Shown here piece by piece: positions 1 through 64,000 of a DNA stretch of 64,000 nt; the first letter of the stretch is position 1; each line of letters opens with the position of its first letter. The translations under genes were made by a program, and so were the position numbers. The stretch comes from a virus. The stretch is from the IMG/VR virus record IMGVR_UViG_3300029922_000013, positions 1-64,000 of that record; one strand, written 5' to 3'. The notes beneath the pieces were generated by a model that had not been told where the DNA came from, ran no database searches, and saw only the letters and a program-made list of their open reading frames with translations.

Positions 1-1
1 T

Positions 2-173
2 GCTCAGGTGTATGGGAATGCATGGGTGTCTGGGAATGCATGGGTGTCTGGGAATGCTCAGGTGTCTGGGAATGCTCAGGTGTATGGGAATGCTCGGGTG
101 TCTGGGAATGCTCAGGTGTATGGGAATACTCGGGTGTCTGGGAATGCATGGGTGTCTGGGGATGCTCGGGTGT
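2..173 (+). repeat. 18-bp tandem repeat, about 9.5 copies
   Basis: Near-perfect 18-bp units (gctcaggtgtctgggaat and close variants) run from the window edge to about position 173. Each unit encodes one hexapeptide of the GNA-x-V-[SY] type. Variants differ mainly at cag/tgg/cgg and tct/tat. The array continues upstream of the window. Such repeats easily change copy number by recombination or slippage. Confidence 0.9.
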
Positions 174-388
174 CTTTACAGAAGCATTGCTATGTATTTC
201 ATTGTGAAAGTTACCCTATAACCGTAACACCTCAAAATGTATCCATAGGATGTCAACTAAAAACCCATAAAGAATGGTTAAAAGTTACTAAAAAACAGGC
301 GGTCGAAATGGGTTTAAACATATCCTTGTATGCCACTTATAAAGACTTGATTAAAATAGGCGTCAAAGCTGTAACTCGAAAGGATTGA
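2..388 (+). CDS. Hexapeptide-repeat (left-handed beta-helix-like) protein, 5' end missing
   Basis: The frame is open to the window edge, so the gene is cut at its 5' end; the GTG at 8 is an internal codon of the repeat rather than a start. About nine hexapeptides of the form GNA-x-V-[SY] are followed by a unique C-terminal part of about 75 residues (QKHCYVFHCESYPITVTPQN onward). Hexapeptide repeats of this kind fold as left-handed beta helices, and related repeat-plus-tail proteins are common in phage accessory regions without a known role. The C-terminal part contains an IGCQ-x5-EW motif that I recognise only as recurrent in phage hypothetical proteins. It is followed directly by a small zinc-ribbon gene in the same direction. 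Function is unknown. Confidence 0.75.
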   Translation, partial: AQVYGNAWVSGNAWVSGNAQVSGNAQVYGNARVSGNAQVYGNTRVSGNAWVSGDARVSLQKHCYVFHCESYPITVTPQNVSIGCQLKTHKEWLKVTKKQAVEMGLNISLYATYKDLIKIGVKAVTRKD

Positions 389-421
389 CATACATTGTGT
401 ATCACTGAAAGGGGTTATGGT

Positions 422-646
422 ATGGGATTTAATTTTACATGCTTTAAATGTAATGGTGCCATGAATGGTTATGCACGATACTTTGATAAGGATCGGTGTT
501 ATCGGTGCGAGGGTAGGCCTAGCTCATTGGCCTATGACTTAGAAGTTAACCTAGTCATTGAGGATATCAAATACGATTTGGAAGCTAGGGGTTATTCCCC
601 ACAATTGATTTCATTCATTACTGATATCATTGGAGAAAAGCTATAA
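422..646 (+). CDS. Small zinc-ribbon protein
   Basis: The protein is 74 residues long. Two CxxC pairs (CFKC near residue 8 and CYRC near residue 29) look like a zinc ribbon. The start at 422 is chosen because AAAGGGG lies 7 nt upstream; the earlier in-frame ATG at 395 has no ribosome site. The C-terminal half is helical and acidic. It follows the hexapeptide protein in what appears to be one transcript. No specific function can be given; small zinc ribbons in phages are often regulators or nuclease accessories. Confidence 0.65.
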   Translation: MGFNFTCFKCNGAMNGYARYFDKDRCYRCEGRPSSLAYDLEVNLVIEDIKYDLEARGYSPQLISFITDIIGEKL

Positions 647-734
647 GTTGTATATCGCCCTACACACTGGCTAATACTTAAACATCTCCTATTCATTAAC
701 CTATTAAATAACCCAATGACTGCGGGTTAGTGTT

Positions 735-752
735 TTGGCATTCCCTATGCAA
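735..752 (+). promoter_or_regulatory. -24/-12 (sigma-54-type) promoter
   Basis: GG at 737-738 and GC at 749-750 have the exact 12-bp offset of sigma-54 promoters, within TTGGCAT-N5-ATGCAA. It lies in the 144-bp gap before the gene at 791. The same element occurs at 1633, 6843, 8404 and 10738, and this copy shares most of its flank with the 1633 copy (GGCATTCCCYATGCAWTAC, then CATAACGAA). Confidence 0.7.
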
Positions 753-790
753 TACCTATCTACATAACGAACGAATAGGAGCTAACGAAT

Positions 791-937
791 ATGAAGACTG
801 TAATTGAGCCAGATGGTAGGGGTTATAGGGTTTTGATCTATCCAAATTTCGGTTATGTTCAAATGACTACCTGGATTCCCACATTGAAAGAAGCTATGCA
901 AGCGGCGTTACGCATTCAAATACTGGGTAGGAGATAA
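791..937 (+). CDS. Small hypothetical protein (48 aa)
   Basis: The ORF encodes 48 residues (MKTVIEPDGRGYRVLIYPNF at the N-terminus). AGGAG lies 9 nt upstream of the ATG, and the gene ends 2 nt before the next start, as expected in a packed phage operon. It is the first gene after a -24/-12 promoter. The sequence pattern suggests a beta hairpin followed by a helix. No family is recognised. Confidence 0.7.
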   Translation: MKTVIEPDGRGYRVLIYPNFGYVQMTTWIPTLKEAMQAALRIQILGRR

Positions 938-939
938 TT

Positions 940-1140
940 ATGGGCACCAAATTGACAAATGAAATCGAAGTCTTGAAGGCTATTGATAACGTACGCTTAG
1001 AACTTGCTAGCGCTGTCAAGCTAGGGGATTATGACGCCAAAAATGAAGCCTTGCAACGACTACTAGGGTTATATGCGGCGCTTGACGTTCACAATGTAAT
1101 CGTGGCTATTGAACGCATTGAATATCGGAAGGCTGCTTAA
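940..1140 (+). CDS. Hypothetical protein (66 aa)
   Basis: This is a helical 66-residue protein with AGGAG 7 nt upstream of the ATG. It sits between two small genes in the same direction with gaps of 2 and 14 nt, so it belongs to the operon started at about 760. No motif is recognised. Confidence 0.7.
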   Translation: MGTKLTNEIEVLKAIDNVRLELASAVKLGDYDAKNEALQRLLGLYAALDVHNVIVAIERIEYRKAA

Positions 1141-1154
1141 TCGAAAGGATTGAT

Positions 1155-1553
1155 ATGAATAAACTTGAAGCATTGGCACGGTTTTTGGAATGCGAAGTAA
1201 ACGAAGTAGAATGCATGAGATACGACGATAATGCATTTGAAAATGGACGCGAAGAATATCTAGTCCTAACAGACAATGAAGCCGACGAATATGCAACCAA
1301 GGCTATCCTTGACTCTGTGTGGGCATTCCGCGCATCGTTTTTGGAAGCTCATATATCAGACCTTGACGAAAGTTGTATTCAAAAAATACAAGAGCTTTGC
1401 GAGGATGCTAACCCTGTATTGCTTAAGCTACTCAATGACAAAGCCCATTTCGTTGACGACGCTGTATTATCGGATGGACGCGGGCATTTCATTGGTCAAT
1501 ACGACTTCGAAGAACATGAGCAAGGTGAGTATTTCATTTATAGACTGAACTAA
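1155..1553 (+). CDS. Conserved phage hypothetical protein (132 aa)
   Basis: The protein contains a block EYLVLTDNEADEYATKAI followed by SVWAFRASFL and ends with GEYFIYRLN. I recognise this pattern as a widespread phage hypothetical family of unknown function. It is acidic and probably cytoplasmic. A ribosome site AAAGGA precedes the ATG. It is the last gene of the operon from the 737 promoter; the next gene has its own -24/-12 promoter. Confidence 0.75.
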   Translation: MNKLEALARFLECEVNEVECMRYDDNAFENGREEYLVLTDNEADEYATKAILDSVWAFRASFLEAHISDLDESCIQKIQELCEDANPVLLKLLNDKAHFVDDAVLSDGRGHFIGQYDFEEHEQGEYFIYRLN

Positions 1554-1632
1554 TCGACTAAGCATTATACATTTGATAACGCGCTATACACCATGCTAAA
1601 ATGGTATGCTGAACTATATTCAATAGTTAGCT

Positions 1633-1650
1633 ATGGCATTCCCCATGCAT
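1633..1650 (+). promoter_or_regulatory. -24/-12 (sigma-54-type) promoter
   Basis: GG at 1635-1636 and GC at 1647-1648 are offset by 12 bp in ATGGCATTCCCCATGCATTAC. The 138-bp gap also holds a small inverted repeat, ACCAT-N6-ATGGT, about 40 bp upstream. The gene at 1692 starts about 30 bp downstream of the expected transcription start. Confidence 0.7.
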
Positions 1651-1691
1651 TACTTAGATGCATAACGAAACAATAACAAAGGAGTTTTACA

Positions 1692-2387
1692 ATGGCTTAT
1701 AAATTCGATATCCTGTCTAAGACACATAAATCGTCGTTTGCTAACAAGTCCACGAACTCGCTAGGAAAAACAACTAGCGAATCTTATGAAGACAAAATTA
1801 TCGGACCAATCCTTAGACGATTGAATAAAAATAGTCCTACACACTGCGCAATTTTGGTCGGGCATCCAAGCGGTCTATTGAGACACATTATCCGTTATCG
1901 CAAAATGGGATTTCAAGACGCTAATATCGTGGTATTTGAATGGTGCCCTAAACTTGCGGCTAAACTGCGTCGCTTTGTCCAGCTAAAAGGTCTCAAGTGT
2001 CAAGTAATCGAAGGGGATTTAATTGCAGGGGTTGAAAGGTTAGCTGCAATTGGTCATAAGTTTAGTTGTGTCGAGTTTGACAGTGTTGAAATGTTTGGTC
2101 GCGCTGAACCACGCGTCTTTAGTTTGGTTAAGCATTTGAATATCCCTGTAGTTGTAACTCAGGGTAGTGCTAGGGGTCAATCTCTTGCTTTTAAAGAATA
2201 CTTGAGAGAAAAAGGGCATCGTCAGTCATGGTGTAAACAAAATAAACGTTTGAGTTTTTCTCTCAATGAAAAAGCCCCTGTCTATGTAAAAAACAAGTTG
2301 TCAGGCTACGCTAGTTGGTTTAAAACTTATGGTGGACTTAACAATTTCCCTATGTACATGTCTGTATCAATCGCGAAAGGGGTTTAA
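1692..2387 (+). CDS. Hypothetical protein, possible Rossmann/methyltransferase-like fold
   Basis: The protein is 231 residues. The central part alternates strands and helices: THCAILVGHPSG, then NIVVFEWCP, KCQVIEGDLI and FSCVEFDS. This resembles the strand order of a SAM-dependent methyltransferase, with an acidic residue after strand 2 and a [GD]-D after strand 3, but the glycine-rich motif I is atypical. The N-terminal 40 residues and the basic C-terminal third are unlike that fold. AAAGGAG precedes the ATG. It is the first gene after the 1635 promoter and is followed 1 nt later by a 65-residue gene. The fold assignment is tentative. Confidence 0.5.
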   Translation: MAYKFDILSKTHKSSFANKSTNSLGKTTSESYEDKIIGPILRRLNKNSPTHCAILVGHPSGLLRHIIRYRKMGFQDANIVVFEWCPKLAAKLRRFVQLKGLKCQVIEGDLIAGVERLAAIGHKFSCVEFDSVEMFGRAEPRVFSLVKHLNIPVVVTQGSARGQSLAFKEYLREKGHRQSWCKQNKRLSFSLNEKAPVYVKNKLSGYASWFKTYGGLNNFPMYMSVSIAKGV

Positions 2388-2388
2388 T

Positions 2389-2586
2389 ATGACACAATTA
2401 ATTAGTCGTTCTAAAGCGATTCAATTGCTCATTGAAAGTAAAAAATTCAATAGTTTTTCGAAGGAAGAACTACAGGAAATACTCAATGATTCCGAAGAAG
2501 CTTATTATGACACACTTGAAACGCCACAACTAGAATTAGAACTTGGAAGCATTTTAAATAGTCGTATTCAAATCGTAAATGATTGA
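2389..2586 (+). CDS. Hypothetical protein (65 aa)
   Basis: The start at 2389 is favoured over the in-frame ATG at 2329 because GAAAGGGG lies just upstream and the longer form would overlap the preceding gene by 59 nt. The protein (MTQLISRSKAIQLLIESKKF start) is short, helical and acidic at its C-terminus. No family is recognised. Confidence 0.65.
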   Translation: MTQLISRSKAIQLLIESKKFNSFSKEELQEILNDSEEAYYDTLETPQLELELGSILNSRIQIVND

Positions 2587-2598
2587 AAGGAAATAAAA

Positions 2599-3192
2599 AT
2601 GAGCAAGCTAGCTAAACTGACTAAAACTAATAAAGAATATGACAACGTGGTAACAAAGGGCTATCAGGATATCCTCTTGGAAAGTTTGGAGGATTTGGAT
2701 ATACCATTTGACGCTTATAATACCGTAGTTGAGCCACTAGAGTTCGAATCAAGAGATGGTTTTTGGGCGCATGATCGAAATAGAGGAGGTGCCGACTTTA
2801 TAGCCTTTACGACTACAGGGTTTTTACATGGTTCCGGAGAACATACAAGCACTAGCATTGAGAATAGAATTGAAGAAGAATATGAAAGTATTTGGAAGGA
2901 TACACTTGCTGATAACCCTGAATTAGATCCTAACAATGAAAGTCATTTAAATGATCTTTACGAAGCCCTAGACAACACTCTCAATAACGACTATTGTGGT
3001 CAAGCTTTTAGAATTCGGCTTATGTATGAAGGGAATGGCGTGCTACTGGTACACTCGGGATGGGACAACGACGCGCCCTATTTTCGTTGGAGTAACAAAA
3101 CTGATTTGGAGCAAGAAATCAAGTTCAAAACCAAAAGTGAATTGAAACAAAAGCTTGTAAAGGCTATTGCAAAAGCTCTTAAAAAACTGTAA
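2599..3192 (+). CDS. Hypothetical protein (197 aa)
   Basis: This is an acidic protein with aromatic motifs (GFWAHDRNRGGADFIAF in the first third, HSGWDNDAPYFRW in the last third) and a lysine-rich C-terminal helix. AAAGGAA is 7 nt upstream. The conserved-looking aromatic and acidic patches suggest a folded globular protein. I do not recognise the family. Confidence 0.65.
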   Translation: MSKLAKLTKTNKEYDNVVTKGYQDILLESLEDLDIPFDAYNTVVEPLEFESRDGFWAHDRNRGGADFIAFTTTGFLHGSGEHTSTSIENRIEEEYESIWKDTLADNPELDPNNESHLNDLYEALDNTLNNDYCGQAFRIRLMYEGNGVLLVHSGWDNDAPYFRWSNKTDLEQEIKFKTKSELKQKLVKAIAKALKKL

Positions 3193-3201
3193 AGGATTAA
3201 T

Positions 3202-3366
3202 ATGAATAAACAAAATGCTCTAAATGAAGTATTGGAAGCGGCTCGGGATAGAGCGGATTATCTTGAAAAATTAGCTTTTGAATGCTCTAATTACCGGGAG
3301 CGTAAAGATTTTAAAGATAAAGCGGATAATATAAGACTAGCATGCGCTGAGTTAGATAGGAGTTAA
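3202..3366 (+). CDS. Small hypothetical protein (54 aa)
   Basis: The ORF encodes a charged, probably all-helical 54-residue protein (MNKQNALNEVLEAARDRADY start). AAAGGA lies upstream of the ATG, and the stop is 2 nt before the next ATG. Its placement, ribosome site and tight spacing support a real gene despite the small size. Confidence 0.65.
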   Translation: MNKQNALNEVLEAARDRADYLEKLAFECSNYRERKDFKDKADNIRLACAELDRS

Positions 3367-3368
3367 AT

Positions 3369-3623
3369 ATGAATGGTCAATATAAAGTTTGGCTTGAACG
3401 TAAAGATTACAGAACTAAAAGCATATTTGACGGTGAGATAATGAATTGGTCTGAAATTCAACAATTACTAGGCGCTAAGCTATTGGAGTGTAACAAAGCC
3501 GAAATGCATCCGGAAGGCACCGGCTATGAATTGTATGGGAGTTATCAAGCGGCTAGCGGCGAATTCCTACCTTTCAAATATTCCCTGTCATTTGAAATAG
3601 TCCAGGGAGATCAAAATGCGTAA
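3369..3623 (+). CDS. Hypothetical protein (84 aa)
   Basis: The protein appears mixed alpha/beta (YKVWLERKDYRTKSI at the N-terminus). AGGAG is 6 nt upstream of the ATG. Its last codons overlap the start of the next gene by 8 nt, which suggests translational coupling. No recognised domain. Confidence 0.65.
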   Translation: MNGQYKVWLERKDYRTKSIFDGEIMNWSEIQQLLGAKLLECNKAEMHPEGTGYELYGSYQAASGEFLPFKYSLSFEIVQGDQNA

Positions 3624-3774
3624 ATATATAGTATGCATCGACCGCAGCCATCCGGCCTATTTGAAACGCGGCAAAGTTCGGCGGCATTCAGATACTGGAA
3701 TGATTCTAATCGAATGGTGTACGTGGTCCTATATCTGTACATGGGTATTTAAAGACGAACTAAGTGGGATATAG
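3616..3774 (+). CDS. Small hypothetical protein (52 aa)
   Basis: A basic 52-residue ORF (MRKYIVCIDRSHPAYLKRGK start) overlaps the preceding gene by 8 nt, with AGGGAGA just upstream of its ATG. The tryptophan- and cysteine-rich C-terminal half (EWCTWSYICTW) suggests a small beta-rich domain. The next promoter begins at its stop codon. Confidence 0.6.
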   Translation: MRKYIVCIDRSHPAYLKRGKVRRHSDTGMILIEWCTWSYICTWVFKDELSGI

Positions 3775-3817
3775 GTCAATTTTGACACATGTCTTCAATG
3801 ATTACTAAAAGTGAATT
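3774..3817 (+). promoter_or_regulatory. Sigma-70-type promoter with palindromic -35 region (copy 1)
   Basis: TTGACA at 3782-3787, a 16-bp spacer, then ACTAAA at 3804-3809 and the box AGTGAATTT. The -35 overlaps a perfect palindrome GTCAA-TT-TTGAC at 3775-3786. Copies at 4381, 5052 and 5625 keep the same spacing. The palindrome is a good candidate operator. An upstream ATG at 3789 lies inside the promoter, so translation starts at 3831. Confidence 0.7.
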
Positions 3818-3830
3818 TCGAAAGGAACAT

Positions 3831-4373
3831 ATGATTAAATCTAATACGATTGCAAAACTTGAGAATCAACTAACCACACTGACCAAGGATTACAATGAAA
3901 AATCGTCAGTCATTCAAAACAAATTGCGAAACGAATACGTCAAAGCATTTGAATCAACTTGGTCTGGCGTAGTAACTGACACACTTAAGGCTTTGAACGA
4001 TACTAAAGAGTATGATACTGATAGCCACGGTGAGATTAGACGTTGGGCATACGTGCGCAGTGCCCTAGACCAAATCCCTACAGAGGCACGCGAAGCATTT
4101 GAAGCGCATGTTAATGACTTGGAATGCGCTTATATTGACTGGGAAGTAGGGACGGTTTACACGTTGGAATGTGGTAACTTGATTATCAATGACGACGGCG
4201 ATGTATTAGATACGGATTCGGGAAAATGGGTTATTCAAAATCATGAATACGATGATGATACTCAAAGGAATAACCTTATTGAGCAATACATGGAAAAGTC
4301 AGGATACTATCCTAATGTGTTTAAACAAGACCGTCACGGGAATGTATTTTGGGTTAACACTAAAGCAGCCTAG
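3831..4373 (+). CDS. Hypothetical protein with N-terminal coiled coil (180 aa)
   Basis: The start at 3831 has AAAGGAA upstream, and the in-frame ATG at 3789 falls inside the promoter spacer. Residues 1-45 are a predicted coiled coil (KLENQLTTLTKDYNEKSSVI). The middle is helical. The C-terminal third (residues about 115-180) is rich in Asp and aromatic residues and looks like a small beta domain. No family is recognised. It is a single-gene unit between two copies of the same promoter. Confidence 0.65.
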   Translation: MIKSNTIAKLENQLTTLTKDYNEKSSVIQNKLRNEYVKAFESTWSGVVTDTLKALNDTKEYDTDSHGEIRRWAYVRSALDQIPTEAREAFEAHVNDLECAYIDWEVGTVYTLECGNLIINDDGDVLDTDSGKWVIQNHEYDDDTQRNNLIEQYMEKSGYYPNVFKQDRHGNVFWVNTKAA

Positions 4374-4379
4374 GGATAT

Positions 4380-4426
4380 AGGTCAATTTTGACATAGGTT
4401 TGAGCTGACACACAAAAGTGATTTTG
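4380..4426 (+). promoter_or_regulatory. Sigma-70-type promoter with palindromic -35 region (copy 2)
   Basis: TTGACA at 4389-4394, a 16-bp spacer, CACAAA at 4411-4416, then AGTGATTTT. The same GTCAATTTTGAC palindrome spans the -35. It drives the prepilin-like gene at 4438. Confidence 0.7.
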
Positions 4427-4437
4427 AGGTAACACAT

Positions 4438-5040
4438 ATGAATAACCAAGGATTTTCTTTAATCGAGTGTATGGTTGCTCTAGGTTTAGTATCGGCTGCA
4501 ACTTTGGCATTAGCGCAACAGACTGTCAATTCTAGCCTAACCCAAAACTATGCCGACTTCCGTTTAGAAACTAATTCGCTTGCGAGTTCATTAGTCGGGA
4601 ATGTCAGTAATGACGCAGGTTGTACCAGTGCATTCCAGGGAGTCACATTTGACCCTGCTTTGACTGATATCCCATTGACTTTGACGCTACCTAACAAGAC
4701 GATAGCAGCCGGCACGGCATTGCCTAATTATAAACTAACAGTCAAAGGCTTGACGTTTAGCAATTACAAGGTTATCCAAGTGAACAACGGCATAACAGTT
4801 TACTTTGGCGACTTAGTGTTGACAACCCAAGCACTGCGAAATGTCTTGGGACCTAAAACTAGTAGCATTACTCTCAATAGTGTTTACTTGACGGCTAGTG
4901 GCGCTGTAACCGCTTGCAATCAAGCATTGACTTTGACGCTACCTAGTCCGGTACCGACTCCCACGCCGACGCAAGTTATTCCTACGCCAGTAACAGACGA
5001 TAATGCGACTAGGACCAATACCGATCCATGCCAACATTGA
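4438..5040 (+). CDS. Type IV prepilin-like (pseudopilin) protein
   Basis: The N-terminus MNNQGFSLIECMVALGLVSA is a textbook class III signal: a short leader ending in Gly5, Phe6 as first mature residue, Glu10 at mature position 5, then a hydrophobic helix to about residue 27. Prepilin peptidases cut such leaders and the helix packs into pilus-like fibres. The rest is beta-rich with three cysteines and ends in a Pro/Thr-rich stretch (PSPVPTPTPTQVIPTP) before a final Cys. It sits alone behind its own promoter. A phage protein with this signal would need the host prepilin peptidase. It might decorate or disturb host pili or a type II secretion system, for example in superinfection exclusion; that role is inference. 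Confidence 0.75.
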   Translation: MNNQGFSLIECMVALGLVSAATLALAQQTVNSSLTQNYADFRLETNSLASSLVGNVSNDAGCTSAFQGVTFDPALTDIPLTLTLPNKTIAAGTALPNYKLTVKGLTFSNYKVIQVNNGITVYFGDLVLTTQALRNVLGPKTSSITLNSVYLTASGAVTACNQALTLTLPSPVPTPTPTQVIPTPVTDDNATRTNTDPCQH

Positions 5041-5050
5041 GCAGGCCCTA

Positions 5051-5098
5051 TAGGTTAAATTTGACACATATATCTGGATTAACACAATAGTGATTTTT
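5051..5098 (+). promoter_or_regulatory. Sigma-70-type promoter of the repeated family (copy 3)
   Basis: TTGACA at 5061-5066, a 16-bp spacer, CACAAT at 5083-5088, then AGTGATTTTT. The upstream half of the palindrome is imperfect (GGTTAAATTTGACA). It precedes the ArdC-like gene. Confidence 0.7.
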
Positions 5099-5108
5099 AG
5101 GAGGCAAT

Positions 5109-5618
5109 ATGCAACAGTTTAAAAAAATCCATGCCAAAGTACAGAGATTAATTAAATCGAGCGGCGCGCACGTTGTTCCTTTCTATAAAGTCCAAAACAC
5201 TATGTCTAAAAGAATGCTCGGTTATTCAACAGGCGCGTATAGCTCTCGGTTTGATGTTATAGCAATTAACACGCTTGATACTTATAAAGGAACATTGCCT
5301 TGGAATATCAACGTAACCCTTTTGCACGAACTCATTCATTGGACGGGCCATGAGAAGAGGCTCAATCGAAAAAGCGTTACGAGAAAAATAGCGCGTATAA
5401 ACACACAAACATACCACACAGAAGAGGCTATCGCTCAATATGGTATGTATTATCTTGCTATCGAGCTTGGATTTGACAAAAAACATTATGCCAAGGTTTT
5501 ACGTGCGTACTTAAAAGAATATCCTTTAGCCGATAGAGTAAAAGCCAGAAAAGCTGCTAAGGCCGCAACCACATACCTACTGAGCCTTGGTAAGGATCTA
5601 AAATTGCAAGCAGCCTAG
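5109..5618 (+). CDS. ArdC-type zincin metallopeptidase domain protein
   Basis: The protein is 169 residues. HELIH at residues 73-77 followed by WTGHEKRLNR and then HTEEAIAQYG at 103-112 is the signature of the metallopeptidase domain found at the C-terminus of ArdC/TraC-type antirestriction proteins (HExxH plus a downstream Glu). The single-stranded-DNA-binding N-terminal domain of full ArdC is absent, so this is the peptidase domain alone. AGGAGG is upstream. In plasmids and phages such domains protect incoming DNA or process a partner on entry. Here an early anti-defence role is likely but unproven. Specific neighbours give no further hint; each gene here has its own promoter. Confidence 0.75.
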   Translation: MQQFKKIHAKVQRLIKSSGAHVVPFYKVQNTMSKRMLGYSTGAYSSRFDVIAINTLDTYKGTLPWNINVTLLHELIHWTGHEKRLNRKSVTRKIARINTQTYHTEEAIAQYGMYYLAIELGFDKKHYAKVLRAYLKEYPLADRVKARKAAKAATTYLLSLGKDLKLQAA

Positions 5619-5624
5619 TCCCCA

Positions 5625-5671
5625 GGGTCAATTTTAACATGTGTCTGTAGGAATTTATAAAAGTGTTTTTA
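5625..5671 (+). promoter_or_regulatory. Sigma-70-type promoter of the repeated family (copy 4)
   Basis: TTAACA at 5634-5639, a 16-bp spacer, TATAAA at 5656-5661 (the best -10 of the set), then AGTGTTTTT. GGTCAATTTT precedes it. The in-frame GTG at 5663 is inside this element and is not the start of the next gene. Confidence 0.7.
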
Positions 5672-5686
5672 ACAAAGGAGAATGAT

Positions 5687-6064
5687 ATGCTAAAGAAGAA
5701 CGCGATGCGCTGGGTTAAGGCTTTGAGGAGCGGGAAGTATAAGCAGGGGGCTAGTAAGTTATGCCAAAATCCGGGTGCTGGAATTGAGCATTGTTGCTTA
5801 GGAGTGCTCGCCGATATTAACGGTTATAGCAAGGAGTTGATCCGAGGAAGAGCGATACTAGATCTCCCTGGCATGCAAGAAAAGTGCGACATTAAATCTG
5901 CCAGTGGTAAAATTCGGGATGACATTAATAATATTAGTAAAACTATCACTGTTAGAAGCGGCACCCGCAAATTTATGTCCGTTGATCTAGCCCATATAAA
6001 CGATGAAGGCGCTAGTTTTAAGGCTATAGCTACGTGGATCGAAAAGAATTATAAATTGTTGTAA
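5687..6064 (+). CDS. Conserved phage hypothetical protein with CCLGVL motif (125 aa)
   Basis: The start at 5687 has AAAGGAG upstream. The pattern ALRSGKYKQG near the N-terminus, CCLGVLADI at about residues 37-45 and a C-terminal segment SFKAIATWIEKNY match a family that I know only as widespread phage hypotheticals. The double cysteine might bind a metal or be structural. It is the only gene of its promoter unit apart from the following 82-residue gene. Confidence 0.75.
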   Translation: MLKKNAMRWVKALRSGKYKQGASKLCQNPGAGIEHCCLGVLADINGYSKELIRGRAILDLPGMQEKCDIKSASGKIRDDINNISKTITVRSGTRKFMSVDLAHINDEGASFKAIATWIEKNYKLL

Positions 6065-6082
6065 TTTACAGAAGTGAATTTT
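6065..6082 (+). promoter_or_regulatory. Partial copy of the repeated promoter box
   Basis: The 18 bases TTTACAGAAGTGAATTTT match the -10 and downstream part of the promoter family and are identical to 7558-7575. No TTGACA lies at the right distance, so promoter activity is doubtful. It may be an RNA leader motif or a decayed promoter. Confidence 0.4.
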
Positions 6083-6092
6083 GGGAGGAAAT

Positions 6093-6341
6093 ATGCTTTT
6101 AAAAGAACTACTAGATGCGAAAGAAGCTAAAAGAGTTTCGGAACTTAATGAACTCAAATGCTATACAGATCGCGTTGTTGGCGGAATCCAAGTGGCTATT
6201 AGCCAAGGTAAAACCTCGATCTATTTTTTATCTTTATATTTCAATACTTTCCCCAAAATAATGGAAGAGTTGACAGCAAAAGGGTACAAAGTAACAAAAG
6301 AGCCCCTGTCTGATTGGTGCGTCTCGTGGAAAAATAGTTAA
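6093..6341 (+). CDS. Hypothetical protein (82 aa)
   Basis: The start at 6093 has GGGAGGAA 3-6 nt upstream and is preferred to TTG at 6081. The protein (MLLKELLDAKEAKRVSELNE start) has an N-terminal helix and a C-terminal alpha/beta part ending CVSWKNS. No family is recognised. Confidence 0.65.
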   Translation: MLLKELLDAKEAKRVSELNELKCYTDRVVGGIQVAISQGKTSIYFLSLYFNTFPKIMEELTAKGYKVTKEPLSDWCVSWKNS

Positions 6342-6353
6342 AGGAGATGGTTA

Positions 6354-6779
6354 ATGGTATACTTATTGCTTATTCTTTATCAAGCCAAACATTTTCTCGC
6401 AGACTTTCCTTTGCAGACACAGTATATGCTGGGCAAGTTTAAGAAGTCTCCTAACTTTATATTACCGCTATTAGCGCATGTAGCTGTACACGGTATGGGT
6501 ACATTTTTAATTGCCTCATACTTTAAACCTAAAAGTGCTTTTTGGCTGGCGCTACTAGATATGTCAGTGCACTTTGTGGTGGACAGGATCAAGGCTAGTC
6601 CTACGCTTGGTGGACGATGGAAGGCTCTTACAAAGGATACTTACGCAGCTGCTGTACAAGCCAATGATCAAGACGCTTTGAAAGGAAATACTTATTTTTG
6701 GTTCGCATTAGGCACTGATCAGCTGGCGCATCATTTAACCCACTACTTTATTATTTGGAGGTTACTGACCAACAACTAA
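6354..6779 (+). CDS. DUF3307-type membrane protein
   Basis: The protein is 141 residues with three to four hydrophobic segments (about residues 1-15, 35-58, 63-77 and 110-135). The motif AKHFLADFPLQTQYMLGKF near the N-terminus and histidines in LLAHVAVHG and AHHLTHYF match the DUF3307 family of small phage and bacterial membrane proteins. Its role is unknown; the conserved His and Asp residues in membrane segments could bind metal or lipid head groups. AAAGGAG lies upstream. It is the last gene before the -24/-12 promoter at 6843. Confidence 0.75.
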   Translation: MVYLLLILYQAKHFLADFPLQTQYMLGKFKKSPNFILPLLAHVAVHGMGTFLIASYFKPKSAFWLALLDMSVHFVVDRIKASPTLGGRWKALTKDTYAAAVQANDQDALKGNTYFWFALGTDQLAHHLTHYFIIWRLLTNN

Positions 6780-6842
6780 ACACTGTCTAAATAATAACCA
6801 GACAAAAATTGTCACGAAGTAATAAAACCAAGCAGTTAGCGG

Positions 6843-6860
6843 TGGCATGAAGATAGCATT
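6843..6860 (+). promoter_or_regulatory. -24/-12 (sigma-54-type) promoter
   Basis: GG at 6844-6845 and GC at 6856-6857 in GTGGCATGAAGATAGCATTAC. The 111-bp gap also contains a perfect inverted repeat GACAA-AAA-TTGTC near 6801-6813 that could bind an activator. Confidence 0.7.
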
Positions 6861-6890
6861 ACTTAGTACCGTAACCAAGGAGAAAAACAA

Positions 6891-7292
6891 ATGTTGACTA
6901 AATCAAATAAAGTATTCGTATCCGCTGAACTTTCTGGCAAGTCTGACAGTATCAATCACCAAAATCATATCAAGGCTCTTAATCTGCTTAAGCGCGAAGG
7001 TAGCAATTTCGCAGTAGTCAAGGGAGTTTATAAGAATGTAGCTGAATCCACTTTCATGCTCTATGCCGATAGCGCCAAGGACCACGCCGAGAATCTCTCG
7101 ATCGCTTTGAACTTGGGTGCACTGTTTAACCAAGAAAGCGTGCTCGAAGTTCACAATGACGATACAGCGGTGTTGCATTATGTAGCAGGCAATTCGGAGA
7201 AGATTGGACAGTTTACGGAAGTGAATGAAGCTGAGGCTTTGACACATAACTGTTACACATTTTCCAATGGCCGTTATTATGTGGTGCGGTAA
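6891..7292 (+). CDS. Hypothetical protein (133 aa)
   Basis: The protein starts MLTKSNKVFVSAELSGKSDS, appears mixed alpha/beta and ends NGRYYVVR. AAGGAG is upstream. It is the first gene after a -24/-12 promoter and is followed by a zinc-ribbon gene 16 nt later. The N-terminal beta strand followed by LNLLKREGSNFAVVKGVYK suggests a small ACT- or ferredoxin-like fold, but I do not recognise a family. Confidence 0.6.
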   Translation: MLTKSNKVFVSAELSGKSDSINHQNHIKALNLLKREGSNFAVVKGVYKNVAESTFMLYADSAKDHAENLSIALNLGALFNQESVLEVHNDDTAVLHYVAGNSEKIGQFTEVNEAEALTHNCYTFSNGRYYVVR

Positions 7293-7308
7293 TGAAAAGG
7301 AGAATTAT

Positions 7309-7545
7309 ATGAAGAAAAAGTTATGTCAGATTTGTAACGTATGGTTAGACAAAACTGAATTTGGGTCCGACAAAAGCAGGAAAAAAGATGGCTTGTCTTT
7401 AAAATGTAAATTATGCGATAAAATTAGAAATAAAAACTACTGTGATAGAAATCGTGATAAAATTAATCTCAGAGTAAGAAATTACGATAGGCTTCAAAGA
7501 TTTCTTAGAGAATCGGATATCGAGGGGTGGATTAAACGTATCTAA
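7309..7545 (+). CDS. Zinc-finger protein related to HNH-nuclease N-termini
   Basis: The protein is 78 residues. CQIC near residue 5 and CKLC near residue 33 form a CxxC-x(about 25)-CxxC ribbon with the pattern CxxC-W-x4-EF-x7-KDGL-x3-C. This pattern recurs at the N-terminus of phage HNH nucleases and as stand-alone phage proteins. No HNH residues follow, so this is either a regulator or a nuclease remnant. The start at 7309 has AGGAG upstream. Confidence 0.65.
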   Translation: MKKKLCQICNVWLDKTEFGSDKSRKKDGLSLKCKLCDKIRNKNYCDRNRDKINLRVRNYDRLQRFLRESDIEGWIKRI

Positions 7546-7557
7546 TTATACTAAATA

Positions 7558-7575
7558 TTTACAGAAGTGAATTTT
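7558..7575 (+). promoter_or_regulatory. Partial copy of the repeated promoter box before the tRNA
   Basis: TTTACAGAAGTGAATTTT is identical over 18 bases to 6065-6082. No -35 at the standard distance. It lies 5 nt upstream of the tRNA, so it may give the tRNA transcript or mark a processing region. Confidence 0.4.
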
Positions 7576-7580
7576 ATATA

Positions 7581-7657
7581 CCGCCGTGGTCGGGGCTGGT
7601 CGCTCCAAAGGCTCTTATAAGGCTTTGACCTAGGTTCAATTCCTAGGCGGCGGACCA
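7581..7657 (+). tRNA. tRNA, probable Ile with anticodon UAU (weak D arm)
   Basis: The acceptor stem CCGCCGT pairs with GCGGCGG over 7 bp (one G-T), followed by A and an encoded CCA. The T arm CTAGG-TTCAATT-CCTAG is perfect. The anticodon loop CTTATAA is the typical loop of UAU tRNAs reading AUA; its stem AGGCT/GGCTT has two G-T pairs. The D arm is poor: it keeps a GG in the loop but the stem has a mismatch, and position 8 is G, not U. The variable loop is 4 nt. It may be a functional divergent phage tRNA or one decaying. Confidence 0.6.
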
Positions 7658-7674
7658 ATTTTAAGGGTATTGAT

Positions 7675-7893
7675 ATGAAACATATAAAAGTACTTTACGC
7701 GAAAAAAAAGGATTTGAAGGTGCTCATAGCCGCAATGTCCCTTTATAAGGACTATCTGGATCTTTTAGTAGTAAAAGACAATTCAAATATAAAACAAACG
7801 GCTATAGCACGCCGAAATAGAGCCAAACAAATTCTCTTAGCTCTTCAAGATAAAAGAGTAACTGAAGAAGACTTGAAAGAATGGGAGCCTTAA
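7675..7893 (+). CDS. Hypothetical basic protein (72 aa)
   Basis: This is a helical, lysine-rich protein (MKHIKVLYAKKKDLKVLIAA start) with AAGGGT upstream. Its stop codon shares a base with the start of the lipoprotein gene (TAATG), so the two are translationally coupled. No family is recognised. Confidence 0.6.
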   Translation: MKHIKVLYAKKKDLKVLIAAMSLYKDYLDLLVVKDNSNIKQTAIARRNRAKQILLALQDKRVTEEDLKEWEP

Positions 7894-8330
7894 TGCGATA
7901 TATTTGTTTATTCCTGCTATTGCTAAGTGGTTGCGGTCAACAACCCGCACCTACAATGCCTGCGCATGTAGATCCACTACTGGTTCCTTATTTTGCTAAG
8001 TTCACACAATACATAGGCGTTAGAACTGACAACATATCGGCGGGTTTTGTTTCACTTACCCTACCTAGGGTAGGCCAATGTAGCTTGTACGACGACGGCA
8101 GTAGAATTATCCAAATCGATCCCATTTATTGGGCAAAAATAGGCGATGACCTGAAGGAACAACTTGTGTTTCATGAGCTTGGACATTGCGCTATGGGACT
8201 TCAACATATTAAGGACGTGGACGCTAATAATTGCCCTGTAAGTATTATGTTTCCGTCTGTCTTTGGTGATACGCCTTGTTATATTAATAATAAGTATCGA
8301 TATTACCAAGAACTAGAGCTGTACAAGTGA
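7893..8330 (+). CDS. Secreted lipoprotein metallopeptidase (metzincin-like)
   Basis: The start at 7893 (TAATG coupling) gives a 145-residue protein. Residues 1-14 are a lipoprotein signal with lipobox LSGC (Cys14), so it should be lipid-anchored. HELGHCAMGLQH at 94-105 is a zinc-binding HExxH with a third His one residue further away than in the classic metzincin motif. SIMFPS at 118-123 resembles the metzincin Met-turn. Mature domain is about 130 residues, small for a peptidase. It could act in the periplasm or outer membrane on host envelope proteins or on competing phages. Export of a phage lipoprotein peptidase points to host-surface modification, but the substrate is unknown. Confidence 0.75.
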   Translation: MRYICLFLLLLSGCGQQPAPTMPAHVDPLLVPYFAKFTQYIGVRTDNISAGFVSLTLPRVGQCSLYDDGSRIIQIDPIYWAKIGDDLKEQLVFHELGHCAMGLQHIKDVDANNCPVSIMFPSVFGDTPCYINNKYRYYQELELYK

Positions 8331-8403
8331 ATAAGTATACTACAACTGTATCAAAGTTCTTCAGTCTGGTTTTGTTCAATAGTTGAAATGAATAGTTTAT
8401 TAG

Positions 8404-8421
8404 TTGGTATCTTGGTTGCAT
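8404..8421 (+). promoter_or_regulatory. -24/-12 (sigma-54-type) promoter
   Basis: GG at 8406-8407 and GC at 8418-8419 in TTGGTATCTTGGTTGCATTAT, with the consensus TTGCA at -12. It lies in a 125-bp gap and drives the two secreted-protein genes that follow. Confidence 0.7.
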
Positions 8422-8455
8422 TATATAGAAATGTAAGTTAACAAAGGAGTCCATA

Positions 8456-8938
8456 ATGAAAAAAGTAATTGTCGGTCTGAGTCTAATCCTTCTTAATCAA
8501 TCAGCCTTCGCATACGAAGTATGTGGCCAAGCTCCAACGGTTTGTCATGCTAATCCGCAACTGACTAAATCCTGCGGTTGTCCATTGCCAAAAAAGAAGG
8601 CTACTACAACGCCGCAAAAGCCTAGCACCGTGATCACAAATACCACAACCAACACAACTACTAATAACACTGTTACGATCGTTCAGCCACAACAACATCG
8701 ACAAACTAGACCTGTAGTGATCAGGGAAGCCCAAAGGAAAACCTCCATTTCACTTGTGGGCATGATGACGCCTAATAAGTTGACTACTAGCTACACTAGT
8801 ACAACTTACACAGCTAACAATAGCTACCAACCAGACGTAGGCTTGATGCTTCAACGAGATTTCTCGGATGCTATTCGAGGAACGCTTGGCGCTACAGTAA
8901 GAGGCAACGCGTGGCTTGGACTTGGTTATAACTTCTAA
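8456..8938 (+). CDS. Exported protein with Thr/Asn-rich linker, possible outer-membrane protein
   Basis: Residues 1-19 are a Sec signal peptide (MKKVIVGLSLILLNQSAFA, cut before YEVCG). Four cysteines follow in the first 25 mature residues (CGQ, VCH, SCGC), then a low-complexity Thr/Asn stretch of about 30 residues. The C-terminal 70 residues alternate as beta strands and end GNAWLGLGYNF, with a terminal Phe, as in outer-membrane beta-barrel strands. It is far too short for a full barrel unless it oligomerises. It is co-transcribed with a collagen-like lipoprotein. A surface or periplasmic role is likely; the exact function is unknown. Confidence 0.65.
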   Translation: MKKVIVGLSLILLNQSAFAYEVCGQAPTVCHANPQLTKSCGCPLPKKKATTTPQKPSTVITNTTTNTTTNNTVTIVQPQQHRQTRPVVIREAQRKTSISLVGMMTPNKLTTSYTSTTYTANNSYQPDVGLMLQRDFSDAIRGTLGATVRGNAWLGLGYNF

Positions 8939-8947
8939 GGAGAATAT

Positions 8948-10039
8948 ATGCAAAACAAGAACATCTCTATGATTTATTGGATTGTTAAGAAAATGGGTAG
9001 AACTGTAACACATGCAAAAGCTACACAGATTGCAGGACATTTTACTTTCTCGGAATTGAACCGGATATACAAAAAAGCTAACAAAAATGGAGCAACCAGT
9101 ATGTTAAAAATTATCTCACTTACTGTCTTTATCAGCGTAGTATCAGGGTGTGGTGAGATTAGCCTTACAGTCCCACTGGTCAATTCTAAGTCACAAAACT
9201 GTACGGTGTCAGAAGTGAATGGCGCATCTACTATTACATGCCCAGATGGAACCACAACTACGGTTAGTAATGGGATTGCTGGTCAGGCAGGGACTGCTGG
9301 ACAAAATGGCTCTCAGGGCTTGGGAGCAGGACTACAGGCTACCCAACTACCAAATGCGTGCAATGGGGTAGGGGGTGTTCAACTGATTACCTTTACCGAT
9401 CCTTCCAATAGTGGATTTTACAATGCGACATCGGATACAGTTACATCTACAACATTGGTATGTAATGGTGCTGTTGGACAGCAAGGCTTGCAAGGAAATG
9501 TTGGTGCTACCGGAAGTTCTGGACAAAATGGCACGAGTTCTTCGGTGAGTGTTACAGTGGCTACGTCTGCTCAATGTTCTACTGGTGGCCAGGTGGTGGT
9601 CGTAACTAATGCAGGAGTAGTCTCTACGCCAAAAGTGATTTGCAATGGTTTGGTCGGAGCTACTGGATCACAGGGTTCTGTAGGTCCTCAAGGTCCAGCT
9701 GGTAATTCTGGACTCACTCCTATGTCTTTTATAGCGCCGTGTGGATTAGCTTCAAGCGCATGGAAAGAAGAGCTAATTTTGTTTAGCAATGGAGATTTAC
9801 TTGCTGATTTTTCCCAAACAATGGCTGGGCAAGACACTCGTCTATCCTTTATTCCAGATGGAAGCTATCAAGATACAGACGAATCGGGTTGTAAGTTTTC
9901 AATCAATACTAATACCACTACTCATACCCGCACACTATCGTGGCAGGCTGGTTGTAGTTCGGCTGAACCACACGGTTGGGCCGCAGGTTCTACTTCTTGG
10001 AGTGTACCTGCTAGTTTTAATCCAAGTGTAGGAGAATAA
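8948..10039 (+). CDS. Collagen-like lipoprotein with two possible starts
   Basis: The full ORF is 363 residues from an ATG with AAGGAG upstream. A second ATG at 9101, with GGAG 8 nt upstream, begins a clean lipoprotein signal (MLKIISLTVFISVVSGC). In the long form this signal lies at residues 52-68 behind a 51-residue basic helical extension. After it come several short Gly-x-x runs (GIAGQAGTAGQNGSQG; GLVGATGSQGSVGPQGPAG) separated by Cys-containing beta modules that repeat the pattern VxxSxQC/CNG. The C-terminal 110 residues form a unique domain with two Cys pairs. Collagen-like proteins are common as phage fibres, but the lipobox suggests envelope display in the infected cell. I favour the 9101 start for the exported form; both may be used. 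Confidence 0.65.
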   Translation: MQNKNISMIYWIVKKMGRTVTHAKATQIAGHFTFSELNRIYKKANKNGATSMLKIISLTVFISVVSGCGEISLTVPLVNSKSQNCTVSEVNGASTITCPDGTTTTVSNGIAGQAGTAGQNGSQGLGAGLQATQLPNACNGVGGVQLITFTDPSNSGFYNATSDTVTSTTLVCNGAVGQQGLQGNVGATGSSGQNGTSSSVSVTVATSAQCSTGGQVVVVTNAGVVSTPKVICNGLVGATGSQGSVGPQGPAGNSGLTPMSFIAPCGLASSAWKEELILFSNGDLLADFSQTMAGQDTRLSFIPDGSYQDTDESGCKFSINTNTTTHTRTLSWQAGCSSAEPHGWAAGSTSWSVPASFNPSVGE

Positions 10040-10040
10040 G

Positions 10041-10409
10041 ATGGGAAGAAAAAGAGATTTTAATTATTACGTAGGAAAAAGATACGATTCGATGATGGCT
10101 AGATGTTACAGGAAAACTGATACTTCTTATAAAAATTACGGCGCCAGAAACATTAGGGTTTGTTCTCACTGGATTGAAGACATCTATAATTTCAGAGTGT
10201 GGTTTGAAAGAGAGCTAGTGGCAAGAGGAATAAGCCAAGAAGACTTTATTTCTAATAGTCGCCATTATCAGTTAGATAGAATCGATTCGAATGGGCACTA
10301 CCTTCCTGAAAATTGTAGGATTGTTAATCCACAACAAAATATACGAAATAGGCGTGTCTGCTCTGGAAAAGTAATTGAATCTGCAGAAGGTGAAAAGTTC
10401 GAATTCTAG
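10041..10409 (+). CDS. HNH-type endonuclease-like protein
   Basis: The protein is 122 residues. The order YGARNIRVCSHW (residues 32-43), a phenylalanine-tryptophan helix, YQLDRIDSNGHYLPENCRIV (about 75-94) and PQQNIRNRR matches a compact HNH-like family widespread in phages, in which the Asp and the PENCR segment form the metal site. It is probably a homing or site-specific nuclease. Its ribosome site is inside the end of the preceding gene (GGAGAATAAG). The gene ends with a short extension GEKFEF. Confidence 0.75.
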   Translation: MGRKRDFNYYVGKRYDSMMARCYRKTDTSYKNYGARNIRVCSHWIEDIYNFRVWFERELVARGISQEDFISNSRHYQLDRIDSNGHYLPENCRIVNPQQNIRNRRVCSGKVIESAEGEKFEF

Positions 10410-10415
10410 AGGTAT

Positions 10416-10462
10416 GGGTCAAATTTCGAATTGTAATTTAAAATAATACAGGAGCGAATTTT
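10416..10462 (+). promoter_or_regulatory. Degenerate copy of the repeated promoter
   Basis: GGGTCAAATTTCGAA followed after 16 bp by TACAGG and AGCGAATTTT aligns with the promoter family at 3774-5671. Both hexamers are weak, so activity is uncertain. Confidence 0.4.
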
Positions 10463-10672
10463 ATGAAAGTGTATGTTGTTGAACGTGGTGAAAGATATGA
10501 GGGTGGACAAGCAGTAGGTGTTTATTCTACTTTTAGTAAAGCAAAGGCCGCAGCACTCAACCAAGATACAGCTTTTGAAGATGGTTGGATTGAAGCCGAT
10601 ACACATTACTGGAAGAATGGATGCGATTATGTGACGGTGATTGAATTCGAAGTGGATGCTGAACAAGAATAA
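10463..10672 (+). CDS. Small conserved phage protein (69 aa)
   Basis: The N-terminus VYVVERGERYEGGQAVGVYS followed by a helix FSKAKAAAL matches a small phage family whose members show how a displayed value or event changes over a strand-strand-helix unit; I know no function. Acidic C-terminus. AGGAG lies 8 nt upstream. Confidence 0.65.
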   Translation: MKVYVVERGERYEGGQAVGVYSTFSKAKAAALNQDTAFEDGWIEADTHYWKNGCDYVTVIEFEVDAEQE

Positions 10673-10687
10673 GACAACTGACTAAAA

Positions 10688-10714
10688 GTTATACGGATTA
10701 GTAAAACGTATAAC
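10688..10714 (+). repeat. Inverted repeat upstream of the -24/-12 promoter
   Basis: GTTATACG at 10688-10695 and CGTATAAC at 10707-10714 form a perfect 8-bp inverted repeat with an 11-base spacer, about 25 bp upstream of the -24 element. The position fits an activator-binding site. Confidence 0.55.
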
Positions 10715-10737
10715 CAATAGAATCAATATCTTAAGGT

Positions 10738-10755
10738 TGGCACAAAGATAGCATT
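10738..10755 (+). promoter_or_regulatory. -24/-12 (sigma-54-type) promoter
   Basis: GG at 10739-10740 and GC at 10751-10752 in TTGGCACAAAGATAGCATTA. It has the full TTGGCAC consensus at -24. It precedes the recombinase gene. Confidence 0.75.
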
Positions 10756-10779
10756 AATAGTAAACAAGAGGTATCTAAA

Positions 10780-11316
10780 ATGATTGGTTCAAAACCGCTG
10801 AACGATAAAGAAGTTAAGATGATGCTCGATAGCTTTACTAGCCAACGTAATAAGTGCCTATTCCTACTTGGATGCAAGACTGGATTTCGTATCAGTGAAC
10901 TGCTTTCAATTACTGTGCAAGATGTAGTTCAGTATGGAAAGATTAAAGACTCGGTTACGGTTAAGCGAGCGTCTATGAAAGGGAAACACAACAGCCGTAC
11001 GGTGGTTCTACATGATAAAGCTAAAGCTGCACTTGAAGCAATGGGAGTTATAACTATGCAACCACAAGATAGTCTATTCCCTATTAAACGAGCACAAGCA
11101 CACAGAATCATTAAGAAAGCTGTAGCTGATGCAAGGATTGAAGGTAAAGTATCTAGTCATTCAATGCGCAAGACTCTAGCTAAAAATGTATTTGAAGCCT
11201 TAGGAAGAGATCTCATAAATACCCAAAGGGCGCTTGGACATAAATCTATTAATTCAACGGTGAGCTACTTGAGCTTTGACCAGGGCGCAATTGATAATGC
11301 GATTAAGGGGATCTGA
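10780..11316 (+). CDS. Tyrosine recombinase, catalytic domain only
   Basis: The protein is 178 residues with the complete catalytic set: Arg37 in TGFRISELL, Lys at about 67-69 in MKGKHNSR, His127-x-x-Arg130 (HSMR), His154 in LGHKS and Tyr163 in STVSYL. The N-terminal core-binding domain of ordinary integrases is absent (usual length is 300-400 residues). Stand-alone catalytic domains occur in phages and phage-plasmids, where they resolve multimers or invert DNA. No att site is visible nearby. It is the first gene behind a -24/-12 promoter and starts a run of eight tightly packed or overlapping genes. Confidence 0.85.
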   Translation: MIGSKPLNDKEVKMMLDSFTSQRNKCLFLLGCKTGFRISELLSITVQDVVQYGKIKDSVTVKRASMKGKHNSRTVVLHDKAKAALEAMGVITMQPQDSLFPIKRAQAHRIIKKAVADARIEGKVSSHSMRKTLAKNVFEALGRDLINTQRALGHKSINSTVSYLSFDQGAIDNAIKGI

Positions 11317-11317
11317 T

Positions 11318-11683
11318 ATGGATAAGGAATTTTTACAGGGACGATTGCATACCATAGCTAAATACAGACTCAGTTCTATTGGCAATCGAACAGAACGAGA
11401 AATTTACTGGGCTCATATACAAGGCCTAACAAATGCGTGTTGGAATTCGTGGATGGACATAAATGATGCATTAAATTATATAGACAATCTGCTCACTAAC
11501 GGAAAACTTAATGCAAAATTTGGCTTTTTCGTTAGGAAACTCTATATGTTAGAATTAGCTTGCAAAGATACAAAGGATGTGGTAAGTTCAATGAAACGAT
11601 GGGAAGGTACGTCTGATACCTGTGATCCAGAACGTTTATTTGCTAAAGAATTCAAGGAGATGGAAAAGTGTCTGAAGAGTTAG
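11318..11683 (+). CDS. Hypothetical helical protein (121 aa)
   Basis: The start at 11318 follows the recombinase stop by 1 nt; the longer in-frame start at 11276 would overlap the recombinase by 41 nt. The protein is helical with several Trp residues (NACWNSWMDIND). No family is recognised. The end overlaps the next gene by 16 nt. Confidence 0.6.
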   Translation: MDKEFLQGRLHTIAKYRLSSIGNRTEREIYWAHIQGLTNACWNSWMDINDALNYIDNLLTNGKLNAKFGFFVRKLYMLELACKDTKDVVSSMKRWEGTSDTCDPERLFAKEFKEMEKCLKS

Positions 11684-11859
11684 TTTTATTGAAAGAGTAT
11701 TTTGATGGACTAGGGGTAGGTAGGGATGATTTTACTATGAGACACTTATCGTTACTCAGAAGTGAATTAAAGCAAGCAGGGGAATCTGGATTGGCTGATA
11801 TGGTTGCCAGGTTCTCAAGTCCAACTGAACTATTTGATTATATTGGGGAGGAAGAATGA
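11668..11859 (+). CDS. Small hypothetical protein with GTG start (63 aa)
   Basis: The gene begins with GTG; GGAG lies 9 nt upstream within the previous gene. It encodes an acidic helical protein (SEELVLLKEYFDGLGVGRDD). Overlaps with both neighbours support coupling. No family is recognised. Confidence 0.55.
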   Translation: MSEELVLLKEYFDGLGVGRDDFTMRHLSLLRSELKQAGESGLADMVARFSSPTELFDYIGEEE

Positions 11860-12392
11860 AGGCCACCAATGAACAGCTTACAAATGAACTAGCACTCGCA
11901 CACTCAAAGATACTAAAACTAGTCGCGGAAAACGCCGAGCTTAAAGAATCTATGCAATATCATCGAACCAAAGAGGACGTAGATCTGATTGGTGCCATCG
12001 CAAGAGATCTCATTAAAACTCGCAAAGAACGCGACGAGCTGAAAGACCAGAACCAGAAGCTTATGGTTTTGGGGATAGAGACTGCAAAGCACGCTGACCA
12101 ACGCTATGATGCACTCGCTAAGAAGCTGGATGCCACCGCACAGGAGGAGCTGAGGCTGAGAGGGGCGCTTGAGTTCTATGGCGACAAGTCACAATGGGAA
12201 TCGCCATCGGGTAAGGTAGGAATAACCCCTATGTGGATGACTATGTGGAACGTGGCCCAACAAGCCCTACTCCCCGCACCAAGCCACCTGGCTGAGGCGT
12301 GGCGGGGATTGGAAAAGGCGGTCCTAACGGGCAATTGGGATACTATCGGTAAAGCTATGGATGCTTTAACTAGAGCACGAGGTATAAAATGA
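11856..12392 (+). CDS. Coiled-coil phage protein (178 aa)
   Basis: Residues 1-100 form a long heptad-patterned coiled coil (ALAHSKILKLVAENAELKES and onward). After it, LRGALEFYGDKSQW resembles a short motif at the end of many phage coiled-coil proteins of unknown function. The C-terminal 60 residues are a helical Trp-containing domain. Base composition in the middle (codons such as gcc, ctg, gag) is noticeably richer in G+C than its neighbours, suggesting separate origin. ATGA overlap with the previous gene. Confidence 0.65.
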   Translation: MKATNEQLTNELALAHSKILKLVAENAELKESMQYHRTKEDVDLIGAIARDLIKTRKERDELKDQNQKLMVLGIETAKHADQRYDALAKKLDATAQEELRLRGALEFYGDKSQWESPSGKVGITPMWMTMWNVAQQALLPAPSHLAEAWRGLEKAVLTGNWDTIGKAMDALTRARGIK

Positions 12393-12631
12393 ACTGTGTA
12401 GGATGTAATAAATTACTCGATATAAATTTCATCGCTAGTCCAACTCAGAGTGGTTATTTTGATACTTATTGTGAAAGTTGCTATGAGACCTACTTGATGG
12501 GCGCATATTCAAGCATGGTAAAACCAGAACCAACCATGTTCGTAGGTCCTAAGTGCGAATGCGGGAACAAGGGTAATCCAATTGGACAAGGGCATTCTAA
12601 TTGGTGCGACATGTTTAGAAAGGATTTTTAA
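12389..12631 (+). CDS. Zinc-binding hypothetical protein (80 aa)
   Basis: Three cysteine groups are visible: CVGC at the N-terminus, CESC near residue 30, and CECG then a final GQGHSNWC near residues 57-73. The C-terminal GHSNWC pattern recurs in small phage proteins as a Cys/His zinc site. It overlaps the previous gene by 4 nt (ATGA). Function is unknown. Confidence 0.65.
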   Translation: MNCVGCNKLLDINFIASPTQSGYFDTYCESCYETYLMGAYSSMVKPEPTMFVGPKCECGNKGNPIGQGHSNWCDMFRKDF

Positions 12632-12632
12632 T

Positions 12633-12854
12633 ATGCAATTTGAAGAAGGGAAAGTTTATTCGCACATAAGAATGCTAGATGTAGCGATCTATGTACTAGA
12701 TATTATTTATCAAGAATTAGATCAGACTTTTCTTAAAATTAGATGGTGTACTAAAGCAGGTCGCGACATGAATCAAATAGACAAAATTACTATTGTTGCA
12801 AGCGAGTTCGATAACTGGTACGAAATAAAGGGAGAACGACATGATAATGTTTAA
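12633..12854 (+). CDS. Hypothetical protein (73 aa)
   Basis: The start at 12633 directly follows the previous stop, with AAAGGA upstream; the earlier in-frame ATG at 12582 would overlap by 50 nt. The N-terminal half (MQFEEGKVYSHIRMLDVAIY) and central YIKIRW-like strands suggest a small beta-rich domain of a type seen in phage accessory regions. No function known. Confidence 0.6.
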   Translation: MQFEEGKVYSHIRMLDVAIYVLDIIYQELDQTFLKIRWCTKAGRDMNQIDKITIVASEFDNWYEIKGERHDNV

Positions 12855-13020
12855 AATGGAAAAAGATGAAAGAGAAGTGTCTGTTGTATTCGAAAATGGA
12901 GTTTACAAAGCCAAGTACGCAAACGATGTAATTTTTAGTCATATCGACTATGAATTGGTTAGAGAAGTAATCATGGGTTTCGACGCAAATTGGAGTCATT
13001 CAAATGGATCAAATACGTAA
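12841..13020 (+). CDS. Small hypothetical protein (59 aa)
   Basis: The ORF starts in the end of the previous gene (14-nt overlap, GGGAGAACGAC upstream) and overlaps the next gene by 17 nt. It encodes MIMFKMEKDEREVSVVFENG and a further 39 residues, with beta strands then a helix. Phage-like packing and a ribosome site support it. Confidence 0.55.
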   Translation: MIMFKMEKDEREVSVVFENGVYKAKYANDVIFSHIDYELVREVIMGFDANWSHSNGSNT

Positions 13021-13231
13021 AGCTAAGATCAAGCAAGTAATGATTGATACATTAACAAAGAATGTTAACTATCCCAACTGTTCGGAAGCCGATATTCATT
13101 CGCAACTAAAGCCTATGTGGATCGCGTTGGAGGAGTGTCACTTGACTGATGGGCTCAGCTATAAAGCGTTTCAAGAACATGCTAGTAACCAAGCGATGCT
13201 GGCTAATTTCAGCAAAATACTTGGTATTTAA
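13004..13231 (+). CDS. Hypothetical protein (75 aa)
   Basis: This is a helical protein (MDQIRKAKIKQVMIDTLTKN start) and the last gene of the rightward left arm. Its stop overlaps the stop of the convergent - strand gene by 4 nt; no terminator hairpin separates them. Confidence 0.6.
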   Translation: MDQIRKAKIKQVMIDTLTKNVNYPNCSEADIHSQLKPMWIALEECHLTDGLSYKAFQEHASNQAMLANFSKILGI

Positions 13232-13716
13232 AACTCGCCGCCTTCTTTTTCTTCATTCTGTAATTGTTTAATGAGACTCATATTGATACCCCCACTTTTG
13301 GGGAGTTCTTTTTCTCCTGTGTCTTCTTTCGGCTTATCGCCAAACTTCTTGCTGGTATCCAACGATGAATGAATTGCTTCGCCCATTTCAACGCGGCGTT
13401 TTTCTTCTTCAACAATCTGGCGCATTTCTTCACGCAACGCTTTTTCTTTTTCTTGATCGTAATTAGGATTAGATAAATTGCCTATGAGATCAAGTACATC
13501 GTCAATACGTTCCTCGGTGTTCCATGTACTAAGCTGATCCGAAGTCACTTGATGAACTACGAACTCTGGATCGAGAGTTAAAACTTCAATCAAAGAAGTG
13601 TGAAACCTCGTGCTAAACTCTCTACAATATTTATACCAAATAGAAACTTCGGTTGGATGAAGCTTTTCAGATAAAGCAATACTTTGGGCCGTCTCAAGCA
13701 ATTCTCTGAAGGACAT
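13228..13716 (-). CDS. Candidate tail-assembly chaperone, second ORF (162 aa)
   Basis: The start at 13716 lies 2 nt after the stop of the GIY-YIG gene; the in-frame ATG at 13749 would overlap that gene. The segment EVSIWYKYCREFSTRFHTSL at about residues 25-45 and the acidic, Lys/Glu-rich C-terminal half match proteins that follow a partner like the 14323 gene in other tailed phages, where I believe they act as tail-assembly chaperones. The usual frameshift link between the two is broken here by an inserted nuclease gene. The assignment is from pattern memory and gene order, not from a catalytic motif. Confidence 0.45.
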   Translation of the reverse strand: MSFRELLETAQSIALSEKLHPTEVSIWYKYCREFSTRFHTSLIEVLTLDPEFVVHQVTSDQLSTWNTEERIDDVLDLIGNLSNPNYDQEKEKALREEMRQIVEEEKRRVEMGEAIHSSLDTSKKFGDKPKEDTGEKELPKSGGINMSLIKQLQNEEKEGGEF

Positions 13717-13718
13717 TT

Positions 13719-14321
13719 TTATTCCATCAATCTTAGACAGTTGCCGCACGTTATATCTTTGGGATTAAAAGAAAATCTTAAGTCTCCCTTTTTATTGAGT
13801 CTATGACAGCGTGCTATTAAAATTTGTTGATTATTGTTTTCAGATTCCAAACTCAAATGAACTTTAGGAGTATAGGCTACTACACCACCGACCAATGTTT
13901 CATATATTTTTTCTGTTCTTTCGTCTCTTTTGTCTACAAAATTTTTATTGTTTAATACTTGAGCAATCTGCTTTTCGGTGCTTTCCACCATTTTTGTGAG
14001 TATTCGGCATATTCTAGTAAAATTAGTAGTGTAAAAAAATTCGGTGCTGCCGGGGTAAGTCTCCCAGATAGCGTAACATTCCGCTAAAGATAGCTTTTCA
14101 GAAACTTCATAGTGTTCCGTTTTAACAAAAAAAGTGTCTAATATTTCTAGACACCATGGGGTCGTATAAGCGTCCATTCTTTTCTGTATATTTTTGGAAC
14201 AGCCTATCTTTACCCCATTTTTGAATCTTAAAGCATAAACTCCTGAACTCTCAGGGAAACAATCCATCAAATGTCTTTGATTGAAATGCCTGTAGTAAAT
14301 ATGCTTTGTTCTTCTTCCCAT
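13719..14321 (-). CDS. GIY-YIG (T5orf172-like) homing endonuclease
   Basis: The N-terminal 90 residues contain SGVYALRFKNGVKIGCSKNI and then QKRMDAYTTPW, the pattern of the T5orf172/MUG113 branch of GIY-YIG nucleases (GVY, KIG, S-x-N-x2-KR). A glutamate in SLAECYAIWETYP could be the metal ligand. The C-terminal domain ends ITCGNCLRL with an upstream Cys-His (ARCHRL), a small zinc finger for DNA binding. It sits between two candidate tail-chaperone genes with 1-2 nt gaps and uses AAGGAG. It is therefore a free-standing homing endonuclease nested in a structural operon, without its own visible promoter. Confidence 0.75.
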   Translation of the reverse strand: MGRRTKHIYYRHFNQRHLMDCFPESSGVYALRFKNGVKIGCSKNIQKRMDAYTTPWCLEILDTFFVKTEHYEVSEKLSLAECYAIWETYPGSTEFFYTTNFTRICRILTKMVESTEKQIAQVLNNKNFVDKRDERTEKIYETLVGGVVAYTPKVHLSLESENNNQQILIARCHRLNKKGDLRFSFNPKDITCGNCLRLME

Positions 14322-14322
14322 T

Positions 14323-14799
14323 TCATTCTCCTTCGGTAACTTTTTGTTTTATTTGATTAATAACCTCATTCGATTTCTCCAAAGCTTCCTTCTTCTTGTC
14401 CTTCAGGCGTTCCTTGTAGGCCACTTCTGCGTCAATGGCGCGGGCTAGGACAGTAGAGATGATGTTCACGTCAGGAATGTTGCCTGCCAGCATCGAATCA
14501 GTATTCCAAAAAGGTGGGGCTTTGATAATTCGTTTTTGAAGTTGAGAAAGACTGAAAGCCAAAAATCTTTCTGTCTCAGAAGCATCCTGGGGATTAGGTC
14601 CCAATAGGTCACGATAGACACGACCCGCTGAGAGCGTCGCTAAGGGGTCTAGAAAGCATCTAAACGTAAACGTGCCTTTGTATGTGCCAAGCACTTCGCC
14701 TTCATCTTGTAGCGTGAATACAGCGGTTCCATCAGGATTTAGAATCAAGTCAGGTGGTAAAGGCGTTTGCTCGGTCTTGGCTTCAGGTTTATCACTCAT
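14323..14799 (-). CDS. Candidate tail-assembly chaperone, first ORF (158 aa)
   Basis: The pattern GTYKGTFTFRCFLDPLATL followed by AGRVYRDLLG, and later APPFWN and DAEVAYKERL, recurs in myophage proteins encoded with tail genes. I infer a tail-assembly chaperone or virion-associated role. N-terminal 25 residues are Pro/Lys/Glu-rich and disordered. It is the first gene of a three-gene - strand unit. A -10 TATAAC ends 6 nt before the ATG, so its transcript is predicted to be leaderless. Confidence 0.5.
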   Translation of the reverse strand: MSDKPEAKTEQTPLPPDLILNPDGTAVFTLQDEGEVLGTYKGTFTFRCFLDPLATLSAGRVYRDLLGPNPQDASETERFLAFSLSQLQKRIIKAPPFWNTDSMLAGNIPDVNIISTVLARAIDAEVAYKERLKDKKKEALEKSNEVINQIKQKVTEGE

Positions 14800-14805
14800 G
14801 CCTAT

Positions 14806-14816
14806 GTTATATCACA
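14806..14816 (-). promoter_or_regulatory. Extended -10 promoter, leaderless type
   Basis: TGTGATATAAC on the - strand, with -10 hexamer TATAAC at 14811-14806, 6 nt before the ATG at 14799. The sequence TGATATAAC-[AC]-A-N-GGCATG is almost identical to that before terL at 50377-50395. Confidence 0.6.
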
Positions 14817-15053
14817 AATCAAACTGGACACAAATTATCAACAGATCGATGCTCCCGGCTTTTATTTATATTAGCTGCCGGCTAGTGCCGTGTCCAAAGT
14901 AAAAACGCCTGAAAAAGAAATAGCTTCTATATATAGCGGTGTCTCCCTCTTCTGTCTCCCTCTTCTGTCTCCCTCTTAAAATGTTTTCGTCTGCTGGGTT
15001 ATTTACTTGGAGAGGGGGATAACTGGTAAGCATTTAGTGCTATATGAAAACCA
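14817..15053. other. Divergent intergenic control region
   Basis: About 240 bases separate the divergent genes at 14799 and 15102. The region contains the 13-bp direct repeats at 14941-14977, a purine-rich GGAGAGGGGGA tract at 15009-15019 that is partly complementary to the repeats, and promoters at both ends. No ORF with a ribosome site is visible. Confidence 0.6.
14941..14977 (+). repeat. 13-bp direct repeats (2.8 copies)
   Basis: GTCTCCCTCTTCT occurs at 14941 and 14954, with a third partial copy at 14967. Pyrimidine-only strand bias. Located 125 bp upstream of a winged-helix gene of replication-initiator type. It could be an iteron set, a regulator site or a simple slippage array. Confidence 0.7.
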
Positions 15054-15082
15054 TTGACTTTGGATTTTTGTTGTGATACAAG
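15054..15082 (+). promoter_or_regulatory. Sigma-70-type promoter
   Basis: TTGACT at 15054-15059, a 17-bp spacer and TACAAG at 15077-15082. Transcription would begin near 15089, which excludes the in-frame ATGs at 15054-15084 and supports the start at 15102. Confidence 0.6.
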
Positions 15083-15101
15083 TATGCAAGAGGTGTTAAA
15101 A

Positions 15102-15509
15102 ATGTCTGATAAAATTGTAGCTAATTATTTTAAAATTCCACACGGTTTTATGAAACTAGGCTTGAATCCCTATGAAGTTTTTGTTCTAGTCTATTTTCTT
15201 TCGTTAGATGGCTTGGGACAAATATTCCCTTCGCAGCAAACTATTGCTAAAGTTTGTAAGATGTCTCCCAGGAAAGTAACCCAAGTGATCAACTCTCTTG
15301 CTAAGAAAGATTTGATAAAATATAAAAAGGGTAGCAGAGGATTCTCTAATCGTTATAGTGTGTTATTAAAAAACATCGATCCTAAGTGTACTGTGGTAAA
15401 TTACCAGAGTCCTTTAACCCAAAAGGCAAACGATAAGGTCGAACTTGAATTTACCAATCTTTTTAAGGAACTAGCAGAAGAGAAAAATCTAGTTGACTTT
15501 TCCAGTTAA
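15102..15509 (+). CDS. Winged-helix/HTH DNA-binding protein (135 aa)
   Basis: The N-terminal 85 residues (YFKIPHGFMKLGLNPYEVFV, then FPSQQTIAKVCKMSPRKVTQ and LIKYKKGSRGFSNRYSV) form the helix-turn-helix plus wing seen in phage replication initiators and primosome organisers of the HTH_36 type. The C-terminal 45 residues are short and acidic, without a replication partner domain. AAGAGG is 9 nt upstream of 15102. It lies next to direct repeats in the divergent control region. It could start replication there or regulate the divergent transcripts. Confidence 0.7.
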   Translation: MSDKIVANYFKIPHGFMKLGLNPYEVFVLVYFLSLDGLGQIFPSQQTIAKVCKMSPRKVTQVINSLAKKDLIKYKKGSRGFSNRYSVLLKNIDPKCTVVNYQSPLTQKANDKVELEFTNLFKELAEEKNLVDFSS

Positions 15510-15542
15510 GTATGTTTTACTGTATATCAAGAGGAGAACGGT

Positions 15543-15818
15543 ATGATTAAAAATATGTCGAATTCTGCAGGGTACGATCTTTACGAAGCATTTGAGAATC
15601 AATGGGTCCTAGATTTTAAGAACGGAGATGCGTTCCACGGGACTTTGAAGGAGATTGGCTTTTACATGTGCGATAAACTTGATTTCTATCTCGAAGATAT
15701 TGAATTCGCTGTGGAAACTATTCTCCAAAATGGACACAATGCCGCCCATTTTGGTATTTTTAAGAGCTTGCTATTTACTTTTACTAAAGATCTCTCCGAT
15801 AAAAGGAGAGCGAGCTAA
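15543..15818 (+). CDS. Hypothetical protein (91 aa)
   Basis: An acidic protein (MIKNMSNSAGYDLYEAFENQ start) with mixed helices, preceded by AGAGGAG. It is co-directional with the HTH gene. No family is recognised. Confidence 0.6.
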   Translation: MIKNMSNSAGYDLYEAFENQWVLDFKNGDAFHGTLKEIGFYMCDKLDFYLEDIEFAVETILQNGHNAAHFGIFKSLLFTFTKDLSDKRRAS

Positions 15819-15819
15819 T

Positions 15820-16083
15820 ATGCTCAAAAGCACAGCTGGTGGACTCAGATTCCTATGCGAACGTTGCACTGTAATTCTAGCTAGTGATTTTAGTTTTCTG
15901 ACTGAAAACCCGCACTGGATTCGCGTGAAATCGCCCAAGAAAAACCAAAAAGTTGGAGGTCGTTATTTAGATTTTTGCTCTGTTAAGTGCAAACTCATTT
16001 TTTTCAAAGGACGGAAGTATATAAGTAGAAAGCATAGGCACATCCAGTCTAATTTAGACAAACTATATACTAACTTTAACTAG
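15820..16083 (+). CDS. Zinc-finger protein (87 aa)
   Basis: The start at 15820 follows the previous stop by 1 nt with AAAGGAGAG upstream; the longer in-frame ORF from 15655 overlaps the previous gene and is not translated. CERC near residue 13 and CSVKC near residue 49 could bind zinc; the C-terminus is strongly basic (RKYISRKHRH). A small nucleic-acid-binding protein is likely. Confidence 0.6.
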   Translation: MLKSTAGGLRFLCERCTVILASDFSFLTENPHWIRVKSPKKNQKVGGRYLDFCSVKCKLIFFKGRKYISRKHRHIQSNLDKLYTNFN

Positions 16084-16215
16084 ATGACTTTAAAACTCAT
16101 TAAAACTAATACCGTCGATTTTAAATGTAGCCATTGTTCCAAAAGTGATTTTGTGCAAGTTGGGTATGGATGGGCTTGTTATCATTGTGGTTTGTATATT
16201 TATCCCGAGTTATGA
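16084..16215 (+). CDS. Tiny zinc-ribbon protein (43 aa)
   Basis: This 43-residue ORF has two CxxC pairs, CSHC at 15-18 and CYHC at 32-35, around a tryptophan. It starts on the base after the previous stop and has no clear ribosome site, so it would depend on coupling. The cysteine spacing makes chance unlikely. Confidence 0.6.
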   Translation: MTLKLIKTNTVDFKCSHCSKSDFVQVGYGWACYHCGLYIYPEL

Positions 16216-16221
16216 TATAAC
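16213..16221 (+). promoter_or_regulatory. Extended -10 promoter
   Basis: TGATATAAC contains TG-N-TATAAC with -10 hexamer at 16216-16221. Transcription would begin near 16228 at the ribosome site AGAGGA, giving a very short leader for the gene at 16240. Confidence 0.45.
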
Positions 16222-16239
16222 ACATCAGAGGAACCCACT

Positions 16240-16491
16240 ATGATGCCCGATATGCGTGTTTTAACTTTGAATTCTTTTGGAGAAACTGCCGCCGACGATC
16301 TTCGCGTGACTCTTTCAGCTATGAATATTAAAGCCGTTATAGCCCAAGATGGCAATGTACAGAACAGACCGGTCAAGATCACTACCGTTATGTTTATGGG
16401 TGATCCAGAAGCGGTAACTTTGAAGTTGAGTGAGTTTGATTTGCTGCAGCTAGAGTCGGTGGTGGGGGCTTACGGCTTCTTTGAAGAGTGA
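16240..16491 (+). CDS. Hypothetical protein (83 aa)
   Basis: The protein has strands and helices in a pattern like a small ACT or ferredoxin fold (MRVLTLNSFGETAADDLRVT; VMFMGDPEAVTLKLSEFDLL). AGAGGAA is upstream. It ends directly against the stop of the convergent gene at 16492. No family is recognised. Confidence 0.6.
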   Translation: MMPDMRVLTLNSFGETAADDLRVTLSAMNIKAVIAQDGNVQNRPVKITTVMFMGDPEAVTLKLSEFDLLQLESVVGAYGFFEE

Positions 16492-16866
16492 TTATTTATC
16501 CACGAGTCTCGTGAGTAGAGAAATCAAGTTACTGTGAGCCATCTTGACTTCTTCACGCAAAGAGTCAATTTTCTCTGAAAGATTCCTGATCTCATTAGCT
16601 TGTGTCTCTTTTATGTGCTCGATATCTTTAGAGACGCTTTCCTTCAGATTGTTTAAATCCATCTCAAGGGCACTAATTTTGGCTTCTAGTTTTATTTTGA
16701 TAGCGTTGTCGTGAGCCTTGGCTTCTTCCAGAAAGCCATCTGCCCTGGCTTTATTGGCTTTTCTTATCTCTCTGGCGATCTTGGCGATGGTATAGATGAC
16801 ACTTACAAACGCAGCGAATAAGCCCAGTGCGGATAAAAAGGTGTTATAGGTTAGTAGTGGAATCAT
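16492..16866 (-). CDS. Membrane-anchored coiled-coil protein (124 aa)
   Basis: One N-terminal membrane helix (about residues 8-30, TFLSALGLFAAFVSVIYTIA) is followed by about 90 residues of continuous coiled coil with heptads (EAKISALEMDLNNLKESVSK). The layout suits a spanin-like, holin-associated or XhlA-like accessory protein, but no specific family is clear. It is transcribed opposite to its lysis-type neighbours from a YAATCTTTA box at 16891-16882, with GAGGA as ribosome site. Confidence 0.55.
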   Translation of the reverse strand: MIPLLTYNTFLSALGLFAAFVSVIYTIAKIAREIRKANKARADGFLEEAKAHDNAIKIKLEAKISALEMDLNNLKESVSKDIEHIKETQANEIRNLSEKIDSLREEVKMAHSNLISLLTRLVDK

Positions 16867-16881
16867 ACTTCAATCCTCTTA

Positions 16882-16891
16882 TTAAAGATTG
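16882..16891 (-). promoter_or_regulatory. Candidate late promoter box
   Basis: CAATCTTTAA on the - strand, 16 nt before the ATG of the coiled-coil membrane protein. The box recurs before structural genes on both strands. Confidence 0.5.
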
Positions 16892-16901
16892 TTGTATTAT
16901 A

Positions 16902-16910
16902 TGATATAAA
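16902..16910 (+). promoter_or_regulatory. Extended -10 promoter
   Basis: TGATATAAA (hexamer TATAAA at 16905-16910) 17 nt before the ATG at 16928. It is divergent from the late box at 16882-16891. Confidence 0.5.
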
Positions 16911-16927
16911 CATAATAAGAGGTTGAT

Positions 16928-17206
16928 ATGTTTCAAAAAATTCAAGAAATCACAAGTGTAATCCTAGGTTTGCGTAAATTCCTTATAATGGCAGCTCTCA
17001 TCTCAATTGCCGTGGTGTTTAGGCTCCATGACTATCTAGACGGTGCACAGTTCACAGATCTGCTAAAAGCCACCACTTTGGGGTTTCTAGCATCTAACAG
17101 TATGGAGCACCTTAAAATGGCTGTCACCTCATACGCCGACTCTAAAAGTGGCAAACAGGTCCAAGAGACTGATAGTTCGGTAGGAGATGACTCAAATGCT
17201 AAGTAA
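16928..17206 (+). CDS. Small membrane protein, holin candidate (92 aa)
   Basis: One clear membrane helix at about residues 14-34 (LRKFLIMAALISIAVVFRLH) and a weaker hydrophobic stretch at 48-60. A polar tail follows. Such small one- or two-helix proteins next to other membrane proteins and a cell-wall enzyme are typical of lysis cassettes, so a holin or antiholin role is plausible. AAGAGG is upstream. The gene overlaps the next by 11 nt. Confidence 0.5.
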   Translation: MFQKIQEITSVILGLRKFLIMAALISIAVVFRLHDYLDGAQFTDLLKATTLGFLASNSMEHLKMAVTSYADSKSGKQVQETDSSVGDDSNAK

Positions 17207-17537
17207 ATTGAAATCTTTGGTCTCAGGCCTCAAATCGTTCGTGGCTAATTTCAAAGCCAAGGCCTCCAAGGACCTATCCGAGCTATGGAAGGATTATAAA
17301 GGGTTCTTAATCGTTTTTGGAGCTTTGATCCTCACTTTAAAGTTTAGAGAGCTTCTTGTGAGTTTTTTGTTGAATTCTTCTAAGCGTTTCTTTCAAGGGG
17401 CTCAAAAAAAGAGCGCTTCTTTGGACTTGAAAGAAAATAAAGACGATGCCCAGTCAAATGCTTTAGTCGAACAAGCTCAAGATCTTCCTAAAACAGAACA
17501 ACCGGTTACAGTAGACTGGTATAAGGATAAAAAATGA
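17196..17537 (+). CDS. Small membrane protein of the lysis-type cluster (113 aa)
   Basis: The start at 17196 has AGGAG 9 nt upstream, better than the ATG at 17187. A basic amphipathic N-terminus (MLSKLKSLVSGLKSFVANFK) precedes one membrane helix (about residues 38-58) and a polar, acidic tail. It overlaps both neighbours, so the three genes form one translational unit. Function unknown; holin-like or spanin-like are both possible. Confidence 0.5.
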   Translation: MLSKLKSLVSGLKSFVANFKAKASKDLSELWKDYKGFLIVFGALILTLKFRELLVSFLLNSSKRFFQGAQKKSASLDLKENKDDAQSNALVEQAQDLPKTEQPVTVDWYKDKK

Positions 17538-17920
17538 GAATATTTATTGGATTACTCTTACTTGCGTTTACTAGTCAAGTAGCATTAGCCGATTGTGATT
17601 GGTCTAAGATTAAACCACTTGATGATGGAGGCTTCGAATATTCCCAAGATCTTCACTTGTGCGTGGGACAACTTGTTCAAGCTTCTGCAGTAAAAGATCA
17701 ACAAATACAAGATCTGAACGGGGCTATTCAACTCAAAGACTTGGCTCTAAAGGCTTCAGATGATCGCGCTACGCTGTGGTCTACTACTAGCCAGGGACTT
17801 GAGGATCGTTTGCAAAAGATCGATGCTACCCAAAAGCATAATGATTGGTTGTTTTTTGCTGCGGGTGCCGTGACAGTTATTGGGGCTGGCTGGATGGCTA
17901 GTCGCCTATTACACCCCTAA
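17534..17920 (+). CDS. Exported coiled-coil protein with C-terminal membrane helix, spanin-like (128 aa)
   Basis: A Sec signal peptide (residues 1-19, cut before DCDWS), two Cys residues, a helical coiled-coil middle (KDQQIQDLNGAIQLKDLALK) and a C-terminal membrane helix (about 104-124, WLFFAAGAVTVIGAGWMASR). A periplasmic coiled coil anchored at one end resembles a unimolecular spanin in reverse layout. It overlaps the preceding gene by 4 nt and the convergent peptidase gene by 4 nt. Confidence 0.5.
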   Translation: MRIFIGLLLLAFTSQVALADCDWSKIKPLDDGGFEYSQDLHLCVGQLVQASAVKDQQIQDLNGAIQLKDLALKASDDRATLWSTTSQGLEDRLQKIDATQKHNDWLFFAAGAVTVIGAGWMASRLLHP

Positions 17921-18468
17921 GATTTAGATTCAATAAGTTCAAATAAGTCTGGCCTGGACAGGACCAGGGTATATATGTCTTGTGGCGATGCTGATCCTAG
18001 ACCGTATCCATCGAATAATGATTTGAAACCGCAGCCTTCTATAAATTCTCGCAAGAATTGAGAGCAAATTCTTGTCGTTTGACTTTGATACCAATTATCT
18101 TTTGCTTTAATATCTCTTCCCAAAAATCTATTTAAATAGCGCCACATAAACCAAGGATAAGCCAAAAATGCATAAGAATCCTCAAGCTCCTTTATTTGGT
18201 TTTTAATAGAAGAATCTATAGTAGCTCGATCTATTTTAAGTTGATAAACTTCATAGGCCTGATTCACATTGTTTCTATAGCCAATGTCAAAAGAACTAAC
18301 GCTGACTCCTCCACCGCAAGCTTCCATGAGCATTTCTTTACCGAGCATTGGGGGACAGGTAAAAAAGGAATGAGACCATTTAGATCCAGTTAGTTTGGAT
18401 ATGCACCAATCATACCATTTATTTTTGGTATAGGCAAAGCAAACGTAGCCATATTGTGCATTATCCAT
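17917..18468 (-). CDS. Permuted NlpC/P60-type (papain-like) hydrolase
   Basis: The order of catalytic residues is His first, Cys later: His33 in SKWSHSFF, Glu49 in LMEACGGGV, then Cys135 in TTRICSQFLREF. This is the circularly permuted NlpC/P60 arrangement (YiiX/YaeF type), whose members cut peptide or amide bonds in peptidoglycan or act on lipids. Length (183 residues) fits a single catalytic domain. It has no signal peptide. It lies between the lysis-type genes and the fibre genes, so either an endolysin or a virion-borne cell-wall enzyme is possible. A GGGG-containing site lies upstream. Confidence 0.7.
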   Translation of the reverse strand: MDNAQYGYVCFAYTKNKWYDWCISKLTGSKWSHSFFTCPPMLGKEMLMEACGGGVSVSSFDIGYRNNVNQAYEVYQLKIDRATIDSSIKNQIKELEDSYAFLAYPWFMWRYLNRFLGRDIKAKDNWYQSQTTRICSQFLREFIEGCGFKSLFDGYGLGSASPQDIYTLVLSRPDLFELIESKS

Positions 18469-18481
18469 ATTGTACCCCGAC

Positions 18482-19288
18482 TTATGTAGCTGCTGGAATT
18501 CCCCAGTCTAAGTTAACTCTAATACCACCAGTAAATACTCCTGCCGGACGAATGTATTTAATTTTTAAATAAAAGCCAGAAGGAAGAAATGCATATCCAG
18601 CGATAGGCTCAAGCTCAGTTTCTCCTATTGGAGGTAAACCATCTCCCTGTGCCTCTGCCCAAAAGTACCACCCTTGATTATCCGAAGGAGCTTGATCGTC
18701 GTAATAAGTCTTTATAACTGGATAAAGAGGGAATGCTTGATTGAAAGGAGCTGGAAGAGTGCCTAGCGCTATAACTGTAGCATCGCTCAAAGGAGCGGTA
18801 GCGCTGGGATTGGATGCCAAAGCCAATGCCCAAGCAACACACCGATCGTCATCATTTACATATAACAAAGCACGATCGTCCTTATTATAATCTTCCGTGA
18901 TTCCATAACCACCAGCAATATAACGTCCCAATCCAGTCCCAAAAGTTCCGGGGCACTTTATGGATGCGATAGCGCTTGTAGTGGCACCATCGTTTGGAAG
19001 CTCTGCAGAAGTACACGCTATCTTTAGGTCTTTATTGTTGAATTCAAATTGCGTAGTAACCGTAGTCAAGGAAGGAAGCAACGGCTTGTTAGCTGTGGGC
19101 ATGTAGTTTGTTTCAAAATCTGTTTGATCGGTGGAATCAGAGCCGTCCATTGGGATCTGTGCCGTCACTTCCATTGGACCGTCTGAAGCAAAGAGATAGT
19201 AGGTATTATTTGCTATGACGTATTGAATGCACAAATTTCTAGCAACTACAAATGCTTTAATATCTGACCAACCTAGATTAATTTGCAT
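18482..19288 (-). CDS. Virion-associated protein following the long fibre (268 aa)
   Basis: The start at 19288 has GAGGAGTG upstream and overlaps no coding sequence of consequence; the longer in-frame start at 19336 would lie inside the fibre gene. The protein (MQINLGWSDIKAFVVARNLC start) is beta-rich, contains the block YYLFASDGPMEVTAQIPMDG typical of phage virion hypotheticals, and ends in a hydrophobic beta region (GGIRVNLDWGIPAAT). It is probably a baseplate, fibre-tip or receptor-binding component, judged from its position right after the large fibre gene. Confidence 0.6.
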   Translation of the reverse strand: MQINLGWSDIKAFVVARNLCIQYVIANNTYYLFASDGPMEVTAQIPMDGSDSTDQTDFETNYMPTANKPLLPSLTTVTTQFEFNNKDLKIACTSAELPNDGATTSAIASIKCPGTFGTGLGRYIAGGYGITEDYNKDDRALLYVNDDDRCVAWALALASNPSATAPLSDATVIALGTLPAPFNQAFPLYPVIKTYYDDQAPSDNQGWYFWAEAQGDGLPPIGETELEPIAGYAFLPSGFYLKIKYIRPAGVFTGGIRVNLDWGIPAAT

Positions 19289-19289
19289 A

Positions 19290-22200
19290 TCACTCCTCAG
19301 TCCATTCCACGTAGCAAGTCCATGTACCGCCCGCAACCGTGGTAGCGTTTAGATTAATGGATAGCACCTGTGTAGTGCCTCTTAGAACGACACATTTTTC
19401 TGGCAAATAACCAAAATCCCATTCATTTACAAAGTCGGCGATGTCAGTTCCTGAGGTAGGGATAAACATTCTTGCTGCTCTTACGGTACCCACAGCTGCG
19501 CCCAATGTAGTAGGATTAGCAGTATAGTTCAATACAGTAGCAGTTGCAGCAGCATCACTACTATCATGGGGTACGGCTGTAGCCGCTGCAGAAGTGCCAC
19601 CAGAGTTTGCCGCAGATTTCTTTATGAGTAAAATATTTACTACTCCGGCTGTAGTTACTTGAGCGCTGAACCCAACTCTCAGAATTCTTATAGTTTTGGT
19701 GGCCGAACCGGTAATGGTAAAAATGTCTGTTGCAGCGGTGGCGGAGGCAAAACCAATTGCAGAAGTAGCCGAGTACGTTGCTTTTAAGCCATCGACCGGC
19801 GCAGATTCTGTCAATAAGAAGCCAGATGCTGTCACTTGTAATCCAGCTTGTTCTCCATTTGTCAGGGTAGGAAGAGTAGTATTGAAAACGCCCCCAACAA
19901 GCGCAGAACCGGTTCCGGCAGTCCCAGCGCCTGGGCCGGAACCAACTATGTTGTCAATTAACTGTAAGGAAGTTATTTCCGTAGCCTGATTCGCAGCGGT
20001 GGCCGCACCGGTAGGAAGAGATACTGTGCCTGTAATATTATCTATATTGAAATTGTCTACGCCTGTCGAAACAATCAAAGCGCCTCTCGCAGTAGATTGA
20101 GCTTCAACAGTTTCACCAGTCGTTACTGTTGGTTGAGTAGTATTGAATACGCCACCAATTTGTACCGGATTTCCTGCTTTAGCCGCTCCGCTAGCTGAAT
20201 CTCCTTGAACAGTCCAAGGTGGAGTTCCCTGTTGAACAGTCCATGTTCCAGATTGGCTTGCTGGTATCGCGGTTTGATCTGTTGGTAGTACAACTCGCAG
20301 TACCTGAGCAGTAGTGGTACCTGCTCCGAATGCAGCAGCACCAGTCGCGTTACCGATTTGAGAAGCGGTTCTAAGTGTACTTGCTCCAACGGTGCCATAG
20401 TTAGTATCAACGGTAGTGGGAAAATTAGATGCATTTGCGATCGTCAGTAATCTACCGCTAGAATCTACTTGCAACGCAGCCTGTTGCCCTGTAGTCAGAG
20501 TGGGCAGTAAGGAATTATATTGTCCCCCAGCTAGGCTAGACTTTGTGGCTACTGTTCCTGGAGTGACAGGTCCATCGGAAGAATCTGTAACTAGCCAAGG
20601 AGTAGTATTCGCCGTGTTTCCTGGCTGCACCGTCCATGTTCCGCTTTGTGTTGCTAGTATATTAGAGTCATTTGATACAGTAACACGAGGAATACCTGCA
20701 CCAGAAGCTCCCGTTCCAGTCACGATAGCACTTCCGCCAAAATCAGCTACGTTTATATTCCAGGGAGTAGCGTTGGCTGTTCCTTGATTCGCCGTAACCG
20801 TGCCAGATACAGGTTGGGTAACTCCAGATCCGTCAACTCGCAATGCACCAGCCGTAGTTAGAGAGAGACCTTCCAGTTCCCCAGTTGTGTATGTAGGTGC
20901 CGTAGTGGTAACTGATCCGGCTATATAAGTGGCTTCTGAGGGAGGAGGATTGCCGATAAACGTTACAGACGGATTGGTCGCAGTAACTGACCAACTTCCG
21001 CCTTGGTACACGGTAGCCAATAAATTAGCCTGATTAAGCTGGGTGGCTTCTACCACATCGGCTGCCGCGCCACTATTGATAGTTATAGTGGCTGTTCCCG
21101 AAGTCCAACTCAGAGCTTCAACAACTATAGTTGAGAAAGCTGCTGGCATCATCACTTTATATAGGCCAGTGGTGGTAATTGTTGAGTATGTGTAGGCGAG
21201 AGGAGTGGCTCCATTTGTATTTGCTACAAAAACTCCAAAAGCAGAACTACCTATACCGCCGCTTATCTCTAAAGTTCCGACCCATGTTCCAGAAACTTCT
21301 ATTAAAACAGATCCGCCGCTAAACGCCGTTACGTTTTGACCGCCCGCAGTAATAGTTCCCGTGACAGTTTGAATTAGCCCACCATTAATTATACGCCCCG
21401 AAGAATCCAACTGGATAGCCGATTGCTGACCGGTAGTTAGAGTAGGTAACGTAGAATTGTACTGTCCTCCAGTGAGGATTGATTTTGTAGCAGCGGTTCC
21501 TGGCGATACAGGACCATCAGCCGCATCTGAAGTAGTCCAAGGAGACGCGCCTTGATAAACAGTAGCTAACAAATTTGCTTGATTTAGTTGAACGGCCTCT
21601 ATGTTAGAGGACGCGACGCCACTATTCATTGTTATAGCAGCCGAACCTGAGGTCCATGACTGAACAATCAGTTCAACATTTGTGTATCCTGCTGGGGCCA
21701 AGACTTGATAAGCCCCACTCCCGGTAATATTGCTTACCGTATAAGTACCGGTATTAGATCCTAAAGTTGTATAAGGAATGTTGTATCCAACGCCCCCTAT
21801 GTAACCGATTAGAGCAATGCTCCCAACCCATGTTCCGCTTATATTTATGAAAACAGAACCGCCCCCATTTACGGCCAAACTATTCCCATTACTGGTAAAA
21901 GTGGCCGCAACTGTTTGGAATAACGGAGCTTCTATAACTCTGCCACTTACATCTACTTGAATAGCCGATTGTTGAGTATTGGTTAAAGTTGGAAAAGCTG
22001 TGTTGTATTGTCCGCCAACAAGATCGGAAAAACTAGCCGCTGTACCGGGCGCAGTTGGACCAATAGAAGGTATTACAACGTCTAACCATTGGTTGGTGGA
22101 TAAAGTTTGTGAACTGATTGCATTGCCGGAACCATCATATGTGTTGGCTGCTACCCTAAGAGTTTGCGCCCCAGTAACCCCACTCCCAAAACTAGCAGCC

Positions 22201-22664
22201 CCGGTCGCATTGCCAATCTGCGCAGCAACTCTTAAAGTATTTGCTCCAACTGTACCATAATTTTCATCGTAAGGAAGTGTAACAGCTCCCGTGGTAATTA
22301 ATGCACCAGTTGAAGTAAGTTGTAAAGCCGATTGCTGACCGGTAGTTAGCGTAGGCAACGTAGAATTGTATTGACCACCAATGAGCTGAGAGAAACTAGC
22401 TGCGGTGCCGGGAGTGACAGGTCCATCAGCTTGATCTTTTGTTACCCACGGAGAAGTTGACTGACTTACTGGAACAGCCGTACCGCTGGCGACGCCTTGA
22501 ATGGAAACTACGCCGCCCGCAGGAGTACCAGCCACTCCTTGGCCCGCAACTTGCAAACTTCCGCTCGAATTAACATCGGCGAAGTTGTCAGGAATCCCCC
22601 CCGTGGAGGAAACCCCAGTGATTCTTATGGGTAGACCTTCTTGTACTGACACTAAATCTGCCAT
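19290..22664 (-). CDS. Large repeat-rich tail fibre protein (1124 aa)
   Basis: The sequence consists of repeated modules with PGTAASFSQLIGGQYNSTLP, TLTTGQQSALQLxSxGxL, NYGTVGANTLR and AAQIGNATGAA, interspersed with beta-rich spacers of about 90 residues that occur twice (GGGSVFINISGTWVGSIALI type). The last 190 residues are a different domain with TDIFTITGSATKTIRILRVG, a distal domain widespread in phage structural proteins. Thr, Gly, Ala and Ser dominate and there are very few cysteines, as in fibres. It shares its modules with the 490-residue paralogue at 22768. The gene is preceded by TATAAG 6 nt before the ATG, so it is predicted to be leaderless. Confidence 0.8.
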   Translation of the reverse strand: MADLVSVQEGLPIRITGVSSTGGIPDNFADVNSSGSLQVAGQGVAGTPAGGVVSIQGVASGTAVPVSQSTSPWVTKDQADGPVTPGTAASFSQLIGGQYNSTLPTLTTGQQSALQLTSTGALITTGAVTLPYDENYGTVGANTLRVAAQIGNATGAASFGSGVTGAQTLRVAANTYDGSGNAISSQTLSTNQWLDVVIPSIGPTAPGTAASFSDLVGGQYNTAFPTLTNTQQSAIQVDVSGRVIEAPLFQTVAATFTSNGNSLAVNGGGSVFINISGTWVGSIALIGYIGGVGYNIPYTTLGSNTGTYTVSNITGSGAYQVLAPAGYTNVELIVQSWTSGSAAITMNSGVASSNIEAVQLNQANLLATVYQGASPWTTSDAADGPVSPGTAATKSILTGGQYNSTLPTLTTGQQSAIQLDSSGRIINGGLIQTVTGTITAGGQNVTAFSGGSVLIEVSGTWVGTLEISGGIGSSAFGVFVANTNGATPLAYTYSTITTTGLYKVMMPAAFSTIVVEALSWTSGTATITINSGAAADVVEATQLNQANLLATVYQGGSWSVTATNPSVTFIGNPPPSEATYIAGSVTTTAPTYTTGELEGLSLTTAGALRVDGSGVTQPVSGTVTANQGTANATPWNINVADFGGSAIVTGTGASGAGIPRVTVSNDSNILATQSGTWTVQPGNTANTTPWLVTDSSDGPVTPGTVATKSSLAGGQYNSLLPTLTTGQQAALQVDSSGRLLTIANASNFPTTVDTNYGTVGASTLRTASQIGNATGAAAFGAGTTTAQVLRVVLPTDQTAIPASQSGTWTVQQGTPPWTVQGDSASGAAKAGNPVQIGGVFNTTQPTVTTGETVEAQSTARGALIVSTGVDNFNIDNITGTVSLPTGAATAANQATEITSLQLIDNIVGSGPGAGTAGTGSALVGGVFNTTLPTLTNGEQAGLQVTASGFLLTESAPVDGLKATYSATSAIGFASATAATDIFTITGSATKTIRILRVGFSAQVTTAGVVNILLIKKSAANSGGTSAAATAVPHDSSDAAATATVLNYTANPTTLGAAVGTVRAARMFIPTSGTDIADFVNEWDFGYLPEKCVVLRGTTQVLSINLNATTVAGGTWTCYVEWTEE

Positions 22665-22670
22665 ACTGTC

Positions 22671-22679
22671 CTTATATCA
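22671..22679 (-). promoter_or_regulatory. Extended -10 promoter, leaderless type
   Basis: TGATATAAG on the - strand with hexamer TATAAG at 22676-22671, 6 nt before the ATG at 22664. No purine-rich ribosome site fits in the 6-nt leader (GACAGT). Confidence 0.6.
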
Positions 22680-22711
22680 TATGTATCAGTATCTAGTTCT
22701 TAAAATAGTAA

Positions 22712-22741
22712 GCCCAATTAGATGTAAACACCTAATTGGGC
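22712..22741 (-). terminator. Rho-independent-type terminator after the short fibre gene
   Basis: GCCCAATTAG and CTAATTGGGC form a perfect 10-bp stem with a 10-base loop. On the - strand the stem is followed by TTACTATTTT. It ends transcription of the gene at 22768-24240, just before the separate promoter of the long fibre gene. Confidence 0.75.
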
Positions 22742-22767
22742 CATTCTTTAGTAAAAATAACTAGTTA

Positions 22768-24240
22768 TCAGTTCTGATTTCCTTCAATGGTTGCATACAC
22801 ATCAAAAGCCAATAAGTCTGTGTTAGTAACGGTAACGGTTACAGTGTTACCTGCCGCGATGGTCGGAGGAGCGATTACAGTGATGTCAATATTTGGATTA
22901 GCCGTACTATTAAATCCCACGAAGATAGTGGTTCCGTTATTTTGCACAAGCGCTTTAATTTTACCAGATGCCGAAGCCCAAATTCTTTCCAAATTGAAAG
23001 TATGGGTAGCTACTACGGTATATGTAAAGGTCGTCGAAGCTCCAGCGGCCACAGTAGCGGTATGGTAATCCTGAATCGCCGTGCCGGGAGTAGTTGACAC
23101 CACCGATACAGGAACCGGATTAGTATTAGTTACGTTAGCCCCGGCTATTGCCAGATTCGCGGCCACTCTTAGAGTTTGGGCTCCAGTTGCTCCATTATTA
23201 AAATCTGCAGCGCCTGCAGCATTACCTATTTGGGCAGCAGTTCTTAGAGTCGTTGCGCCAACTGTACCATAGTTTTCATCATAAGGAAATACTACAGCGG
23301 CGTCTACCAACAATCTGCCAGCAGAATCTACTTGCAACGCAGCTTGTTGACCGGTGGTTAAAGTAGGTGGAGTCGAGTTATACTGACCACCAGCTAATTG
23401 CGAGAAGGAAGCTACTGTTCCAGGAGTGACTGGACCATCTGACTGATCTTTGGTAATCCAAGGAGAAGTTCCTTGATTTACAGAACCAATTACGTTGGAA
23501 CCAGTAGGCAAAGGACTATTAGGAGAAAAAGCGACTACCAGCGCGGGTTCAGTAGCTGTAGCGGCAGTTGAGGCTGGAGTTACTGCAACTGGGCCGTTAG
23601 TGCCATCCGTGATCTCCATCGGCCACGCACCAGAGAGAGAAGCAGCCGTCCCTTGGTTAGCTGACACTCTAAGGGTCTGAGCATCAGTAGCGCCAGCACC
23701 GAAGTCAGCAGCTCCAGTAGCATTGCCAATTTGAGAAGCAGTTCTTAAAGTTTGTGCACCCACCGTGCCATAGTTGAAATTGGCAGCACCCGTAGCATTG
23801 CCAATCTGCGCAGCAGTTCTGAGAGTGTTGGCGCCGACCGTTCCATAGTTTTCATCGTAAGGAAAAGTAATGGCAGCATCGACAAGTAATCTACCAGCAG
23901 AATCCAACTGAAGAGCGGATTGCTGCCCGTTTGTCAGTGTTTCTGGTGTAGAATTGTAAATACCACCGGCAAGCACGGAAAATGCCGAGGCCGTTCCTGG
24001 CGCAGCTGGACCATTTGCAGGCGTAATCACTTGGAGCCAGTAGCTGGCACTCAGAAGTTGGTCGCCAATGGCGTTCCCGGAGATATCTTTAAGTACTGAA
24101 AACTGGCTCCCAAATGTGTCTACTGCGGCCTGTTGCGTAGTAGGATTAGTAGCATCGCCCAGTTTAATTATAACATCTTGATATACTGCTTGGCCTGTTA
24201 ATTCTGTCCTAATAGGTAACGCTGAAAATGCATCTGCCAT
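22768..24240 (-). CDS. Repeat-rich tail fibre paralogue (490 aa)
   Basis: It contains the same modules as the 1124-residue fibre: PGTAxxFSxLAGGxYNSTP, TLTxGQQxALQxDSAGRLLV, PYDENYGTVGAxTLRTAAQI and NATGAA. The N-terminus (MADAFSALPIRTELTGQAVY) is related to the start of the long fibre (MADLVSVQEGLPIRI), suggesting a common attachment domain. The C-terminal 110 residues form a separate beta domain with HTFNLERIWASASGKIKALV and an end resembling a carbohydrate-binding or trimeric tip domain. TAGGAG precedes the ATG. Duplication followed by divergence is the simplest explanation for the pair. Confidence 0.75.
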   Translation of the reverse strand: MADAFSALPIRTELTGQAVYQDVIIKLGDATNPTTQQAAVDTFGSQFSVLKDISGNAIGDQLLSASYWLQVITPANGPAAPGTASAFSVLAGGIYNSTPETLTNGQQSALQLDSAGRLLVDAAITFPYDENYGTVGANTLRTAAQIGNATGAANFNYGTVGAQTLRTASQIGNATGAADFGAGATDAQTLRVSANQGTAASLSGAWPMEITDGTNGPVAVTPASTAATATEPALVVAFSPNSPLPTGSNVIGSVNQGTSPWITKDQSDGPVTPGTVASFSQLAGGQYNSTPPTLTTGQQAALQVDSAGRLLVDAAVVFPYDENYGTVGATTLRTAAQIGNAAGAADFNNGATGAQTLRVAANLAIAGANVTNTNPVPVSVVSTTPGTAIQDYHTATVAAGASTTFTYTVVATHTFNLERIWASASGKIKALVQNNGTTIFVGFNSTANPNIDITVIAPPTIAAGNTVTVTVTNTDLLAFDVYATIEGNQN

Positions 24241-24248
24241 AAATACTC

Positions 24249-24455
24249 CTATGTACTACTTGTTTGGCTATCTGTTTCCTGCATAACTTTTATTTTGTCA
24301 AGTATTTCGTTTTCTTTATTTATAGAAATAGCTATACTTGCTTCTATGCGGTTGATTTGCTCTTGAAATTCAAAAACACGAAGTTCTTGTTCTTCTCTGG
24401 CTGCATTCACGCGCTTGTATTCAACTTGTAATTTTTTTAAATCATATGCACTCAT
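24249..24455 (-). CDS. Small coiled-coil protein (68 aa)
   Basis: The protein is one continuous coiled coil (LKKLQVEYKRVNAAREEQEL) with an acidic, Thr/Ser-rich end. GCAGGTG precedes the ATG and a YAATCTTTA box lies at 24477-24468. It is probably a small virion or assembly factor in the fibre block. Confidence 0.6.
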   Translation of the reverse strand: MSAYDLKKLQVEYKRVNAAREEQELRVFEFQEQINRIEASIAISINKENEILDKIKVMQETDSQTSST

Positions 24456-24467
24456 ATAACACCTGCT

Positions 24468-24477
24468 TTAAAGATTG
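24468..24477 (-). promoter_or_regulatory. Candidate late promoter box
   Basis: CAATCTTTAA on the - strand, 13 nt before the ATG at 24455. No TTGACA-like -35. Confidence 0.55.
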
Positions 24478-24502
24478 TTCTTGATTTTCTACATAACATA
24501 AA

Positions 24503-25399
24503 TTATATATTAATTACAAGCACTTGTATTCTAGATTCGAAATCTGCGGGATAGGGGCGAGGATTATAGACCTGAACTTGAATTAAAGTGCCAGCGTTTA
24601 GAAGTAAACCTGAATCATTTCCCGTTGTGAAATTGAATTCACCAGTCAAATCGCCACCAAACATTGTCCTTGCGGTATCTTGTTTGATAGAATTAATCAA
24701 TAAATCATAACGTGCAACATTTTCACCCGAAAAGGGGATTCTTTGTAAAACAGCTTGACTTGCAACCGGAACTGTATAACTTACAATTATAGCTGTCCCA
24801 CCGGCTGCCAGTGAGACTACTTCGTTGTAAGTGCTTATTACCGTTGAATTAGGGCTAGGAACAGATTCAACTATAACGTTTATGGAGCCGTCTGCGTTGA
24901 CTTTTAGAGTATTACCGTCGTCCACAATGGAAACGGAACCGATAGATATAGTTCCCTCCACGGCAACAGGCATCGGATTAGCCGGACCATATATGTTTCC
25001 ATAAGGGTCGACATTTGTAACTCTAAGAGCTACGGTAGGATCAGCCTCGTAAACAGCTTGATCAATATCATCAGCTTTGATTTTATTTTTGGGTTGCATC
25101 CCAAATCCAATAACGGAATTGAGAGCTACTGTAAAGGCGCTGACATCAACAACGGCACCGCTAGCTATACCGCCTGCCGTGCCCGAAGGAGAGCTTCCTG
25201 GCCTGCCCACAATCATTGTGGTGGAGGAGAGAACTTGGTTGATCTGAACAACCATGTGAAGACCGGACGAATTTGATAATTGAGCTTGGCCTTTGACTTT
25301 AAAGCCGACAGTGTCTGCTACAGTTATAACACCTAAAGAAGTGCCATCTGTAGTTAAGGGTGTGGGCGCAACTGTGCTCCAGCTTTTCTCAAATGCCAT
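24503..25399 (-). CDS. Baseplate/tail structural protein (298 aa)
   Basis: The ATG at 25399 is preferred to TTG at 25408. The protein begins MAFEKSWSTVAPTPLTTDGT. A segment KIKADDIDQAVYEADPTVAL followed by NVDPYGNIYGPANPMPV resembles a linker that recurs in phage fibre and baseplate proteins, and related NPxPV-like patterns occur in the fibre pair. The N-terminal 100 residues are beta-rich and the C-terminal 110 residues form a jelly-roll-like region (RIPFSGENVARYDLLI). I infer a baseplate or fibre-attachment protein. The transcript starts at the late box at 25497-25488, giving a leader of about 90 nt that contains three hairpins. Confidence 0.6.
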   Translation of the reverse strand: MAFEKSWSTVAPTPLTTDGTSLGVITVADTVGFKVKGQAQLSNSSGLHMVVQINQVLSSTTMIVGRPGSSPSGTAGGIASGAVVDVSAFTVALNSVIGFGMQPKNKIKADDIDQAVYEADPTVALRVTNVDPYGNIYGPANPMPVAVEGTISIGSVSIVDDGNTLKVNADGSINVIVESVPSPNSTVISTYNEVVSLAAGGTAIIVSYTVPVASQAVLQRIPFSGENVARYDLLINSIKQDTARTMFGGDLTGEFNFTTGNDSGLLLNAGTLIQVQVYNPRPYPADFESRIQVLVINI

Positions 25400-25420
25400 T
25401 TTATCCAATCCTATTCAGGA

Positions 25421-25482
25421 GTTAGCGCCACCGCTAACGGTACTTTTAGCCCACGCTAAAAGCTTGTGAATTGCTTCACAAG
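25421..25482 (-). repeat. Three adjacent perfect hairpins
   Basis: GTTAGCG-CCAC-CGCTAAC (25421-25438), CTTTTAGC-CCAC-GCTAAAAG (25443-25462) and CTTGTGAA-TTGC-TTCACAAG (25463-25482) follow each other within 62 bp. All have 7-8 perfect pairs and 4-base loops, two of them identical. They lie in the predicted 5' leader of the gene ending at 24503. No T-run follows, so they are not ordinary terminators. Confidence 0.85.
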
Positions 25483-25487
25483 TTACC

Positions 25488-25497
25488 TTAAAGATTG
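25488..25497 (-). promoter_or_regulatory. Candidate late promoter box
   Basis: CAATCTTTAA on the - strand, upstream of the triple hairpin and the gene at 24503-25399. Confidence 0.5.
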
Positions 25498-25510
25498 GTT
25501 TTGAAAGGAA

Positions 25511-26539
25511 TTAGAGATCTAAAAGAGGAAGGGGCTTGGGATAAACAGAGCATTCATTGGAAAGCCATGCTTTGGAGAGCTTAATACAGTAATCCTTATT
25601 TCTTGTCCAGTCTTCTTCTTTGATGTGAAGAACCTGAATTCCCTGATAAAGAAATGAATAAGAGTCTTTTATTTCATGATAATTTCTGATATCTTCATCC
25701 GACCAAAGCTTTTTTCTTTTATTTTTTCTCATACATTTAAAAGAATGGTGATAGGTACCATCAAATTCCACAGCTTTTTTCATTTTTTGATTGACAATAT
25801 CTAGCTCGAAACGTTTTATATGAGGTTTTGTAGGAATTTCTATTTTATAAAATTTAATCTTCTTCGAATCTGGCAGAACTTTTCTTATTTCACTTAGTAG
25901 TTCTAATTCCATAAGAGAACTTCCCTTAGATTTTTTCATATGCTGACAAATATCGTCTAGAATTTTCTTTCTATTAGCCGAACAGTAAGCCCCATTACTT
26001 TTTTTATAGAATTCTCCTCTGGTTCCATATTTACTAGCTTCTTTTTTTAAATCCTCGTGGGTCCAGTCCTCTCTTATTAGTCTTGTCATATGACTACATA
26101 TAAGATCTAGAATTTTTCTATTTTGTGCGGTTTGATAAGCATTATCATTTAATTTAGCAAAATCAATTCTAGTGCTATATTTTTGGGCTTCATGCGCTAG
26201 CTCTTGATTTGTCCATGAATAATGGAATTGTTTCATATGAGAACAAATTTGATCTATGTAATCTTTTCTACAGGCAGCTAAATACGCGCCCATCGCGTGA
26301 TTTTTAAAGTCGTTTTTTGAGGAATATTTACTAGCTTCTTTTTTAAGTTCTTCTAAAGTCCATTTCAATTTCGGAGATACTTTCCCAATAGATGCATTTT
26401 TTGGCATGTGAGAACAAACTTTATCAAGAGCTTTGATTTTTATAGCCGCCCTGTAAGCATTAAGGTACAATCTCTTAAATTCATATCTAGTTTTACATTT
26501 CAATGCTAGTTCTTGTATTTTTTCTAAATCCCATGTCAT
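25511..26539 (-). CDS. Homing endonuclease, repeat DNA-binding plus Vsr-like (EDxHD/PD-(D/E)xK) nuclease (copy 1)
   Basis: The start at 26539 (MTWDLEKIQELALKCKTRYE) is set by the promoter; the upstream in-frame ATGs lie inside it. About six repeats of roughly 38 residues (W-x2-EL-x2-EA-x-KY-x-[ST]R-x-[DE]F ... AY-x2-A ... LD-x-[IL]C-x-HM) cover residues 1-230 and probably bind DNA. The C-terminal 110 residues hold the nuclease core: ELDIVN, then AVEFDGTYHHSF, a Lys-Trp-containing helix (KKLWSDEDIRNYHEIKDSY) and IQVLHIKEEDW. The pattern fits Vsr-related homing endonucleases such as those interrupting phage genes. It is a free-standing insertion between the tail tube operon terminator and a baseplate gene. 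Sister copies lie at 40531 and 59701. Confidence 0.8.
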   Translation of the reverse strand: MTWDLEKIQELALKCKTRYEFKRLYLNAYRAAIKIKALDKVCSHMPKNASIGKVSPKLKWTLEELKKEASKYSSKNDFKNHAMGAYLAACRKDYIDQICSHMKQFHYSWTNQELAHEAQKYSTRIDFAKLNDNAYQTAQNRKILDLICSHMTRLIREDWTHEDLKKEASKYGTRGEFYKKSNGAYCSANRKKILDDICQHMKKSKGSSLMELELLSEIRKVLPDSKKIKFYKIEIPTKPHIKRFELDIVNQKMKKAVEFDGTYHHSFKCMRKNKRKKLWSDEDIRNYHEIKDSYSFLYQGIQVLHIKEEDWTRNKDYCIKLSKAWLSNECSVYPKPLPLLDL

Positions 26540-26547
26540 ATTAATAA

Positions 26548-26576
26548 AGATTATCATCACTAGGGACAAAAGTCAA
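26548..26576 (-). promoter_or_regulatory. Sigma-70-type promoter of homing endonuclease copy 1 (leaderless)
   Basis: TTGACT at 26576-26571, a 17-bp spacer and TAATCT at 26553-26548 on the - strand, with the ATG 8 nt further at 26539. No ribosome site is present between them. Confidence 0.75.
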
Positions 26577-26609
26577 TAAAAAAAGGGGAAAAGTTTCCTT
26601 CTCCCCCTT
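26577..26609 (-). terminator. Rho-independent terminator after the tail tube gene
   Basis: On the - strand, AAGGGG and CCCCTT form a 6-bp stem around a 15-base loop and are followed by a run of seven T. It ends the sheath-tube operon and directly abuts the homing endonuclease promoter. Confidence 0.7.
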
Positions 26610-26633
26610 CCCATAATACTTTTATTTAAAAAC

Positions 26634-27164
26634 TTATGGCCAAGAAGGAGTTCCTTCGCCATCAGTTGGATTGCCGCTTGCATCTGTCGTGCTTTCGTCA
26701 AATGCTGCAATGCCACTATAGCTAATATTGATTTTAGTAGTCGCCCTCGCCGAGTAACTTTCAGAATCCGTAGTTGGAACGCAACCAGTGACAACCATTA
26801 AGGTATCGCCAGTTTGTCTATCCACAACCTTTACAACGACACCCTGATAAGTCAAAAGTTGTGCCAAGGTAGGGAAGTTACCCAGAACCGTGGTACCAGC
26901 GCCTACAACTCGAAATCCACCACAATTCAAGGTGACTTCATTGTAAGCTGTGATAGCCTGTTCACGTGCGCTATATTGGCCCAAAGTATGGATAGCTTCA
27001 GCTGAAAGACCTCTGTTTCTAGAAACAGTATCAAATACTCCAGCCAAAACAAGAGTTCCTACGCTATTAGGTAGATACAGTTGTGCTCTGCCCCCAGTTA
27101 CAGTGTAACTTTGGCCAGGACCCCCGTTAGTAGGTCTATAATTAGGTAATTGTGCTCCTGCCAT
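26634..27164 (-). CDS. Tail tube protein
   Basis: The protein is 176 residues, the usual size of myophage tube proteins. It lies 21 nt after the sheath gene in the same operon, the standard order. The sequence is beta-rich with blocks AQLYLPNSVGTLVLAGVFDT, REQAITAYNEVTLNCGGFRV and LMVVTGCVPTTDSESYSARA, which suits a two-layer beta-sandwich that stacks as hexamers under the sheath. The C-terminal tail is Asp/Thr/Gly-rich. TAAGGAG precedes the ATG. The identification rests on size, position and composition. Confidence 0.75.
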   Translation of the reverse strand: MAGAQLPNYRPTNGGPGQSYTVTGGRAQLYLPNSVGTLVLAGVFDTVSRNRGLSAEAIHTLGQYSAREQAITAYNEVTLNCGGFRVVGAGTTVLGNFPTLAQLLTYQGVVVKVVDRQTGDTLMVVTGCVPTTDSESYSARATTKINISYSGIAAFDESTTDASGNPTDGEGTPSWP

Positions 27165-27185
27165 ATTCTATTCTCCTTATAAAAA

Positions 27186-29531
27186 TTATGCCGATTGCTG
27201 TACTGCAGAAATCGCGAAAGTGATTGGGACGAAGTAGATCGCTGTGGCCAGTTTAATCTCCACACTTACCGTCATGGTAGGAGCTGCAATAGAGATTTTA
27301 GCGTTCTTGAACCCGAGTGGAGCGTCACTGCTTGCAGCAATCAACTTCAATTGGAAATAGGTTCCCATTTTTTGCGTCAAGAAAGCTGACGCAGAAGCAG
27401 CTGAAACGTCCGCCAGTGATTGACCGACGAATGCATTAGCAAAACTGAACTTCAGATCGATAGCGATAATATCCGCGTCGTAAACAGCTTGTATGCTGTT
27501 GTACACGAAATTGTTGTCGATTCCGTAAGTTGTTTGATCTGACACCCAACGAACTCCTCCAACATCAGTAAAGAGTGGAAGCAAACCGGATTCCAGAGCT
27601 TGACTGGTATCGCCTGGATCGCCATTGTTATAACCCGTAGGATCAACAATACTAATCACATTGGCATACTTATTGACAATAGCTTTATAGAATCCGCCAG
27701 CTTGCATGCCTGCCGCGACTACTGCAGCGTACCAAGGTTGGAACTGAGTTACGACACCAAATGAATTGACTTGTGTAACGGATTGGAATGCGACAGAACA
27801 ACGGAAACTTGCCAATGATTGGGCCTGAGTTTCTGCATTGACAAAAAGTCCATTGTAAGATAGAATACAAATGCGATTTTTTCCGAGGCTTGGTTCGCTA
27901 TATTCGAGACAATGACTCTTGAGGAGTGCATTTGTTGCTGCAATAGTGTAAGTCGAATCCGGAGAAGTCTGATCTGCGATGATGTCTGCGCTGGCATCTT
28001 GAGAAATCAATGGCACGATAATGTTGCAATTGATGGAACCCAAGGAGTTGATAGCGTTTGCAACGTCGGCAGCCAGAGTGGCTCCACGAGTTCCACCTGC
28101 TAAGTAAGCAGGAGAAGCCATAGGAGTTGGAAGTCCGGAAGTCGCCGTAGCAGTAAAGGACATCAATCGGCTGGTCGCCATTGCTTGAGTGAATTCGTAC
28201 AAACCCATTTTGATACGGCCTGGCTCTTCACTTGCACCCGTAGAAGCGATACCGATTGCAGAAACTGCATCCAGAGCACTCGTAGGGAGCTGAGTAGCAG
28301 GAGAAGCAACGGTTGCACTATACCCAGGTTGAGAAGAGATGAAGGAGGCGAGTTGTCCTATAGTGGTGTAATCACTCAAAGTGATACTCAGATTACCGCC
28401 TGAACCGCCAGTGACCGTGGTTGTCAATACGCCGGCTGTTATAGTGAGAGTTCCAGTAGCTCCTTGATAACCTACGCTTAGAGCAACATCAGCGCTAGCT
28501 TGAAGCGTTTCGTTAACACCAGTCGTAGCATTTGAGTCCTGAATTTCAATTTCAGGTTCTTGGGAAGAAATGTACAAATTTGGTGTAAATCCAAGGGCTG
28601 CAAGATCACCAGGAGTCGAATCGATAAGTTCGAACGATTTACCCCATCCGTTACCCCATGCAGCGGAATCTGGATTCACTGCGAGTGTCAAAGTATTCGT
28701 AGCCATTCCCATGGATGCAGTCATCGCTTCCGGAAGCAATCTGGTGAATGTCGAGAAAGTAATGGTCGTGTCTCCAGTTCCACTGACTTTGGTCAAAGTT
28801 CCGGCAGGTAGAGGAGCCCCAGTCCCAGTAGCGAACAAAGTTGTTCCGGCGACAATAGTTGCCAAAACAGTGAAGGTTTGGGTATTATTACTATAAATTG
28901 CTCCTACAGTAGCATTAGCTGCCGTAATAGTAAAGTCATAGCGATTAAGTTCGGTAACCAAATGGCCGATAGTATCGTGATCGGCAGATGTAGCTGAAAG
29001 TGTTACGGTTGTCGCAGCGGCACCATTTATACGAATGCTGAAAGAATCGCCGTTGAGAGCCGAACCAAACGCTGGAATGGTGGTTCCCGTGACAGAAGGA
29101 GCTACTTCTGCAGCTGCGGACAATATCTGATAACGATCTTGATTGCCGAGAACACCCCAGTTTAAATCGAACAAGTCTCCATAAGAAGGAGCCAAACTAG
29201 CAGTTGCCATTGTTCCGGTATTCGTTTTTACAACGTAGACCTGAGTAGCAGTTCCGGTAATGTTAGCATCGTTGGAAGGAGATGCGATGGCCATAAAAGC
29301 ATCTACGATTTGACCACTCGTAAAGTTTTGCATTACCTTACTAATTTGGTCAGGTGTGTACAAACTTTGTGCAAGAGAAACTTGCTCGTAGCTTGGTCCA
29401 CCATCAGCTTCACCCAAAAGTACTACGATACCAGATGAAGCGACACCAACGGGCTGGCTAACAACGTTATAATTAACGTAAGCGCCAGGGATAACCGTAT
29501 TTACGAAAGTCGTATTTAGTCTTTGAGCCAT
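27186..29531 (-). CDS. Tail sheath protein (781 aa)
   Basis: The N-terminus MAQRLNTTFVNTVIPGAYVN with an early GIVVLLGEADGGPSYEQV and TPDQISKVMQNFTSGQIVDA is typical of contractile tail sheath proteins. A variable beta-rich insertion spans about residues 130-470. The conserved C-terminal core contains AAVVAAGMQAGGFYKAIVNK, then VSDQTTYGIDNNFVYNSIQA, and ends with a beta strand that donates to neighbours in assembled sheaths. At 781 residues it is at the long side for sheaths because of the insertion. It is followed by the tube gene. GGGAG is upstream. Confidence 0.85.
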   Translation of the reverse strand: MAQRLNTTFVNTVIPGAYVNYNVVSQPVGVASSGIVVLLGEADGGPSYEQVSLAQSLYTPDQISKVMQNFTSGQIVDAFMAIASPSNDANITGTATQVYVVKTNTGTMATASLAPSYGDLFDLNWGVLGNQDRYQILSAAAEVAPSVTGTTIPAFGSALNGDSFSIRINGAAATTVTLSATSADHDTIGHLVTELNRYDFTITAANATVGAIYSNNTQTFTVLATIVAGTTLFATGTGAPLPAGTLTKVSGTGDTTITFSTFTRLLPEAMTASMGMATNTLTLAVNPDSAAWGNGWGKSFELIDSTPGDLAALGFTPNLYISSQEPEIEIQDSNATTGVNETLQASADVALSVGYQGATGTLTITAGVLTTTVTGGSGGNLSITLSDYTTIGQLASFISSQPGYSATVASPATQLPTSALDAVSAIGIASTGASEEPGRIKMGLYEFTQAMATSRLMSFTATATSGLPTPMASPAYLAGGTRGATLAADVANAINSLGSINCNIIVPLISQDASADIIADQTSPDSTYTIAATNALLKSHCLEYSEPSLGKNRICILSYNGLFVNAETQAQSLASFRCSVAFQSVTQVNSFGVVTQFQPWYAAVVAAGMQAGGFYKAIVNKYANVISIVDPTGYNNGDPGDTSQALESGLLPLFTDVGGVRWVSDQTTYGIDNNFVYNSIQAVYDADIIAIDLKFSFANAFVGQSLADVSAASASAFLTQKMGTYFQLKLIAASSDAPLGFKNAKISIAAPTMTVSVEIKLATAIYFVPITFAISAVQQSA

Positions 29532-29532
29532 T

Positions 29533-29835
29533 TTATTTCTCCCTATTTAAACTTTTAACGCCAAAATTCTTGAGCCCAGCTTCGAAATTTTCAGGGCTAT
29601 CGTTTTTTGTACTGACCAAGTGCAGCCACAAGATTTGTTCCATTTTTCCTGTGAGGCCATATTTTTTCTTATTTTCAGTCCAATAAACTTTAAAGGCTTG
29701 TCTTTTTTGCTTTTCTGTGAGCAACTTAGCAATATTAGTAGCCAAAGAAGCACGGTAGGCTTTCGCCTCTTCCATAGTCATATCTTCTTTTGGCTCTGTT
29801 TGTTCTAGTGAACGTTGTTGTTCTTTTTTATACAT
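29533..29835 (-). CDS. Hypothetical protein upstream of the sheath (100 aa)
   Basis: A highly charged helical protein (SLEQTEPKEDMTMEEAKAYR near the N-terminus; LTGKMEQILWLHL in the middle). It is located 1 nt upstream of the sheath ATG and 3 nt after the preceding gene. Its position suggests a role in tail assembly. No family is recognised. Confidence 0.6.
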   Translation of the reverse strand: MYKKEQQRSLEQTEPKEDMTMEEAKAYRASLATNIAKLLTEKQKRQAFKVYWTENKKKYGLTGKMEQILWLHLVSTKNDSPENFEAGLKNFGVKSLNREK

Positions 29836-29838
29836 AAG

Positions 29839-30978
29839 TTATCTCGGAAGCTTCGGTTTAATCTTGGATTGTTGTTCCATGCGAGCTACCGAATGAGCCC
29901 TAGCTGTTCCAACGTCTCCCGTCCTAACTGAAGCACCAGCTCCAGATATCCCTTCTCTAAAAGAAGGATTTGGTTTCGTTCCTACACCTTTTTCGTGTCC
30001 TGTTTCAGCTTTGTCCACGTCAGGTCTACCGTCTTGAGTAGAACGAGGTGCTGGAGCATCACTTGCTTCATGTCCGACAGCTTCAGCAGATTCTCCAGCC
30101 TTTCTCTTGGCGTGTTTTCTTTCCATGAACTTTGCTAACTTAGCAGATAGTATTTGGGTTCCCGGAATAAAAGAAGACTGTTCTCCTTCAGCTTTTTGCT
30201 GTTCAGGTTTAACGCCTTCAGCCACACAAACAGCCTCTGGACTAGTAACTTCTGGTGAATTTTGTTTGACACCTTCCACACAACGTCCAAATTTACTCTT
30301 ACCATCTGACTTAGCCATGGGTTTAGCCATAAGTTTGTGTCCTTCTTTAGCTTCAGCTTCCTTATTTTGCTTGAAGTGATCTTCTACGTCTTTTTCAACC
30401 TTTTCGCCCAATTTGGCATCAGCATCTTTATCAGGATTTTCAGCTTTGCCCATTTTTTTACCTTTGTGGGCTGCATTCTCAAAAGCTTTTTTCCCGTATT
30501 TTTTCATTCCAGCGGCGGCTGCAACAGCCGCAGGATCAGAAGCCCCACTTTTAGCTGCGCTCGCTTCAACGGCTTTAAAGCCTTCATATTTCTTTTTCAT
30601 CTCAGACTTGTCTAAGGCTGCTTTTTCTTTAGCTAACTCGCCTTTGACTTTGTCCTTAAATTCGTACGGAGGTTCCATACCATCAGGTTTGTTATTACCT
30701 TCGGCAGCTTCTTTAGGATTTCCAGAAGGAGAAATTTGCTTAGCTACTCTCGGACCGGCTGAGTCTTTTGATTTTCCAGGTTTAACTTCGTATTCACTGT
30801 AATCGCGCTCAGTGGCTTTTTGGTTGGTTTCGATTGAACCATACTTAACGCCAGGTTTGGGTGAATTCTCAGTTTCGTATTTTTTTAAAGTTTCCGATTT
30901 ATTAAGGATTTCCTGCGCCTTGGCCAGCACCATTTGGGCGACCGTTCTAGCTGAAATTGGTTTGTTGTCGTTTGCCAT
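29839..30978 (-). CDS. Charged low-complexity virion-block protein (379 aa)
   Basis: The whole protein is rich in Lys, Glu, Ala, Gly and Pro and is probably disordered, apart from an N-terminal helix (ISARTVAQMVLAKAQEILNK). Only a few aromatic residues are present. A short motif GRCVEGVKQNSPEVTSPEAV near residues 225-245 is likely to be a folded island with two Cys; it resembles short conserved motifs in phage head or scaffold proteins. It could be an internal virion protein or an assembly aid. A late box lies at 31011-31002 and CAGGGG precedes the ATG. Confidence 0.6.
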   Translation of the reverse strand: MANDNKPISARTVAQMVLAKAQEILNKSETLKKYETENSPKPGVKYGSIETNQKATERDYSEYEVKPGKSKDSAGPRVAKQISPSGNPKEAAEGNNKPDGMEPPYEFKDKVKGELAKEKAALDKSEMKKKYEGFKAVEASAAKSGASDPAAVAAAAGMKKYGKKAFENAAHKGKKMGKAENPDKDADAKLGEKVEKDVEDHFKQNKEAEAKEGHKLMAKPMAKSDGKSKFGRCVEGVKQNSPEVTSPEAVCVAEGVKPEQQKAEGEQSSFIPGTQILSAKLAKFMERKHAKRKAGESAEAVGHEASDAPAPRSTQDGRPDVDKAETGHEKGVGTKPNPSFREGISGAGASVRTGDVGTARAHSVARMEQQSKIKPKLPR

Positions 30979-31001
30979 AGTTAAACCCCTGTTATCTATC
31001 C

Positions 31002-31011
31002 TTAAAGATTA
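31002..31011 (-). promoter_or_regulatory. Candidate late promoter box
   Basis: TAATCTTTAA on the - strand, 23 nt before the ATG at 30978. No -35 at standard distance. Confidence 0.55.
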
Positions 31012-31074
31012 GTTTAGGTACTAATTCTACTATACAACTTACTGATTTTATTAACTTTTATTCTTTTAATGTTA

Positions 31075-32133
31075 TCAATCTTCATATTCATACTCTCCCT
31101 CGCAATCGGGAGTATTTGGAACCGCAGGTTCTGTCACATCTACCCCTGCATACCAGTCCTGGTCATTTTCTTGTAATGGTGGAGTATTTAAGTTAGATAT
31201 TATACGAAGACCACCAATATAACCTTTTGGATTTTCTTCTGTAACGGCTGCTGGATCTTGATCCCGTAGAAGGACTGATTCAATATTTCTGTGAAGGCCG
31301 CGAATGAATTGCTGCTGCACTTTTCCAAACATGGTGATTTGACGACAAAATATTTCTTCGCCCCCAGCGTTAGAAAAATCCGGATTAAATATGTCAGTGC
31401 TAGTTATATGAGTTTCTGCAAAACCATTATGTTCGTAGAATTCTCTATAACGCAATAATCCAAACACCACAATAGAATGAAGCCACAAAAGAGTTTGAGG
31501 ATCGTTAGTCGCTAAAGTAATATTCCAGTTTTCCTCAAACCAAGATCTCCCGAGTCTAGAAGTAAAAAATCTATACTGAGGAATTACTCCTAGTTGTGTA
31601 GAGTCTAATTCAATGCCGGGTTGTATTTGAATTTCCCCGTCAGGAGTTATTCCTTCAATAACAACTCCAGCTCCATTCGACGGATTAACTAAAACCATTC
31701 CAGGAGAAACGGGAGCTATGTCGGTCCCAACAGGAACACCTACTAAACCAGTGGAAGCATCGAAACTGATAGGAGAAAAAGGTTTAACTACGTATGGAAT
31801 AGGTTGCCCCACCCTATTGGGCATAAGGATCAAGTCTTCCTCACTTATATCACTCATGGTTCGTAAATCTTGAACCTCGTTACTACTTCCAAGTGTTAGG
31901 AATATAGCAGGAAATTTTTCTTTATCCTTAGAAAATTGTAACTGCACATTAACATTATTATTAGAGAACCATTCCTTGGCCGCTAGTATTTGTTTTTGTC
32001 CAAATTGAGATTTCAAAAAAGGATTTTGAGTAAAATCATCTAGAATGTAATCTAAAAGCCATAGGTTGGTTTTTATATCCCCTAATGTTTTTTCTAGAAT
32101 TGTTTTAAGAAGTGCGTCTGTTTGAAATATCAT
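31075..32133 (-). CDS. Neck / tail-completion structural protein (352 aa)
   Basis: The N-terminal third is helical (MIFQTDALLKTILEKTLGDI), the middle is beta-rich (VVKPFSPISFDASTGLVGVP; GVVIEGITPDGEIQIQPGIE) and the C-terminal third has RSWFEENWNITLATNDPQTL, a pattern seen in proteins that close the head or tail end of myophages. It follows the gp10-like gene and precedes the charged protein and sheath genes, the usual place of neck and tail-terminator genes. AAGGA is upstream. The exact subunit is uncertain. Confidence 0.55.
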   Translation of the reverse strand: MIFQTDALLKTILEKTLGDIKTNLWLLDYILDDFTQNPFLKSQFGQKQILAAKEWFSNNNVNVQLQFSKDKEKFPAIFLTLGSSNEVQDLRTMSDISEEDLILMPNRVGQPIPYVVKPFSPISFDASTGLVGVPVGTDIAPVSPGMVLVNPSNGAGVVIEGITPDGEIQIQPGIELDSTQLGVIPQYRFFTSRLGRSWFEENWNITLATNDPQTLLWLHSIVVFGLLRYREFYEHNGFAETHITSTDIFNPDFSNAGGEEIFCRQITMFGKVQQQFIRGLHRNIESVLLRDQDPAAVTEENPKGYIGGLRIISNLNTPPLQENDQDWYAGVDVTEPAVPNTPDCEGEYEYED

Positions 32134-32136
32134 ATA

Positions 32137-33006
32137 CTAATCCTTCCACTTAGAAATAATGTCAGGAATAATTCTAGTGTAGAATTCATTTTCTGCCCAC
32201 ATCATAGCTTCTTCCATAAATTTGTTAGCTTTGTAACCAGGATGTATAAACTTGTCCTTTGGGGCTACTCCTGTTTCAGGATTCACAATGGGACTTTCCG
32301 AAGCAGTTCTAAACGTCATGAATGAGCGTGTTACTTTTACTTTACCTTTTTTATTAAGCTTAGCGTTACCTGCAGAGTCTTTATCTATCGCTTGATAAAT
32401 TCTCATTCTTTCTAGTGGATCACTTGACCATTTGTGACTGGATTTACCACCCTTGAAATCAAATTCGTGCAGCAGCCCTTCTTTAGGATTACCGTTTTTA
32501 TCTCTTTCAACTCCGGCCCACGGCACCGTTTCTAAGCCATTAGCTTTTCTACGTTTATTCATTGCTTTGAGTTCAAATCTAACGCGATCTGTTAGGCCTT
32601 TTTCATAGCCAGTTTGAAGGCTCGGTTTCTTAGAGTGTTCAAAGGGAATTACTAGATAACGACCATTTTTGCCGTGTTTTGTGCTTTTAGAAGAAAACAA
32701 CCAAGCATCTGTTTTCATATCAGTATTAGGGGGTATACCTTCTTCAATCCAATAGGCAGATCCAGACAAAGTGACGACGCTAGTGTTGGAATCTAGATGA
32801 TCCACTCTAAGATTTTGCTCATTATCTTTTCCACGGAATACTAATTGCAAACTAGGACTTAATTTTTTTTGAGCAAGTTCTATTATATGTTGTTTAGTAG
32901 CATTAGCCAAATCTCTAACGCTTTTAGAAAGTTCTTTTTTAACTTTTTCTTGTTCGCTTTTGCAAACTTCAAGAACATCTTTAGGATCAAGTTTGAGCTT
33001 AAGCAT
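32137..33006 (-). CDS. HK97 gp10-like neck/tail-completion protein (289 aa)
   Basis: The C-terminal part SFMTFRTASESPIVNPETGV, DKFIHPGYKANKFMEEAMMW is the signature of gp10-like neck proteins (a strand with F-x-T-[AV]S-x-S, then HPG and a helix). The N-terminus is a helix pair (LEVCKSEQEKVKKELSKSVR) followed by a beta domain with YWIEEGIP, also typical. A central basic insertion of about 100 residues is unusual and lengthens it compared with ordinary gp10 proteins (110-150 residues). It likely sits at the head-tail junction. Confidence 0.7.
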   Translation of the reverse strand: MLKLKLDPKDVLEVCKSEQEKVKKELSKSVRDLANATKQHIIELAQKKLSPSLQLVFRGKDNEQNLRVDHLDSNTSVVTLSGSAYWIEEGIPPNTDMKTDAWLFSSKSTKHGKNGRYLVIPFEHSKKPSLQTGYEKGLTDRVRFELKAMNKRRKANGLETVPWAGVERDKNGNPKEGLLHEFDFKGGKSSHKWSSDPLERMRIYQAIDKDSAGNAKLNKKGKVKVTRSFMTFRTASESPIVNPETGVAPKDKFIHPGYKANKFMEEAMMWAENEFYTRIIPDIISKWKD

Positions 33007-33008
33007 AT

Positions 33009-33269
33009 TTAGCCTTTTACAGGCACTCCGCCAGGCCCCATAACGCGACCTTCTTTCATATCAATGAATCTAACCTTACCGTTAGGGTCGGTTATTTTTT
33101 TCTGACCTTTTGCGTTTACCCCACCTTCTGGTATAGGATCTTTAGCAATATGGGGAGTGCTCGCTGTAGTAGGTAGCTTTTTTATTGATCCGGCGCCAGT
33201 AGCTGAATTAGCTACCGGCTTTGAACTGTGGGGATTGAGCAGCACTCTCCGGGGCCGCTTCTTTTTCAT
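33009..33269 (-). CDS. Small basic virion-block protein overlapping the Palm-domain gene (86 aa)
   Basis: The most plausible ATG is at 33269, which gives MKKKRPRRVLLNPHSSKPVA and a 62-nt overlap with the end of the upstream gene. No good ribosome site is seen. No start codon occurs in this frame after the upstream stop, so the overlap is unavoidable; a +1 frameshift from the upstream gene is an alternative. The C-terminal half (ITDPNGKVRFIDMKEGRVMG) resembles a short phage structural peptide. It is followed 2 nt later by the gp10-like gene. Confidence 0.5.
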   Translation of the reverse strand: MKKKRPRRVLLNPHSSKPVANSATGAGSIKKLPTTASTPHIAKDPIPEGGVNAKGQKKITDPNGKVRFIDMKEGRVMGPGGVPVKG

Positions 33270-34887
33270 GGGGATGCCCGCAATTAGGGCAAGCTTCATC
33301 ACTAGGCATTTCCTCAGAACCCGGTTGTTCTTCTGGATTTTCGCTTTGGCCTTCAATCTCGTTAACTTCTTGTTCAGTCTCTCCAGAATTATCTAATCCA
33401 GCCAATGAACAAAGTTCTATCATAGCTCTTAACATACTTATACACGCATCGTATAGTTCAGGTGCTTGATCTTTAGCTTTATCCAGGATCGCTTTCTGAG
33501 ACTTAAATCCTTCCAAAGCGTGACCAACCAATTGAGTCACCTTTTCTCGTTGAATATTGTCGGCATGTTGATCCAAACCACCTTGTAAAACTTCTGAAAG
33601 GTCCGGGTCAGATCCATTTGCATCTTCCTCACTTAAACCTAAGTCACCCTGTTTTTGATTATAGTCAGCTGGACGACTTGTACCATCTGGGTCCATATCT
33701 TGCAACATCTCTTGTTGATTATCTAAGTTAGCATCGAGTAAATCTGTTGTAGTTTTAGGCTGTCCGTCATCTATAATATCTTCAAAATCTTTAGAATTGT
33801 CAAGATTTTGATCCAGCAAATCTTCAGCAGAATCCCCATGTTGATCACAAGTGCAACTTGGACAATGCTGAGCTTCACCCATAGATTCTTGCTCGTAGTT
33901 TTCGGCTTCATCTGAAGTAGAATTTTCTATAGGAATGTCAGCCTGTGGTTGTAGTTGTTCAGTATCATTATATTTCAGATCGCTTGGCTTATCGCCTTGA
34001 GGTTGAGCCATACTTTGAGGAGCAGATCCTTCGGCTTGTCCACGATAATCTTTTGGAGCAGGTTTCTTGTCCATAGGTTCTCCATCTTTAGGGTCTGGCA
34101 TTTCTTCGTTCATTTTACGATCTGATTCCTGAACATCAGTTGAGACCGCTTCGAATGTTCTAGGTTGTGCGATGAGGTTTGGTTTTTTAATAGTAGGGGG
34201 AGTAGAGTCATTTGCTTGATAAGAATTGTCTCTCTGCTTTAAATCACTATTTTTGTAACCGGAATCGTAGCCGTGGTTGTTGTCTTGTTTAGGTGGCTCA
34301 GATTCGGTAGGCTCATTTTCATTAGAGTCCGAACCTTCAGGTAAGACTTGGCCCTGAGTATTCGGGCTGTCTGGAGCTTGATTTGCCAATCCTTCTTTTA
34401 CGGATTCAGGTTCGCCAGTGTCTTCTCCGCCACCTACAACGTCTGCGATTTTCTTTCTTTCTTCTTCATGAGGATCAGAAGCGTTCCCTACAGCATCGCT
34501 AATTTCTTGTTCAACAGAATCATCGTATTGTACAATTTGATCTTTCCCACGGGACTTGGCTGCCAACAGAGCCTTACCAGCTTGTGAAATAGTTTGCCCA
34601 TAACCAATGGACAGAGTCGCTTGAACCATATCGGCATAGTTTTGTCGAAGCTGTTCTAATAAATTTACGAAATCAGATGGTGCAACAAAGCTCCCCTCAT
34701 CTCCACCACCGCTTATCCATCGTCCACCATTAGCTTCCACGAATTCTTTAATCTGATTATTTCCAGCCGTAATAAGCTGAGAAACTTGAGATACTTGATC
34801 CAGATCATCAGAAAGAATGGCTCTAGCATGACGTTTGCCAATTCCATCGCCATCGAATGCAAATACTACTTGATTCTGATTATCCAT
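33208..34887 (-). CDS. Palm-domain (mCpol/GGDEF-like) nucleotide polymerase fused to an acidic, Cys-containing tail (559 aa)
   Basis: The first 130 residues show the core of minimal CRISPR-type cyclic-nucleotide polymerases and GGDEF enzymes: VVFAFDGDGIGKRH (Asp12 and Asp14), a helix, GGRWISGGGDEGSF (GGGDE at 60-64), then ATLSIGYGQTISQAGKALLA (SIGYG at 93-97) and AKSRGKDQI (110-118). Both metal-binding sites and the lysine-containing last helix are retained, so activity is plausible. Known relatives make cyclic di- or oligonucleotides. The following 400 residues are acidic, low-complexity and Gln/Asp/Asn-rich, with CPSCTCDQHG near 340 and CPNCGHPH near the end as possible zinc sites, and a helical block near 450-500. 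It lies in the neck/connector gene block between two structural-type genes, with GAGGAG upstream. Confidence 0.7.
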   Translation of the reverse strand: MDNQNQVVFAFDGDGIGKRHARAILSDDLDQVSQVSQLITAGNNQIKEFVEANGGRWISGGGDEGSFVAPSDFVNLLEQLRQNYADMVQATLSIGYGQTISQAGKALLAAKSRGKDQIVQYDDSVEQEISDAVGNASDPHEEERKKIADVVGGGEDTGEPESVKEGLANQAPDSPNTQGQVLPEGSDSNENEPTESEPPKQDNNHGYDSGYKNSDLKQRDNSYQANDSTPPTIKKPNLIAQPRTFEAVSTDVQESDRKMNEEMPDPKDGEPMDKKPAPKDYRGQAEGSAPQSMAQPQGDKPSDLKYNDTEQLQPQADIPIENSTSDEAENYEQESMGEAQHCPSCTCDQHGDSAEDLLDQNLDNSKDFEDIIDDGQPKTTTDLLDANLDNQQEMLQDMDPDGTSRPADYNQKQGDLGLSEEDANGSDPDLSEVLQGGLDQHADNIQREKVTQLVGHALEGFKSQKAILDKAKDQAPELYDACISMLRAMIELCSLAGLDNSGETEQEVNEIEGQSENPEEQPGSEEMPSDEACPNCGHPHEKEAAPESAAQSPQFKAGS

Positions 34888-35818
34888 TTTTATTACTCCT
34901 CAGAACTTCAAGCAACATTTCAATATTTTCAGAGTTCCATGATTTAGGAAAACTAACTTTAATACCGTCTTCAGTTTTCTTTAGAAAAACTTTCTTACCC
35001 ATATCTTGACCAAAACACATACAAGCACTTACGCCAGAATCATTAAAAATAACGCCATTGCAATCGGGACAATTGATCTGCTCACTTTTTACCATTTCAA
35101 TAGAAAATTCTTTTTTTGCAAGCTTCTTTTTTCTATTTTCTACGAACTCTGCCAACTGGAGAGATTTTTTTGTAGGCTCTAAAACGATTACGGTAGGCTT
35201 TGGAGCCTCTTTAGGTTTTGCCATTTCTTTGTGCTCTTCAGTTATTTTTTTATGTTCAGCAGACAATTGATTCAATTTAGCTAAAAATAATTGTTGAACA
35301 GCGTCTCTTTGCATGAGCTTGCCGTCTATAACTTTGTTGACTAAACTATGCAAATTCATACGTTCATCAATGATACGATTAATTTCTGCTTCTTTAGTAT
35401 GATCAACTTCTGTTTCTTTATCCAGATCTTCTACGTCATAAAGTTCTAGAATTGAAAGCAGCACAAGCCCCAAGCCTGGGATAGAACGGTGCAAGAAATC
35501 TGAAATTTTAACATTGTTTTGAAGTACTTGACCTGAAAAGCTATCGCGCTCATGCTTGGTCGTAGAAACGATGGTATCTTCTTTGCCGGGAATTCTAATT
35601 TCTTTAGTATCCCCAATTTGCATGGGAGACAATTCACGAATCAAAAGACTCAACAAAGCCTTAGGTACAATTTGAAGCCCTTGATATAGATCATTCGTAT
35701 CAGTGACAGTCCGAGTTCCTTGCTTGTAAATTTCGCTTTTAGACAAGTCATTCCCTAAGGATTCTAGAAAATCCTCGCCAAGCGTTTTAATAAGGAAGTA
35801 CTCGGCATTCTTTTTCAT
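34880..35818 (-). CDS. Virion-block protein with C-terminal zinc motif (312 aa)
   Basis: The protein is mostly helical, with a beta-rich part near residues 65-105 (IGDTKEIRIPGKEDTIVSTT). The C-terminal region has CPDCNGVIFNDSGVSACMCF, a CxxC-x11-CxC zinc-type motif. The end overlaps the Palm-domain gene by 8 nt, so the two are coupled. No recognised family; possibly a head or neck protein or the functional partner of the Palm-domain protein. Confidence 0.6.
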   Translation of the reverse strand: MKKNAEYFLIKTLGEDFLESLGNDLSKSEIYKQGTRTVTDTNDLYQGLQIVPKALLSLLIRELSPMQIGDTKEIRIPGKEDTIVSTTKHERDSFSGQVLQNNVKISDFLHRSIPGLGLVLLSILELYDVEDLDKETEVDHTKEAEINRIIDERMNLHSLVNKVIDGKLMQRDAVQQLFLAKLNQLSAEHKKITEEHKEMAKPKEAPKPTVIVLEPTKKSLQLAEFVENRKKKLAKKEFSIEMVKSEQINCPDCNGVIFNDSGVSACMCFGQDMGKKVFLKKTEDGIKVSFPKSWNSENIEMLLEVLRSNKNG

Positions 35819-35821
35819 ATA

Positions 35822-36289
35822 TTAAGGGATCATGCTGCTGGTCATGGCGACAGCAACAGGTTGAATACTTGAGTTATCGTTAATCAAATAAACTAGTAAA
35901 CTAGAAGAACTAGAAATTACCCAATTAGAGTAGCCCCCTGCAAAGTAGGACCAGGAATTTGGCATACAAGGAAGACCCACTCTGCCAGAAGAATCGGTAG
36001 CGCCTGCAGCTAGCGCAGTCACGGTGCCGTCGGTACCAAAGGTGATAGCAGCGACGGTTCCAGAGTTGTTGTAGACAGCCAGGTTGCGTCCAGCATTAGG
36101 AAGAGGATAGGCAGACGAAGGATTGGTGGTATACCCGTTACCTACGCCTGGAACAGGAAGAGGAAGCAAATGACGGCCAACCTCAGCAGTTTTGTTAGCA
36201 CCCGCCGCATTGTTGTAAGTATTATTGGCTATGGCCCCAGTGTCTTGGGTGTCAAATCCTTGAATATTACGTTTTTTAATCTCAGCCAT
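35822..36289 (-). CDS. Small virion structural protein (155 aa)
   Basis: The protein is Ala/Gly/Ser/Asn-rich, without cysteine clusters, and beta-rich (RNLAVYNNSGTVAAITFGTD; SYFAGGYSNWVISSSSSLLV). This composition fits a head decoration or head-fibre protein. A late box lies at 36336-36327 and AAGGAAAA precedes the ATG. Confidence 0.6.
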   Translation of the reverse strand: MAEIKKRNIQGFDTQDTGAIANNTYNNAAGANKTAEVGRHLLPLPVPGVGNGYTTNPSSAYPLPNAGRNLAVYNNSGTVAAITFGTDGTVTALAAGATDSSGRVGLPCMPNSWSYFAGGYSNWVISSSSSLLVYLINDNSSIQPVAVAMTSSMIP

Positions 36290-36326
36290 GTTATTGTTTT
36301 CCTTATCTTTTTATCTAATCCTATAG

Positions 36327-36336
36327 GTAAAGATTA
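36327..36336 (-). promoter_or_regulatory. Candidate late promoter box
   Basis: TAATCTTTAC on the - strand, 37 nt before the ATG at 36289. Confidence 0.5.
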
Positions 36337-36343
36337 CTCGTTA

Positions 36344-37339
36344 TTAGGTATCGTTTTCGACATCCAACATTTCTACGCGGATAACCGGTTGATTTATATT
36401 GACTTTGTCCATTGGTTCAGCCGTTTGCCTGATTTCCATATTCGGTTGGGGTGGTTTGTTGAGTTCATTACCCCGATTTATATTATGGTACAGGAACTCT
36501 CTAGTTACCTGGACAAACTCGGGCATCCGTTCCGATGACCTAACTCCATTTTGGGTAACATCAGTGATACGAACTTCTCTTAAAATTGAAGTTATGTAGT
36601 AAAAAGCCCTATAAAGGTATCTTACACTATACGTTCTTCCCTCACCCGTATCTGGATCAATACCAGGATTATTGCCCCCGTCAATCCAAGCGATATTTCC
36701 GTGATCCGAAATTTTATAGTCAATACCTTGAGTATAATAAACCCCTCTGGAGTCTATCAAAGGAGCGGCCATTTTTTTGATAGGAAACATCGGCACATTT
36801 TCTGAATTAAAAGAAAATTGAAGCAACTCTTTATTAACAACCAAGTCATCTGCTTGGGGATCACCGTGATACAGTCTATCACCAGGAGCTAGGTAAATCC
36901 TGTTGTTCGCAGCTATAGGAGCTGGTTCGCAACAGTCTTCTTCAGATGTGCCACTCTGCTCAGATAAACCACCTGGTATCGAAGGAGCTTGGTCATAAAA
37001 TCTAGGCAAAACAAGGTTTCCCGTGGAAGAGTCATGCAATCCACCTTCAGAAGGTCTTAGTTGATCTTTTTGATTGCTTGTCAATACAGCAGTGAATTTA
37101 CCTGCCAAAGTGTAAATATATCCGTTAGAAGTAATGACATCAACATCACCATTATTTCTGCGATAATCCCCTTTTTCATTCAATCCGATAGGGCTAATAT
37201 TTGCAACGTAATGCAAAAAAGTAGTTCCCAAACTTTGGACGAACATATCCAGTCTATTCAAGTCAAACGATTCTTGAATATAAGGTATAAACGGTGCAAT
37301 TACCGATATCTGTTCGCCGACAGGCTTTTTATTTGCCAC
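36344..37339 (-). CDS. Structural protein of the connector block (331 aa)
   Basis: The GTG at 37339 (MANKKPVGEQISVIAPFIPY) is preferred over TTG at 37366; it overlaps the preceding small gene by 11 nt. The middle has a beta-rich region with RIYLAPGDRLYHGDPQADDL and QGIDYKISDHGNIAWIDGG, then RTYSVRYLYRAFYYITSILR. I recognise this combination from structural proteins of SPO1-like and other large myophages that lie between head and tail genes. It is probably a head-completion or adaptor protein. The acidic C-terminus ends VRVEMLDVENDT-like. Confidence 0.6.
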   Translation of the reverse strand: MANKKPVGEQISVIAPFIPYIQESFDLNRLDMFVQSLGTTFLHYVANISPIGLNEKGDYRRNNGDVDVITSNGYIYTLAGKFTAVLTSNQKDQLRPSEGGLHDSSTGNLVLPRFYDQAPSIPGGLSEQSGTSEEDCCEPAPIAANNRIYLAPGDRLYHGDPQADDLVVNKELLQFSFNSENVPMFPIKKMAAPLIDSRGVYYTQGIDYKISDHGNIAWIDGGNNPGIDPDTGEGRTYSVRYLYRAFYYITSILREVRITDVTQNGVRSSERMPEFVQVTREFLYHNINRGNELNKPPQPNMEIRQTAEPMDKVNINQPVIRVEMLDVENDT

Positions 37340-37523
37340 ATTTATCTTTCTTACAAAGTTCTGCAAGTTCTTTCAGGCCATCATCCGTATTCTTATGAAA
37401 CAGCGCCAGTCCTTTAATTATATCATCAACGAGCGTCTCTTTAGCTAACTCTTTGTTCTTCTTAAATAATTTAGAGTCAATGACATTGTTTTTTGGTTGA
37501 TCGCCAGAAGATTGGTTACTCAT
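37329..37523 (-). CDS. Small charged protein (64 aa)
   Basis: A helical, lysine-rich protein (DSKLFKKNKELAKETLVDDI) with AAAGGTG upstream. It overlaps the next structural gene by 11 nt. No family is recognised. Confidence 0.6.
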   Translation of the reverse strand: MSNQSSGDQPKNNVIDSKLFKKNKELAKETLVDDIIKGLALFHKNTDDGLKELAELCKKDKCGK

Positions 37524-37524
37524 G

Positions 37525-38010
37525 TCATTTCACCTTTATTGCTTTAGAATTGCATGACAAAGCTTTTTCGGTAGTAGCTCCAGCCATTGCCCTAACAAAT
37601 TCCTTGGGAAAATTGATTTCCGGAATAAACAAAGAGTCTTCTCTCAAAATGCCGTTAACAGAAGCCAACTTGACATTATGCTTAGTAATCTGAAACTCAA
37701 CGTCTGCACCAGTCTGAATGCTATAGATATCGTGACCTGATTTACGAAGATCATCGGACAAAAAATGAGAGTGCTTGTCTACTAAGGCTTCTGTGTTGAA
37801 ATTTTCTGATTTACAAAGAACGGCCTGGAAGGCAGGAAACATTTTAGAAATAGTGTGTTTTACGATAGCAGGATGTGATCCTCCTGAAACAACTTTTCCA
37901 TTGACAATTCCCATCCAGAATCCACCTTTTGTGCGCACCAATTTCACGGGCTGACCATTTAGCATTCCAGCTTCTTCTACATTGTCGATATCTTCTGGTC
38001 GTAAATTCAT
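37525..38010 (-). CDS. Hypothetical protein of the connector block (161 aa)
   Basis: The N-terminal third is beta-rich (GQPVKLVRTKGGFWMGIVNG), followed by helices and a polar C-terminus. AGAGGAA precedes the ATG. It is 1-2 nt from both neighbours. The first 60 residues have the look of a small SH3-like or OB-type domain. Function unknown; likely virion-associated through its operon. Confidence 0.55.
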   Translation of the reverse strand: MNLRPEDIDNVEEAGMLNGQPVKLVRTKGGFWMGIVNGKVVSGGSHPAIVKHTISKMFPAFQAVLCKSENFNTEALVDKHSHFLSDDLRKSGHDIYSIQTGADVEFQITKHNVKLASVNGILREDSLFIPEINFPKEFVRAMAGATTEKALSCNSKAIKVK

Positions 38011-38011
38011 A

Positions 38012-38965
38012 CTATTTTCCTCTTTTCAATTCAGGATTATCTTCTATATATCGTCTAAGATCGTCCCCATTAAGCAACGTAATTTTTTCACTCTTATTTA
38101 TTTCTTCGGCTTCTTTTTGAGCTTCCTTGCGATACTCCTCAAGAGCATCATGAATTTCTTGTAATACCGTAGGATGGGTGTCTCCAATCAGAGCGGCATG
38201 CTCGACAGCTTCATGCCTATATTCTTCAGCGTCAGTTTTCCATTTCCAGTCGCCAGTTTCTTTCAATTTTTCGTAGCAAGCAGCTGCGCGTGAAGCCCAA
38301 GTCCAAGCAGTGTCTTCTTGAATTTCAGCTAGAGTTTTTTCTGTTATATCTTTGGAGCCTTTTTTCAGATCTAGTTTAGAAGGCTTTTCTATATTAGGGG
38401 AGTAGGTTTCTAGAGTTTTAGGACCTTTTCGCAATTCTGCATTACTAAACTCAATACCTGCATCCTCGGCGGTCTTTGCTCCGGAAGCCTTTATTTTATC
38501 ATGAGTAGCCTTATCCACGCTAACATGAGCATTCCACTCATAATTTTCTTTGTGACCCAAATGATCAAACTTTTCGTGGTGCTCTTTCATTTTATCTGCA
38601 TATGCACCCTGCAAACTAATAGCATATACATCATTGCCATTACGATCTGTTAACATCTTAGGTTCTATCTTAGTTTGCTTTGGATCTGGTGGATTCATCT
38701 CAAGTGCTGAGGCAGTTTTATGGGCGTCTTCAGGCTTATCATTTTTTTTATCAAAAAACTTAATAGTAGCGTGGTAGTCAATACCATTATCTGGTCTCTT
38801 ATCTTTCCCATTTATTTTTACGGGATAGGCAAGTATAAAACCAGTTGAAGCGAGCTTGGCATATGCAGCTGGATCTTCAGCTTTTCTCAATGATTGAGAC
38901 TTGTCCATGTGAGCAATATCAGAGAGAGAATCGGAAAACATTCTTTTCCAAAGTTTATTTTTCAT
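38012..38965 (-). CDS. 2H-phosphoesterase-like protein (317 aa)
   Basis: The start at 38965 overlaps the upstream stop. Two histidine motifs of the 2H type are visible: DYHATIKFF (His65-x-Thr67) and AHVSVD (His147-x-Ser149), about 80 residues apart, which is the spacing of 2H enzymes that hydrolyse cyclic phosphodiester bonds. The preceding strand FILAYPVKI and the strand YAISLQG fit the fold. The C-terminal 150 residues are helical and charged with a TWASRAAACYEKLKETGDWK repeat-like part. Phage 2H proteins such as Acb1 destroy cyclic nucleotide defence signals; whether this one does is inference. It lies in the same transcription block as the Palm-domain gene, about 3 kb away. Confidence 0.55.
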   Translation of the reverse strand: MKNKLWKRMFSDSLSDIAHMDKSQSLRKAEDPAAYAKLASTGFILAYPVKINGKDKRPDNGIDYHATIKFFDKKNDKPEDAHKTASALEMNPPDPKQTKIEPKMLTDRNGNDVYAISLQGAYADKMKEHHEKFDHLGHKENYEWNAHVSVDKATHDKIKASGAKTAEDAGIEFSNAELRKGPKTLETYSPNIEKPSKLDLKKGSKDITEKTLAEIQEDTAWTWASRAAACYEKLKETGDWKWKTDAEEYRHEAVEHAALIGDTHPTVLQEIHDALEEYRKEAQKEAEEINKSEKITLLNGDDLRRYIEDNPELKRGK

Positions 38966-39680
38966 TGTGCCAATCCCCACTAGTAACATGTTCCGGCATC
39001 AGGCCAGCTTTTTGATCAGCGAAAACAGTCTGGGAAGGATTTTTTCTGTTATTCTCACCATGAGGTCCAAAGTTCACCCAGTTGTTTTGGCCAGCTGTTT
39101 CGGTGAATAAAGCTCGTTGAGCTGCGGGACTGTACATCTTTTTGTGTGTTAGATAGGCTTGATGTTCGCCAGTAGGACCAAAACCAGTTTTGCCGCCTTT
39201 GTGGTGTCCGTTAATATCGTGAACTATTCTGAATACATCATTTGCTAAAAGTTTTTGGCCACCGTGGTTGAACTCAGTTGGAGCCAGCATAGGATGATCA
39301 TTTGTTTGGTCTTTGCTGCCAAAGCCTTGGTCCGTAGGAAAATACCAAAGATGCTTATTGTTTTCCACATCGTGATGCATTTCTTTAGAATTTTTATAAG
39401 GATTTGCTTGTCCAGGCTTAATTCTTGATATCTTAAGACCTGAACCTAAGATGTCTTTGAACTGTTTCCCCGTTTCATGGGTCAAAGCACCATACGCAGA
39501 TTTTACATCTGGATGAGTTGGATCGTGCTTCATGCCCTCATAAGCATTTGCTATCGCTTTCCCATGCTCAGGATTTATTTTTACTTTTGGAGCTTCCGAC
39601 GATGACGTGGTGGTTGGCTCAGCTTTTTGAACTGAGTTATTTTCGCATAAAACTGCTAAAATACCACGATCCATTCCCAT
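38955..39680 (-). CDS. Conserved phage protein with HDxxGH motif (241 aa)
   Basis: The order DVFRIVHDINGHH (HDINGH at 154-159), FGPTGEHQAYLTH (167-179), SPAAQRALFTETAGQNNWVN (ETAGQ at 194-198) and a final ADQKAGLMPE is a signature I recall from phage proteins in head gene clusters. The His, Asp and Glu residues look like a metal site. These proteins are sometimes labelled crystallin-like but I know no tested function. The N-terminus (residues 15-35) is a Thr/Ser-rich linker. It overlaps the 2H-like gene by 11 nt, so the two are made together. Confidence 0.65.
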   Translation of the reverse strand: MGMDRGILAVLCENNSVQKAEPTTTSSSEAPKVKINPEHGKAIANAYEGMKHDPTHPDVKSAYGALTHETGKQFKDILGSGLKISRIKPGQANPYKNSKEMHHDVENNKHLWYFPTDQGFGSKDQTNDHPMLAPTEFNHGGQKLLANDVFRIVHDINGHHKGGKTGFGPTGEHQAYLTHKKMYSPAAQRALFTETAGQNNWVNFGPHGENNRKNPSQTVFADQKAGLMPEHVTSGDWHNEK

Positions 39681-39683
39681 ATG

Positions 39684-40538
39684 TTAATATTCACCAATCA
39701 CATATCTTCTAGCAAAGATACCTTTTATTCTTTGAATTAATTCGTCTCTATTTCTAGTAAGTTCTTCAATACGAAGTGCGAATCTACGAGGACCAAGAGA
39801 GCTGGAACTTTGGGAAATACCGTCTTGGGTTTGAGATTGAGATGTAGCAAAATATAGGACAGCTATTTGGGATAGCAAGTTGATGGCAGCGTTAGTTCCT
39901 ATTAATTGATTCACAATGATTGGCACCTGTCCTTCTCTATTAGATAAACCGGACGAGTAGGTCAGCTGCCAATAGGCGGGCACTTGCCCACAGTTGCCTT
40001 GGGCACCCCAGATAGCCAAAAATGCGATCCCGGCCCCTTGATTTGTAGCCGTGATTTGGGTTCCGCTCGCACTAGTAGCGCCAAAGGCTGCGAGCAAAGG
40101 CACCACATTGACTTGACCTATGCTAAAATTTGCCGTTGTTATCCACATACTCGGAACAGTAAAGATAACCTCGTCATTAGATGCAACGATAGAAAGATCT
40201 TCAACACTTATGATTGGGCCGTGGCGGGGCTTTAGATGTATAAAAGCCTTGTATAATGAGTAATCAAAAACTAACTGTTCTTTGAATTCTTCTCTTGTTA
40301 TAGTCGTATTTAACTGAGCCTCAGTTTCATTCATGGCCATCATGATACGATCTTTTAGCTCATCATCAGTAAATCTATCGCCATTAGGAAATACTAGCGG
40401 GATACCTTTTAGGTATCTGCTCCTAAATAACTCTGGCGTAAGGAATGGTTCAACACGAGCGAGCAACCCACTCGTTTGGGAGGCATGCACCGGGTACATG
40501 CTTGTCTGAAAAGTGCGGGACCTTGAGAAATCAGCCAT
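39684..40538 (-). CDS. Head-tail connector / head-completion protein (284 aa)
   Basis: The N-terminal half is helical with LTPELFRSRYLKGIPLVFPN and ELKDRIMMAMNETEAQLNTT, a pattern like the adaptor proteins that sit below the portal. A beta-rich segment follows (YSLYKAFIHLKPRHGPIISV). The C-terminal half has a helix pair (LRIEELTRNRDELIQRIKGI). Its ribosome site GGAG lies inside the coding end of the homing endonuclease upstream, with an 8-nt overlap. Confidence 0.6.
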   Translation of the reverse strand: MADFSRSRTFQTSMYPVHASQTSGLLARVEPFLTPELFRSRYLKGIPLVFPNGDRFTDDELKDRIMMAMNETEAQLNTTITREEFKEQLVFDYSLYKAFIHLKPRHGPIISVEDLSIVASNDEVIFTVPSMWITTANFSIGQVNVVPLLAAFGATSASGTQITATNQGAGIAFLAIWGAQGNCGQVPAYWQLTYSSGLSNREGQVPIIVNQLIGTNAAINLLSQIAVLYFATSQSQTQDGISQSSSSLGPRRFALRIEELTRNRDELIQRIKGIFARRYVIGEY

Positions 40539-41502
40539 TTTTTTGCTCCAAAAATTCTAGGCATCTTTTGATGCAGTCTTGTTTGTCTTTTGACCATTCC
40601 TCTTCTTTAATATGAAGAATCTTAATTCCTTTAGATAAGAAGTGCGCGTCTTTAATTTGATGGTAATTTACCAGATCTTCTTTTGGCCAATCTTTGCGAG
40701 AACGACTCAAGCCTTTTACGCTATGCCAGTACTTCCCATCCATTTCTATTCCTAAATTACTTTTGTCAATAAAGATGTCAATGTCAAACCCTTTGATGTG
40801 CGGCTTTCCTTCAATTTTAACATTTACATCCCTTATTTTCCTAGCAGTTGGAATTGTAGATGTAATTGCGTCAAAAAGTTCTTGCTCACACCTAGATACG
40901 CCACCTGAACGCTTCATGTGCCCACACATTTTTGGCAAAATATTTTTTCTTTTACCGGCTCTATAAGCACTCGGACTGCTATTTTTAAATTCACTTCTCG
41001 TGTTATATTTTAAAGCTTCTGCGTAAAGATCGGCATCTGTCCAGTCTGTTCTAATGAGTCTGATCATATGTCCACAAATAAGATCCATCATATTTCTTTT
41101 TAATGCGAGGTCATAGGCTTTACGGCTGTAGTTTTCAAAATCTTTTCTGGTACCGTATTTCAAAGCTTCTTGATGCAATTGTAGATTTGTCCATTCTCTG
41201 CGTTTAAGATCCATGTGATTACAAATAACGTCTAACATCTCTCTTTTTAAAGCAATTTGATAAGCATTAAAACTATTTTTTTGAAACTCTCCTCTGGAAG
41301 TATATTTTTTAGCTTCATTTTTAAGAGCATCGAGAGGCCAAGAATAATGTTTAATTATCATATGGGTGCATATACTATCTAAAATGCCCATATTACGTGC
41401 GGCCTGATAAGCTCCTGAGCTGTGCTCGAAGAATTCGGTCCTGGTGCTATATTTTTTAGCCTCAGTATTTAAATTTTTGAATGACCATTTTTTAGTCTTC
41501 AT
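40531..41502 (-). CDS. Homing endonuclease, repeat DNA-binding plus Vsr-like nuclease (copy 2)
   Basis: Residues 1-200 contain five repeats of about 38 residues (for example WPLDALKNEAKKYTSRGEFQ), homologous in pattern to those of the copies at 25511 and 59701. The nuclease part reads GFDIDIFID, LGIEMDGKYWHSV, a Lys/Trp helix (DWPKEDLVNYHQIKDAHF) and IKILHIKEEEW. The DGxYxHS and D-x-D motifs are intact. It is inserted between a connector gene and the 41547 structural gene and its stop overlaps the next start. The gene carries its own promoter with the ATG 6 nt after the -10. Confidence 0.8.
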   Translation of the reverse strand: MKTKKWSFKNLNTEAKKYSTRTEFFEHSSGAYQAARNMGILDSICTHMIIKHYSWPLDALKNEAKKYTSRGEFQKNSFNAYQIALKREMLDVICNHMDLKRREWTNLQLHQEALKYGTRKDFENYSRKAYDLALKRNMMDLICGHMIRLIRTDWTDADLYAEALKYNTRSEFKNSSPSAYRAGKRKNILPKMCGHMKRSGGVSRCEQELFDAITSTIPTARKIRDVNVKIEGKPHIKGFDIDIFIDKSNLGIEMDGKYWHSVKGLSRSRKDWPKEDLVNYHQIKDAHFLSKGIKILHIKEEEWSKDKQDCIKRCLEFLEQKNG

Positions 41503-41508
41503 ATTTTT

Positions 41509-41537
41509 ATAATAATCTACATTGTATTAAAAGTCAA
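41509..41537 (-). promoter_or_regulatory. Sigma-70-type promoter of homing endonuclease copy 2 (leaderless)
   Basis: TTGACT at 41537-41532, a 17-bp spacer, TATTAT at 41514-41509 on the - strand, then AAAAAT and the ATG at 41502. No ribosome site. Confidence 0.75.
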
Positions 41538-41546
41538 CCAAATTAC

Positions 41547-41975
41547 TCAAAAGAAAAATGTATTATCAGGCAATCCAGAATCGCTCCCATCATCTGGATA
41601 TTGCACGACTAATGCCTGCTTAACATTAAATGTGGTTACATTGTTTCCTTCAAATAGTTGAAAAACAACGTTCCCCGTCTGTGGCGTTGATGTAAAAGGT
41701 ATTGACACACTGAAAATTGAACCATCGCATGTGGATTGAGCAGCTACGATAGTGAACACAGCGTTACAGTCTATGGAAGGAAAAGTAACGTTCATACCGA
41801 CTGTTACGCCCTCAACGCACCCTCCTGGGATGTACCTGAGCCCGCACTGGTCTAAATCTATCAATTGGTAGTAAAGTGTGCTAGTGTCACTAGCATTAAC
41901 TTGCCATTGATTCGCGTACTTGAAGCTGTTTATGTTTTGATAACCAACAATAGGTCTTGCTGAAAGTCTGGCCAT
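41547..41975 (-). CDS. Virion structural protein (142 aa)
   Basis: The ATG at 41975 (MARLSARPIVGYQNINSFKY) is preferred to one 3 codons upstream. The protein is beta-rich with five Cys residues in the central part (QCGLRYIPGGCVEGVTVGMN) and a hydrophobic C-terminal strand. The N-terminal pattern resembles virion proteins upstream of head-completion genes in other myophages. It is the first gene of the leftward structural block; a late box lies at 42041-42032. Confidence 0.6.
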   Translation of the reverse strand: MARLSARPIVGYQNINSFKYANQWQVNASDTSTLYYQLIDLDQCGLRYIPGGCVEGVTVGMNVTFPSIDCNAVFTIVAAQSTCDGSIFSVSIPFTSTPQTGNVVFQLFEGNNVTTFNVKQALVVQYPDDGSDSGLPDNTFFF

Positions 41976-42031
41976 TTTATACACCCCTAAATAGATCTTG
42001 ACAAAGTCTATTATTAAAGATAAACTTCTAG

Positions 42032-42041
42032 TTAAAGATTG
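42032..42041 (-). promoter_or_regulatory. Candidate late promoter box
   Basis: CAATCTTTAA on the - strand about 57 nt before the ATG at 41975. A second imperfect copy (TATCTTTAAT) lies 18 nt downstream. Confidence 0.5.
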
Positions 42042-42082
42042 GTCTTAAACTGCTTTTAGGGCCTAAAATAGAGGTTAAATAT

Positions 42083-42472
42083 ATGAAATCTAAGAAGAAA
42101 GTACCTAAAAGTAAGCCAAAGCCAAAATCTAAGGCCAAAACACCTAAAAAGGCAAAGCCTAAGAGCAAGAAGAAGCCCGCTAAGCGAGCAGACCTAGTTT
42201 CCACTCTTATATTGCCTGCTGCTGGGAAAGACGGACAAGTGCTCTGGCTAGATCAAAATGGGGCCATGGAATGGCGTGATCCTCCGGTTAGCATAGATCT
42301 TTCTAGTAAAACCGAAGTAGCCGATGAATTAAAACGACCTTATGAAGTTCCTTTTGATGAAAACGAAGTCCTACTGAAAGATGAGCTAGTTGAACAAACT
42401 AGAGAAGAAATGACAAAATCTAGTTTTTCTTCCCGTGCGTGGAACTTTCTAGCTAAGTTGTTCTGGAGGTAA
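42083..42472 (+). CDS. Lys/Pro-rich protein (129 aa)
   Basis: The first 38 residues are nearly all Lys, Pro, Ser and Ala (KKVPKSKPKPKSKAKTPKKA), a DNA- or RNA-binding tail like those of histone-like proteins. Then a segment ILPAAGKDGQVLWLDQNGAM that resembles a collagen/fibre trimerisation linker of phage structural proteins, and an acidic helical end. GAGG precedes the ATG. Possibly an internal head protein. It is followed by the nucleotide kinase gene. Confidence 0.55.
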   Translation: MKSKKKVPKSKPKPKSKAKTPKKAKPKSKKKPAKRADLVSTLILPAAGKDGQVLWLDQNGAMEWRDPPVSIDLSSKTEVADELKRPYEVPFDENEVLLKDELVEQTREEMTKSSFSSRAWNFLAKLFWR

Positions 42473-42478
42473 TAAATT

Positions 42479-43159
42479 ATGAGTAAAATTATAGCATTAT
42501 CAGGCTTTAAAGGTTCAGGAAAAGATATTTGTGCTGATTTTCTTGTCAAAAATCATGGATTTAAGCGTGTGTCCTTTGCAGATGCTCTGAAGGATATGGT
42601 AGCCTCAGAGTTTGGAATAACGCGCAGTTGGCTAGATGACCCAAGCAGGAAAGAATTTCCAATTCATTGGCTCCCCGTGGAATCAAAGGACGAATTCACC
42701 AAAATGATTCACACCTTCATGGTGAGAGAATTTAAGACATTTAAGAATTTTTCACCTGATCCAGGATATGTTAGAGTTGAAAATGGCAAACTTGAATCAT
42801 TTATACACGATCGTTGGGAACAACTTTACCAGACTCCCAGATCTCTAGCTATTCTTAAGGGAAGCGTAAATCGTTCCGTAAAATCAGATTATTGGGTTCG
42901 AAAGGCGATCGAAGACATTAATTCGGTGGATGGAAAATATGTTATTTCTGATCTTAGATATCGGTCAGAAATAGACCAGCTTAAAGAAGCTTTTGGTGAA
43001 GTTCTAACGACTGTTAGAATAGAGAGATTTGATAGTAGCCCATCGTCAGATCCGTCAGAACTGGACTTGAATGATAGTAAGTTTGATCACTATCTTAATA
43101 ACAAAAAAACTAAAGAAGAAGTTTTTGCTCAACTAAAAGAAATACTTGATAAACTATAG
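42479..43159 (+). CDS. Deoxynucleoside monophosphate kinase (T4 gp1-like)
   Basis: The P-loop GFKGSGKD at residues 8-15 opens the protein. It is followed by the helix ICADFLVKNHGF and FADALKDMVASEFG, the pattern of the phage dNMP kinase family, which phosphorylates deoxynucleoside monophosphates (including modified ones) before the host NDP kinase acts. A lid-type region with Arg residues is at about 130-160 (SVNRSVKSDYWVRKAIEDIN) and VISDLRYRSEID holds a conserved Asp-x-Arg. Length 226 matches T4 gp1 (241). GGAGGT lies upstream. A terminator follows the gene. Confidence 0.85.
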   Translation: MSKIIALSGFKGSGKDICADFLVKNHGFKRVSFADALKDMVASEFGITRSWLDDPSRKEFPIHWLPVESKDEFTKMIHTFMVREFKTFKNFSPDPGYVRVENGKLESFIHDRWEQLYQTPRSLAILKGSVNRSVKSDYWVRKAIEDINSVDGKYVISDLRYRSEIDQLKEAFGEVLTTVRIERFDSSPSSDPSELDLNDSKFDHYLNNKKTKEEVFAQLKEILDKL

Positions 43160-43173
43160 CTTAACTATAAAAA

Positions 43174-43205
43174 AAGACCCATGAACTATAACATTCATGG
43201 GTCTT
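43174..43205. terminator. Bidirectional terminator between convergent genes
   Basis: AAGACCCATGAA and TTCATGGGTCTT form a perfect 12-bp stem around an 8-base loop. An A-run precedes it and TTAAAA follows, giving U-rich 3' ends in both directions. It separates the kinase gene (+) and the ice-binding-type gene (-). Confidence 0.85.
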
Positions 43206-43227
43206 AAAACGTCAGTCTTAGATTTTA

Positions 43228-45066
43228 TTAGGTAGTTACAACCACATCGTCGAGTGTAACCGCTGTTTGAGCATATAGAGATCCGTGTACTGTGCTAGTA
43301 GTTTGGCAAGCGATGTTGGTGGCTGCCAATATAACGCCTCTGGCTACGCTGCTTACACCGAATGTGACGCTTCCAGCTACAGCCCAGAATACATTAGATG
43401 CTTGTGCTCCACCAGTAAGAACTATTTGAGCAGACGACGCCATATTTAGAGTGCTCGACAGTTGGAAAATCCAAACATCATTAACTCCGCCGTTCAATGT
43501 AAGATTACCAGTGATGGAAGTTGGAACAGTGAGTTTGTACAAACCAGGAACTAGAGTCAGACCACCCAAGGCCCCAGCACCAGGATTGGTAGCCGTTGGC
43601 ATTGTACGACCTTGAGCGTCTGTATATGCCGCACCCATTGCTGAAATGGCACTAGTCAGATTAGCTGGAGTCGGTGCGCTATAGTCTGCAGCATAGATAT
43701 CGCCAGTCACATTTGGAGCGGTAGAGAATTCTCCGCTTCCATCAAGAGTTAGAGTAAAACCGGTAATTGCCGTATGCGCAATTGGGGATACGCCCATATT
43801 CCCAGTGATTTCAGATCCCGAAGTGTCGCTAATACCAGATTCCGTGAGTATTCTGTATGTAGCTGCAGCTCCAAGATTGACAGCAGCAGGTCCAAGTGCC
43901 GTAATAGTGTAGGCTGCAGATCCAATATTAGAGTTAGAAAGACCGGCATGAGTTGCCAATACTTTTACGGTTTCACTTTGATTTACAGAAATAGGCCCCG
44001 TATAAAGAGTCGATCCCGTGGTAGGAGTACTTCCGTTTGTTGTATAGTAGAACGTTGCTCCAGTCGTAAGAGAGCTAATCGTAATCGATTGGGTTCCAGC
44101 GTAAGTTCCAGCAACTGGTGAAAAAGTTGGAGTTGCAACTTGGGAACCCCCAATAATATAAGCTGCAGACGCCACTGTAGAATTTGCAGAACCGGCTTTT
44201 ACGGCTATTGCATTGATTGGCTCGCTTGCACTTACAGTAATAGGCCCCGTATAAAGAGTACTTCCAGCCGTTGGAGTTGATCCATTAGTCGTATAGTAAA
44301 TGGCTGCTCCAGAAGTAATGGAGGTGATGGTCACTGATTGGGTTGTAGCATAAGTACCGGCCACTGGAGAAAAAACTGGAACAGCAACTGTACTAATAGT
44401 GGGAGTTGGAGAAATGGTAACGGTAGAACCACTTACAGTGGTGCTGGCGGCTGCAAGAGCAGCTAGAGCCGTATTAGTCTTAGTAGCAACTTGAGCAGCA
44501 GTGTCACTGCTGAGGATAGTCACTTCAATGCCAGTAAAACCAATTGGGGCTGGATTTGTATTAGTTCCACCAGAAACATTATACCAAACATCGTACGCAT
44601 TAGTATTTCCAGCAGTGTAAACTACGAAATAAGCACCTGGTCCAAAGTTTGGAAAGGTACTTCCTGCTGTAAACGTTGTTACAGCCATAAGCTGTTGAGC
44701 AGGTCCAACGTAAGAAGGCGCAACGCTAAATCCAACAGGCATAGAAACATTTGATGGAGGAAGTGGAAAAGTGTTAGGCGATGGAGGCAGACTAGACAAG
44801 ATTTGAGCTAACATCGCTGGATTACTAGTAAGATCGAATCCGTCCGTGATAACTTGAAGATCTGCCTGAGACAAAGTGTATTGACCTAAAATAGCGGCTT
44901 GAAAATGAGCGGCTACGGTTGCACTACAAAGAGCAACAACCAGTCTATTATAAGTAAAAGGCGAAAGGACCAAACTATTGGTGATCGCGTTAGCCAGCTC
45001 ATTACCAGCAAATACGCTTGTTAGAGCATCTTGAAGATAGATGATAGTGTTATTAGGTAGGGCCAT
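43228..45066 (-). CDS. Virion adhesin with two chitobiase-type Ig repeats and a DUF3494 (ice-binding-type) domain (612 aa)
   Basis: Residues 1-230 are an N-terminal anchoring part with a helical first 90 residues, then a beta-rich domain. Residues 231-305 and 312-390 are two copies of the CHB_HEX_C_1 type: PxFSPVAGTYAxTQSxTI, YYTTNGSTPTxGSTLYTGPI. The C-terminal 215 residues start VNLGAAATYRILTESGISDT, with GNMGVSPI, GDIYAAD, LTSAISAMGAAYTDAQGR, LVPGLYKLT and DVWIFQLSSTLNM. This is the order of DUF3494 ice-binding and adhesin beta-helix proteins. In bacteria these bind ice or surfaces; on a phage particle it may bind a surface polymer, chitin-like glycan or ice. A late box and structural-type location support a virion protein. 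Confidence 0.8.
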   Translation of the reverse strand: MALPNNTIIYLQDALTSVFAGNELANAITNSLVLSPFTYNRLVVALCSATVAAHFQAAILGQYTLSQADLQVITDGFDLTSNPAMLAQILSSLPPSPNTFPLPPSNVSMPVGFSVAPSYVGPAQQLMAVTTFTAGSTFPNFGPGAYFVVYTAGNTNAYDVWYNVSGGTNTNPAPIGFTGIEVTILSSDTAAQVATKTNTALAALAAASTTVSGSTVTISPTPTISTVAVPVFSPVAGTYATTQSVTITSITSGAAIYYTTNGSTPTAGSTLYTGPITVSASEPINAIAVKAGSANSTVASAAYIIGGSQVATPTFSPVAGTYAGTQSITISSLTTGATFYYTTNGSTPTTGSTLYTGPISVNQSETVKVLATHAGLSNSNIGSAAYTITALGPAAVNLGAAATYRILTESGISDTSGSEITGNMGVSPIAHTAITGFTLTLDGSGEFSTAPNVTGDIYAADYSAPTPANLTSAISAMGAAYTDAQGRTMPTATNPGAGALGGLTLVPGLYKLTVPTSITGNLTLNGGVNDVWIFQLSSTLNMASSAQIVLTGGAQASNVFWAVAGSVTFGVSSVARGVILAATNIACQTTSTVHGSLYAQTAVTLDDVVVTT

Positions 45067-45115
45067 GAAAAACTCCTTAAGGTTGACTGGTAATTACTCC
45101 AGTAGATATCTTGGT

Positions 45116-45125
45116 TTAAAGATTA
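45116..45125 (-). promoter_or_regulatory. Candidate late promoter box
   Basis: TAATCTTTAA on the - strand, 49 nt before the ATG at 45066. Confidence 0.5.
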
Positions 45126-45127
45126 CT

Positions 45128-45778
45128 TTACAGATCGATAACGATGGGTAAGTTGACTGGTTTGTATTGTTCATTGCAAATCGAAGCATTTACGAATTTA
45201 ACGGTACCGTTGTCAAATACACCATATCCATCGTGGATATGACCAAAACAATGAATTTTGAGTTGCTCTAATTCTTTGATTTTGTTAGTTAATTCTTCAC
45301 ATCCTAAATTCATTATAGGATCGTGTGTTTTAACAGTATCCAAAATACCATAAGGAGGTCCATGAGTTACCAATATATCGGTGTCTATTGGTATTCTGTC
45401 CCAATGTTTTTTGATTTCCTCTCCTCTATATCTATTCCAAGCCCAATTAAAAAAGAAAGGTGTTATAGCAGAACACCAAATTTTTAAACCTTCTATTTCA
45501 ACAAGCCCTTCATCTATAAAGATGATATCTGGACAATATTCTTCAGCTATTTGTTTAGAAAAGCTAAAAGCGCTTTCCACACCTTTTTCATGGTTACCTT
45601 GTACGGATATTTTATGCTTAGCGTTTTGTTTACTAAACCACTTATGGAAGTTTTTAACTTCATGAGGTTGACCTAAAAAACTATAATCTCCACAACTAAT
45701 GAGTATGTCACACTCAGGAATTTTCAACTTATTAAATTTACAATGGACATCACTGATTATGACTATTTTTAATCCCAT
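45128..45778 (-). CDS. Calcineurin-like metallophosphoesterase
   Basis: The full motif series is present: ISDVHCKF (residues 8-15), ISCGDYSF, VQGNHEKG, VTHGPPYG and FGHIHDGYG. It is a two-metal phosphoesterase of 216 residues, close to small phage and bacterial members. Substrates in this family include nucleotides, cyclic nucleotides and nucleic acid ends, so the specific one cannot be read from sequence. A consensus promoter with TATAGT ends 6 nt before the ATG, so the transcript is predicted to be leaderless. Confidence 0.85.
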   Translation of the reverse strand: MGLKIVIISDVHCKFNKLKIPECDILISCGDYSFLGQPHEVKNFHKWFSKQNAKHKISVQGNHEKGVESAFSFSKQIAEEYCPDIIFIDEGLVEIEGLKIWCSAITPFFFNWAWNRYRGEEIKKHWDRIPIDTDILVTHGPPYGILDTVKTHDPIMNLGCEELTNKIKELEQLKIHCFGHIHDGYGVFDNGTVKFVNASICNEQYKPVNLPIVIDL

Positions 45779-45784
45779 GTTAGA

Positions 45785-45813
45785 ACTATATCATATGTAT
45801 TCTGATTTGTCAA
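45785..45813 (-). promoter_or_regulatory. Consensus promoter of the metallophosphoesterase gene (leaderless)
   Basis: TTGACA at 45813-45808, a 17-bp spacer with TG at the extended -10 position, and TATAGT at 45790-45785. The ATG at 45778 follows after TCTAAC. Confidence 0.75.
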
Positions 45814-45870
45814 TGTATATAACCTATTGATTTTATAGACTTTCGTGTACGGAGAGTAATAATTAACTGT

Positions 45871-45900
45871 AAGTACGTAATATTACGCTCGTATTGAGCG
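45871..45900 (+). repeat. Overlapping palindrome and hairpin in the leader of the capsid operon
   Basis: CGTAATATTACG (45876-45887) is a perfect palindrome and CGCTC-GTATT-GAGCG (45886-45900) a hairpin overlapping it by two bases, 25-50 nt before the ATG at 45925. They may be alternative RNA structures or a regulator site at the start of the capsid operon. Confidence 0.5.
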
Positions 45901-45924
45901 AAACCTTTTTAAAGGAGATTTAAA

Positions 45925-46389
45925 ATGATTACCAGTAATCAAAAACTTCAAGCAATTGCCCGAGATCTCGGGAACAGGCTTGCCCTTCGTTTCCAGAATA
46001 ACTCTGGTCTTAACACTATTCGGTATGCTGCAGATGCTCAAGGAGGCCAACTACTTTTCTTCTCGCATAACGGGAATGAAGCAGAAGGACAACCAGTTGT
46101 TTTGGTCTATTTGCAACAGATTTCCATGGTCAGTAATGACATTTTCGGTAATCCTGAACTTGCCTATACTCCATCGCTTTCTCAGTTCTGTTATGAACTT
46201 AATAGCGCAGGAGCACCAATTCCAGCTCAAGCAGATATCACGACCATTGAATGGGAACTTATTCCATTCGGAATGCGCCAGCAATTGGTACCAATTGCAA
46301 ACGGAACTGCTGTGACTGCAACTAGTGCAGAAGCTGCAACTCCTACGGCAGATCTTGACAACCTTTATTGGCCAACTAAGGGCGTATAA
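45925..46389 (+). CDS. Head-module protein, decoration candidate (154 aa)
   Basis: The first gene of the capsid operon. The protein (MITSNQKLQAIARDLGNRLA start) is mixed helical and beta, with VLVYLQQISMVSNDIFGNPE, and ends in an Ala/Thr-rich tail. AAAGGAG lies upstream. Genes in this position often encode head decoration or scaffold-associated proteins, but no motif confirms it. Confidence 0.5.
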   Translation: MITSNQKLQAIARDLGNRLALRFQNNSGLNTIRYAADAQGGQLLFFSHNGNEAEGQPVVLVYLQQISMVSNDIFGNPELAYTPSLSQFCYELNSAGAPIPAQADITTIEWELIPFGMRQQLVPIANGTAVTATSAEAATPTADLDNLYWPTKGV

Positions 46390-46416
46390 TTTTTTATTAC
46401 GCAGAGGAGTAAAAAT

Positions 46417-47301
46417 ATGCATACCTATACCGATAAAGATGTTGCAAAACTTATTGCGGACGTAGAAAAAGCATTTACTGCTCAATTGGCTAAAGCTGAA
46501 GACATGTCTCTTGCTAAATCTGAAGATGGTGAAAAAGACCATGAAGATAAAGAAGAGCATAAAGAAAAGCCTGAACACGAAAAACCTTTCAAACATGAAG
46601 CTAAAGACGGTGAGTCTAAGCAACATGATGACGGGGAAGAACATCATGATGGGAACGATGAGTCCCATGATGAAAATGACAAAGAACATGGTGGACAAGA
46701 AGAACACCATGAAGAAGGCCATGATCAGGGCCACGACTATGATGAAGAAGACATGCAGCACATGGAAAAAATGTACCGCTCTATGTCTCCTGGTGAACAG
46801 AAACATCATAGTGATTGTCTCGCAAAGTGTATGGGTAAGACTGAAGCTAAGCCATCAGATATGAGCAAAAATGAAAATGGAAGTCAAAAAAGGGGCAATG
46901 GCGGCGAAATGTCCGCTTGTGAACCTAAAGACAGTCCAGGTGCTAAGTCTGAAGCAAGTAAGGCCCATGGAGATAAAATGGAAAAATCAGAAAACCAAGA
47001 AGTCGAGCTACTTAAATCTGAACTCGCATCTCAAAAAGAAAAGTTTGAAGCAGTTCAAGAATTCTTGACTAAATTGGCTAAAAAAGCTGTCCCTCAAGGT
47101 AAGGCTATTACCTCACTCGATGTTATCGCTAAATCCGAAACACCAAGTGAAGAAAAAACCTTTACTAAGGCTCAGATCACCGAAATTCTTAATACGAAGA
47201 CGGCTGATCCGTCACTTAAGAAGTCTGATAGGGATGCAGTCACATCCTATTATCTCAATGGTCAGTTAAACGTTAACAGTATCAGCCACCTGCTTAAATA
47301 G
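46417..47301 (+). CDS. Histidine/acid-rich scaffold candidate upstream of the major capsid protein (294 aa)
   Basis: Residues about 40-110 are extremely rich in His, Glu, Asp and Lys (for example EEHHEEGHDQGHDYDEED), a likely metal-binding disordered region. Later a helical region with a heptad pattern (ELLKSELASQKEKFEAVQEF) and a final folded segment (TKAQITEILNTKTADPSLKK) appear. The gene lies immediately before the major capsid gene, where scaffolding proteins are usually encoded. The coiled coil and charge fit a scaffold. The His-rich region is not typical and may bind divalent metal. GAGGAG is upstream. Confidence 0.65.
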   Translation: MHTYTDKDVAKLIADVEKAFTAQLAKAEDMSLAKSEDGEKDHEDKEEHKEKPEHEKPFKHEAKDGESKQHDDGEEHHDGNDESHDENDKEHGGQEEHHEEGHDQGHDYDEEDMQHMEKMYRSMSPGEQKHHSDCLAKCMGKTEAKPSDMSKNENGSQKRGNGGEMSACEPKDSPGAKSEASKAHGDKMEKSENQEVELLKSELASQKEKFEAVQEFLTKLAKKAVPQGKAITSLDVIAKSETPSEEKTFTKAQITEILNTKTADPSLKKSDRDAVTSYYLNGQLNVNSISHLLK

Positions 47302-47327
47302 GCTGGCTTAATTAAAGGAGAATGAAA

Positions 47328-48713
47328 ATGATTGAACAACTTCAGTCGTTAATGAAAGCCCTTGAAGCAGGCAGTTATATGGCCTCTCCAGGGAATTTGG
47401 AACAGGGTGCAGCTCTTCAAGTTGAAGATCTATCACCTGTAATGCAAAACGTTACTTTTGATGATAGTCATATTAAGTTGCAGAAAATGCTTCCTTCCAA
47501 GGAAGTCAAATCCCAACTTCATCAATTCAATCGTCAGCTCGATTATGGTATCTTCGGGGGTTCTGCCCAGTTCGAAGGTGGCGTAGGCGAAGAAGACGTG
47601 TCTAACTTCATCCGTGCAGTTGTGCCTATGGCATATTACAGCACGATTCGTAGAGTGACCGTTGCTGCCAACATGATTGGTGCATTTGACGGCGTCAAAG
47701 CTGAAGATCGTTCTTCTGCTGATGCTGCGATGAAACTCGCTGGCGACATCGAGTTTGACTCCTTCCGTGGACAAGCTGACTTCTCGAACGCTGGTGTTTT
47801 CGATGGTAATCCTACCGTTGTTGCTCAGCTTCCTAACATGATTGGTGTTGACCAACAGGTTCGTCAGTCTGATACTCAGAGCAACACTCAAGATTTGATG
47901 TTTGCTGAATTCGGATCTAACCAGACCGTAGTGCTTTCGTCTGGCGGTACCCTTACTCAGTCGATCATCGAAGATTCTTCGGTTCGTTCTGCCATGAACA
48001 TGGGAGCTGCTGATCGTCTTATCCTCGATCCAATCAGCTTGTCGGCTTATAACAAAATCGCTCACGCTAAGGAACGTATCATGCTTGCTGGTTCTGCTCA
48101 AGAAGCTACCGGCGCTCATCTTCGTACCCAGTGGACTTCGTCTGCAGTGGTTTCGCTTGAAGCTTCCCGTTTCTTGTCTGGAAAGACCCAACCAGCTCGT
48201 TCGCGCGTTGGTACTCCTAATCAGCCATCGATCGCCGTTGCTGATGCAGGTGCTGCAGGATCTCTCCTTCAGGCTGGAACCTATACGTACTACGCTACCG
48301 CGTGCTCGCTCTTGGGTGAATCTCTCCCGAGTCCTTCGCAGGTAGCAACTGTGACCGCTGCTGGTGACAAAGTCACTGTCACGATCACGGCTCAATCCGG
48401 CGCTGCTTACTACAATGTCTATCGTTCAGAACTCGGTGGCAACACCGCTAATGCGAAGTTCATTGGTAAGATCAAACAGAGCAGCGGGAACCCAGTGTTC
48501 ACTGACCTTGGCAATAAACAGCCAGGTTCTGTTACTGGTTTCTTGATCCAAGGGAATACCCTCGGATTTGCTCAGTTGGCTCCATACAGCAAACTTAAAT
48601 TGGCAGTTTCGGATCTCTCACTTCCGGAAGCGCATTTTAGGTTTTTGTCCCTTGCAGCCTATCAGCCAAGAAAGAATGTGCTCATAGATAACATCACTGG
48701 TCAACTTAGCTAA
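47328..48713 (+). CDS. Major capsid protein with an inserted Ig-like domain (461 aa)
   Basis: The ATG at 47328 has AAAGGAG at proper distance; the ATG at 47322 is too close. The N-terminal part LKALEAGSYMASPGNLEQGA-like, the E-loop-type FGGSAQFEGGVGEEDVSNFI and the basic RRVTVAANMIGAFDG region match capsid proteins of large SPO1-type myophages. At about residues 300-400 a beta domain with AGTYTYYATACSLLGESLPS and AAYYNVYRSELGG, a fibronectin/Ig-like insertion, interrupts the shell domain. Such an insertion probably projects outward. The chain resumes with FLIQGNTLGFAQLAPYSKLK and the P-domain-like end. A strong terminator follows. Confidence 0.8.
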   Translation: MIEQLQSLMKALEAGSYMASPGNLEQGAALQVEDLSPVMQNVTFDDSHIKLQKMLPSKEVKSQLHQFNRQLDYGIFGGSAQFEGGVGEEDVSNFIRAVVPMAYYSTIRRVTVAANMIGAFDGVKAEDRSSADAAMKLAGDIEFDSFRGQADFSNAGVFDGNPTVVAQLPNMIGVDQQVRQSDTQSNTQDLMFAEFGSNQTVVLSSGGTLTQSIIEDSSVRSAMNMGAADRLILDPISLSAYNKIAHAKERIMLAGSAQEATGAHLRTQWTSSAVVSLEASRFLSGKTQPARSRVGTPNQPSIAVADAGAAGSLLQAGTYTYYATACSLLGESLPSPSQVATVTAAGDKVTVTITAQSGAAYYNVYRSELGGNTANAKFIGKIKQSSGNPVFTDLGNKQPGSVTGFLIQGNTLGFAQLAPYSKLKLAVSDLSLPEAHFRFLSLAAYQPRKNVLIDNITGQLS

Positions 48714-48738
48714 TAAAACTGAATAAAATCAGATATTT

Positions 48739-48775
48739 AAAGCCCCTTATTGAAAAATAAGGGGCTTTTTTATTT
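48739..48775 (+). terminator. Rho-independent terminator after the major capsid gene
   Basis: AAAGCCCCTTATT and AATAAGGGGCTTT form a perfect 13-bp stem with loop GAAA, followed by TT-ATTT. It isolates the capsid operon from the homing endonuclease insert. Confidence 0.9.
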
Positions 48776-48780
48776 CATGG

Positions 48781-48809
48781 TTGACAAATAGCAATCTTCA
48801 CTATATGCT
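48781..48809 (+). promoter_or_regulatory. Consensus promoter of the Hef-like gene (leaderless)
   Basis: TTGACA at 48781-48786, a 17-bp spacer, TATGCT at 48804-48809, then ATTAAAC and the ATG at 48817. No ribosome site lies in the 7-base leader. Confidence 0.8.
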
Positions 48810-48816
48810 ATTAAAC

Positions 48817-50370
48817 ATGAAGACAGCAAATTGTAAAAATTGTAAAAAAGAATTTGAATATAAATGGACAGGCAGAGGAAATTCTTGTTCGAAAGAGTGC
48901 ACAGCTGTCATCGTTGCTAAAAGTAAATTAAAATATTCCGATGAACAAATAGAACTGGTTGTTTTCTTAAAAAAAGAAGGTAGAACTAATAAAGACATCG
49001 TCACTTTAAGTGGAGTTAAACTCAGTAAAGTAAAAGAAATTATTAAGAATAATAATGTTCTGCTTACTCCAGAAGAACGTCAAAAGCATGCTTATGAAGC
49101 GAAAATAGCAAAGGACCCGCTAGCCATGGAACGCATGAGATCTAGTAGGACTGAAGAATCTTTTGAAAGAGCTGCTAAAACTAGAACCAAAACTTTGTCA
49201 GATCCAAAATATTTTAATATTTTTTCTACAAACGCCAAAAATGTATGGATCGACTTTCGCGACAATCCTGCTAAATATAAAAAGCGCGTAAATAAACAAT
49301 CTGTCTCCCAAAGAGAGACCAAGCTTGGGATGTCTTTGGAGAAATACGAAGAACTGTTGCTTATAATTAAGAAAGAAGTAGAAGATAAAAAAGAAACAAT
49401 CACATCTGCATCACAAAAATATGAAATATCCTTTATAACTACGCTCCGACAGTTTCATAAACGTGGCTGGGGTGATCTCGTTTCTAGTTTTGTCTCCAAA
49501 GCCCAACTGGATATCTATAACTATGTAAAAAGTATTACCGATAAAACTATACTTTTGAATGACAGAACCGCTCTTAGAGGAACAGAACTAGATGTTTATG
49601 TTCCAGAATTAAGATTTGGTATAGAGTTCAACGGATTGTATTGGCATTCTTCCGGATCGGATCAATTCAAGAAGATGTCTCACGTCAAAAAAATACAAAA
49701 ATGCCTAGACAATAACGTTAGCCTATTGGCTATTTATGAAGACGAATGGAAAAATGAGGCAAAACAAGAACTGATCAAGAAAATGATCGCTTATCGTCTT
49801 AAAGTGTTAAAACCAAAAACATTGAGTCCTAGAAAACTTGAATTGAGACTGCTTCCCTCTAATTCGCAGTTTAAAGGTTTCTTCGAAAAACATCATATCG
49901 ATGGACACTCAAACGCTTCCTTTGCCTATGGTTTTTTTAAGGGAGAGGAATTGATATTTTGTGCTTCTTTTAGAACGAATTTTAACAAGGAATTAGAAAT
50001 CGCCAGACTTGCGTCTAATTATGATTACTCAGTCCCAGGTGCTCTTGGAAAAATTCTTAAGAAGATAAATCAACCTATCGTAAGCTATTCCAATAATCGT
50101 TTATCTCATGGAAATATTTACGTTCAAAATGGCTTTGTAGAAATAACCAAAAGTCATCAACCCTCCTATTGGTACACAGACCTTAAAACTAGAGTTTGGC
50201 GCTTTAAATGTAAAAGGAACAATGATCCAGTTATTATTGCTCAATTCCCTACTGAACAAACCCAAGCTGAAAATGGAGTATTTAGTCAAAAACTCTTTGG
50301 AGATGACAGACCTTTATTTAGAATTGAAGACTATGGTCACAGAAAATGGCTTTGGAATCCTAGCACTTAG
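48817..50370 (+). CDS. Hef-like homing endonuclease (517 aa)
   Basis: The start at 48817 (MKTANCKNCKKEFEYKWTGR) follows from the promoter. A zinc finger CKNC-x18-C-x3-C is at residues 6-33. Basic helical DNA-binding segments follow to about 260. The nuclease core is ELDVYVPELRFGIEFNGLYW followed by HSSG and a Lys helix, the Vsr-like pattern. The C-terminal 170 residues (HHIDGHSNASFAYGFFKGEE; then RLASNYDYSVPGALGKILKK; and IEDYGHRKWLW at the end) match the domain typical of T4 Hef-like enzymes. It is free-standing between the capsid gene terminator and terL, and likely spreads by cutting phages lacking it. Confidence 0.85.
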   Translation: MKTANCKNCKKEFEYKWTGRGNSCSKECTAVIVAKSKLKYSDEQIELVVFLKKEGRTNKDIVTLSGVKLSKVKEIIKNNNVLLTPEERQKHAYEAKIAKDPLAMERMRSSRTEESFERAAKTRTKTLSDPKYFNIFSTNAKNVWIDFRDNPAKYKKRVNKQSVSQRETKLGMSLEKYEELLLIIKKEVEDKKETITSASQKYEISFITTLRQFHKRGWGDLVSSFVSKAQLDIYNYVKSITDKTILLNDRTALRGTELDVYVPELRFGIEFNGLYWHSSGSDQFKKMSHVKKIQKCLDNNVSLLAIYEDEWKNEAKQELIKKMIAYRLKVLKPKTLSPRKLELRLLPSNSQFKGFFEKHHIDGHSNASFAYGFFKGEELIFCASFRTNFNKELEIARLASNYDYSVPGALGKILKKINQPIVSYSNNRLSHGNIYVQNGFVEITKSHQPSYWYTDLKTRVWRFKCKRNNDPVIIAQFPTEQTQAENGVFSQKLFGDDRPLFRIEDYGHRKWLWNPST

Positions 50371-50377
50371 ACACTTA

Positions 50378-50386
50378 TGATATAAC
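50378..50386 (+). promoter_or_regulatory. Extended -10 promoter before terL (leaderless type)
   Basis: TGATATAAC with hexamer TATAAC at 50381-50386, then CAAGGC and the ATG at 50393. Almost identical to the element at 14806-14816. A short AAGG lies too close to the ATG to act as a ribosome site. Confidence 0.6.
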
Positions 50387-50392
50387 CAAGGC

Positions 50393-52258
50393 ATGGATTT
50401 TGCCTTATTAGAAGATAGTAAAAAAGCCGAAATAGCTAAATTAATGCTTGCCCCTTTGAATTCTGCGAAGGAAATTAAGGATTGGGCTAAGTTCTATTTA
50501 GATCTCGAACTACCCACCGAAAATACCGACCCAGATTCCACATCCAACCCTCTAGACGCAGCATGGTATATCTACGAAACCTTCAAAAATAACTGGGGTA
50601 ATGTAAGACCTGGCGCTATTATGATTAGTTGTCGTGAAGGTCTAAAAACTATTATTGTGACTATTTTAGAGCTTCTTTTATTGATTCATTTTCAACTTGA
50701 GGTCGGTCATGCGGCAGCTATCGAGTCTCAGTCGTCTATTGCTTTAAACTATATAGAAGGCTTTCTTCTTAAAATTGGCCCTCTACTGGATGCAGCTGGT
50801 TGGATTCCAATGTCTTCCAATAAGCGTGTTATCCGCTATAAGACCCCTCAGAAAAAAACTGCTTTTATCAAGGTTGTTATTTGTTCTTCCAAAGGGATGA
50901 ATGGATTGCATTCAAATGTACTATTTCTTGATGAATTAGATCTAGCTGATAAGGCAGCTCTCAAAGAAGGTAAGAACATTACCGGATTCTCTAAGGGCGT
51001 TTACGGAATGATGGTTTTGGTCAGTTCTTACAAGTACTCATTCGGTAATGTGGCCGAAGCTTTGGAAAAAGCTGATGACATGAACTATAAAGTTCTTAAG
51101 TGGAATCTACTGGACCTCACCGAAAAATGTCCAGAGGATCGTCATAAGCCCGATGAACCCAGACAAGACATGTATGTGGCTAAAGACTTACCACTTAGAA
51201 ATTTATTGCAAGAAGAGTATTTGATACTGCCGGATATAGAGAAACCCAAATACGAATTCATTAAAGATGCTTATGCAGGTTGTGTGAAATGTCCTTTGTT
51301 GCCTCTTTGTAAGAAAAAACTCGCCGTTAAAGATGCGTCAGCTACTGGTGGTTTTTATAAACCCATCAGTTCGGTCATTCAAAAATTCAGAGAAAATGAC
51401 CCTGATATGGCTGCTTCTCAATTACTGTGCCAAAAACCAGGGAGCGAAGGGCTGGTTTATCCCAGATTTAGTTCGGGCGTAGGAATCGGCAATGTCATTA
51501 CTACCAAACAAGCTTACGAAACTTTGATCGGTCCCACAAATTTCCAGAACGTATCAGAAGCGACTCTTTTATACGAAATGCAAAAAGCTGGGATCGAATT
51601 CTTCTGTGGCGTTGACTGGGGATTTGGACATGATTTCGTCATTCTAGTAGTAGCCAAGATTCCCAATGGCGATTGGTGGCTGATGGAAACGTATGCATCC
51701 CCCGGTTTAGAGTTTGATGACATATTACAAATTTCAAAAACCTACCGCGATAAATACAATCCATCAAAATGGTTTGTTGACCAAAATATGCCAGCTTACA
51801 TTAAGTCCTTCAATAAAAATGGTATGAAGTGTCCTCCTTTTACAAAAGACGTTTTGGGAGGCATCAGTGCTGTTAGGTCTAAAATAGTTAGTTCTGGCGG
51901 CAAAAGATCTTTCAAAATTTTGCAAAATGAAAGTAATAAAAAAACTATATCGGCCATAGCCAAACATCGTTTCCAGTTGGATGGTCAGGGTAATGTGACT
52001 CCGAATCCGGCAGATGAAATGGGTATTGCCGATATTTGCGATAGCTTAAGGTACATAGGCCAGAATATGTGGGCTGTTCGTGGTACTTACAGGGCTATGG
52101 TGGAATATACGGATGATCCAGGCAAGGTAGGAATGCCAAACAAGCCCAATCCTACTGTAAACGAGCAAATGCGCAATGAAATTGCCAAGAGAATCAATGG
52201 GGACTCTGTTGCCATAAGCAGTACCAAAAAGAAGGGTGGATTTACATTTACCTTTTAA
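50393..52258 (+). CDS. Terminase large subunit
   Basis: The ATPase part has a Walker-A-like SCREGLKT at residues 79-86 and Walker B VLFLDELD at 176-183. The nuclease part starts with GVDWGFGHDF at 406-415, the conserved first Asp of the RNase H-like domain. Between them a cysteine cluster CVKCPLLPLC (297-306) probably binds zinc, as in SPO1-related terminases. The length, 621 residues, is typical. The Walker A lysine is in an unusual context, lacking the classic GK[ST] (GLKT). Its product cuts and packages DNA into the prohead through the portal encoded at 53294. Confidence 0.9.
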   Translation: MDFALLEDSKKAEIAKLMLAPLNSAKEIKDWAKFYLDLELPTENTDPDSTSNPLDAAWYIYETFKNNWGNVRPGAIMISCREGLKTIIVTILELLLLIHFQLEVGHAAAIESQSSIALNYIEGFLLKIGPLLDAAGWIPMSSNKRVIRYKTPQKKTAFIKVVICSSKGMNGLHSNVLFLDELDLADKAALKEGKNITGFSKGVYGMMVLVSSYKYSFGNVAEALEKADDMNYKVLKWNLLDLTEKCPEDRHKPDEPRQDMYVAKDLPLRNLLQEEYLILPDIEKPKYEFIKDAYAGCVKCPLLPLCKKKLAVKDASATGGFYKPISSVIQKFRENDPDMAASQLLCQKPGSEGLVYPRFSSGVGIGNVITTKQAYETLIGPTNFQNVSEATLLYEMQKAGIEFFCGVDWGFGHDFVILVVAKIPNGDWWLMETYASPGLEFDDILQISKTYRDKYNPSKWFVDQNMPAYIKSFNKNGMKCPPFTKDVLGGISAVRSKIVSSGGKRSFKILQNESNKKTISAIAKHRFQLDGQGNVTPNPADEMGIADICDSLRYIGQNMWAVRGTYRAMVEYTDDPGKVGMPNKPNPTVNEQMRNEIAKRINGDSVAISSTKKKGGFTFTF

Positions 52259-52290
52259 TTTCAATAGTTTGTGCAAGCTCTCATAAAAAG

Positions 52291-52300
52291 CAATCTTTAA
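52291..52300 (+). promoter_or_regulatory. Candidate late promoter box
   Basis: CAATCTTTAA on the + strand, 23 nt before the ATG at 52324. Confidence 0.5.
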
Positions 52301-52323
52301 CGTAGTATATCAGGAGCTTAAAA

Positions 52324-53277
52324 ATGCCACTAAAAAGTTTAATATTTTTGCAGGCTTACGGGGTAGGCGGTAATGGTGGAGCTTGTTCTGGGAACCAGCC
52401 TCAAAGACAGAATTTTAAGTGGACGAGAGAAACCACTGATTTTTCTATATCTAGTGCCCTCAGTGAGACCTTCCAAACCGCGCCAGGAGCCACCCAAGCC
52501 CTTTTTAGCGGCACCAGGAGCCTTACACAAGACAATACGACTACCTACTCTTTAGCCCTTGCACCGTTCAGTACCAGTACCTACCAGCTTTCTTATGTTT
52601 CCGGGATGGTTCCTGGTTTTAGAACGCTAAGAACGATTGGCACGAACGCTACTTCACAAGTAACTACATCCATAAATGGTCCAGTATTAACCTACACCTT
52701 CACTGGCGGAACACTCCCGAACCTGAGTTCAGTTCAGGTTGGAGACCAAGTCCTTATTGGTAACCAATTCAATCTTGCCAATCAAGGCATATTCCAGATT
52801 ATTTCAACCACTAGCACGAGTATTTCCGTAGTTAATCCGACAGGGTACGTTCAAGGGCCAATAACCCTAGGATCTGGATACGCTACCCAACTTCGCATCT
52901 TTAGTGCCGGCAACGTTCAAGTGGGCGATACTCTGGTTATTAACTCTGGTTTTAGTCCTGTTTCTCAAAATTCTTACGAAATTACTCAAGTAACCGACTC
53001 GTATGTCCAATTTTCTTATGCAGGCGCCTTGCCAACAGAAACCGTGACGACCGAAGTCACCGCATACACTATGGCTAAAACCATGATCTATATGGAATGT
53101 GACCAAAAATGTGAGATTTTGATCAACGGAGCTGTTACTGGTCCCATAGTTACCCCCATTGTTTCCAATGGCGTTGCTTATCCTGGATTGTTCCTGCTAA
53201 ACTCTGTGATCTGGAGTCTTTCCGTTACTAATAACTCAATCAATCTAGCCAATATCACGCTCCTAAGCACTGAATGA
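52324..53277 (+). CDS. Virion structural protein between terminase and portal (317 aa)
   Basis: The protein is Thr/Ser/Gly-rich and beta-rich. Two blocks read NLSSVQVGDQVLIGNQFNLA and GNVQVGDTLVINSGFSPVSQ, each a small repeated beta module. Composition and position in the head module suggest a head or head-fibre protein. AGGAG precedes the ATG. Confidence 0.6.
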   Translation: MPLKSLIFLQAYGVGGNGGACSGNQPQRQNFKWTRETTDFSISSALSETFQTAPGATQALFSGTRSLTQDNTTTYSLALAPFSTSTYQLSYVSGMVPGFRTLRTIGTNATSQVTTSINGPVLTYTFTGGTLPNLSSVQVGDQVLIGNQFNLANQGIFQIISTTSTSISVVNPTGYVQGPITLGSGYATQLRIFSAGNVQVGDTLVINSGFSPVSQNSYEITQVTDSYVQFSYAGALPTETVTTEVTAYTMAKTMIYMECDQKCEILINGAVTGPIVTPIVSNGVAYPGLFLLNSVIWSLSVTNNSINLANITLLSTE

Positions 53278-53293
53278 TATAAGAGGGGCGTAT

Positions 53294-55141
53294 ATGGAAG
53301 ATAAAGACAAGAAAAAAGTAGCCCTTGCTTTTGGTGACAGTACGGAAGACACGGTTGAAAAATCTGGTCTTTCTGAATTGCAACACGCAATTGATAGCGT
53401 ATCTTTGTCTGCAGACTCTCTAGCAAAAGGAGAATCCCCACTCCATAAGCTCATTCGTCAGACTACCGGAACGGCGAAGAAAAAAGCCCCAAGCTTAGCT
53501 TTTTCAGAACTACCTTCTCCGCAGGCCAATTTTCTTGGTTTATTTAAAGCTCGTACCCGACTCTTACCCCCAGAATTGATTAAAACGGTTCGAGTTACAG
53601 ATCATTTGGTTGCTGCGATTTTAAGAACACGCGGCAACATCATGAAGCTTTATGGTCATTTGAGAAAAGACCGCTTCGACGTAGGCCTTCAGCTTGACAT
53701 CAAAGCTGAGTTCTTGGATCTATTTACTCCTGAGCAATATGAAAAAATTGTAACTAGGATGAAGAGGCTTGAAATCCTACTTTTGAATTGCGGCCACGAT
53801 GAAGGTCTTGAGCAACAAGACAAAATGACTCTTGCTGATTTCATGAGCACCCAGACCATCAACGGCCTAAGTTTCGGATCTCATGGTACAGAAATTATAT
53901 ACGATCGTTCAGGTAAACCAGACAAAGATGGCAACTTCCCTTTTCATCGTTTTAGACCTGTAGACATTGCAACTATTTATCGCGCCGTTCGTCGTGGTGA
54001 ACAAGTAGGTCAGAACCTGCGTGAGTTGGCTCTCAAAGCCTTAGAAGCGATGGAAGGCAATTCTTTCAACATAGATATCAGCAAGCTCAGAGAAGATCAC
54101 TACGCCTGGTTACAGGTCATTGAAGGTCAACCTAGACAAGCGTTCACTCATAATGAAATGCTCGTTTACAATCTATTCCCATCTACGGACGTAGAGCACA
54201 ACGGATACCCTGTATCACCTTTAGACACATGCGTGAATTGTGTTACGACTCACATCTCAATCGAAGCTTTCTGGAAGACCTACTTCTCTAATGGTAAGAG
54301 CGCCAAAGGGATGTTGGTTATTAAGAGTGAAGAAGTTGATCAACAAATGATTGACGCCATTAAAATGCAATTTAATGCTTCGATCAACTCCGTATCTAAT
54401 GCATTCAGAACCCCTATTTTTGGTATATCTACAACCGATGACGTTCAGTGGACTCCAACTCAAGATCGCCTTGAGAATGGTGAATTCTCGTTTACCTACG
54501 ATCAAGTAGCCAGAAACATCTTGTCAGCTTTCGGTGTGTCTCCTGATGAAATTCCAGGGTATGGCCATTTGTCTAAAGGAACTAATTCACAAACGCTTTC
54601 AGAATCAAATAATGAATTCAAGATGACCGCTGCCAGAGATTCCGGCTTAAGGCCTCTGATTCTTGGCTGGCAAACTTACTTCAATCAAAGGCTGCTACCC
54701 ATCATCGACCCAGAGATGGCTCAAATAGTCGAAGTTAAATTGTCTGGTTTGGATGCTCAATCAAAGGAACAAGAGTCTGCCCGTTTACAACAAGACTCCA
54801 CTCTATTCCATACCTATGATAGTTTGCTTGCAGAAGTAGATGAGGATGGACCTGGAAAAGCTTTTGGGGGAGATGTTCCATTTAATGAACGCTATCGTCA
54901 AGTATTAGATTTTTATAGTAGTGTAGGAGAAGTTCGTAGCAAGTTCTTTGGCGATCCTAGCGCCTTAATAGATCCACTTCTTAAGTTTAAAAGAGACCCA
55001 TTTGCCCTACAATGGATACAACTTCTGGTGCAAGTTAACCCAAATGCCATCAAAGCCATGGCAGCCCCTAAAAAACATAACCTTGAGTTTCTGAAAATGG
55101 AAATTGAAGATATGCTTGAAGATGATGGAACTGGAGAATAA
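53294..55141 (+). CDS. Portal protein (615 aa)
   Basis: Length and content match phage portal proteins: a long N-terminal region, then VRVTDHLVAAILRTRGNIMK, FRPVDIATIYRAVRRGEQVG, EMLVYNLFPSTDVEHNGYPV and VDQQMIDAIKMQFNASINSV followed by the glycine-rich ILSAFGVSPDEIPGYGHLS, where the DEIPGYG type of motif is common in portals. The C-terminal part is helical (crown). Twelve copies form the DNA entry ring. The neighbouring terminase, MuF and putative scaffold genes support it. GAGGGG is upstream. Confidence 0.85.
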   Translation: MEDKDKKKVALAFGDSTEDTVEKSGLSELQHAIDSVSLSADSLAKGESPLHKLIRQTTGTAKKKAPSLAFSELPSPQANFLGLFKARTRLLPPELIKTVRVTDHLVAAILRTRGNIMKLYGHLRKDRFDVGLQLDIKAEFLDLFTPEQYEKIVTRMKRLEILLLNCGHDEGLEQQDKMTLADFMSTQTINGLSFGSHGTEIIYDRSGKPDKDGNFPFHRFRPVDIATIYRAVRRGEQVGQNLRELALKALEAMEGNSFNIDISKLREDHYAWLQVIEGQPRQAFTHNEMLVYNLFPSTDVEHNGYPVSPLDTCVNCVTTHISIEAFWKTYFSNGKSAKGMLVIKSEEVDQQMIDAIKMQFNASINSVSNAFRTPIFGISTTDDVQWTPTQDRLENGEFSFTYDQVARNILSAFGVSPDEIPGYGHLSKGTNSQTLSESNNEFKMTAARDSGLRPLILGWQTYFNQRLLPIIDPEMAQIVEVKLSGLDAQSKEQESARLQQDSTLFHTYDSLLAEVDEDGPGKAFGGDVPFNERYRQVLDFYSSVGEVRSKFFGDPSALIDPLLKFKRDPFALQWIQLLVQVNPNAIKAMAAPKKHNLEFLKMEIEDMLEDDGTGE

Positions 55142-55143
55142 GT

Positions 55144-55692
55144 ATGCCGCCAATTGATTATAAGACTAAGTATCAGGAATTAAAAGCTAGATTTATGTCC
55201 AGTGTTGACGTAGCTTGGCGTGATGGTTACGAACAAGGCATGCAAGCTTCTCAAAATGACCAAGCACAGCAACAAGCTCAGCAGGCCCAGGAAGCCACGA
55301 TGGCCGCACAGCAACCCGGACAGCCTGGACAAGAAGGTCAAGAGGGTGAACAACCTCAACCAGGAGCCGAAGACGCTGAACAACAGCCTATTTCTCAGAA
55401 CCCCAATGGCGACGATGAACTTGGACAACATATCGAAAAACTTGAAAATATTCTTGGCAAAAGCGAACTATCTCCCTTTGTAATGCAAGATCTTAAAAAA
55501 GCTATAGACGAGATGCGTACGCTTACTATTCCAGCTAGAGTTAAAGCTAATGTGCCAGAAGCTGGCCTAAAAGCCTTAACACTTCAAGAGAAAATTGTTA
55601 AAGACGTGTTTGCTAAATGGGAAGGTGACCAAACCAAAGCAGCTAGCGATATCAGTTCCATTTTGAATGTAGAAGGTTTGACTAAAAAGTAA
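55144..55692 (+). CDS. Gln-rich head-module protein, possible scaffold or protease partner (182 aa)
   Basis: The N-terminus is a helix (DYKTKYQELKARFMSSVDVA), followed by about 70 residues of Gln/Glu/Pro/Gly low complexity and a C-terminal helical domain (IEKLENILGKSELSPFVMQD). It starts 2 nt after the portal gene. Such three-part proteins between portal and MuF often assist head assembly. No specific family is recognised. Confidence 0.55.
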   Translation: MPPIDYKTKYQELKARFMSSVDVAWRDGYEQGMQASQNDQAQQQAQQAQEATMAAQQPGQPGQEGQEGEQPQPGAEDAEQQPISQNPNGDDELGQHIEKLENILGKSELSPFVMQDLKKAIDEMRTLTIPARVKANVPEAGLKALTLQEKIVKDVFAKWEGDQTKAASDISSILNVEGLTKK

Positions 55693-55697
55693 AGCCC

Positions 55698-56465
55698 ATG
55701 CATGGCATACATTCTTCTACTTCAGAATCTATAAAAAAAGTAGTCGATGATTTGTTCGACAAAACAGCTTTGCGTTTCCTCGGTCATGTTCCCAAACTCC
55801 ACCACAAACGACACACTCTAATCGGTTTTGAAGCGGGAGCCTCTTTGGCTTACCTATTCCTTCAAGCGATGGGGAACAAATATCTTAATAATGTTGAAGA
55901 TGATGTACTGAAGGGTCTGTTGGCTGGAGCTTATGGCTATATAAGTACTTTAAGGGAGAAAACTTCCAACAACATCGTTCAACAAATAGAAGGCATGGCT
56001 AGACAATCCAGATTAACTGGGGAGAAGATTGACCAAGAGACCTTGAATAAAATTATACAAGACCAATTAGACAAAGCTAAAACTGATATGGAAGCCATAG
56101 TTGCAGCAGAAGGAACCAAAACCCGTAACATTGGCACCGTGATGGAAATTTCAAGAAACGCCGCTCTTAATAATGACAGAGACCCTATCGTAGGGTTTGC
56201 TGTAATACGTGATGCGTCTACCTGTCCAGTTTGTGTTAAATTAAATATAATGGAAGACGGTGTGACTCCACGTCTTTTTAAGTTGAGTGAGCTATCCGCT
56301 GGATACTATAAACGTGGGGACAAAGTTCCTAGTCTTATAGGGAATCACCCTCACTGTAGGTGCACACCCTTCTACGTCCCTACCAATTGGGGGTTTGATA
56401 GACAAGGCCACATTACTTTCGTAGGTTCTGGTCATAATGAACTTGAGAATCAGAGAAAAGACTGA
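55698..56465 (+). CDS. MuF-like head morphogenesis protein (255 aa)
   Basis: The C-terminal third has DASTCPVCVKLNIMEDGVTP and HPHCRCTPFY, the Cys/His pattern of the Mu gpF / SPP1 gp7 domain (CPxC ... HPxCRC). The N-terminal 150 residues are helical. It follows the portal, the usual position. Members of this family are minor head proteins injected or involved in head maturation. The gene ends against the stop of a convergent gene. Confidence 0.85.
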   Translation: MHGIHSSTSESIKKVVDDLFDKTALRFLGHVPKLHHKRHTLIGFEAGASLAYLFLQAMGNKYLNNVEDDVLKGLLAGAYGYISTLREKTSNNIVQQIEGMARQSRLTGEKIDQETLNKIIQDQLDKAKTDMEAIVAAEGTKTRNIGTVMEISRNAALNNDRDPIVGFAVIRDASTCPVCVKLNIMEDGVTPRLFKLSELSAGYYKRGDKVPSLIGNHPHCRCTPFYVPTNWGFDRQGHITFVGSGHNELENQRKD

Positions 56466-56810
56466 CTATTCAACTAGATGTACATACACTAGCTTGTTTA
56501 ACTTTTTCATTTCCTCTATCATATTTTTAGTCCCACGACTCTTCCCGTCCCATACTGCTATTAAAGCATCTGCATAAGCGGCCATGGTTTTGTTTCTAAT
56601 TGGACCTGCAGCCTTTCCGTGTGCATCCCAGTCTGCTTTAAATATTGTTAATTTTAGTGATGCTAATTTAGCAAAACTTTCTCCAAGATAATCTACGCCA
56701 GTTGCACCTCCAGATACAACTTCCGTAATATCAAACTTAGATAGCTTTATAGCCCTACCTACAGTCGGCCAGTAAGTAATGTTTCTGCCTCCTGCAATTA
56801 TAACCTTCAT
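56466..56810 (-). CDS. SLOG-domain (DUF2493) nucleotide-binding protein (114 aa)
   Basis: The ATG at 56810 overlaps the upstream stop (ATGA). The sequence MKVIIAGGRNITYWPTVGRA, VVSGGATGVD (32-41), DWDAHGKAAGPIRNKTMAAY and AVWDGKSRGT is the complete pattern of the SLOG/DUF2493 Rossmannoid family. In bacteria SLOG domains bind nucleotide-derived ligands and often occur with nucleotide-signal systems. It is coupled to a small membrane protein gene. The exact ligand and role in the phage are unknown. Confidence 0.85.
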   Translation of the reverse strand: MKVIIAGGRNITYWPTVGRAIKLSKFDITEVVSGGATGVDYLGESFAKLASLKLTIFKADWDAHGKAAGPIRNKTMAAYADALIAVWDGKSRGTKNMIEEMKKLNKLVYVHLVE

Positions 56811-57043
56811 TTGTCTGGCCATCCAGGTAATCTTCTGCATTTTTGACATCGTATATAGGTAGTATCAAGCATATCCAACTGTTCTTCCCATTCCCACGAA
56901 TGTGGGGGACAAGATTTTTCTATAGGAATATCTTTTATAAAATCTTCGTGATCCTTTTTTAATTTCTCATCATAGTGAGCACCTATTTTACCAGAAATAA
57001 GAAGCAACAATATTATAATTAAAAACCATGCAAAATCGTTCAT
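56807..57043 (-). CDS. Small membrane protein with zinc motif (78 aa)
   Basis: The start at 57043 has AAGGAT upstream. Residues 2-18 are a membrane helix (MNDFAWFLIIILLLLISGKI). The C-terminal part has CPPHSWEWEE and CQKC, a possible zinc site. It is coupled to the SLOG gene by a 4-nt overlap. Function unknown. Confidence 0.6.
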   Translation of the reverse strand: MNDFAWFLIIILLLLISGKIGAHYDEKLKKDHEDFIKDIPIEKSCPPHSWEWEEQLDMLDTTYIRCQKCRRLPGWPDK

Positions 57044-57053
57044 TCGCTTATCC

Positions 57054-57419
57054 TTATAATTCAGACCAGGACTTCTTGCGTCCGCGCCTACTTTTGGCCT
57101 TACTATAAAAAATATAGTATTCATCCTCATTTATATCTGCACTATCCAGCAATTTAACGGCATAAGCATGGGCTTTTGTTTCAGATCTGATTTTCTTAGA
57201 CCAATTGAACATATTGTCTCCGCTCATATAAAAGAGATGACCTGCTTCATGCGCTAGAGTGAAGTACTTTTCTTTATAGGACATTTTTGAATCTATGTAG
57301 ATAAAAGCTCTAAATTTTTTCGTGTGGTTGCAGAAACCAATAAAATCGTAATCATAAACGGCACAACGAAGTTCGTCAATGGAGGTTGCGAGTTCTTTAT
57401 AGAGTTGTTTGTAACCCAT
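57054..57419 (-). CDS. ImmA/IrrE-type metallopeptidase-like protein (121 aa)
   Basis: The start at 57419 is coupled to the upstream stop (TAATG); the ORF can be read further upstream but not sensibly. YFTLAHEAGHLFYMSG contains HEAGH at 57-61 and a downstream Glu in SETKAHAYAVKLL, the pattern of ImmA/IrrE-like peptidase domains that cut repressor proteins or stress regulators. It has no HTH part. It could cleave a host or prophage repressor. It is followed by the membrane protein gene 10 nt later. Confidence 0.7.
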   Translation of the reverse strand: MGYKQLYKELATSIDELRCAVYDYDFIGFCNHTKKFRAFIYIDSKMSYKEKYFTLAHEAGHLFYMSGDNMFNWSKKIRSETKAHAYAVKLLDSADINEDEYYIFYSKAKSRRGRKKSWSEL

Positions 57420-57736
57420 TACCATGGTGTCCGCATCGAGCAGTAAAACATGTGGTCCCATTCGAAAGAGGAGAACTTCGCTCCACATTCACATTTAAAA
57501 TCAGATCCAAAAAGTTCTTCGAAACTAACCATATCAACATAAAAGTGAGGATCATAACTAGGAATTTGGGATAGTATTAGAACGTAATCGCTAAAGCCTG
57601 CAGGATCTGTAGTATAGAAGGACCATTCCCATTTTTTATTGTTGTAGCTGAGAGCTTTAGGGAAATCCATTAGTTCTTTCCACCAGTTGATCTGTTTTTG
57701 TGGTCCTTCAGATCCAAAATGTATAGTTATTTTCAT
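57419..57736 (-). CDS. Hypothetical protein with Cys/His C-terminus (105 aa)
   Basis: The protein (MKITIHFGSEGPQKQINWWK start) is Trp/Phe-rich and ends CECGAKFSSFEWDHMFYCSM, a probable zinc site. Ribosome site is weak. First of a four-gene - strand unit. No family is recognised. Confidence 0.6.
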   Translation of the reverse strand: MKITIHFGSEGPQKQINWWKELMDFPKALSYNNKKWEWSFYTTDPAGFSDYVLILSQIPSYDPHFYVDMVSFEELFGSDFKCECGAKFSSFEWDHMFYCSMRTPW

Positions 57737-57750
57737 TGTTTTTTCTATAC

Positions 57751-57760
57751 CAATCTTTAT
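57751..57760 (+). promoter_or_regulatory. Candidate late promoter box
   Basis: CAATCTTTAT on the + strand, 40 nt before the ATG at 57801. Confidence 0.5.
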
Positions 57761-57800
57761 ATAGGTTATAGTGATAAAGCAAGAAAGTCAAGAGGTTTAT

Positions 57801-58355
57801 ATGGCAGGATCTATTTGGAGTGATTTGGGTAAATTATTGTTGAGCTTTTTAGTTAACAAAACTAATGAAAGTGCTCCTGTGGAGACTAAAGCTCCAGAAC
57901 CAACTGAAAAGCAAGAAGTCGATTGGACAAATCCTGATTGTAAAGTGTCAAAATATTTTACAGTCAAAGAAATGATCTACTTACCAACCTGGAAACGAAT
58001 GGCCAATGAAACGGATGGACTAAACGATCAAATCAAAGAAAATCTCATTAATTTAGCCATGGACATGGATATAGTTCGCGATTATTTCGACAAACCAATC
58101 AATGTTCATGTTACCTACAGACCGCTAGAGTACAATAAGGCTATTGGTGGAGCTTTACACTCAGCCCACAGCGAAGGTGAAGCCATGGATTTTGATATTG
58201 TGGGTATGACTTGCGATGAAGTCAGAGAAGAGCTGGTAAGTAAGAATTTACTCGACAAATGGGGCATGAGATGCGAAAAAGCTCCAGGAAGCAATTGGGT
58301 TCATTTAGATTACAGACAGCTTGCCGCAGGTGGGAATAGGTATTTTATCCCTTAA
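57801..58355 (+). CDS. M15-type zinc peptidase, candidate endolysin (184 aa)
   Basis: The start at 57801 has AAGAGG upstream. Residues 100-170 hold the catalytic region: VTYRPLEYNKAIGGALHSAH, then SEGEAMDFDI (zinc His123 and Asp130) and SNWVHLDYR (His168). This is the M15 D-Ala-D-Ala carboxypeptidase-type fold used by phage endolysins and tail peptidases. Residues 3-15 form a short hydrophobic stretch, a possible signal anchor. It is a stand-alone + strand gene amid - strand genes behind a late box. Confidence 0.8.
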   Translation: MAGSIWSDLGKLLLSFLVNKTNESAPVETKAPEPTEKQEVDWTNPDCKVSKYFTVKEMIYLPTWKRMANETDGLNDQIKENLINLAMDMDIVRDYFDKPINVHVTYRPLEYNKAIGGALHSAHSEGEAMDFDIVGMTCDEVREELVSKNLLDKWGMRCEKAPGSNWVHLDYRQLAAGGNRYFIP

Positions 58356-58558
58356 GGTTTGCCACAGATACAGTCGTAATCTTGTTTATCGTATTTAATA
58401 AATAATTTTAGACATGGAGCATCGGAATATAATTTAGGACATCTGCTAGAGCATGTATTGATAACTTCTTTGTCATGATCGTTCCAAGGATAGTTGGTTC
58501 TGTTGATTAAAGATGGATTCGGACAGGCCAACGATAAGAATATCAAAAATTCTGCCAT
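58352..58558 (-). CDS. Small Cys-rich secreted or membrane protein (68 aa)
   Basis: The first 12 residues are hydrophobic and end LACPNPS, a possible lipoprotein-type signal with Cys12. Then NDHDKEVINTCSSRCPKLYS, PCLKLFIKYDKQDYDCICG, a Cys pattern I recall from small phage proteins of unknown function. The preceding gene spacing is 4 nt. The end overlaps the M15 gene by 4 nt. Confidence 0.55.
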   Translation of the reverse strand: MAEFLIFLSLACPNPSLINRTNYPWNDHDKEVINTCSSRCPKLYSDAPCLKLFIKYDKQDYDCICGKP

Positions 58559-58563
58559 AAATA

Positions 58564-59640
58564 CTATTTTTTCTCTTTTTTCTCAACAAAACTATCCATA
58601 TCGCTGCCAACCATCATTTTAGCAAGCTTCTTTTCAGCTTTCATGGATTTGTTTAAACAAAGAACTTGCCCAATAGCCGCGATTTCGCCCTTGGCTAGGT
58701 GTGGCATAGTTTTTGACATATAAGTTTCAAAAGCTTCTCTCTTACCCCAAGCTTTATATTCTTGTTCTGCTCGTTGAAGGAGTGTGGACTTCTTCATCTT
58801 CTTATCTAAAGCTTCTTTTCCCAAGGCAGCTCCACCAACCATATTACCTGGGGCAGTCATTCCTGAGCCTGCAGTCATCGCTTTTTTCATTGATTCGCCT
58901 TTACCGATTTCACCTTGAATAGCTTTAGGAGCTACAGGTCCGAATTTAGGGGAACTAGCCACAGCCATTCTATGGTTCTTTGTTCCTGATTTTCTAGCAG
59001 CTATCGGACGATTTTTGGGGGAACCCACTAGATAAGATGGCTGACCGCCTCTTTGGGCATCCGAAGGGAATTTTTTGCCTGGATTTTGACCTTTAGAAAG
59101 AAGTTCAATAGTAAAAGAAGGCTCAGATTTAAAAATGGAATCTGAGTCAGTTTTTTCAGGATCTGCTGGGATCATTTCGGCGACACAAGTTTTATTTGCC
59201 GGGATATTAGTCAAAGTTATCTTACGAGCCACCGATTTGGTAACTATTAGACCAACCTTATCTATCTTGGAACCCTCGATAGAGAAGCCAACCATCGGTT
59301 GTTCATCTGGATGCTCAGCATCATCCATAAAAAGAGCGGCAACTTCTCTTGAAGAGTCTTTTTTATCATCGAACAAGCGTCCCATTACATACAAAAAGGG
59401 AGTCTTGCATTTTTCCCAATAATATGCGTGCCTGTCATTTTCACAATCTTTATCCGAGAATATTTTTTTATATTCGAGAATTTTACCGCAAATTTGGGAA
59501 GGAAGTTTTGATTCATGCTCGTAATTAAAAGCAGCACCAACCAATGAGGAGCAGTCAATCCCCGCTAGATCAACGATTTCGCCAGCAGTATCAATTGCTT
59601 GACTTGAACCAATTCCATCAATATAAGTGCAGTTAGCCAT
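58564..59640 (-). CDS. Capsid maturation protease (358 aa)
   Basis: The first 160 residues are the protease: NYEHES with His42, then MVGFSIEGSKIDK with Ser120, then ITLTNIPANKTC. His and Ser in this order and the conserved GFSIEG pattern are typical of the herpesvirus-type prohead proteases of tailed phages. The C-terminal 200 residues are basic, Gly/Lys/Ala-rich and partly helical, a scaffold-like tail as in protease-scaffold fusions. It lies on the opposite strand from the other capsid genes, which is unusual. A late box is 15 nt upstream. Confidence 0.75.
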   Translation of the reverse strand: MANCTYIDGIGSSQAIDTAGEIVDLAGIDCSSLVGAAFNYEHESKLPSQICGKILEYKKIFSDKDCENDRHAYYWEKCKTPFLYVMGRLFDDKKDSSREVAALFMDDAEHPDEQPMVGFSIEGSKIDKVGLIVTKSVARKITLTNIPANKTCVAEMIPADPEKTDSDSIFKSEPSFTIELLSKGQNPGKKFPSDAQRGGQPSYLVGSPKNRPIAARKSGTKNHRMAVASSPKFGPVAPKAIQGEIGKGESMKKAMTAGSGMTAPGNMVGGAALGKEALDKKMKKSTLLQRAEQEYKAWGKREAFETYMSKTMPHLAKGEIAAIGQVLCLNKSMKAEKKLAKMMVGSDMDSFVEKKEKK

Positions 59641-59654
59641 GGATAAACCTCTAC

Positions 59655-59664
59655 ATAAAGATTG
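59655..59664 (-). promoter_or_regulatory. Candidate late promoter box
   Basis: CAATCTTTAT on the - strand, 15 nt before the ATG at 59640; the spacing leaves room for the ribosome site GAGG. Confidence 0.55.
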
Positions 59665-59700
59665 ATTTAGAGATCAAATATTGAAAATTATCTAGCAATA

Positions 59701-60720
59701 TTAAATAGTTGCGGTACTTTTTAAAAAATCCAAACATCTTTGAAAACATTTCCCTTTATTTTTTAAAAAGTCTTTTTCTTTAATATGAAGTATTTTGATA
59801 CCTATAGATTTGAAGTAAGAATCCTTAATTTCATGGTATTTTTTAATATCCTTATCTGGCCAATGAGGTTTAGATCTTTTCAATCCACGAAAGGAATGAT
59901 GGTAGGTTCCGTCAAATTCCACTCCTAATTTGAGTTCTGGTATATAAATATCGATGTCTAGACCATAAATGTGAGGTTTATTTAATATATTTATATTTCT
60001 TTTTCTTAGCTTCGTCGAAGTTGGATAGTATTCTTTTATAAAAGAAGCTAATTCTTTTTCTGGACGAGATTCAGACGATCTTATGGGCATGTGGACACAA
60101 ATTTCATCCATTATTCCCATTCTAAATGCAGCTTTGTAAGCACCAAGATCGTTTTTTTCAAAATCACTTCTAAAAATATATTTTTTAGCAACTTCGTTTA
60201 TTTTTTTATAATTCCAACTATTATAACCTTCTGTCATATGTTCGCAGATTTTATTTAAAATACCTCTTTTATCGGCTGCTGAATAAGCTGCCGGATTTGC
60301 ATTTAAAAAATCTTTTTTACTGTTGTATTTGTTAGCTTCTTCTTGCAATTTTTCTAGAGACCATCTAAAATTAGGGTTGTTCTCACCATTGAAATTTTGA
60401 ATTTTCATATGGGAGCAAACTTTTTGTAGGATGCCAAACTTTTTAGCAGCCTTATATGCCCCATAAGCATGTTTTATAAAATTACTTTTTATATGATATT
60501 TCAGTGCTTCTGTCAAAATTTTTTCTTCATTCCATTTAAAACGAGGATTGTTTTCCCCAGCCATACCCACACGTTTTGGCATGTGGGAACAAACTTGTTC
60601 CATTACGTTAAGTCGTTTCGCAGCTTGATAAGCTGCATAATTGCCTCTCATCAATTTACTTCTGGTAGTGTATTTGTTAGCTTCTTCTTGCAATTTTTCT
60701 AGAGACCATTTGCTTTTCAT
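59701..60720 (-). CDS. Homing endonuclease, repeat DNA-binding plus Vsr-like nuclease (copy 3)
   Basis: Residues 1-210 contain five 38- to 45-residue repeats (WSLEKLQEEANKYTTRSKLM type), and the segment SLEKLQEEANKY recurs at residues 6 and about 121. The nuclease part is GLDIDIYIPELKLGVEFDGT, YHHSFRGL, then HWPDKDIKKYHEIKDSY and IKILHIKEKDF. It lies between the protease and chaperonin genes. Its own promoter is TTGACT-N17-TAATCT with the ATG 7 nt after. The three copies share architecture but differ strongly in sequence, so they are not recent duplicates. Confidence 0.8.
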   Translation of the reverse strand: MKSKWSLEKLQEEANKYTTRSKLMRGNYAAYQAAKRLNVMEQVCSHMPKRVGMAGENNPRFKWNEEKILTEALKYHIKSNFIKHAYGAYKAAKKFGILQKVCSHMKIQNFNGENNPNFRWSLEKLQEEANKYNSKKDFLNANPAAYSAADKRGILNKICEHMTEGYNSWNYKKINEVAKKYIFRSDFEKNDLGAYKAAFRMGIMDEICVHMPIRSSESRPEKELASFIKEYYPTSTKLRKRNINILNKPHIYGLDIDIYIPELKLGVEFDGTYHHSFRGLKRSKPHWPDKDIKKYHEIKDSYFKSIGIKILHIKEKDFLKNKGKCFQRCLDFLKSTATI

Positions 60721-60727
60721 GTTATAA

Positions 60728-60756
60728 AGATTAACACTTTACAATTAAAAAGTCAA
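60728..60756 (-). promoter_or_regulatory. Sigma-70-type promoter of homing endonuclease copy 3 (leaderless)
   Basis: TTGACT at 60756-60751, a 17-bp spacer, TAATCT at 60733-60728, then TTATAAC and the ATG at 60720. No ribosome site. Confidence 0.75.
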
Positions 60757-60780
60757 TATATATTTACAACTTATTGATAT

Positions 60781-62547
60781 TTAAGCTCTTTTGTTTGCTT
60801 CATTAACATTCATTTCAGGATATTCGCAATTTCTTAAAAATTCGCTATCTGCTTTGGCTTCTTCTCTCTCATATATAGGATCTCGTTCAAAGCTAATAAT
60901 TCCCCCTATAGCTCCAAACAAGCTTGCAATAGATACTGCATTGACCAAGGAATCTTGGACGCTTCTAGTCGCATCAAATAGACCCAACTCTTCGGCCTTC
61001 CCGAACTGTTCATTTTCGATGTCATAAACTAGCTGAGGATCTTTAAGAAGCTCCTCTATGATTACTCCAATTTCTTCCCTATCATAGCCCGCATTAGACA
61101 GCAGCTTCTCTGGTAGGCAAAGCAAGGAAGAAAATAGAACGGTCATAGCCGGATCGTTTTCTGGTAGTTTTTCTGCAAGCAACATAGCCATGTCCAAACT
61201 CATTCTGCACCCGCCCGGCAAGCACCCATAGACGATGGCGCTCTTTGCCGCCATAACAGCATCTTCTACTCGGTCAGCCTTCTCTTTAAGGCTCCCAGAG
61301 CTATTACTGAAGATAGTGAGCTTGACAATCCCGCTAGTGAGTTTGCCTAGACGTTCTTCTAGCCAAATTTTCTCTGCGATGCTTTCAGAATTGTCTTTCA
61401 TCTTTTTAAGCTCTTCAGCACGAATTTCAATGTTGAATGGATCACTTTCACCTACAACCGTACTGCGGTAGCGATACATTTCGAACGATTCCATCCCAGT
61501 ACCGAGATCTTTTAGAGTAACTGTGCCTAGTTGATCTTTAAACCCAAACACCTTAGCATTGCAAAAGGCCCCAAGATCCAACAAAAACTGTTGCTGGCTA
61601 TTGACATGCTGAGCCATTGGTGTTCTCATGGGGACGATATTAATAGTACCTGGATTGGCAAAATTGTAAGCTAGTGTAGTCATGACGTTATCAGAAAATC
61701 CATGAGCTACTACGACCACATTTTTAAAGTTTTCGTCGCCATCAGCGTACCTTTGACCAATCTGGTCAAAAATAGGTGACAATCCAATGAGATCGGTAAT
61801 CATTCCATCAAATAGGACAAAAATAGGTTTAATTAAGTGGCATCTAAGTGATGCTTGATCATTGATGTACACATTGCTAAATTTGCCAAGATCTTCCATT
61901 CCGGTTGGAATGGGCATCCCATCAATTCGTTCAACTTTATAGCTATCATTGCCCGTAGCCTCACGAATAGTCACATGGCTGGAATCAGAATAGCCGAGTA
62001 GCTCAAAGCATTCGATAACAGCATCGGCAAGCTCTTTATCCCCATTGGCAGAGATAGTAGCTACTTTGCGGATAAGTTCTTTGTTTTCTTCTGTGATCTT
62101 GATTGCTCGGCTTTCAATGTAAGGAATTAGAATTTCTTTAACTACTTTGTGAATTCTACGGATAGCTTTTTGTGGAGAATACTTGGGATTTTGTTCACAA
62201 AAATCAAACATATGCTTGATGATATTGTAAGATAGAATGGTAGCCGTAGTAGTACCATCGCCTACCGTATTAGCGGTTCTAACAGCTGCATCTCTAGCAG
62301 ATTCGATTATCAGATGCTCATAAGAGTCTTCTGAACCCAAATTCTTAAAGATAGTCACCCCATCTTTAGTCAACCTATTTGGGATGTTAGGAAGACTTTC
62401 TTCAATCAATGTCACACGACCACCTGGGCCGAGAGAACTTCCAACTATGTCCGATACTTTCTTCATTGTCCTTAAAACGATCTTTTTAAGCTGTTCTTGG
62501 TCAGATAAATAAGATTTTGGAGCTGTTTTAGCTTTTCTGATAGACAT
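60781..62547 (-). CDS. Phage GroEL-like chaperonin (588 aa)
   Basis: Chaperonin ATP-binding motifs are complete: SLGPGGR near 38-44, TKDGVTIF at 60-67, GDGTTTATIL at 96-105 and RVEDAVMAAKSAI with YGCLPGGC in the last third (the ATP-hydrolysis Asp is in RVEDA). Length 588 is longer than host GroEL (about 548), with changes in the apical domain (residues about 200-380) that binds substrates and co-chaperonin. No GroES gene is seen in the window. Phage chaperonins are known from some large myophages, where they are thought to fold phage proteins. Here it is a single gene, downstream of a coiled-coil gene in the same direction. Confidence 0.9.
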   Translation of the reverse strand: MSIRKAKTAPKSYLSDQEQLKKIVLRTMKKVSDIVGSSLGPGGRVTLIEESLPNIPNRLTKDGVTIFKNLGSEDSYEHLIIESARDAAVRTANTVGDGTTTATILSYNIIKHMFDFCEQNPKYSPQKAIRRIHKVVKEILIPYIESRAIKITEENKELIRKVATISANGDKELADAVIECFELLGYSDSSHVTIREATGNDSYKVERIDGMPIPTGMEDLGKFSNVYINDQASLRCHLIKPIFVLFDGMITDLIGLSPIFDQIGQRYADGDENFKNVVVVAHGFSDNVMTTLAYNFANPGTINIVPMRTPMAQHVNSQQQFLLDLGAFCNAKVFGFKDQLGTVTLKDLGTGMESFEMYRYRSTVVGESDPFNIEIRAEELKKMKDNSESIAEKIWLEERLGKLTSGIVKLTIFSNSSGSLKEKADRVEDAVMAAKSAIVYGCLPGGCRMSLDMAMLLAEKLPENDPAMTVLFSSLLCLPEKLLSNAGYDREEIGVIIEELLKDPQLVYDIENEQFGKAEELGLFDATRSVQDSLVNAVSIASLFGAIGGIISFERDPIYEREEAKADSEFLRNCEYPEMNVNEANKRA

Positions 62548-62578
62548 CGGTGGTTGTTCCCTCGGCTTTTAGTGTTTA

Positions 62579-63178
62579 TTAAGCGGTAGCTTCAGCAGGT
62601 GCGGCTTCTGGAGTAGCATCAGCGGACGCCGATTGAGCGTCTTCGGCTGGCGCTGCAGCAGCTTCTGGGGCTTTAGGAGTAATAATATTGTAGGCTTCTA
62701 GAACATTGATAGAAGCTCCTTGATCGCCTACAGGAATGTTGTCACCCGTTTTAGCACCATCAAGTTTATTCCGAACTTCTTCGTGTTGCAAAGAAGAAAG
62801 CAAGAACTGCATACGTGGATTAACAATCTTACCACTTGCATCAGCTTCGTTGATAATCACGAATGATTCCTTCGAAATAGTGTCGGTAGCAGCTAGAAGC
62901 CCGCTTTCTACCATTTGCGTCACCTTGCTAGAAAGTTCTTTTACATTGTTTTCGGTCATGAAACTAGCGATGGCTTCATCAGTAATGGTTTCGCCTTGAT
63001 TGGAGGCTTTAACAACAGCGTCAAGCTTATTATTGAGAAGCTTTAGTGCCTCTTTAAAGTTACCAAGATCGCGGGCCATTGGCTCCATAGGTTGAAGAGC
63101 CTGAATAATCTGGTGTACTACTTTCTCTAGATCTTCAAGTCGTTCGGTTGCATTCTTTTTGTTTTCAGTATCTGACAT
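62579..63178 (-). CDS. Coiled-coil protein with Ala/Pro-rich tail (199 aa)
   Basis: The N-terminal 60 residues are a coiled coil (ATERLEDLEKVVHQIIQALQ), the middle is helical (SFMTENNVKELSSKVTQMVE), and the last 30 residues are low-complexity Ala/Pro/Glu. It is transcribed with the chaperonin gene (31-nt gap) and may be its partner or substrate. AAGGAG lies upstream and TGATATAAG at about 63225-63217 is a possible promoter. Confidence 0.55.
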   Translation of the reverse strand: MSDTENKKNATERLEDLEKVVHQIIQALQPMEPMARDLGNFKEALKLLNNKLDAVVKASNQGETITDEAIASFMTENNVKELSSKVTQMVESGLLAATDTISKESFVIINEADASGKIVNPRMQFLLSSLQHEEVRNKLDGAKTGDNIPVGDQGASINVLEAYNIITPKAPEAAAAPAEDAQSASADATPEAAPAEATA

Positions 63179-63235
63179 GTTTATTTCTCCTTGTTTTAAG
63201 TATCTACTCTTCTTATATCATAAGTTGCTTTTTGT

Positions 63236-63262
63236 TTGACTTTTTACAAATATATATATAGT
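63236..63262 (+). promoter_or_regulatory. Possible sigma-70 promoter of the helicase gene
   Basis: TTGACT at 63236-63241 and TATAGT at 63257-63262 with a 15-bp spacer, which is short. The divergent TGATATAAG faces the other way. No ribosome site precedes the ATG at 63273. Confidence 0.4.
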
Positions 63263-63272
63263 GTCTATAGTT

Positions 63273-64000
63273 ATGAAAGTCAAGATATTATCGCCCACTA
63301 AAGCGTATATAATGCAAGCTTCCAATGAAGAAATGGAATCTCTAGCAGATCAGCTTACTTATATCGATCTGGCTGTTAAGTATGAGCTAAAAAGACTATC
63401 TCAAAACTTATGGTATAGGAATTCTAACCCCATAAAGTGGCAACTTCAGTGTGATTCACTAAAAGTGAAACTTAAACAAACTCTTATTTTTGATGAAAAT
63501 GGTATAAAATATATACGGCCTGGTAGCTTGCCCTATTTGACGGGTCTATCCGTAGACGTAGATAATCAAGTAATATATCCCACCCCCAAAAAGATCCCAT
63601 GGCAAAAACCTCTGCCATTTACTTTATACGACTTTCAAGGGCTTTCTGTTGAAAAATTAATCGATGGAAAACATGACAACGTAGAATTATGCACAGGTGC
63701 AGGAAAATCTGCAATAATTTTAAGTGTTTGCAGAGAAACTGGTTTTAGATGTGCTATAGTTGCGCCTTCTAAGGGGATTTTTAATGAACTAGTGGAAAAA
63801 TTCGAGTATCATCTAGGTAAAGGGAATGTGGGTAAGTTCGGAGATGGAAAGAAAAAGATAGGAAAAAGAATAACCATTTGTATAGGCGATAGTCTGTGCA
63901 ACCTAAAACGAGGCACAGAAGAGTGGGACTTCTTCTCTAAGTTGGACATGATTGTTTGCGATGAGTCACACACTCTTCCAGCAGAAACTCTAGAGCAAGT
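63273..64000 (+). CDS. Superfamily 2 helicase, 3' end outside the window
   Basis: The frame is open from the ATG at 63273 to the window end (242 codons). LPFTLYDFQ is a Q-like motif, CTGAGKSAI is Walker A, and VCDESHTLP is the DEAH/DESH Walker B. An N-terminal domain of about 120 residues precedes the motor, as in UvsW-type phage helicases that unwind or anneal branched DNA. The helicase part is truncated after motif II. No ribosome site is visible. Confidence 0.8.
   Translation, partial: MKVKILSPTKAYIMQASNEEMESLADQLTYIDLAVKYELKRLSQNLWYRNSNPIKWQLQCDSLKVKLKQTLIFDENGIKYIRPGSLPYLTGLSVDVDNQVIYPTPKKIPWQKPLPFTLYDFQGLSVEKLIDGKHDNVELCTGAGKSAIILSVCRETGFRCAIVAPSKGIFNELVEKFEYHLGKGNVGKFGDGKKKIGKRITICIGDSLCNLKRGTEEWDFFSKLDMIVCDESHTLPAETLEQ

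Follow-up and report, generated by a model that had tools for sequence, protein, structure and literature searches.

What is a domain of the kind that makes cyclic nucleotides doing among the neck and tail genes of a phage, and can it still work there? The question is raised by a stretch of 64,000 nucleotides (positions 1 to 64,000 of the IMG/VR virus record IMGVR_UViG_3300029922_000013; hereafter "the window"), in which an earlier note, made by inspection of the sequence, had pointed out a nucleotide-polymerising Palm domain at the N-terminus of an ORF in the structural gene block, and had compared it with the mCpol, GGDEF and Cas10 families. The features of the locus are collected in Table 1.

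Table 1. Features of the mCpol locus and of its surroundings (window coordinates)
Feature	Position	Strand	Remarks
mCpol-palm assembly-block protein	33208..34887	(-)	0-frame ORF, 559 aa; Pfam/NCBIfam/PADLOC matches
N-terminal mCpol palm, residues 1-130	34498..34887	(-)	PF18182, AF2, Foldseek
DGDGIG, residues 12-17	34837..34854	(-)	D12 aligns with KpOptS catalytic Asp6; D14 invariant (40/40)
GGGDE, residues 60-64	34696..34710	(-)	D63 aligns with KpOptS catalytic Asp57; kept in 39/40
AKSRGKD, residues 110-116	34540..34560	(-)	K111 and K115 kept in 39/40
First Cys knuckle CPSC, residues 342-345	33853..33864	(-)	
C-terminal helical module, residues 445-499	33391..33555	(-)	HMM search; AF2 helices 431-495, pLDDT mostly 77-93
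Second Cys knuckle CPNC, residues 533-536	33280..33291	(-)	
Candidate +1 ribosomal frameshift site TCC_CCA_CAG	33226..33234	(-)	CCCCACA, at an identical codon phase in all 7 members of the +1 type
"KLP" tail extension, +1 frame	33009..33233	(-)	
Upstream Zn-ribbon gene	34880..35818	(-)	overlaps start of mCpol gene by 8 nt
phrog_16819 gene, downstream in the conserved slot	32137..33006	(-)	
SP10-terminator-like / phrog_1000 gene	31075..32133	(-)	conserved in the slot
Tail sheath	27186..29531	(-)	40% identical to Mx1 tail sheath; query for finding relatives
Head maturation protease (phrog_1028)	58564..59640	(-)	candidate reader of [LIMFV]xKSE

An mCpol palm in a conserved slot of myophage genomes

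The ORF and all the motifs claimed for it are present (including SIGYG, residues 93-97), and its N-terminus is a true mCpol palm. It scores far above chance against Pfam (mCpol, PF18182: E=1.1e-17, 64.9 bits, cut-off 26.4), NCBIfam (NF033576: 42.4, cut-off 40) and PADLOC (CARF_HEPN_mCpol: E=3.5e-7, over the mCpol part of the profile), and phmmer searches of the PDB identified two Panoptes OptS chains (about 1e-6). An AlphaFold (AF2) model, for which 37 family members were used as input, yields the Palm fold with a pLDDT of about 97 (residues 10-130), followed by a long disordered stretch and by the C-terminal helices. A Foldseek comparison of the palm with the PDB puts OptS in each of the first six places (TMt 0.85-0.88, rmsd 1.5-1.9 A), with Cas10 and GGDEF proteins ranking next and weaker, while the viral structure library returned a single strong match, an uncharacterised phage protein. 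Of the three families, mCpol is thus upheld by the profile cut-offs and by the single OptS-like palm fold; the other two have to be dropped. The sole match to a GGDEF-family profile (PF24898, E=0.27) is not significant, so the domain is not a GGDEF diguanylate cyclase, and Cas10 is rejected because the palm2 profile gives 23.1 bits, below the Pfam cut-off of 27, and the model has a single palm rather than a multidomain protein. Cas10 palm and GGDEF domains belong to the same palm superfamily, but the window protein possesses neither HD nor regulatory domains. Members of the mCpol family have been described in bacteria and archaea, together with effectors; we found no account of mCpol in phage structural genes in the literature searched, with the preprint server and most subscription journals lying outside the search.

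Relatives were collected from IMG/VR with the tail sheath as query (213 found, 80 kept), and further loci came from two palm scans and from two contigs of a Myxococcota metagenome-assembled genome (MAG), giving 40 distinct palm domains overall. All 40 occupy the same slot in related myophages, between the Zn-ribbon gene and the phrog_16819, terminator-like and sheath genes. The proposed placement among neck and tail genes is confirmed. In the first set of loci (the counts include overlapping loci of the same contigs) the palm lies 2.9-4.4 kb upstream of the sheath in 44 cases, the upstream DNA is without a palm in 3, and another 44 do not extend far enough for a decision. A single palm copy was found in each of six records of 149-177 kb, that of Mx1 among them. 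A scan of bacterial genomes for the sheath revealed none. Myxococcus phage Mx1, the sole match among phage records, shows the same gene order, with the Zn-ribbon gene upstream and phrog_16819-like, terminator-like and sheath genes downstream; the Zn-ribbon gene adjoins the mCpol gene in the MAG contigs too, and two genes intervene in Mx1. Mx1 is a cultivated phage, though its palm is degenerate.

Several other genes of this phage deserve a mention in their own right. The window encodes a protein that combines an ice-binding-like domain (PF11999, E=5.7e-65) with Fn3/chitobiase-type repeats (43228-45066, minus strand), a Cpn60 chaperonin (60781-62547, minus strand; PF00118, E=5.7e-32), and three related proteins with repeated modules of ~45 residues and a restriction-endonuclease-like C-terminus (25511-26569, 40531-41502 and 59701-60720, all on the minus strand), which are scattered between the structural genes and are perhaps mobile endonucleases (one has a weak match to PF18741). 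Elsewhere in the full record we found a CYTH-domain protein (about 90530-91102; a borderline match that falls slightly short of the Pfam cut-off) and an IMP dehydrogenase (128225-129391; PF00478, E=5.1e-91), each of which may have to do with nucleotide metabolism.

Conservation of the active site and loss of the palm

Conservation was counted over the 40 distinct palm domains, with the window copy as the numbering reference. D14, G62, G95 and G97 are invariant; next in order of conservation come A23, D63, G17, G55, K111 and K115. Position 64 is Glu in 35 domains and Gln in 4; position 36, which matches the base-selecting Ser30 of OptS, is Ser in 33 and Thr in 7; and position 12 is Asp in 29, Asn in 10 and Ser in Mx1. 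The palm evolves under a dN/dS of 0.07-0.17 where this could be computed. The sequences in an alignment of 31 palms differed too much for a pattern search, and the palm tree was not used to place OptS and Mx1, which are joined to it by long branches.

In OptS both catalytic Asp residues, D6 and D57, hold metals, and replacement of either by Asn abolishes synthesis (PMC12657218). The window copy keeps both of these residues (D12 and D63) together with the base-selecting Ser and the two Lys, and by homology to OptS we infer that D12, D14, D63 and E64 group at one site. Because D6N or D57N abolishes synthesis in OptS, the window palm is predicted to be catalytically competent, while the palms with D12N and that of Mx1 (11 of the 40 domains) are predicted to be inactive. 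The match of S36 to Ser30, which influences base choice, suggests ATP as a likely substrate.

The D12N form characterises one clade, fully supported on the sheath tree (loci L032, L042, L083, L051, L038, L082, L112, L114, L120 and L123), which otherwise keeps D14, D63, E64, K111 and K115 and whose palm is under strong purifying selection (dN/dS 0.07-0.08). The palm of Mx1 is still recognised by PF18182 (E=4.6e-4), yet it has lost D12, D63, E64, K111 and K115 and, judged by these residues, is fully degenerate. The palm is missing altogether from three slot proteins (L024, L035 and L065), which retain the knuckles and the helical module described below; in L024 and L035 the slot protein begins right where the upstream gene ends. 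Relocation of the palm was ruled out, since none was found anywhere in the records behind L035 and L065 (170,618 and 166,169 bases). As the palm-less three occupy two places among palm-bearing phages on the sheath tree, the simplest explanation is that the palm was lost at least twice. The palm is therefore a modular, detachable N-terminal module. With 11 of 40 domains lacking an Asp that is essential in OptS and three slot proteins lacking the palm, production of a signal cannot be the universal role of the slot protein; catalytic activity appears dispensable for the conserved role of the slot protein, and a nucleotide-signal reading fits the window copy but not all of its relatives.

The C-terminal half and its frameshifted extension

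Full-length members share a common layout: the palm, Cys knuckles or an acidic linker, the helical module and, in most of them, a small tail. The region between palm and module consists of acidic stretches and CxxC knuckles. The window copy has two knuckles, many relatives have 4-6 CPYC-type motifs in tandem, and the D12N clade members examined have none. HMM searches detect the helical module in every slot protein complete at both ends, including the palm-less ones, and among full-length slot proteins the palm never occurs without it. Searches with the C-terminal half against PHROGs and PDB profiles gave no match, and AF2 modelling of this half plus the tail produced only a beta-hairpin, at moderate confidence. 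For the window copy the earlier description of this region ("about 400 acidic residues" and a pair of Cys clusters) holds; it overlooked the helical module (~431-499) and also the conserved +1-frame extension behind the frameshift site.

This extension, the KLP tail (KLP...GVPVK), comprises about 60-70 residues, follows the helical module and always starts near the stop codon of the 0 frame. Thirteen members encode it in-frame; 7, among them the window phage, have it in the +1 frame and about 22 in the -1 frame. By profile it was not found in part of the D12N clade. An in-phase X_XXY_YYZ heptamer, of the form C_CCA_AAA/G or A_AAA_AAG, occurs within the last 13 codons in 21 of 22 members of the -1 type, as against a mean of 1.17 and a maximum of 5 for random windows of the same genes (2000 draws), and all 7 members of the +1 type carry NCC_CCA_CA, in a single phase and 11-29 bases upstream of the stop, all these counts being taken over related sequences that are not fully independent. 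A conserved frameshift site is thus strongly supported at the sequence level. The splitting of the tail is not put down to sequencing error, as the site is common to different phages. The tail is also unlikely to be a separately started gene: there is no start codon near the junction in the +1 frame, and conservation follows frame 0 upstream of the junction and the frame of the extension downstream of it; weak internal starts exist further upstream in some members. That a +1 shift, a -1 shift and plain fusion provide three solutions to one join argues that an extended isoform is needed, and two isoforms of the slot protein are probable in phages where the tail is reached by frameshifting.

Such C-terminal extensions, made interchangeably by +1 shift, -1 shift or in-frame fusion, are known from phage coat and tail proteins (PMC5009743). 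The T7/T3 coat protein and the coat and tail proteins of Listeria phages PSA, A118 and A500 likewise acquire a small extension near the 3' end by these three routes, but we found no sequence relation to them, and the mCpol protein differs in having an N-terminal enzyme domain. Because frameshift and fusion isoforms are the expression style of coat and tail proteins, the slot protein is probably a virion or assembly protein.

Candidate head-protease sites and a possible association with the virion

The motif [LIMFV]xKSE, which we regard as a candidate site of the head maturation protease, is found 230 times in the structural loci, compared with 11-22 times in scrambled orders. In the record of the window it occurs 14 times within 27-61 kb and twice elsewhere, and its over-representation spans 29842-59640 of the window as well as the structural loci of relatives. 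It is richest in the protein encoded upstream of the major capsid gene (46417-47301). This motif or its KAE form is present in 16 of 48 slot proteins, in several of them right behind the palm (residues 149-154); neither form is found in the window copy. Together with the conserved slot and the 3' frameshift sites, the motifs in relatives lend indirect support to an association of the slot protein with the virion. T4 Alt is a phage enzyme that is packaged and injected; the palm, if packaged, would work alike, with the difference that the window copy has no candidate protease site.

Functional interpretation

The closest known system is Panoptes, whose OptS/mCpol synthase (PF18182; PDB 9NWN, 9MNR and 9PD0) shares with the window palm the fold, the catalytic Asp pair, the base-selecting Ser and the K..GK(D/N) motif. 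The differences lie in the context: the window palm is phage-encoded within a structural block, is fused to Cys knuckles, an acidic linker, a helical module and a frameshifted tail, and has no 2TM-beta effector in its record, and some of its phage relatives have lost catalytic residues or the whole domain.

The explanation that we favour, tentatively and short of calling it probable, is that of a virion or assembly protein with a detachable palm that makes a cyclic dinucleotide acting in the host. According to this scheme, a conserved protein of the neck/head-tail block of large myophages, whose core would be the helical module with the Cys-knuckle/acidic linker, carries in the window phage a palm with a complete active site, which would in all likelihood dimerise and join two ATP (or ATP and GTP) as OptS of Panoptes does. 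The product would act in the host either once the protein has entered from the virion or at a late stage of infection, possibly as a decoy or mis-signal for immune effectors that sense cyclic nucleotides, or for host signalling; this decoy or mis-signal role is a reasonable guess only. A bolder version, which we consider unlikely, holds that a clade of lytic myophages delivers a virion-built synthase of the Panoptes/CRISPR type along with its DNA and so pre-empts nucleotide immunity, and that in some lineages the module has been inactivated or given up in an arms-race-like fashion. The host context makes no immune target evident, because cyclic-nucleotide defence enzymes are rare in the GTDB phylum to which the MAG with two of the phage contigs belongs (Myxococcota, which may not include the host of the window phage): SMODS was found in 2/56 cases, the Cas10 palm exceeded the cut-off in 1/56, and mCpol, the phage contigs aside, was found in 0/57. 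Nor did the PF18153 profile find a partner effector of the Cap15/OptE type in the record, so that there is little to support a role directed specifically against Panoptes.

It is possible, if somewhat doubtful, that the palm has instead been repurposed as a non-signalling module, that is, a switch binding ATP and metal that serves structure or timing during neck/head assembly, or else a dimerisation unit, with turnover absent or incidental. Gene position and frameshifting point to assembly, and this alternative would account for the spread of D12N through a whole clade (10/40) that keeps the rest of the site under purifying selection, given that D6N alone kills OptS (PMC12657218), and for the palm of Mx1, which keeps a fold-level signal without the catalytic residues. 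Against it speak the 29 of 40 domains that keep both catalytic Asp, the ranking of active-site residues among the most conserved positions, and the outright loss of the palm in two lineages, which would be incompatible with an essential switch of assembly.

We regard it as improbable that the protein stays outside the virion, is made late, and uses its palm to raise cyclic dinucleotide for the timing of lysis or for the exclusion of a second phage: a gene in the late structural block and a window copy without a head-protease site would suit such a role, but the strict slot and the conserved 3' frameshift or fusion to the tail fit a part of the virion better. Finally, a phage-carried defence system resembling Panoptes, suggested by the fact that mCpol is the Panoptes synthase (PMC12657218), can be dismissed as extremely improbable, since the PF18153 profile for 2TM-beta/Cap15-type effectors found no match in the whole 150,858-base record, the neighbours are structural genes, and the palm belongs to a single fused protein rather than to an operon with an effector.

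Implications

Earlier descriptions place mCpol in bacterial defence, where it makes cyclic nucleotides that phages in turn try to eliminate. Here it stands in a structural-block protein of a whole group of phages, with the catalytic residues intact in most members. The frameshift and candidate protease-site signals provide handles for the annotation of this poorly annotated group. If the palm is active and delivered into the host, phages would supply immune cyclic nucleotides and not only destroy them; if it is inactive, the fold of a defence enzyme would have been turned into a part of the virion.
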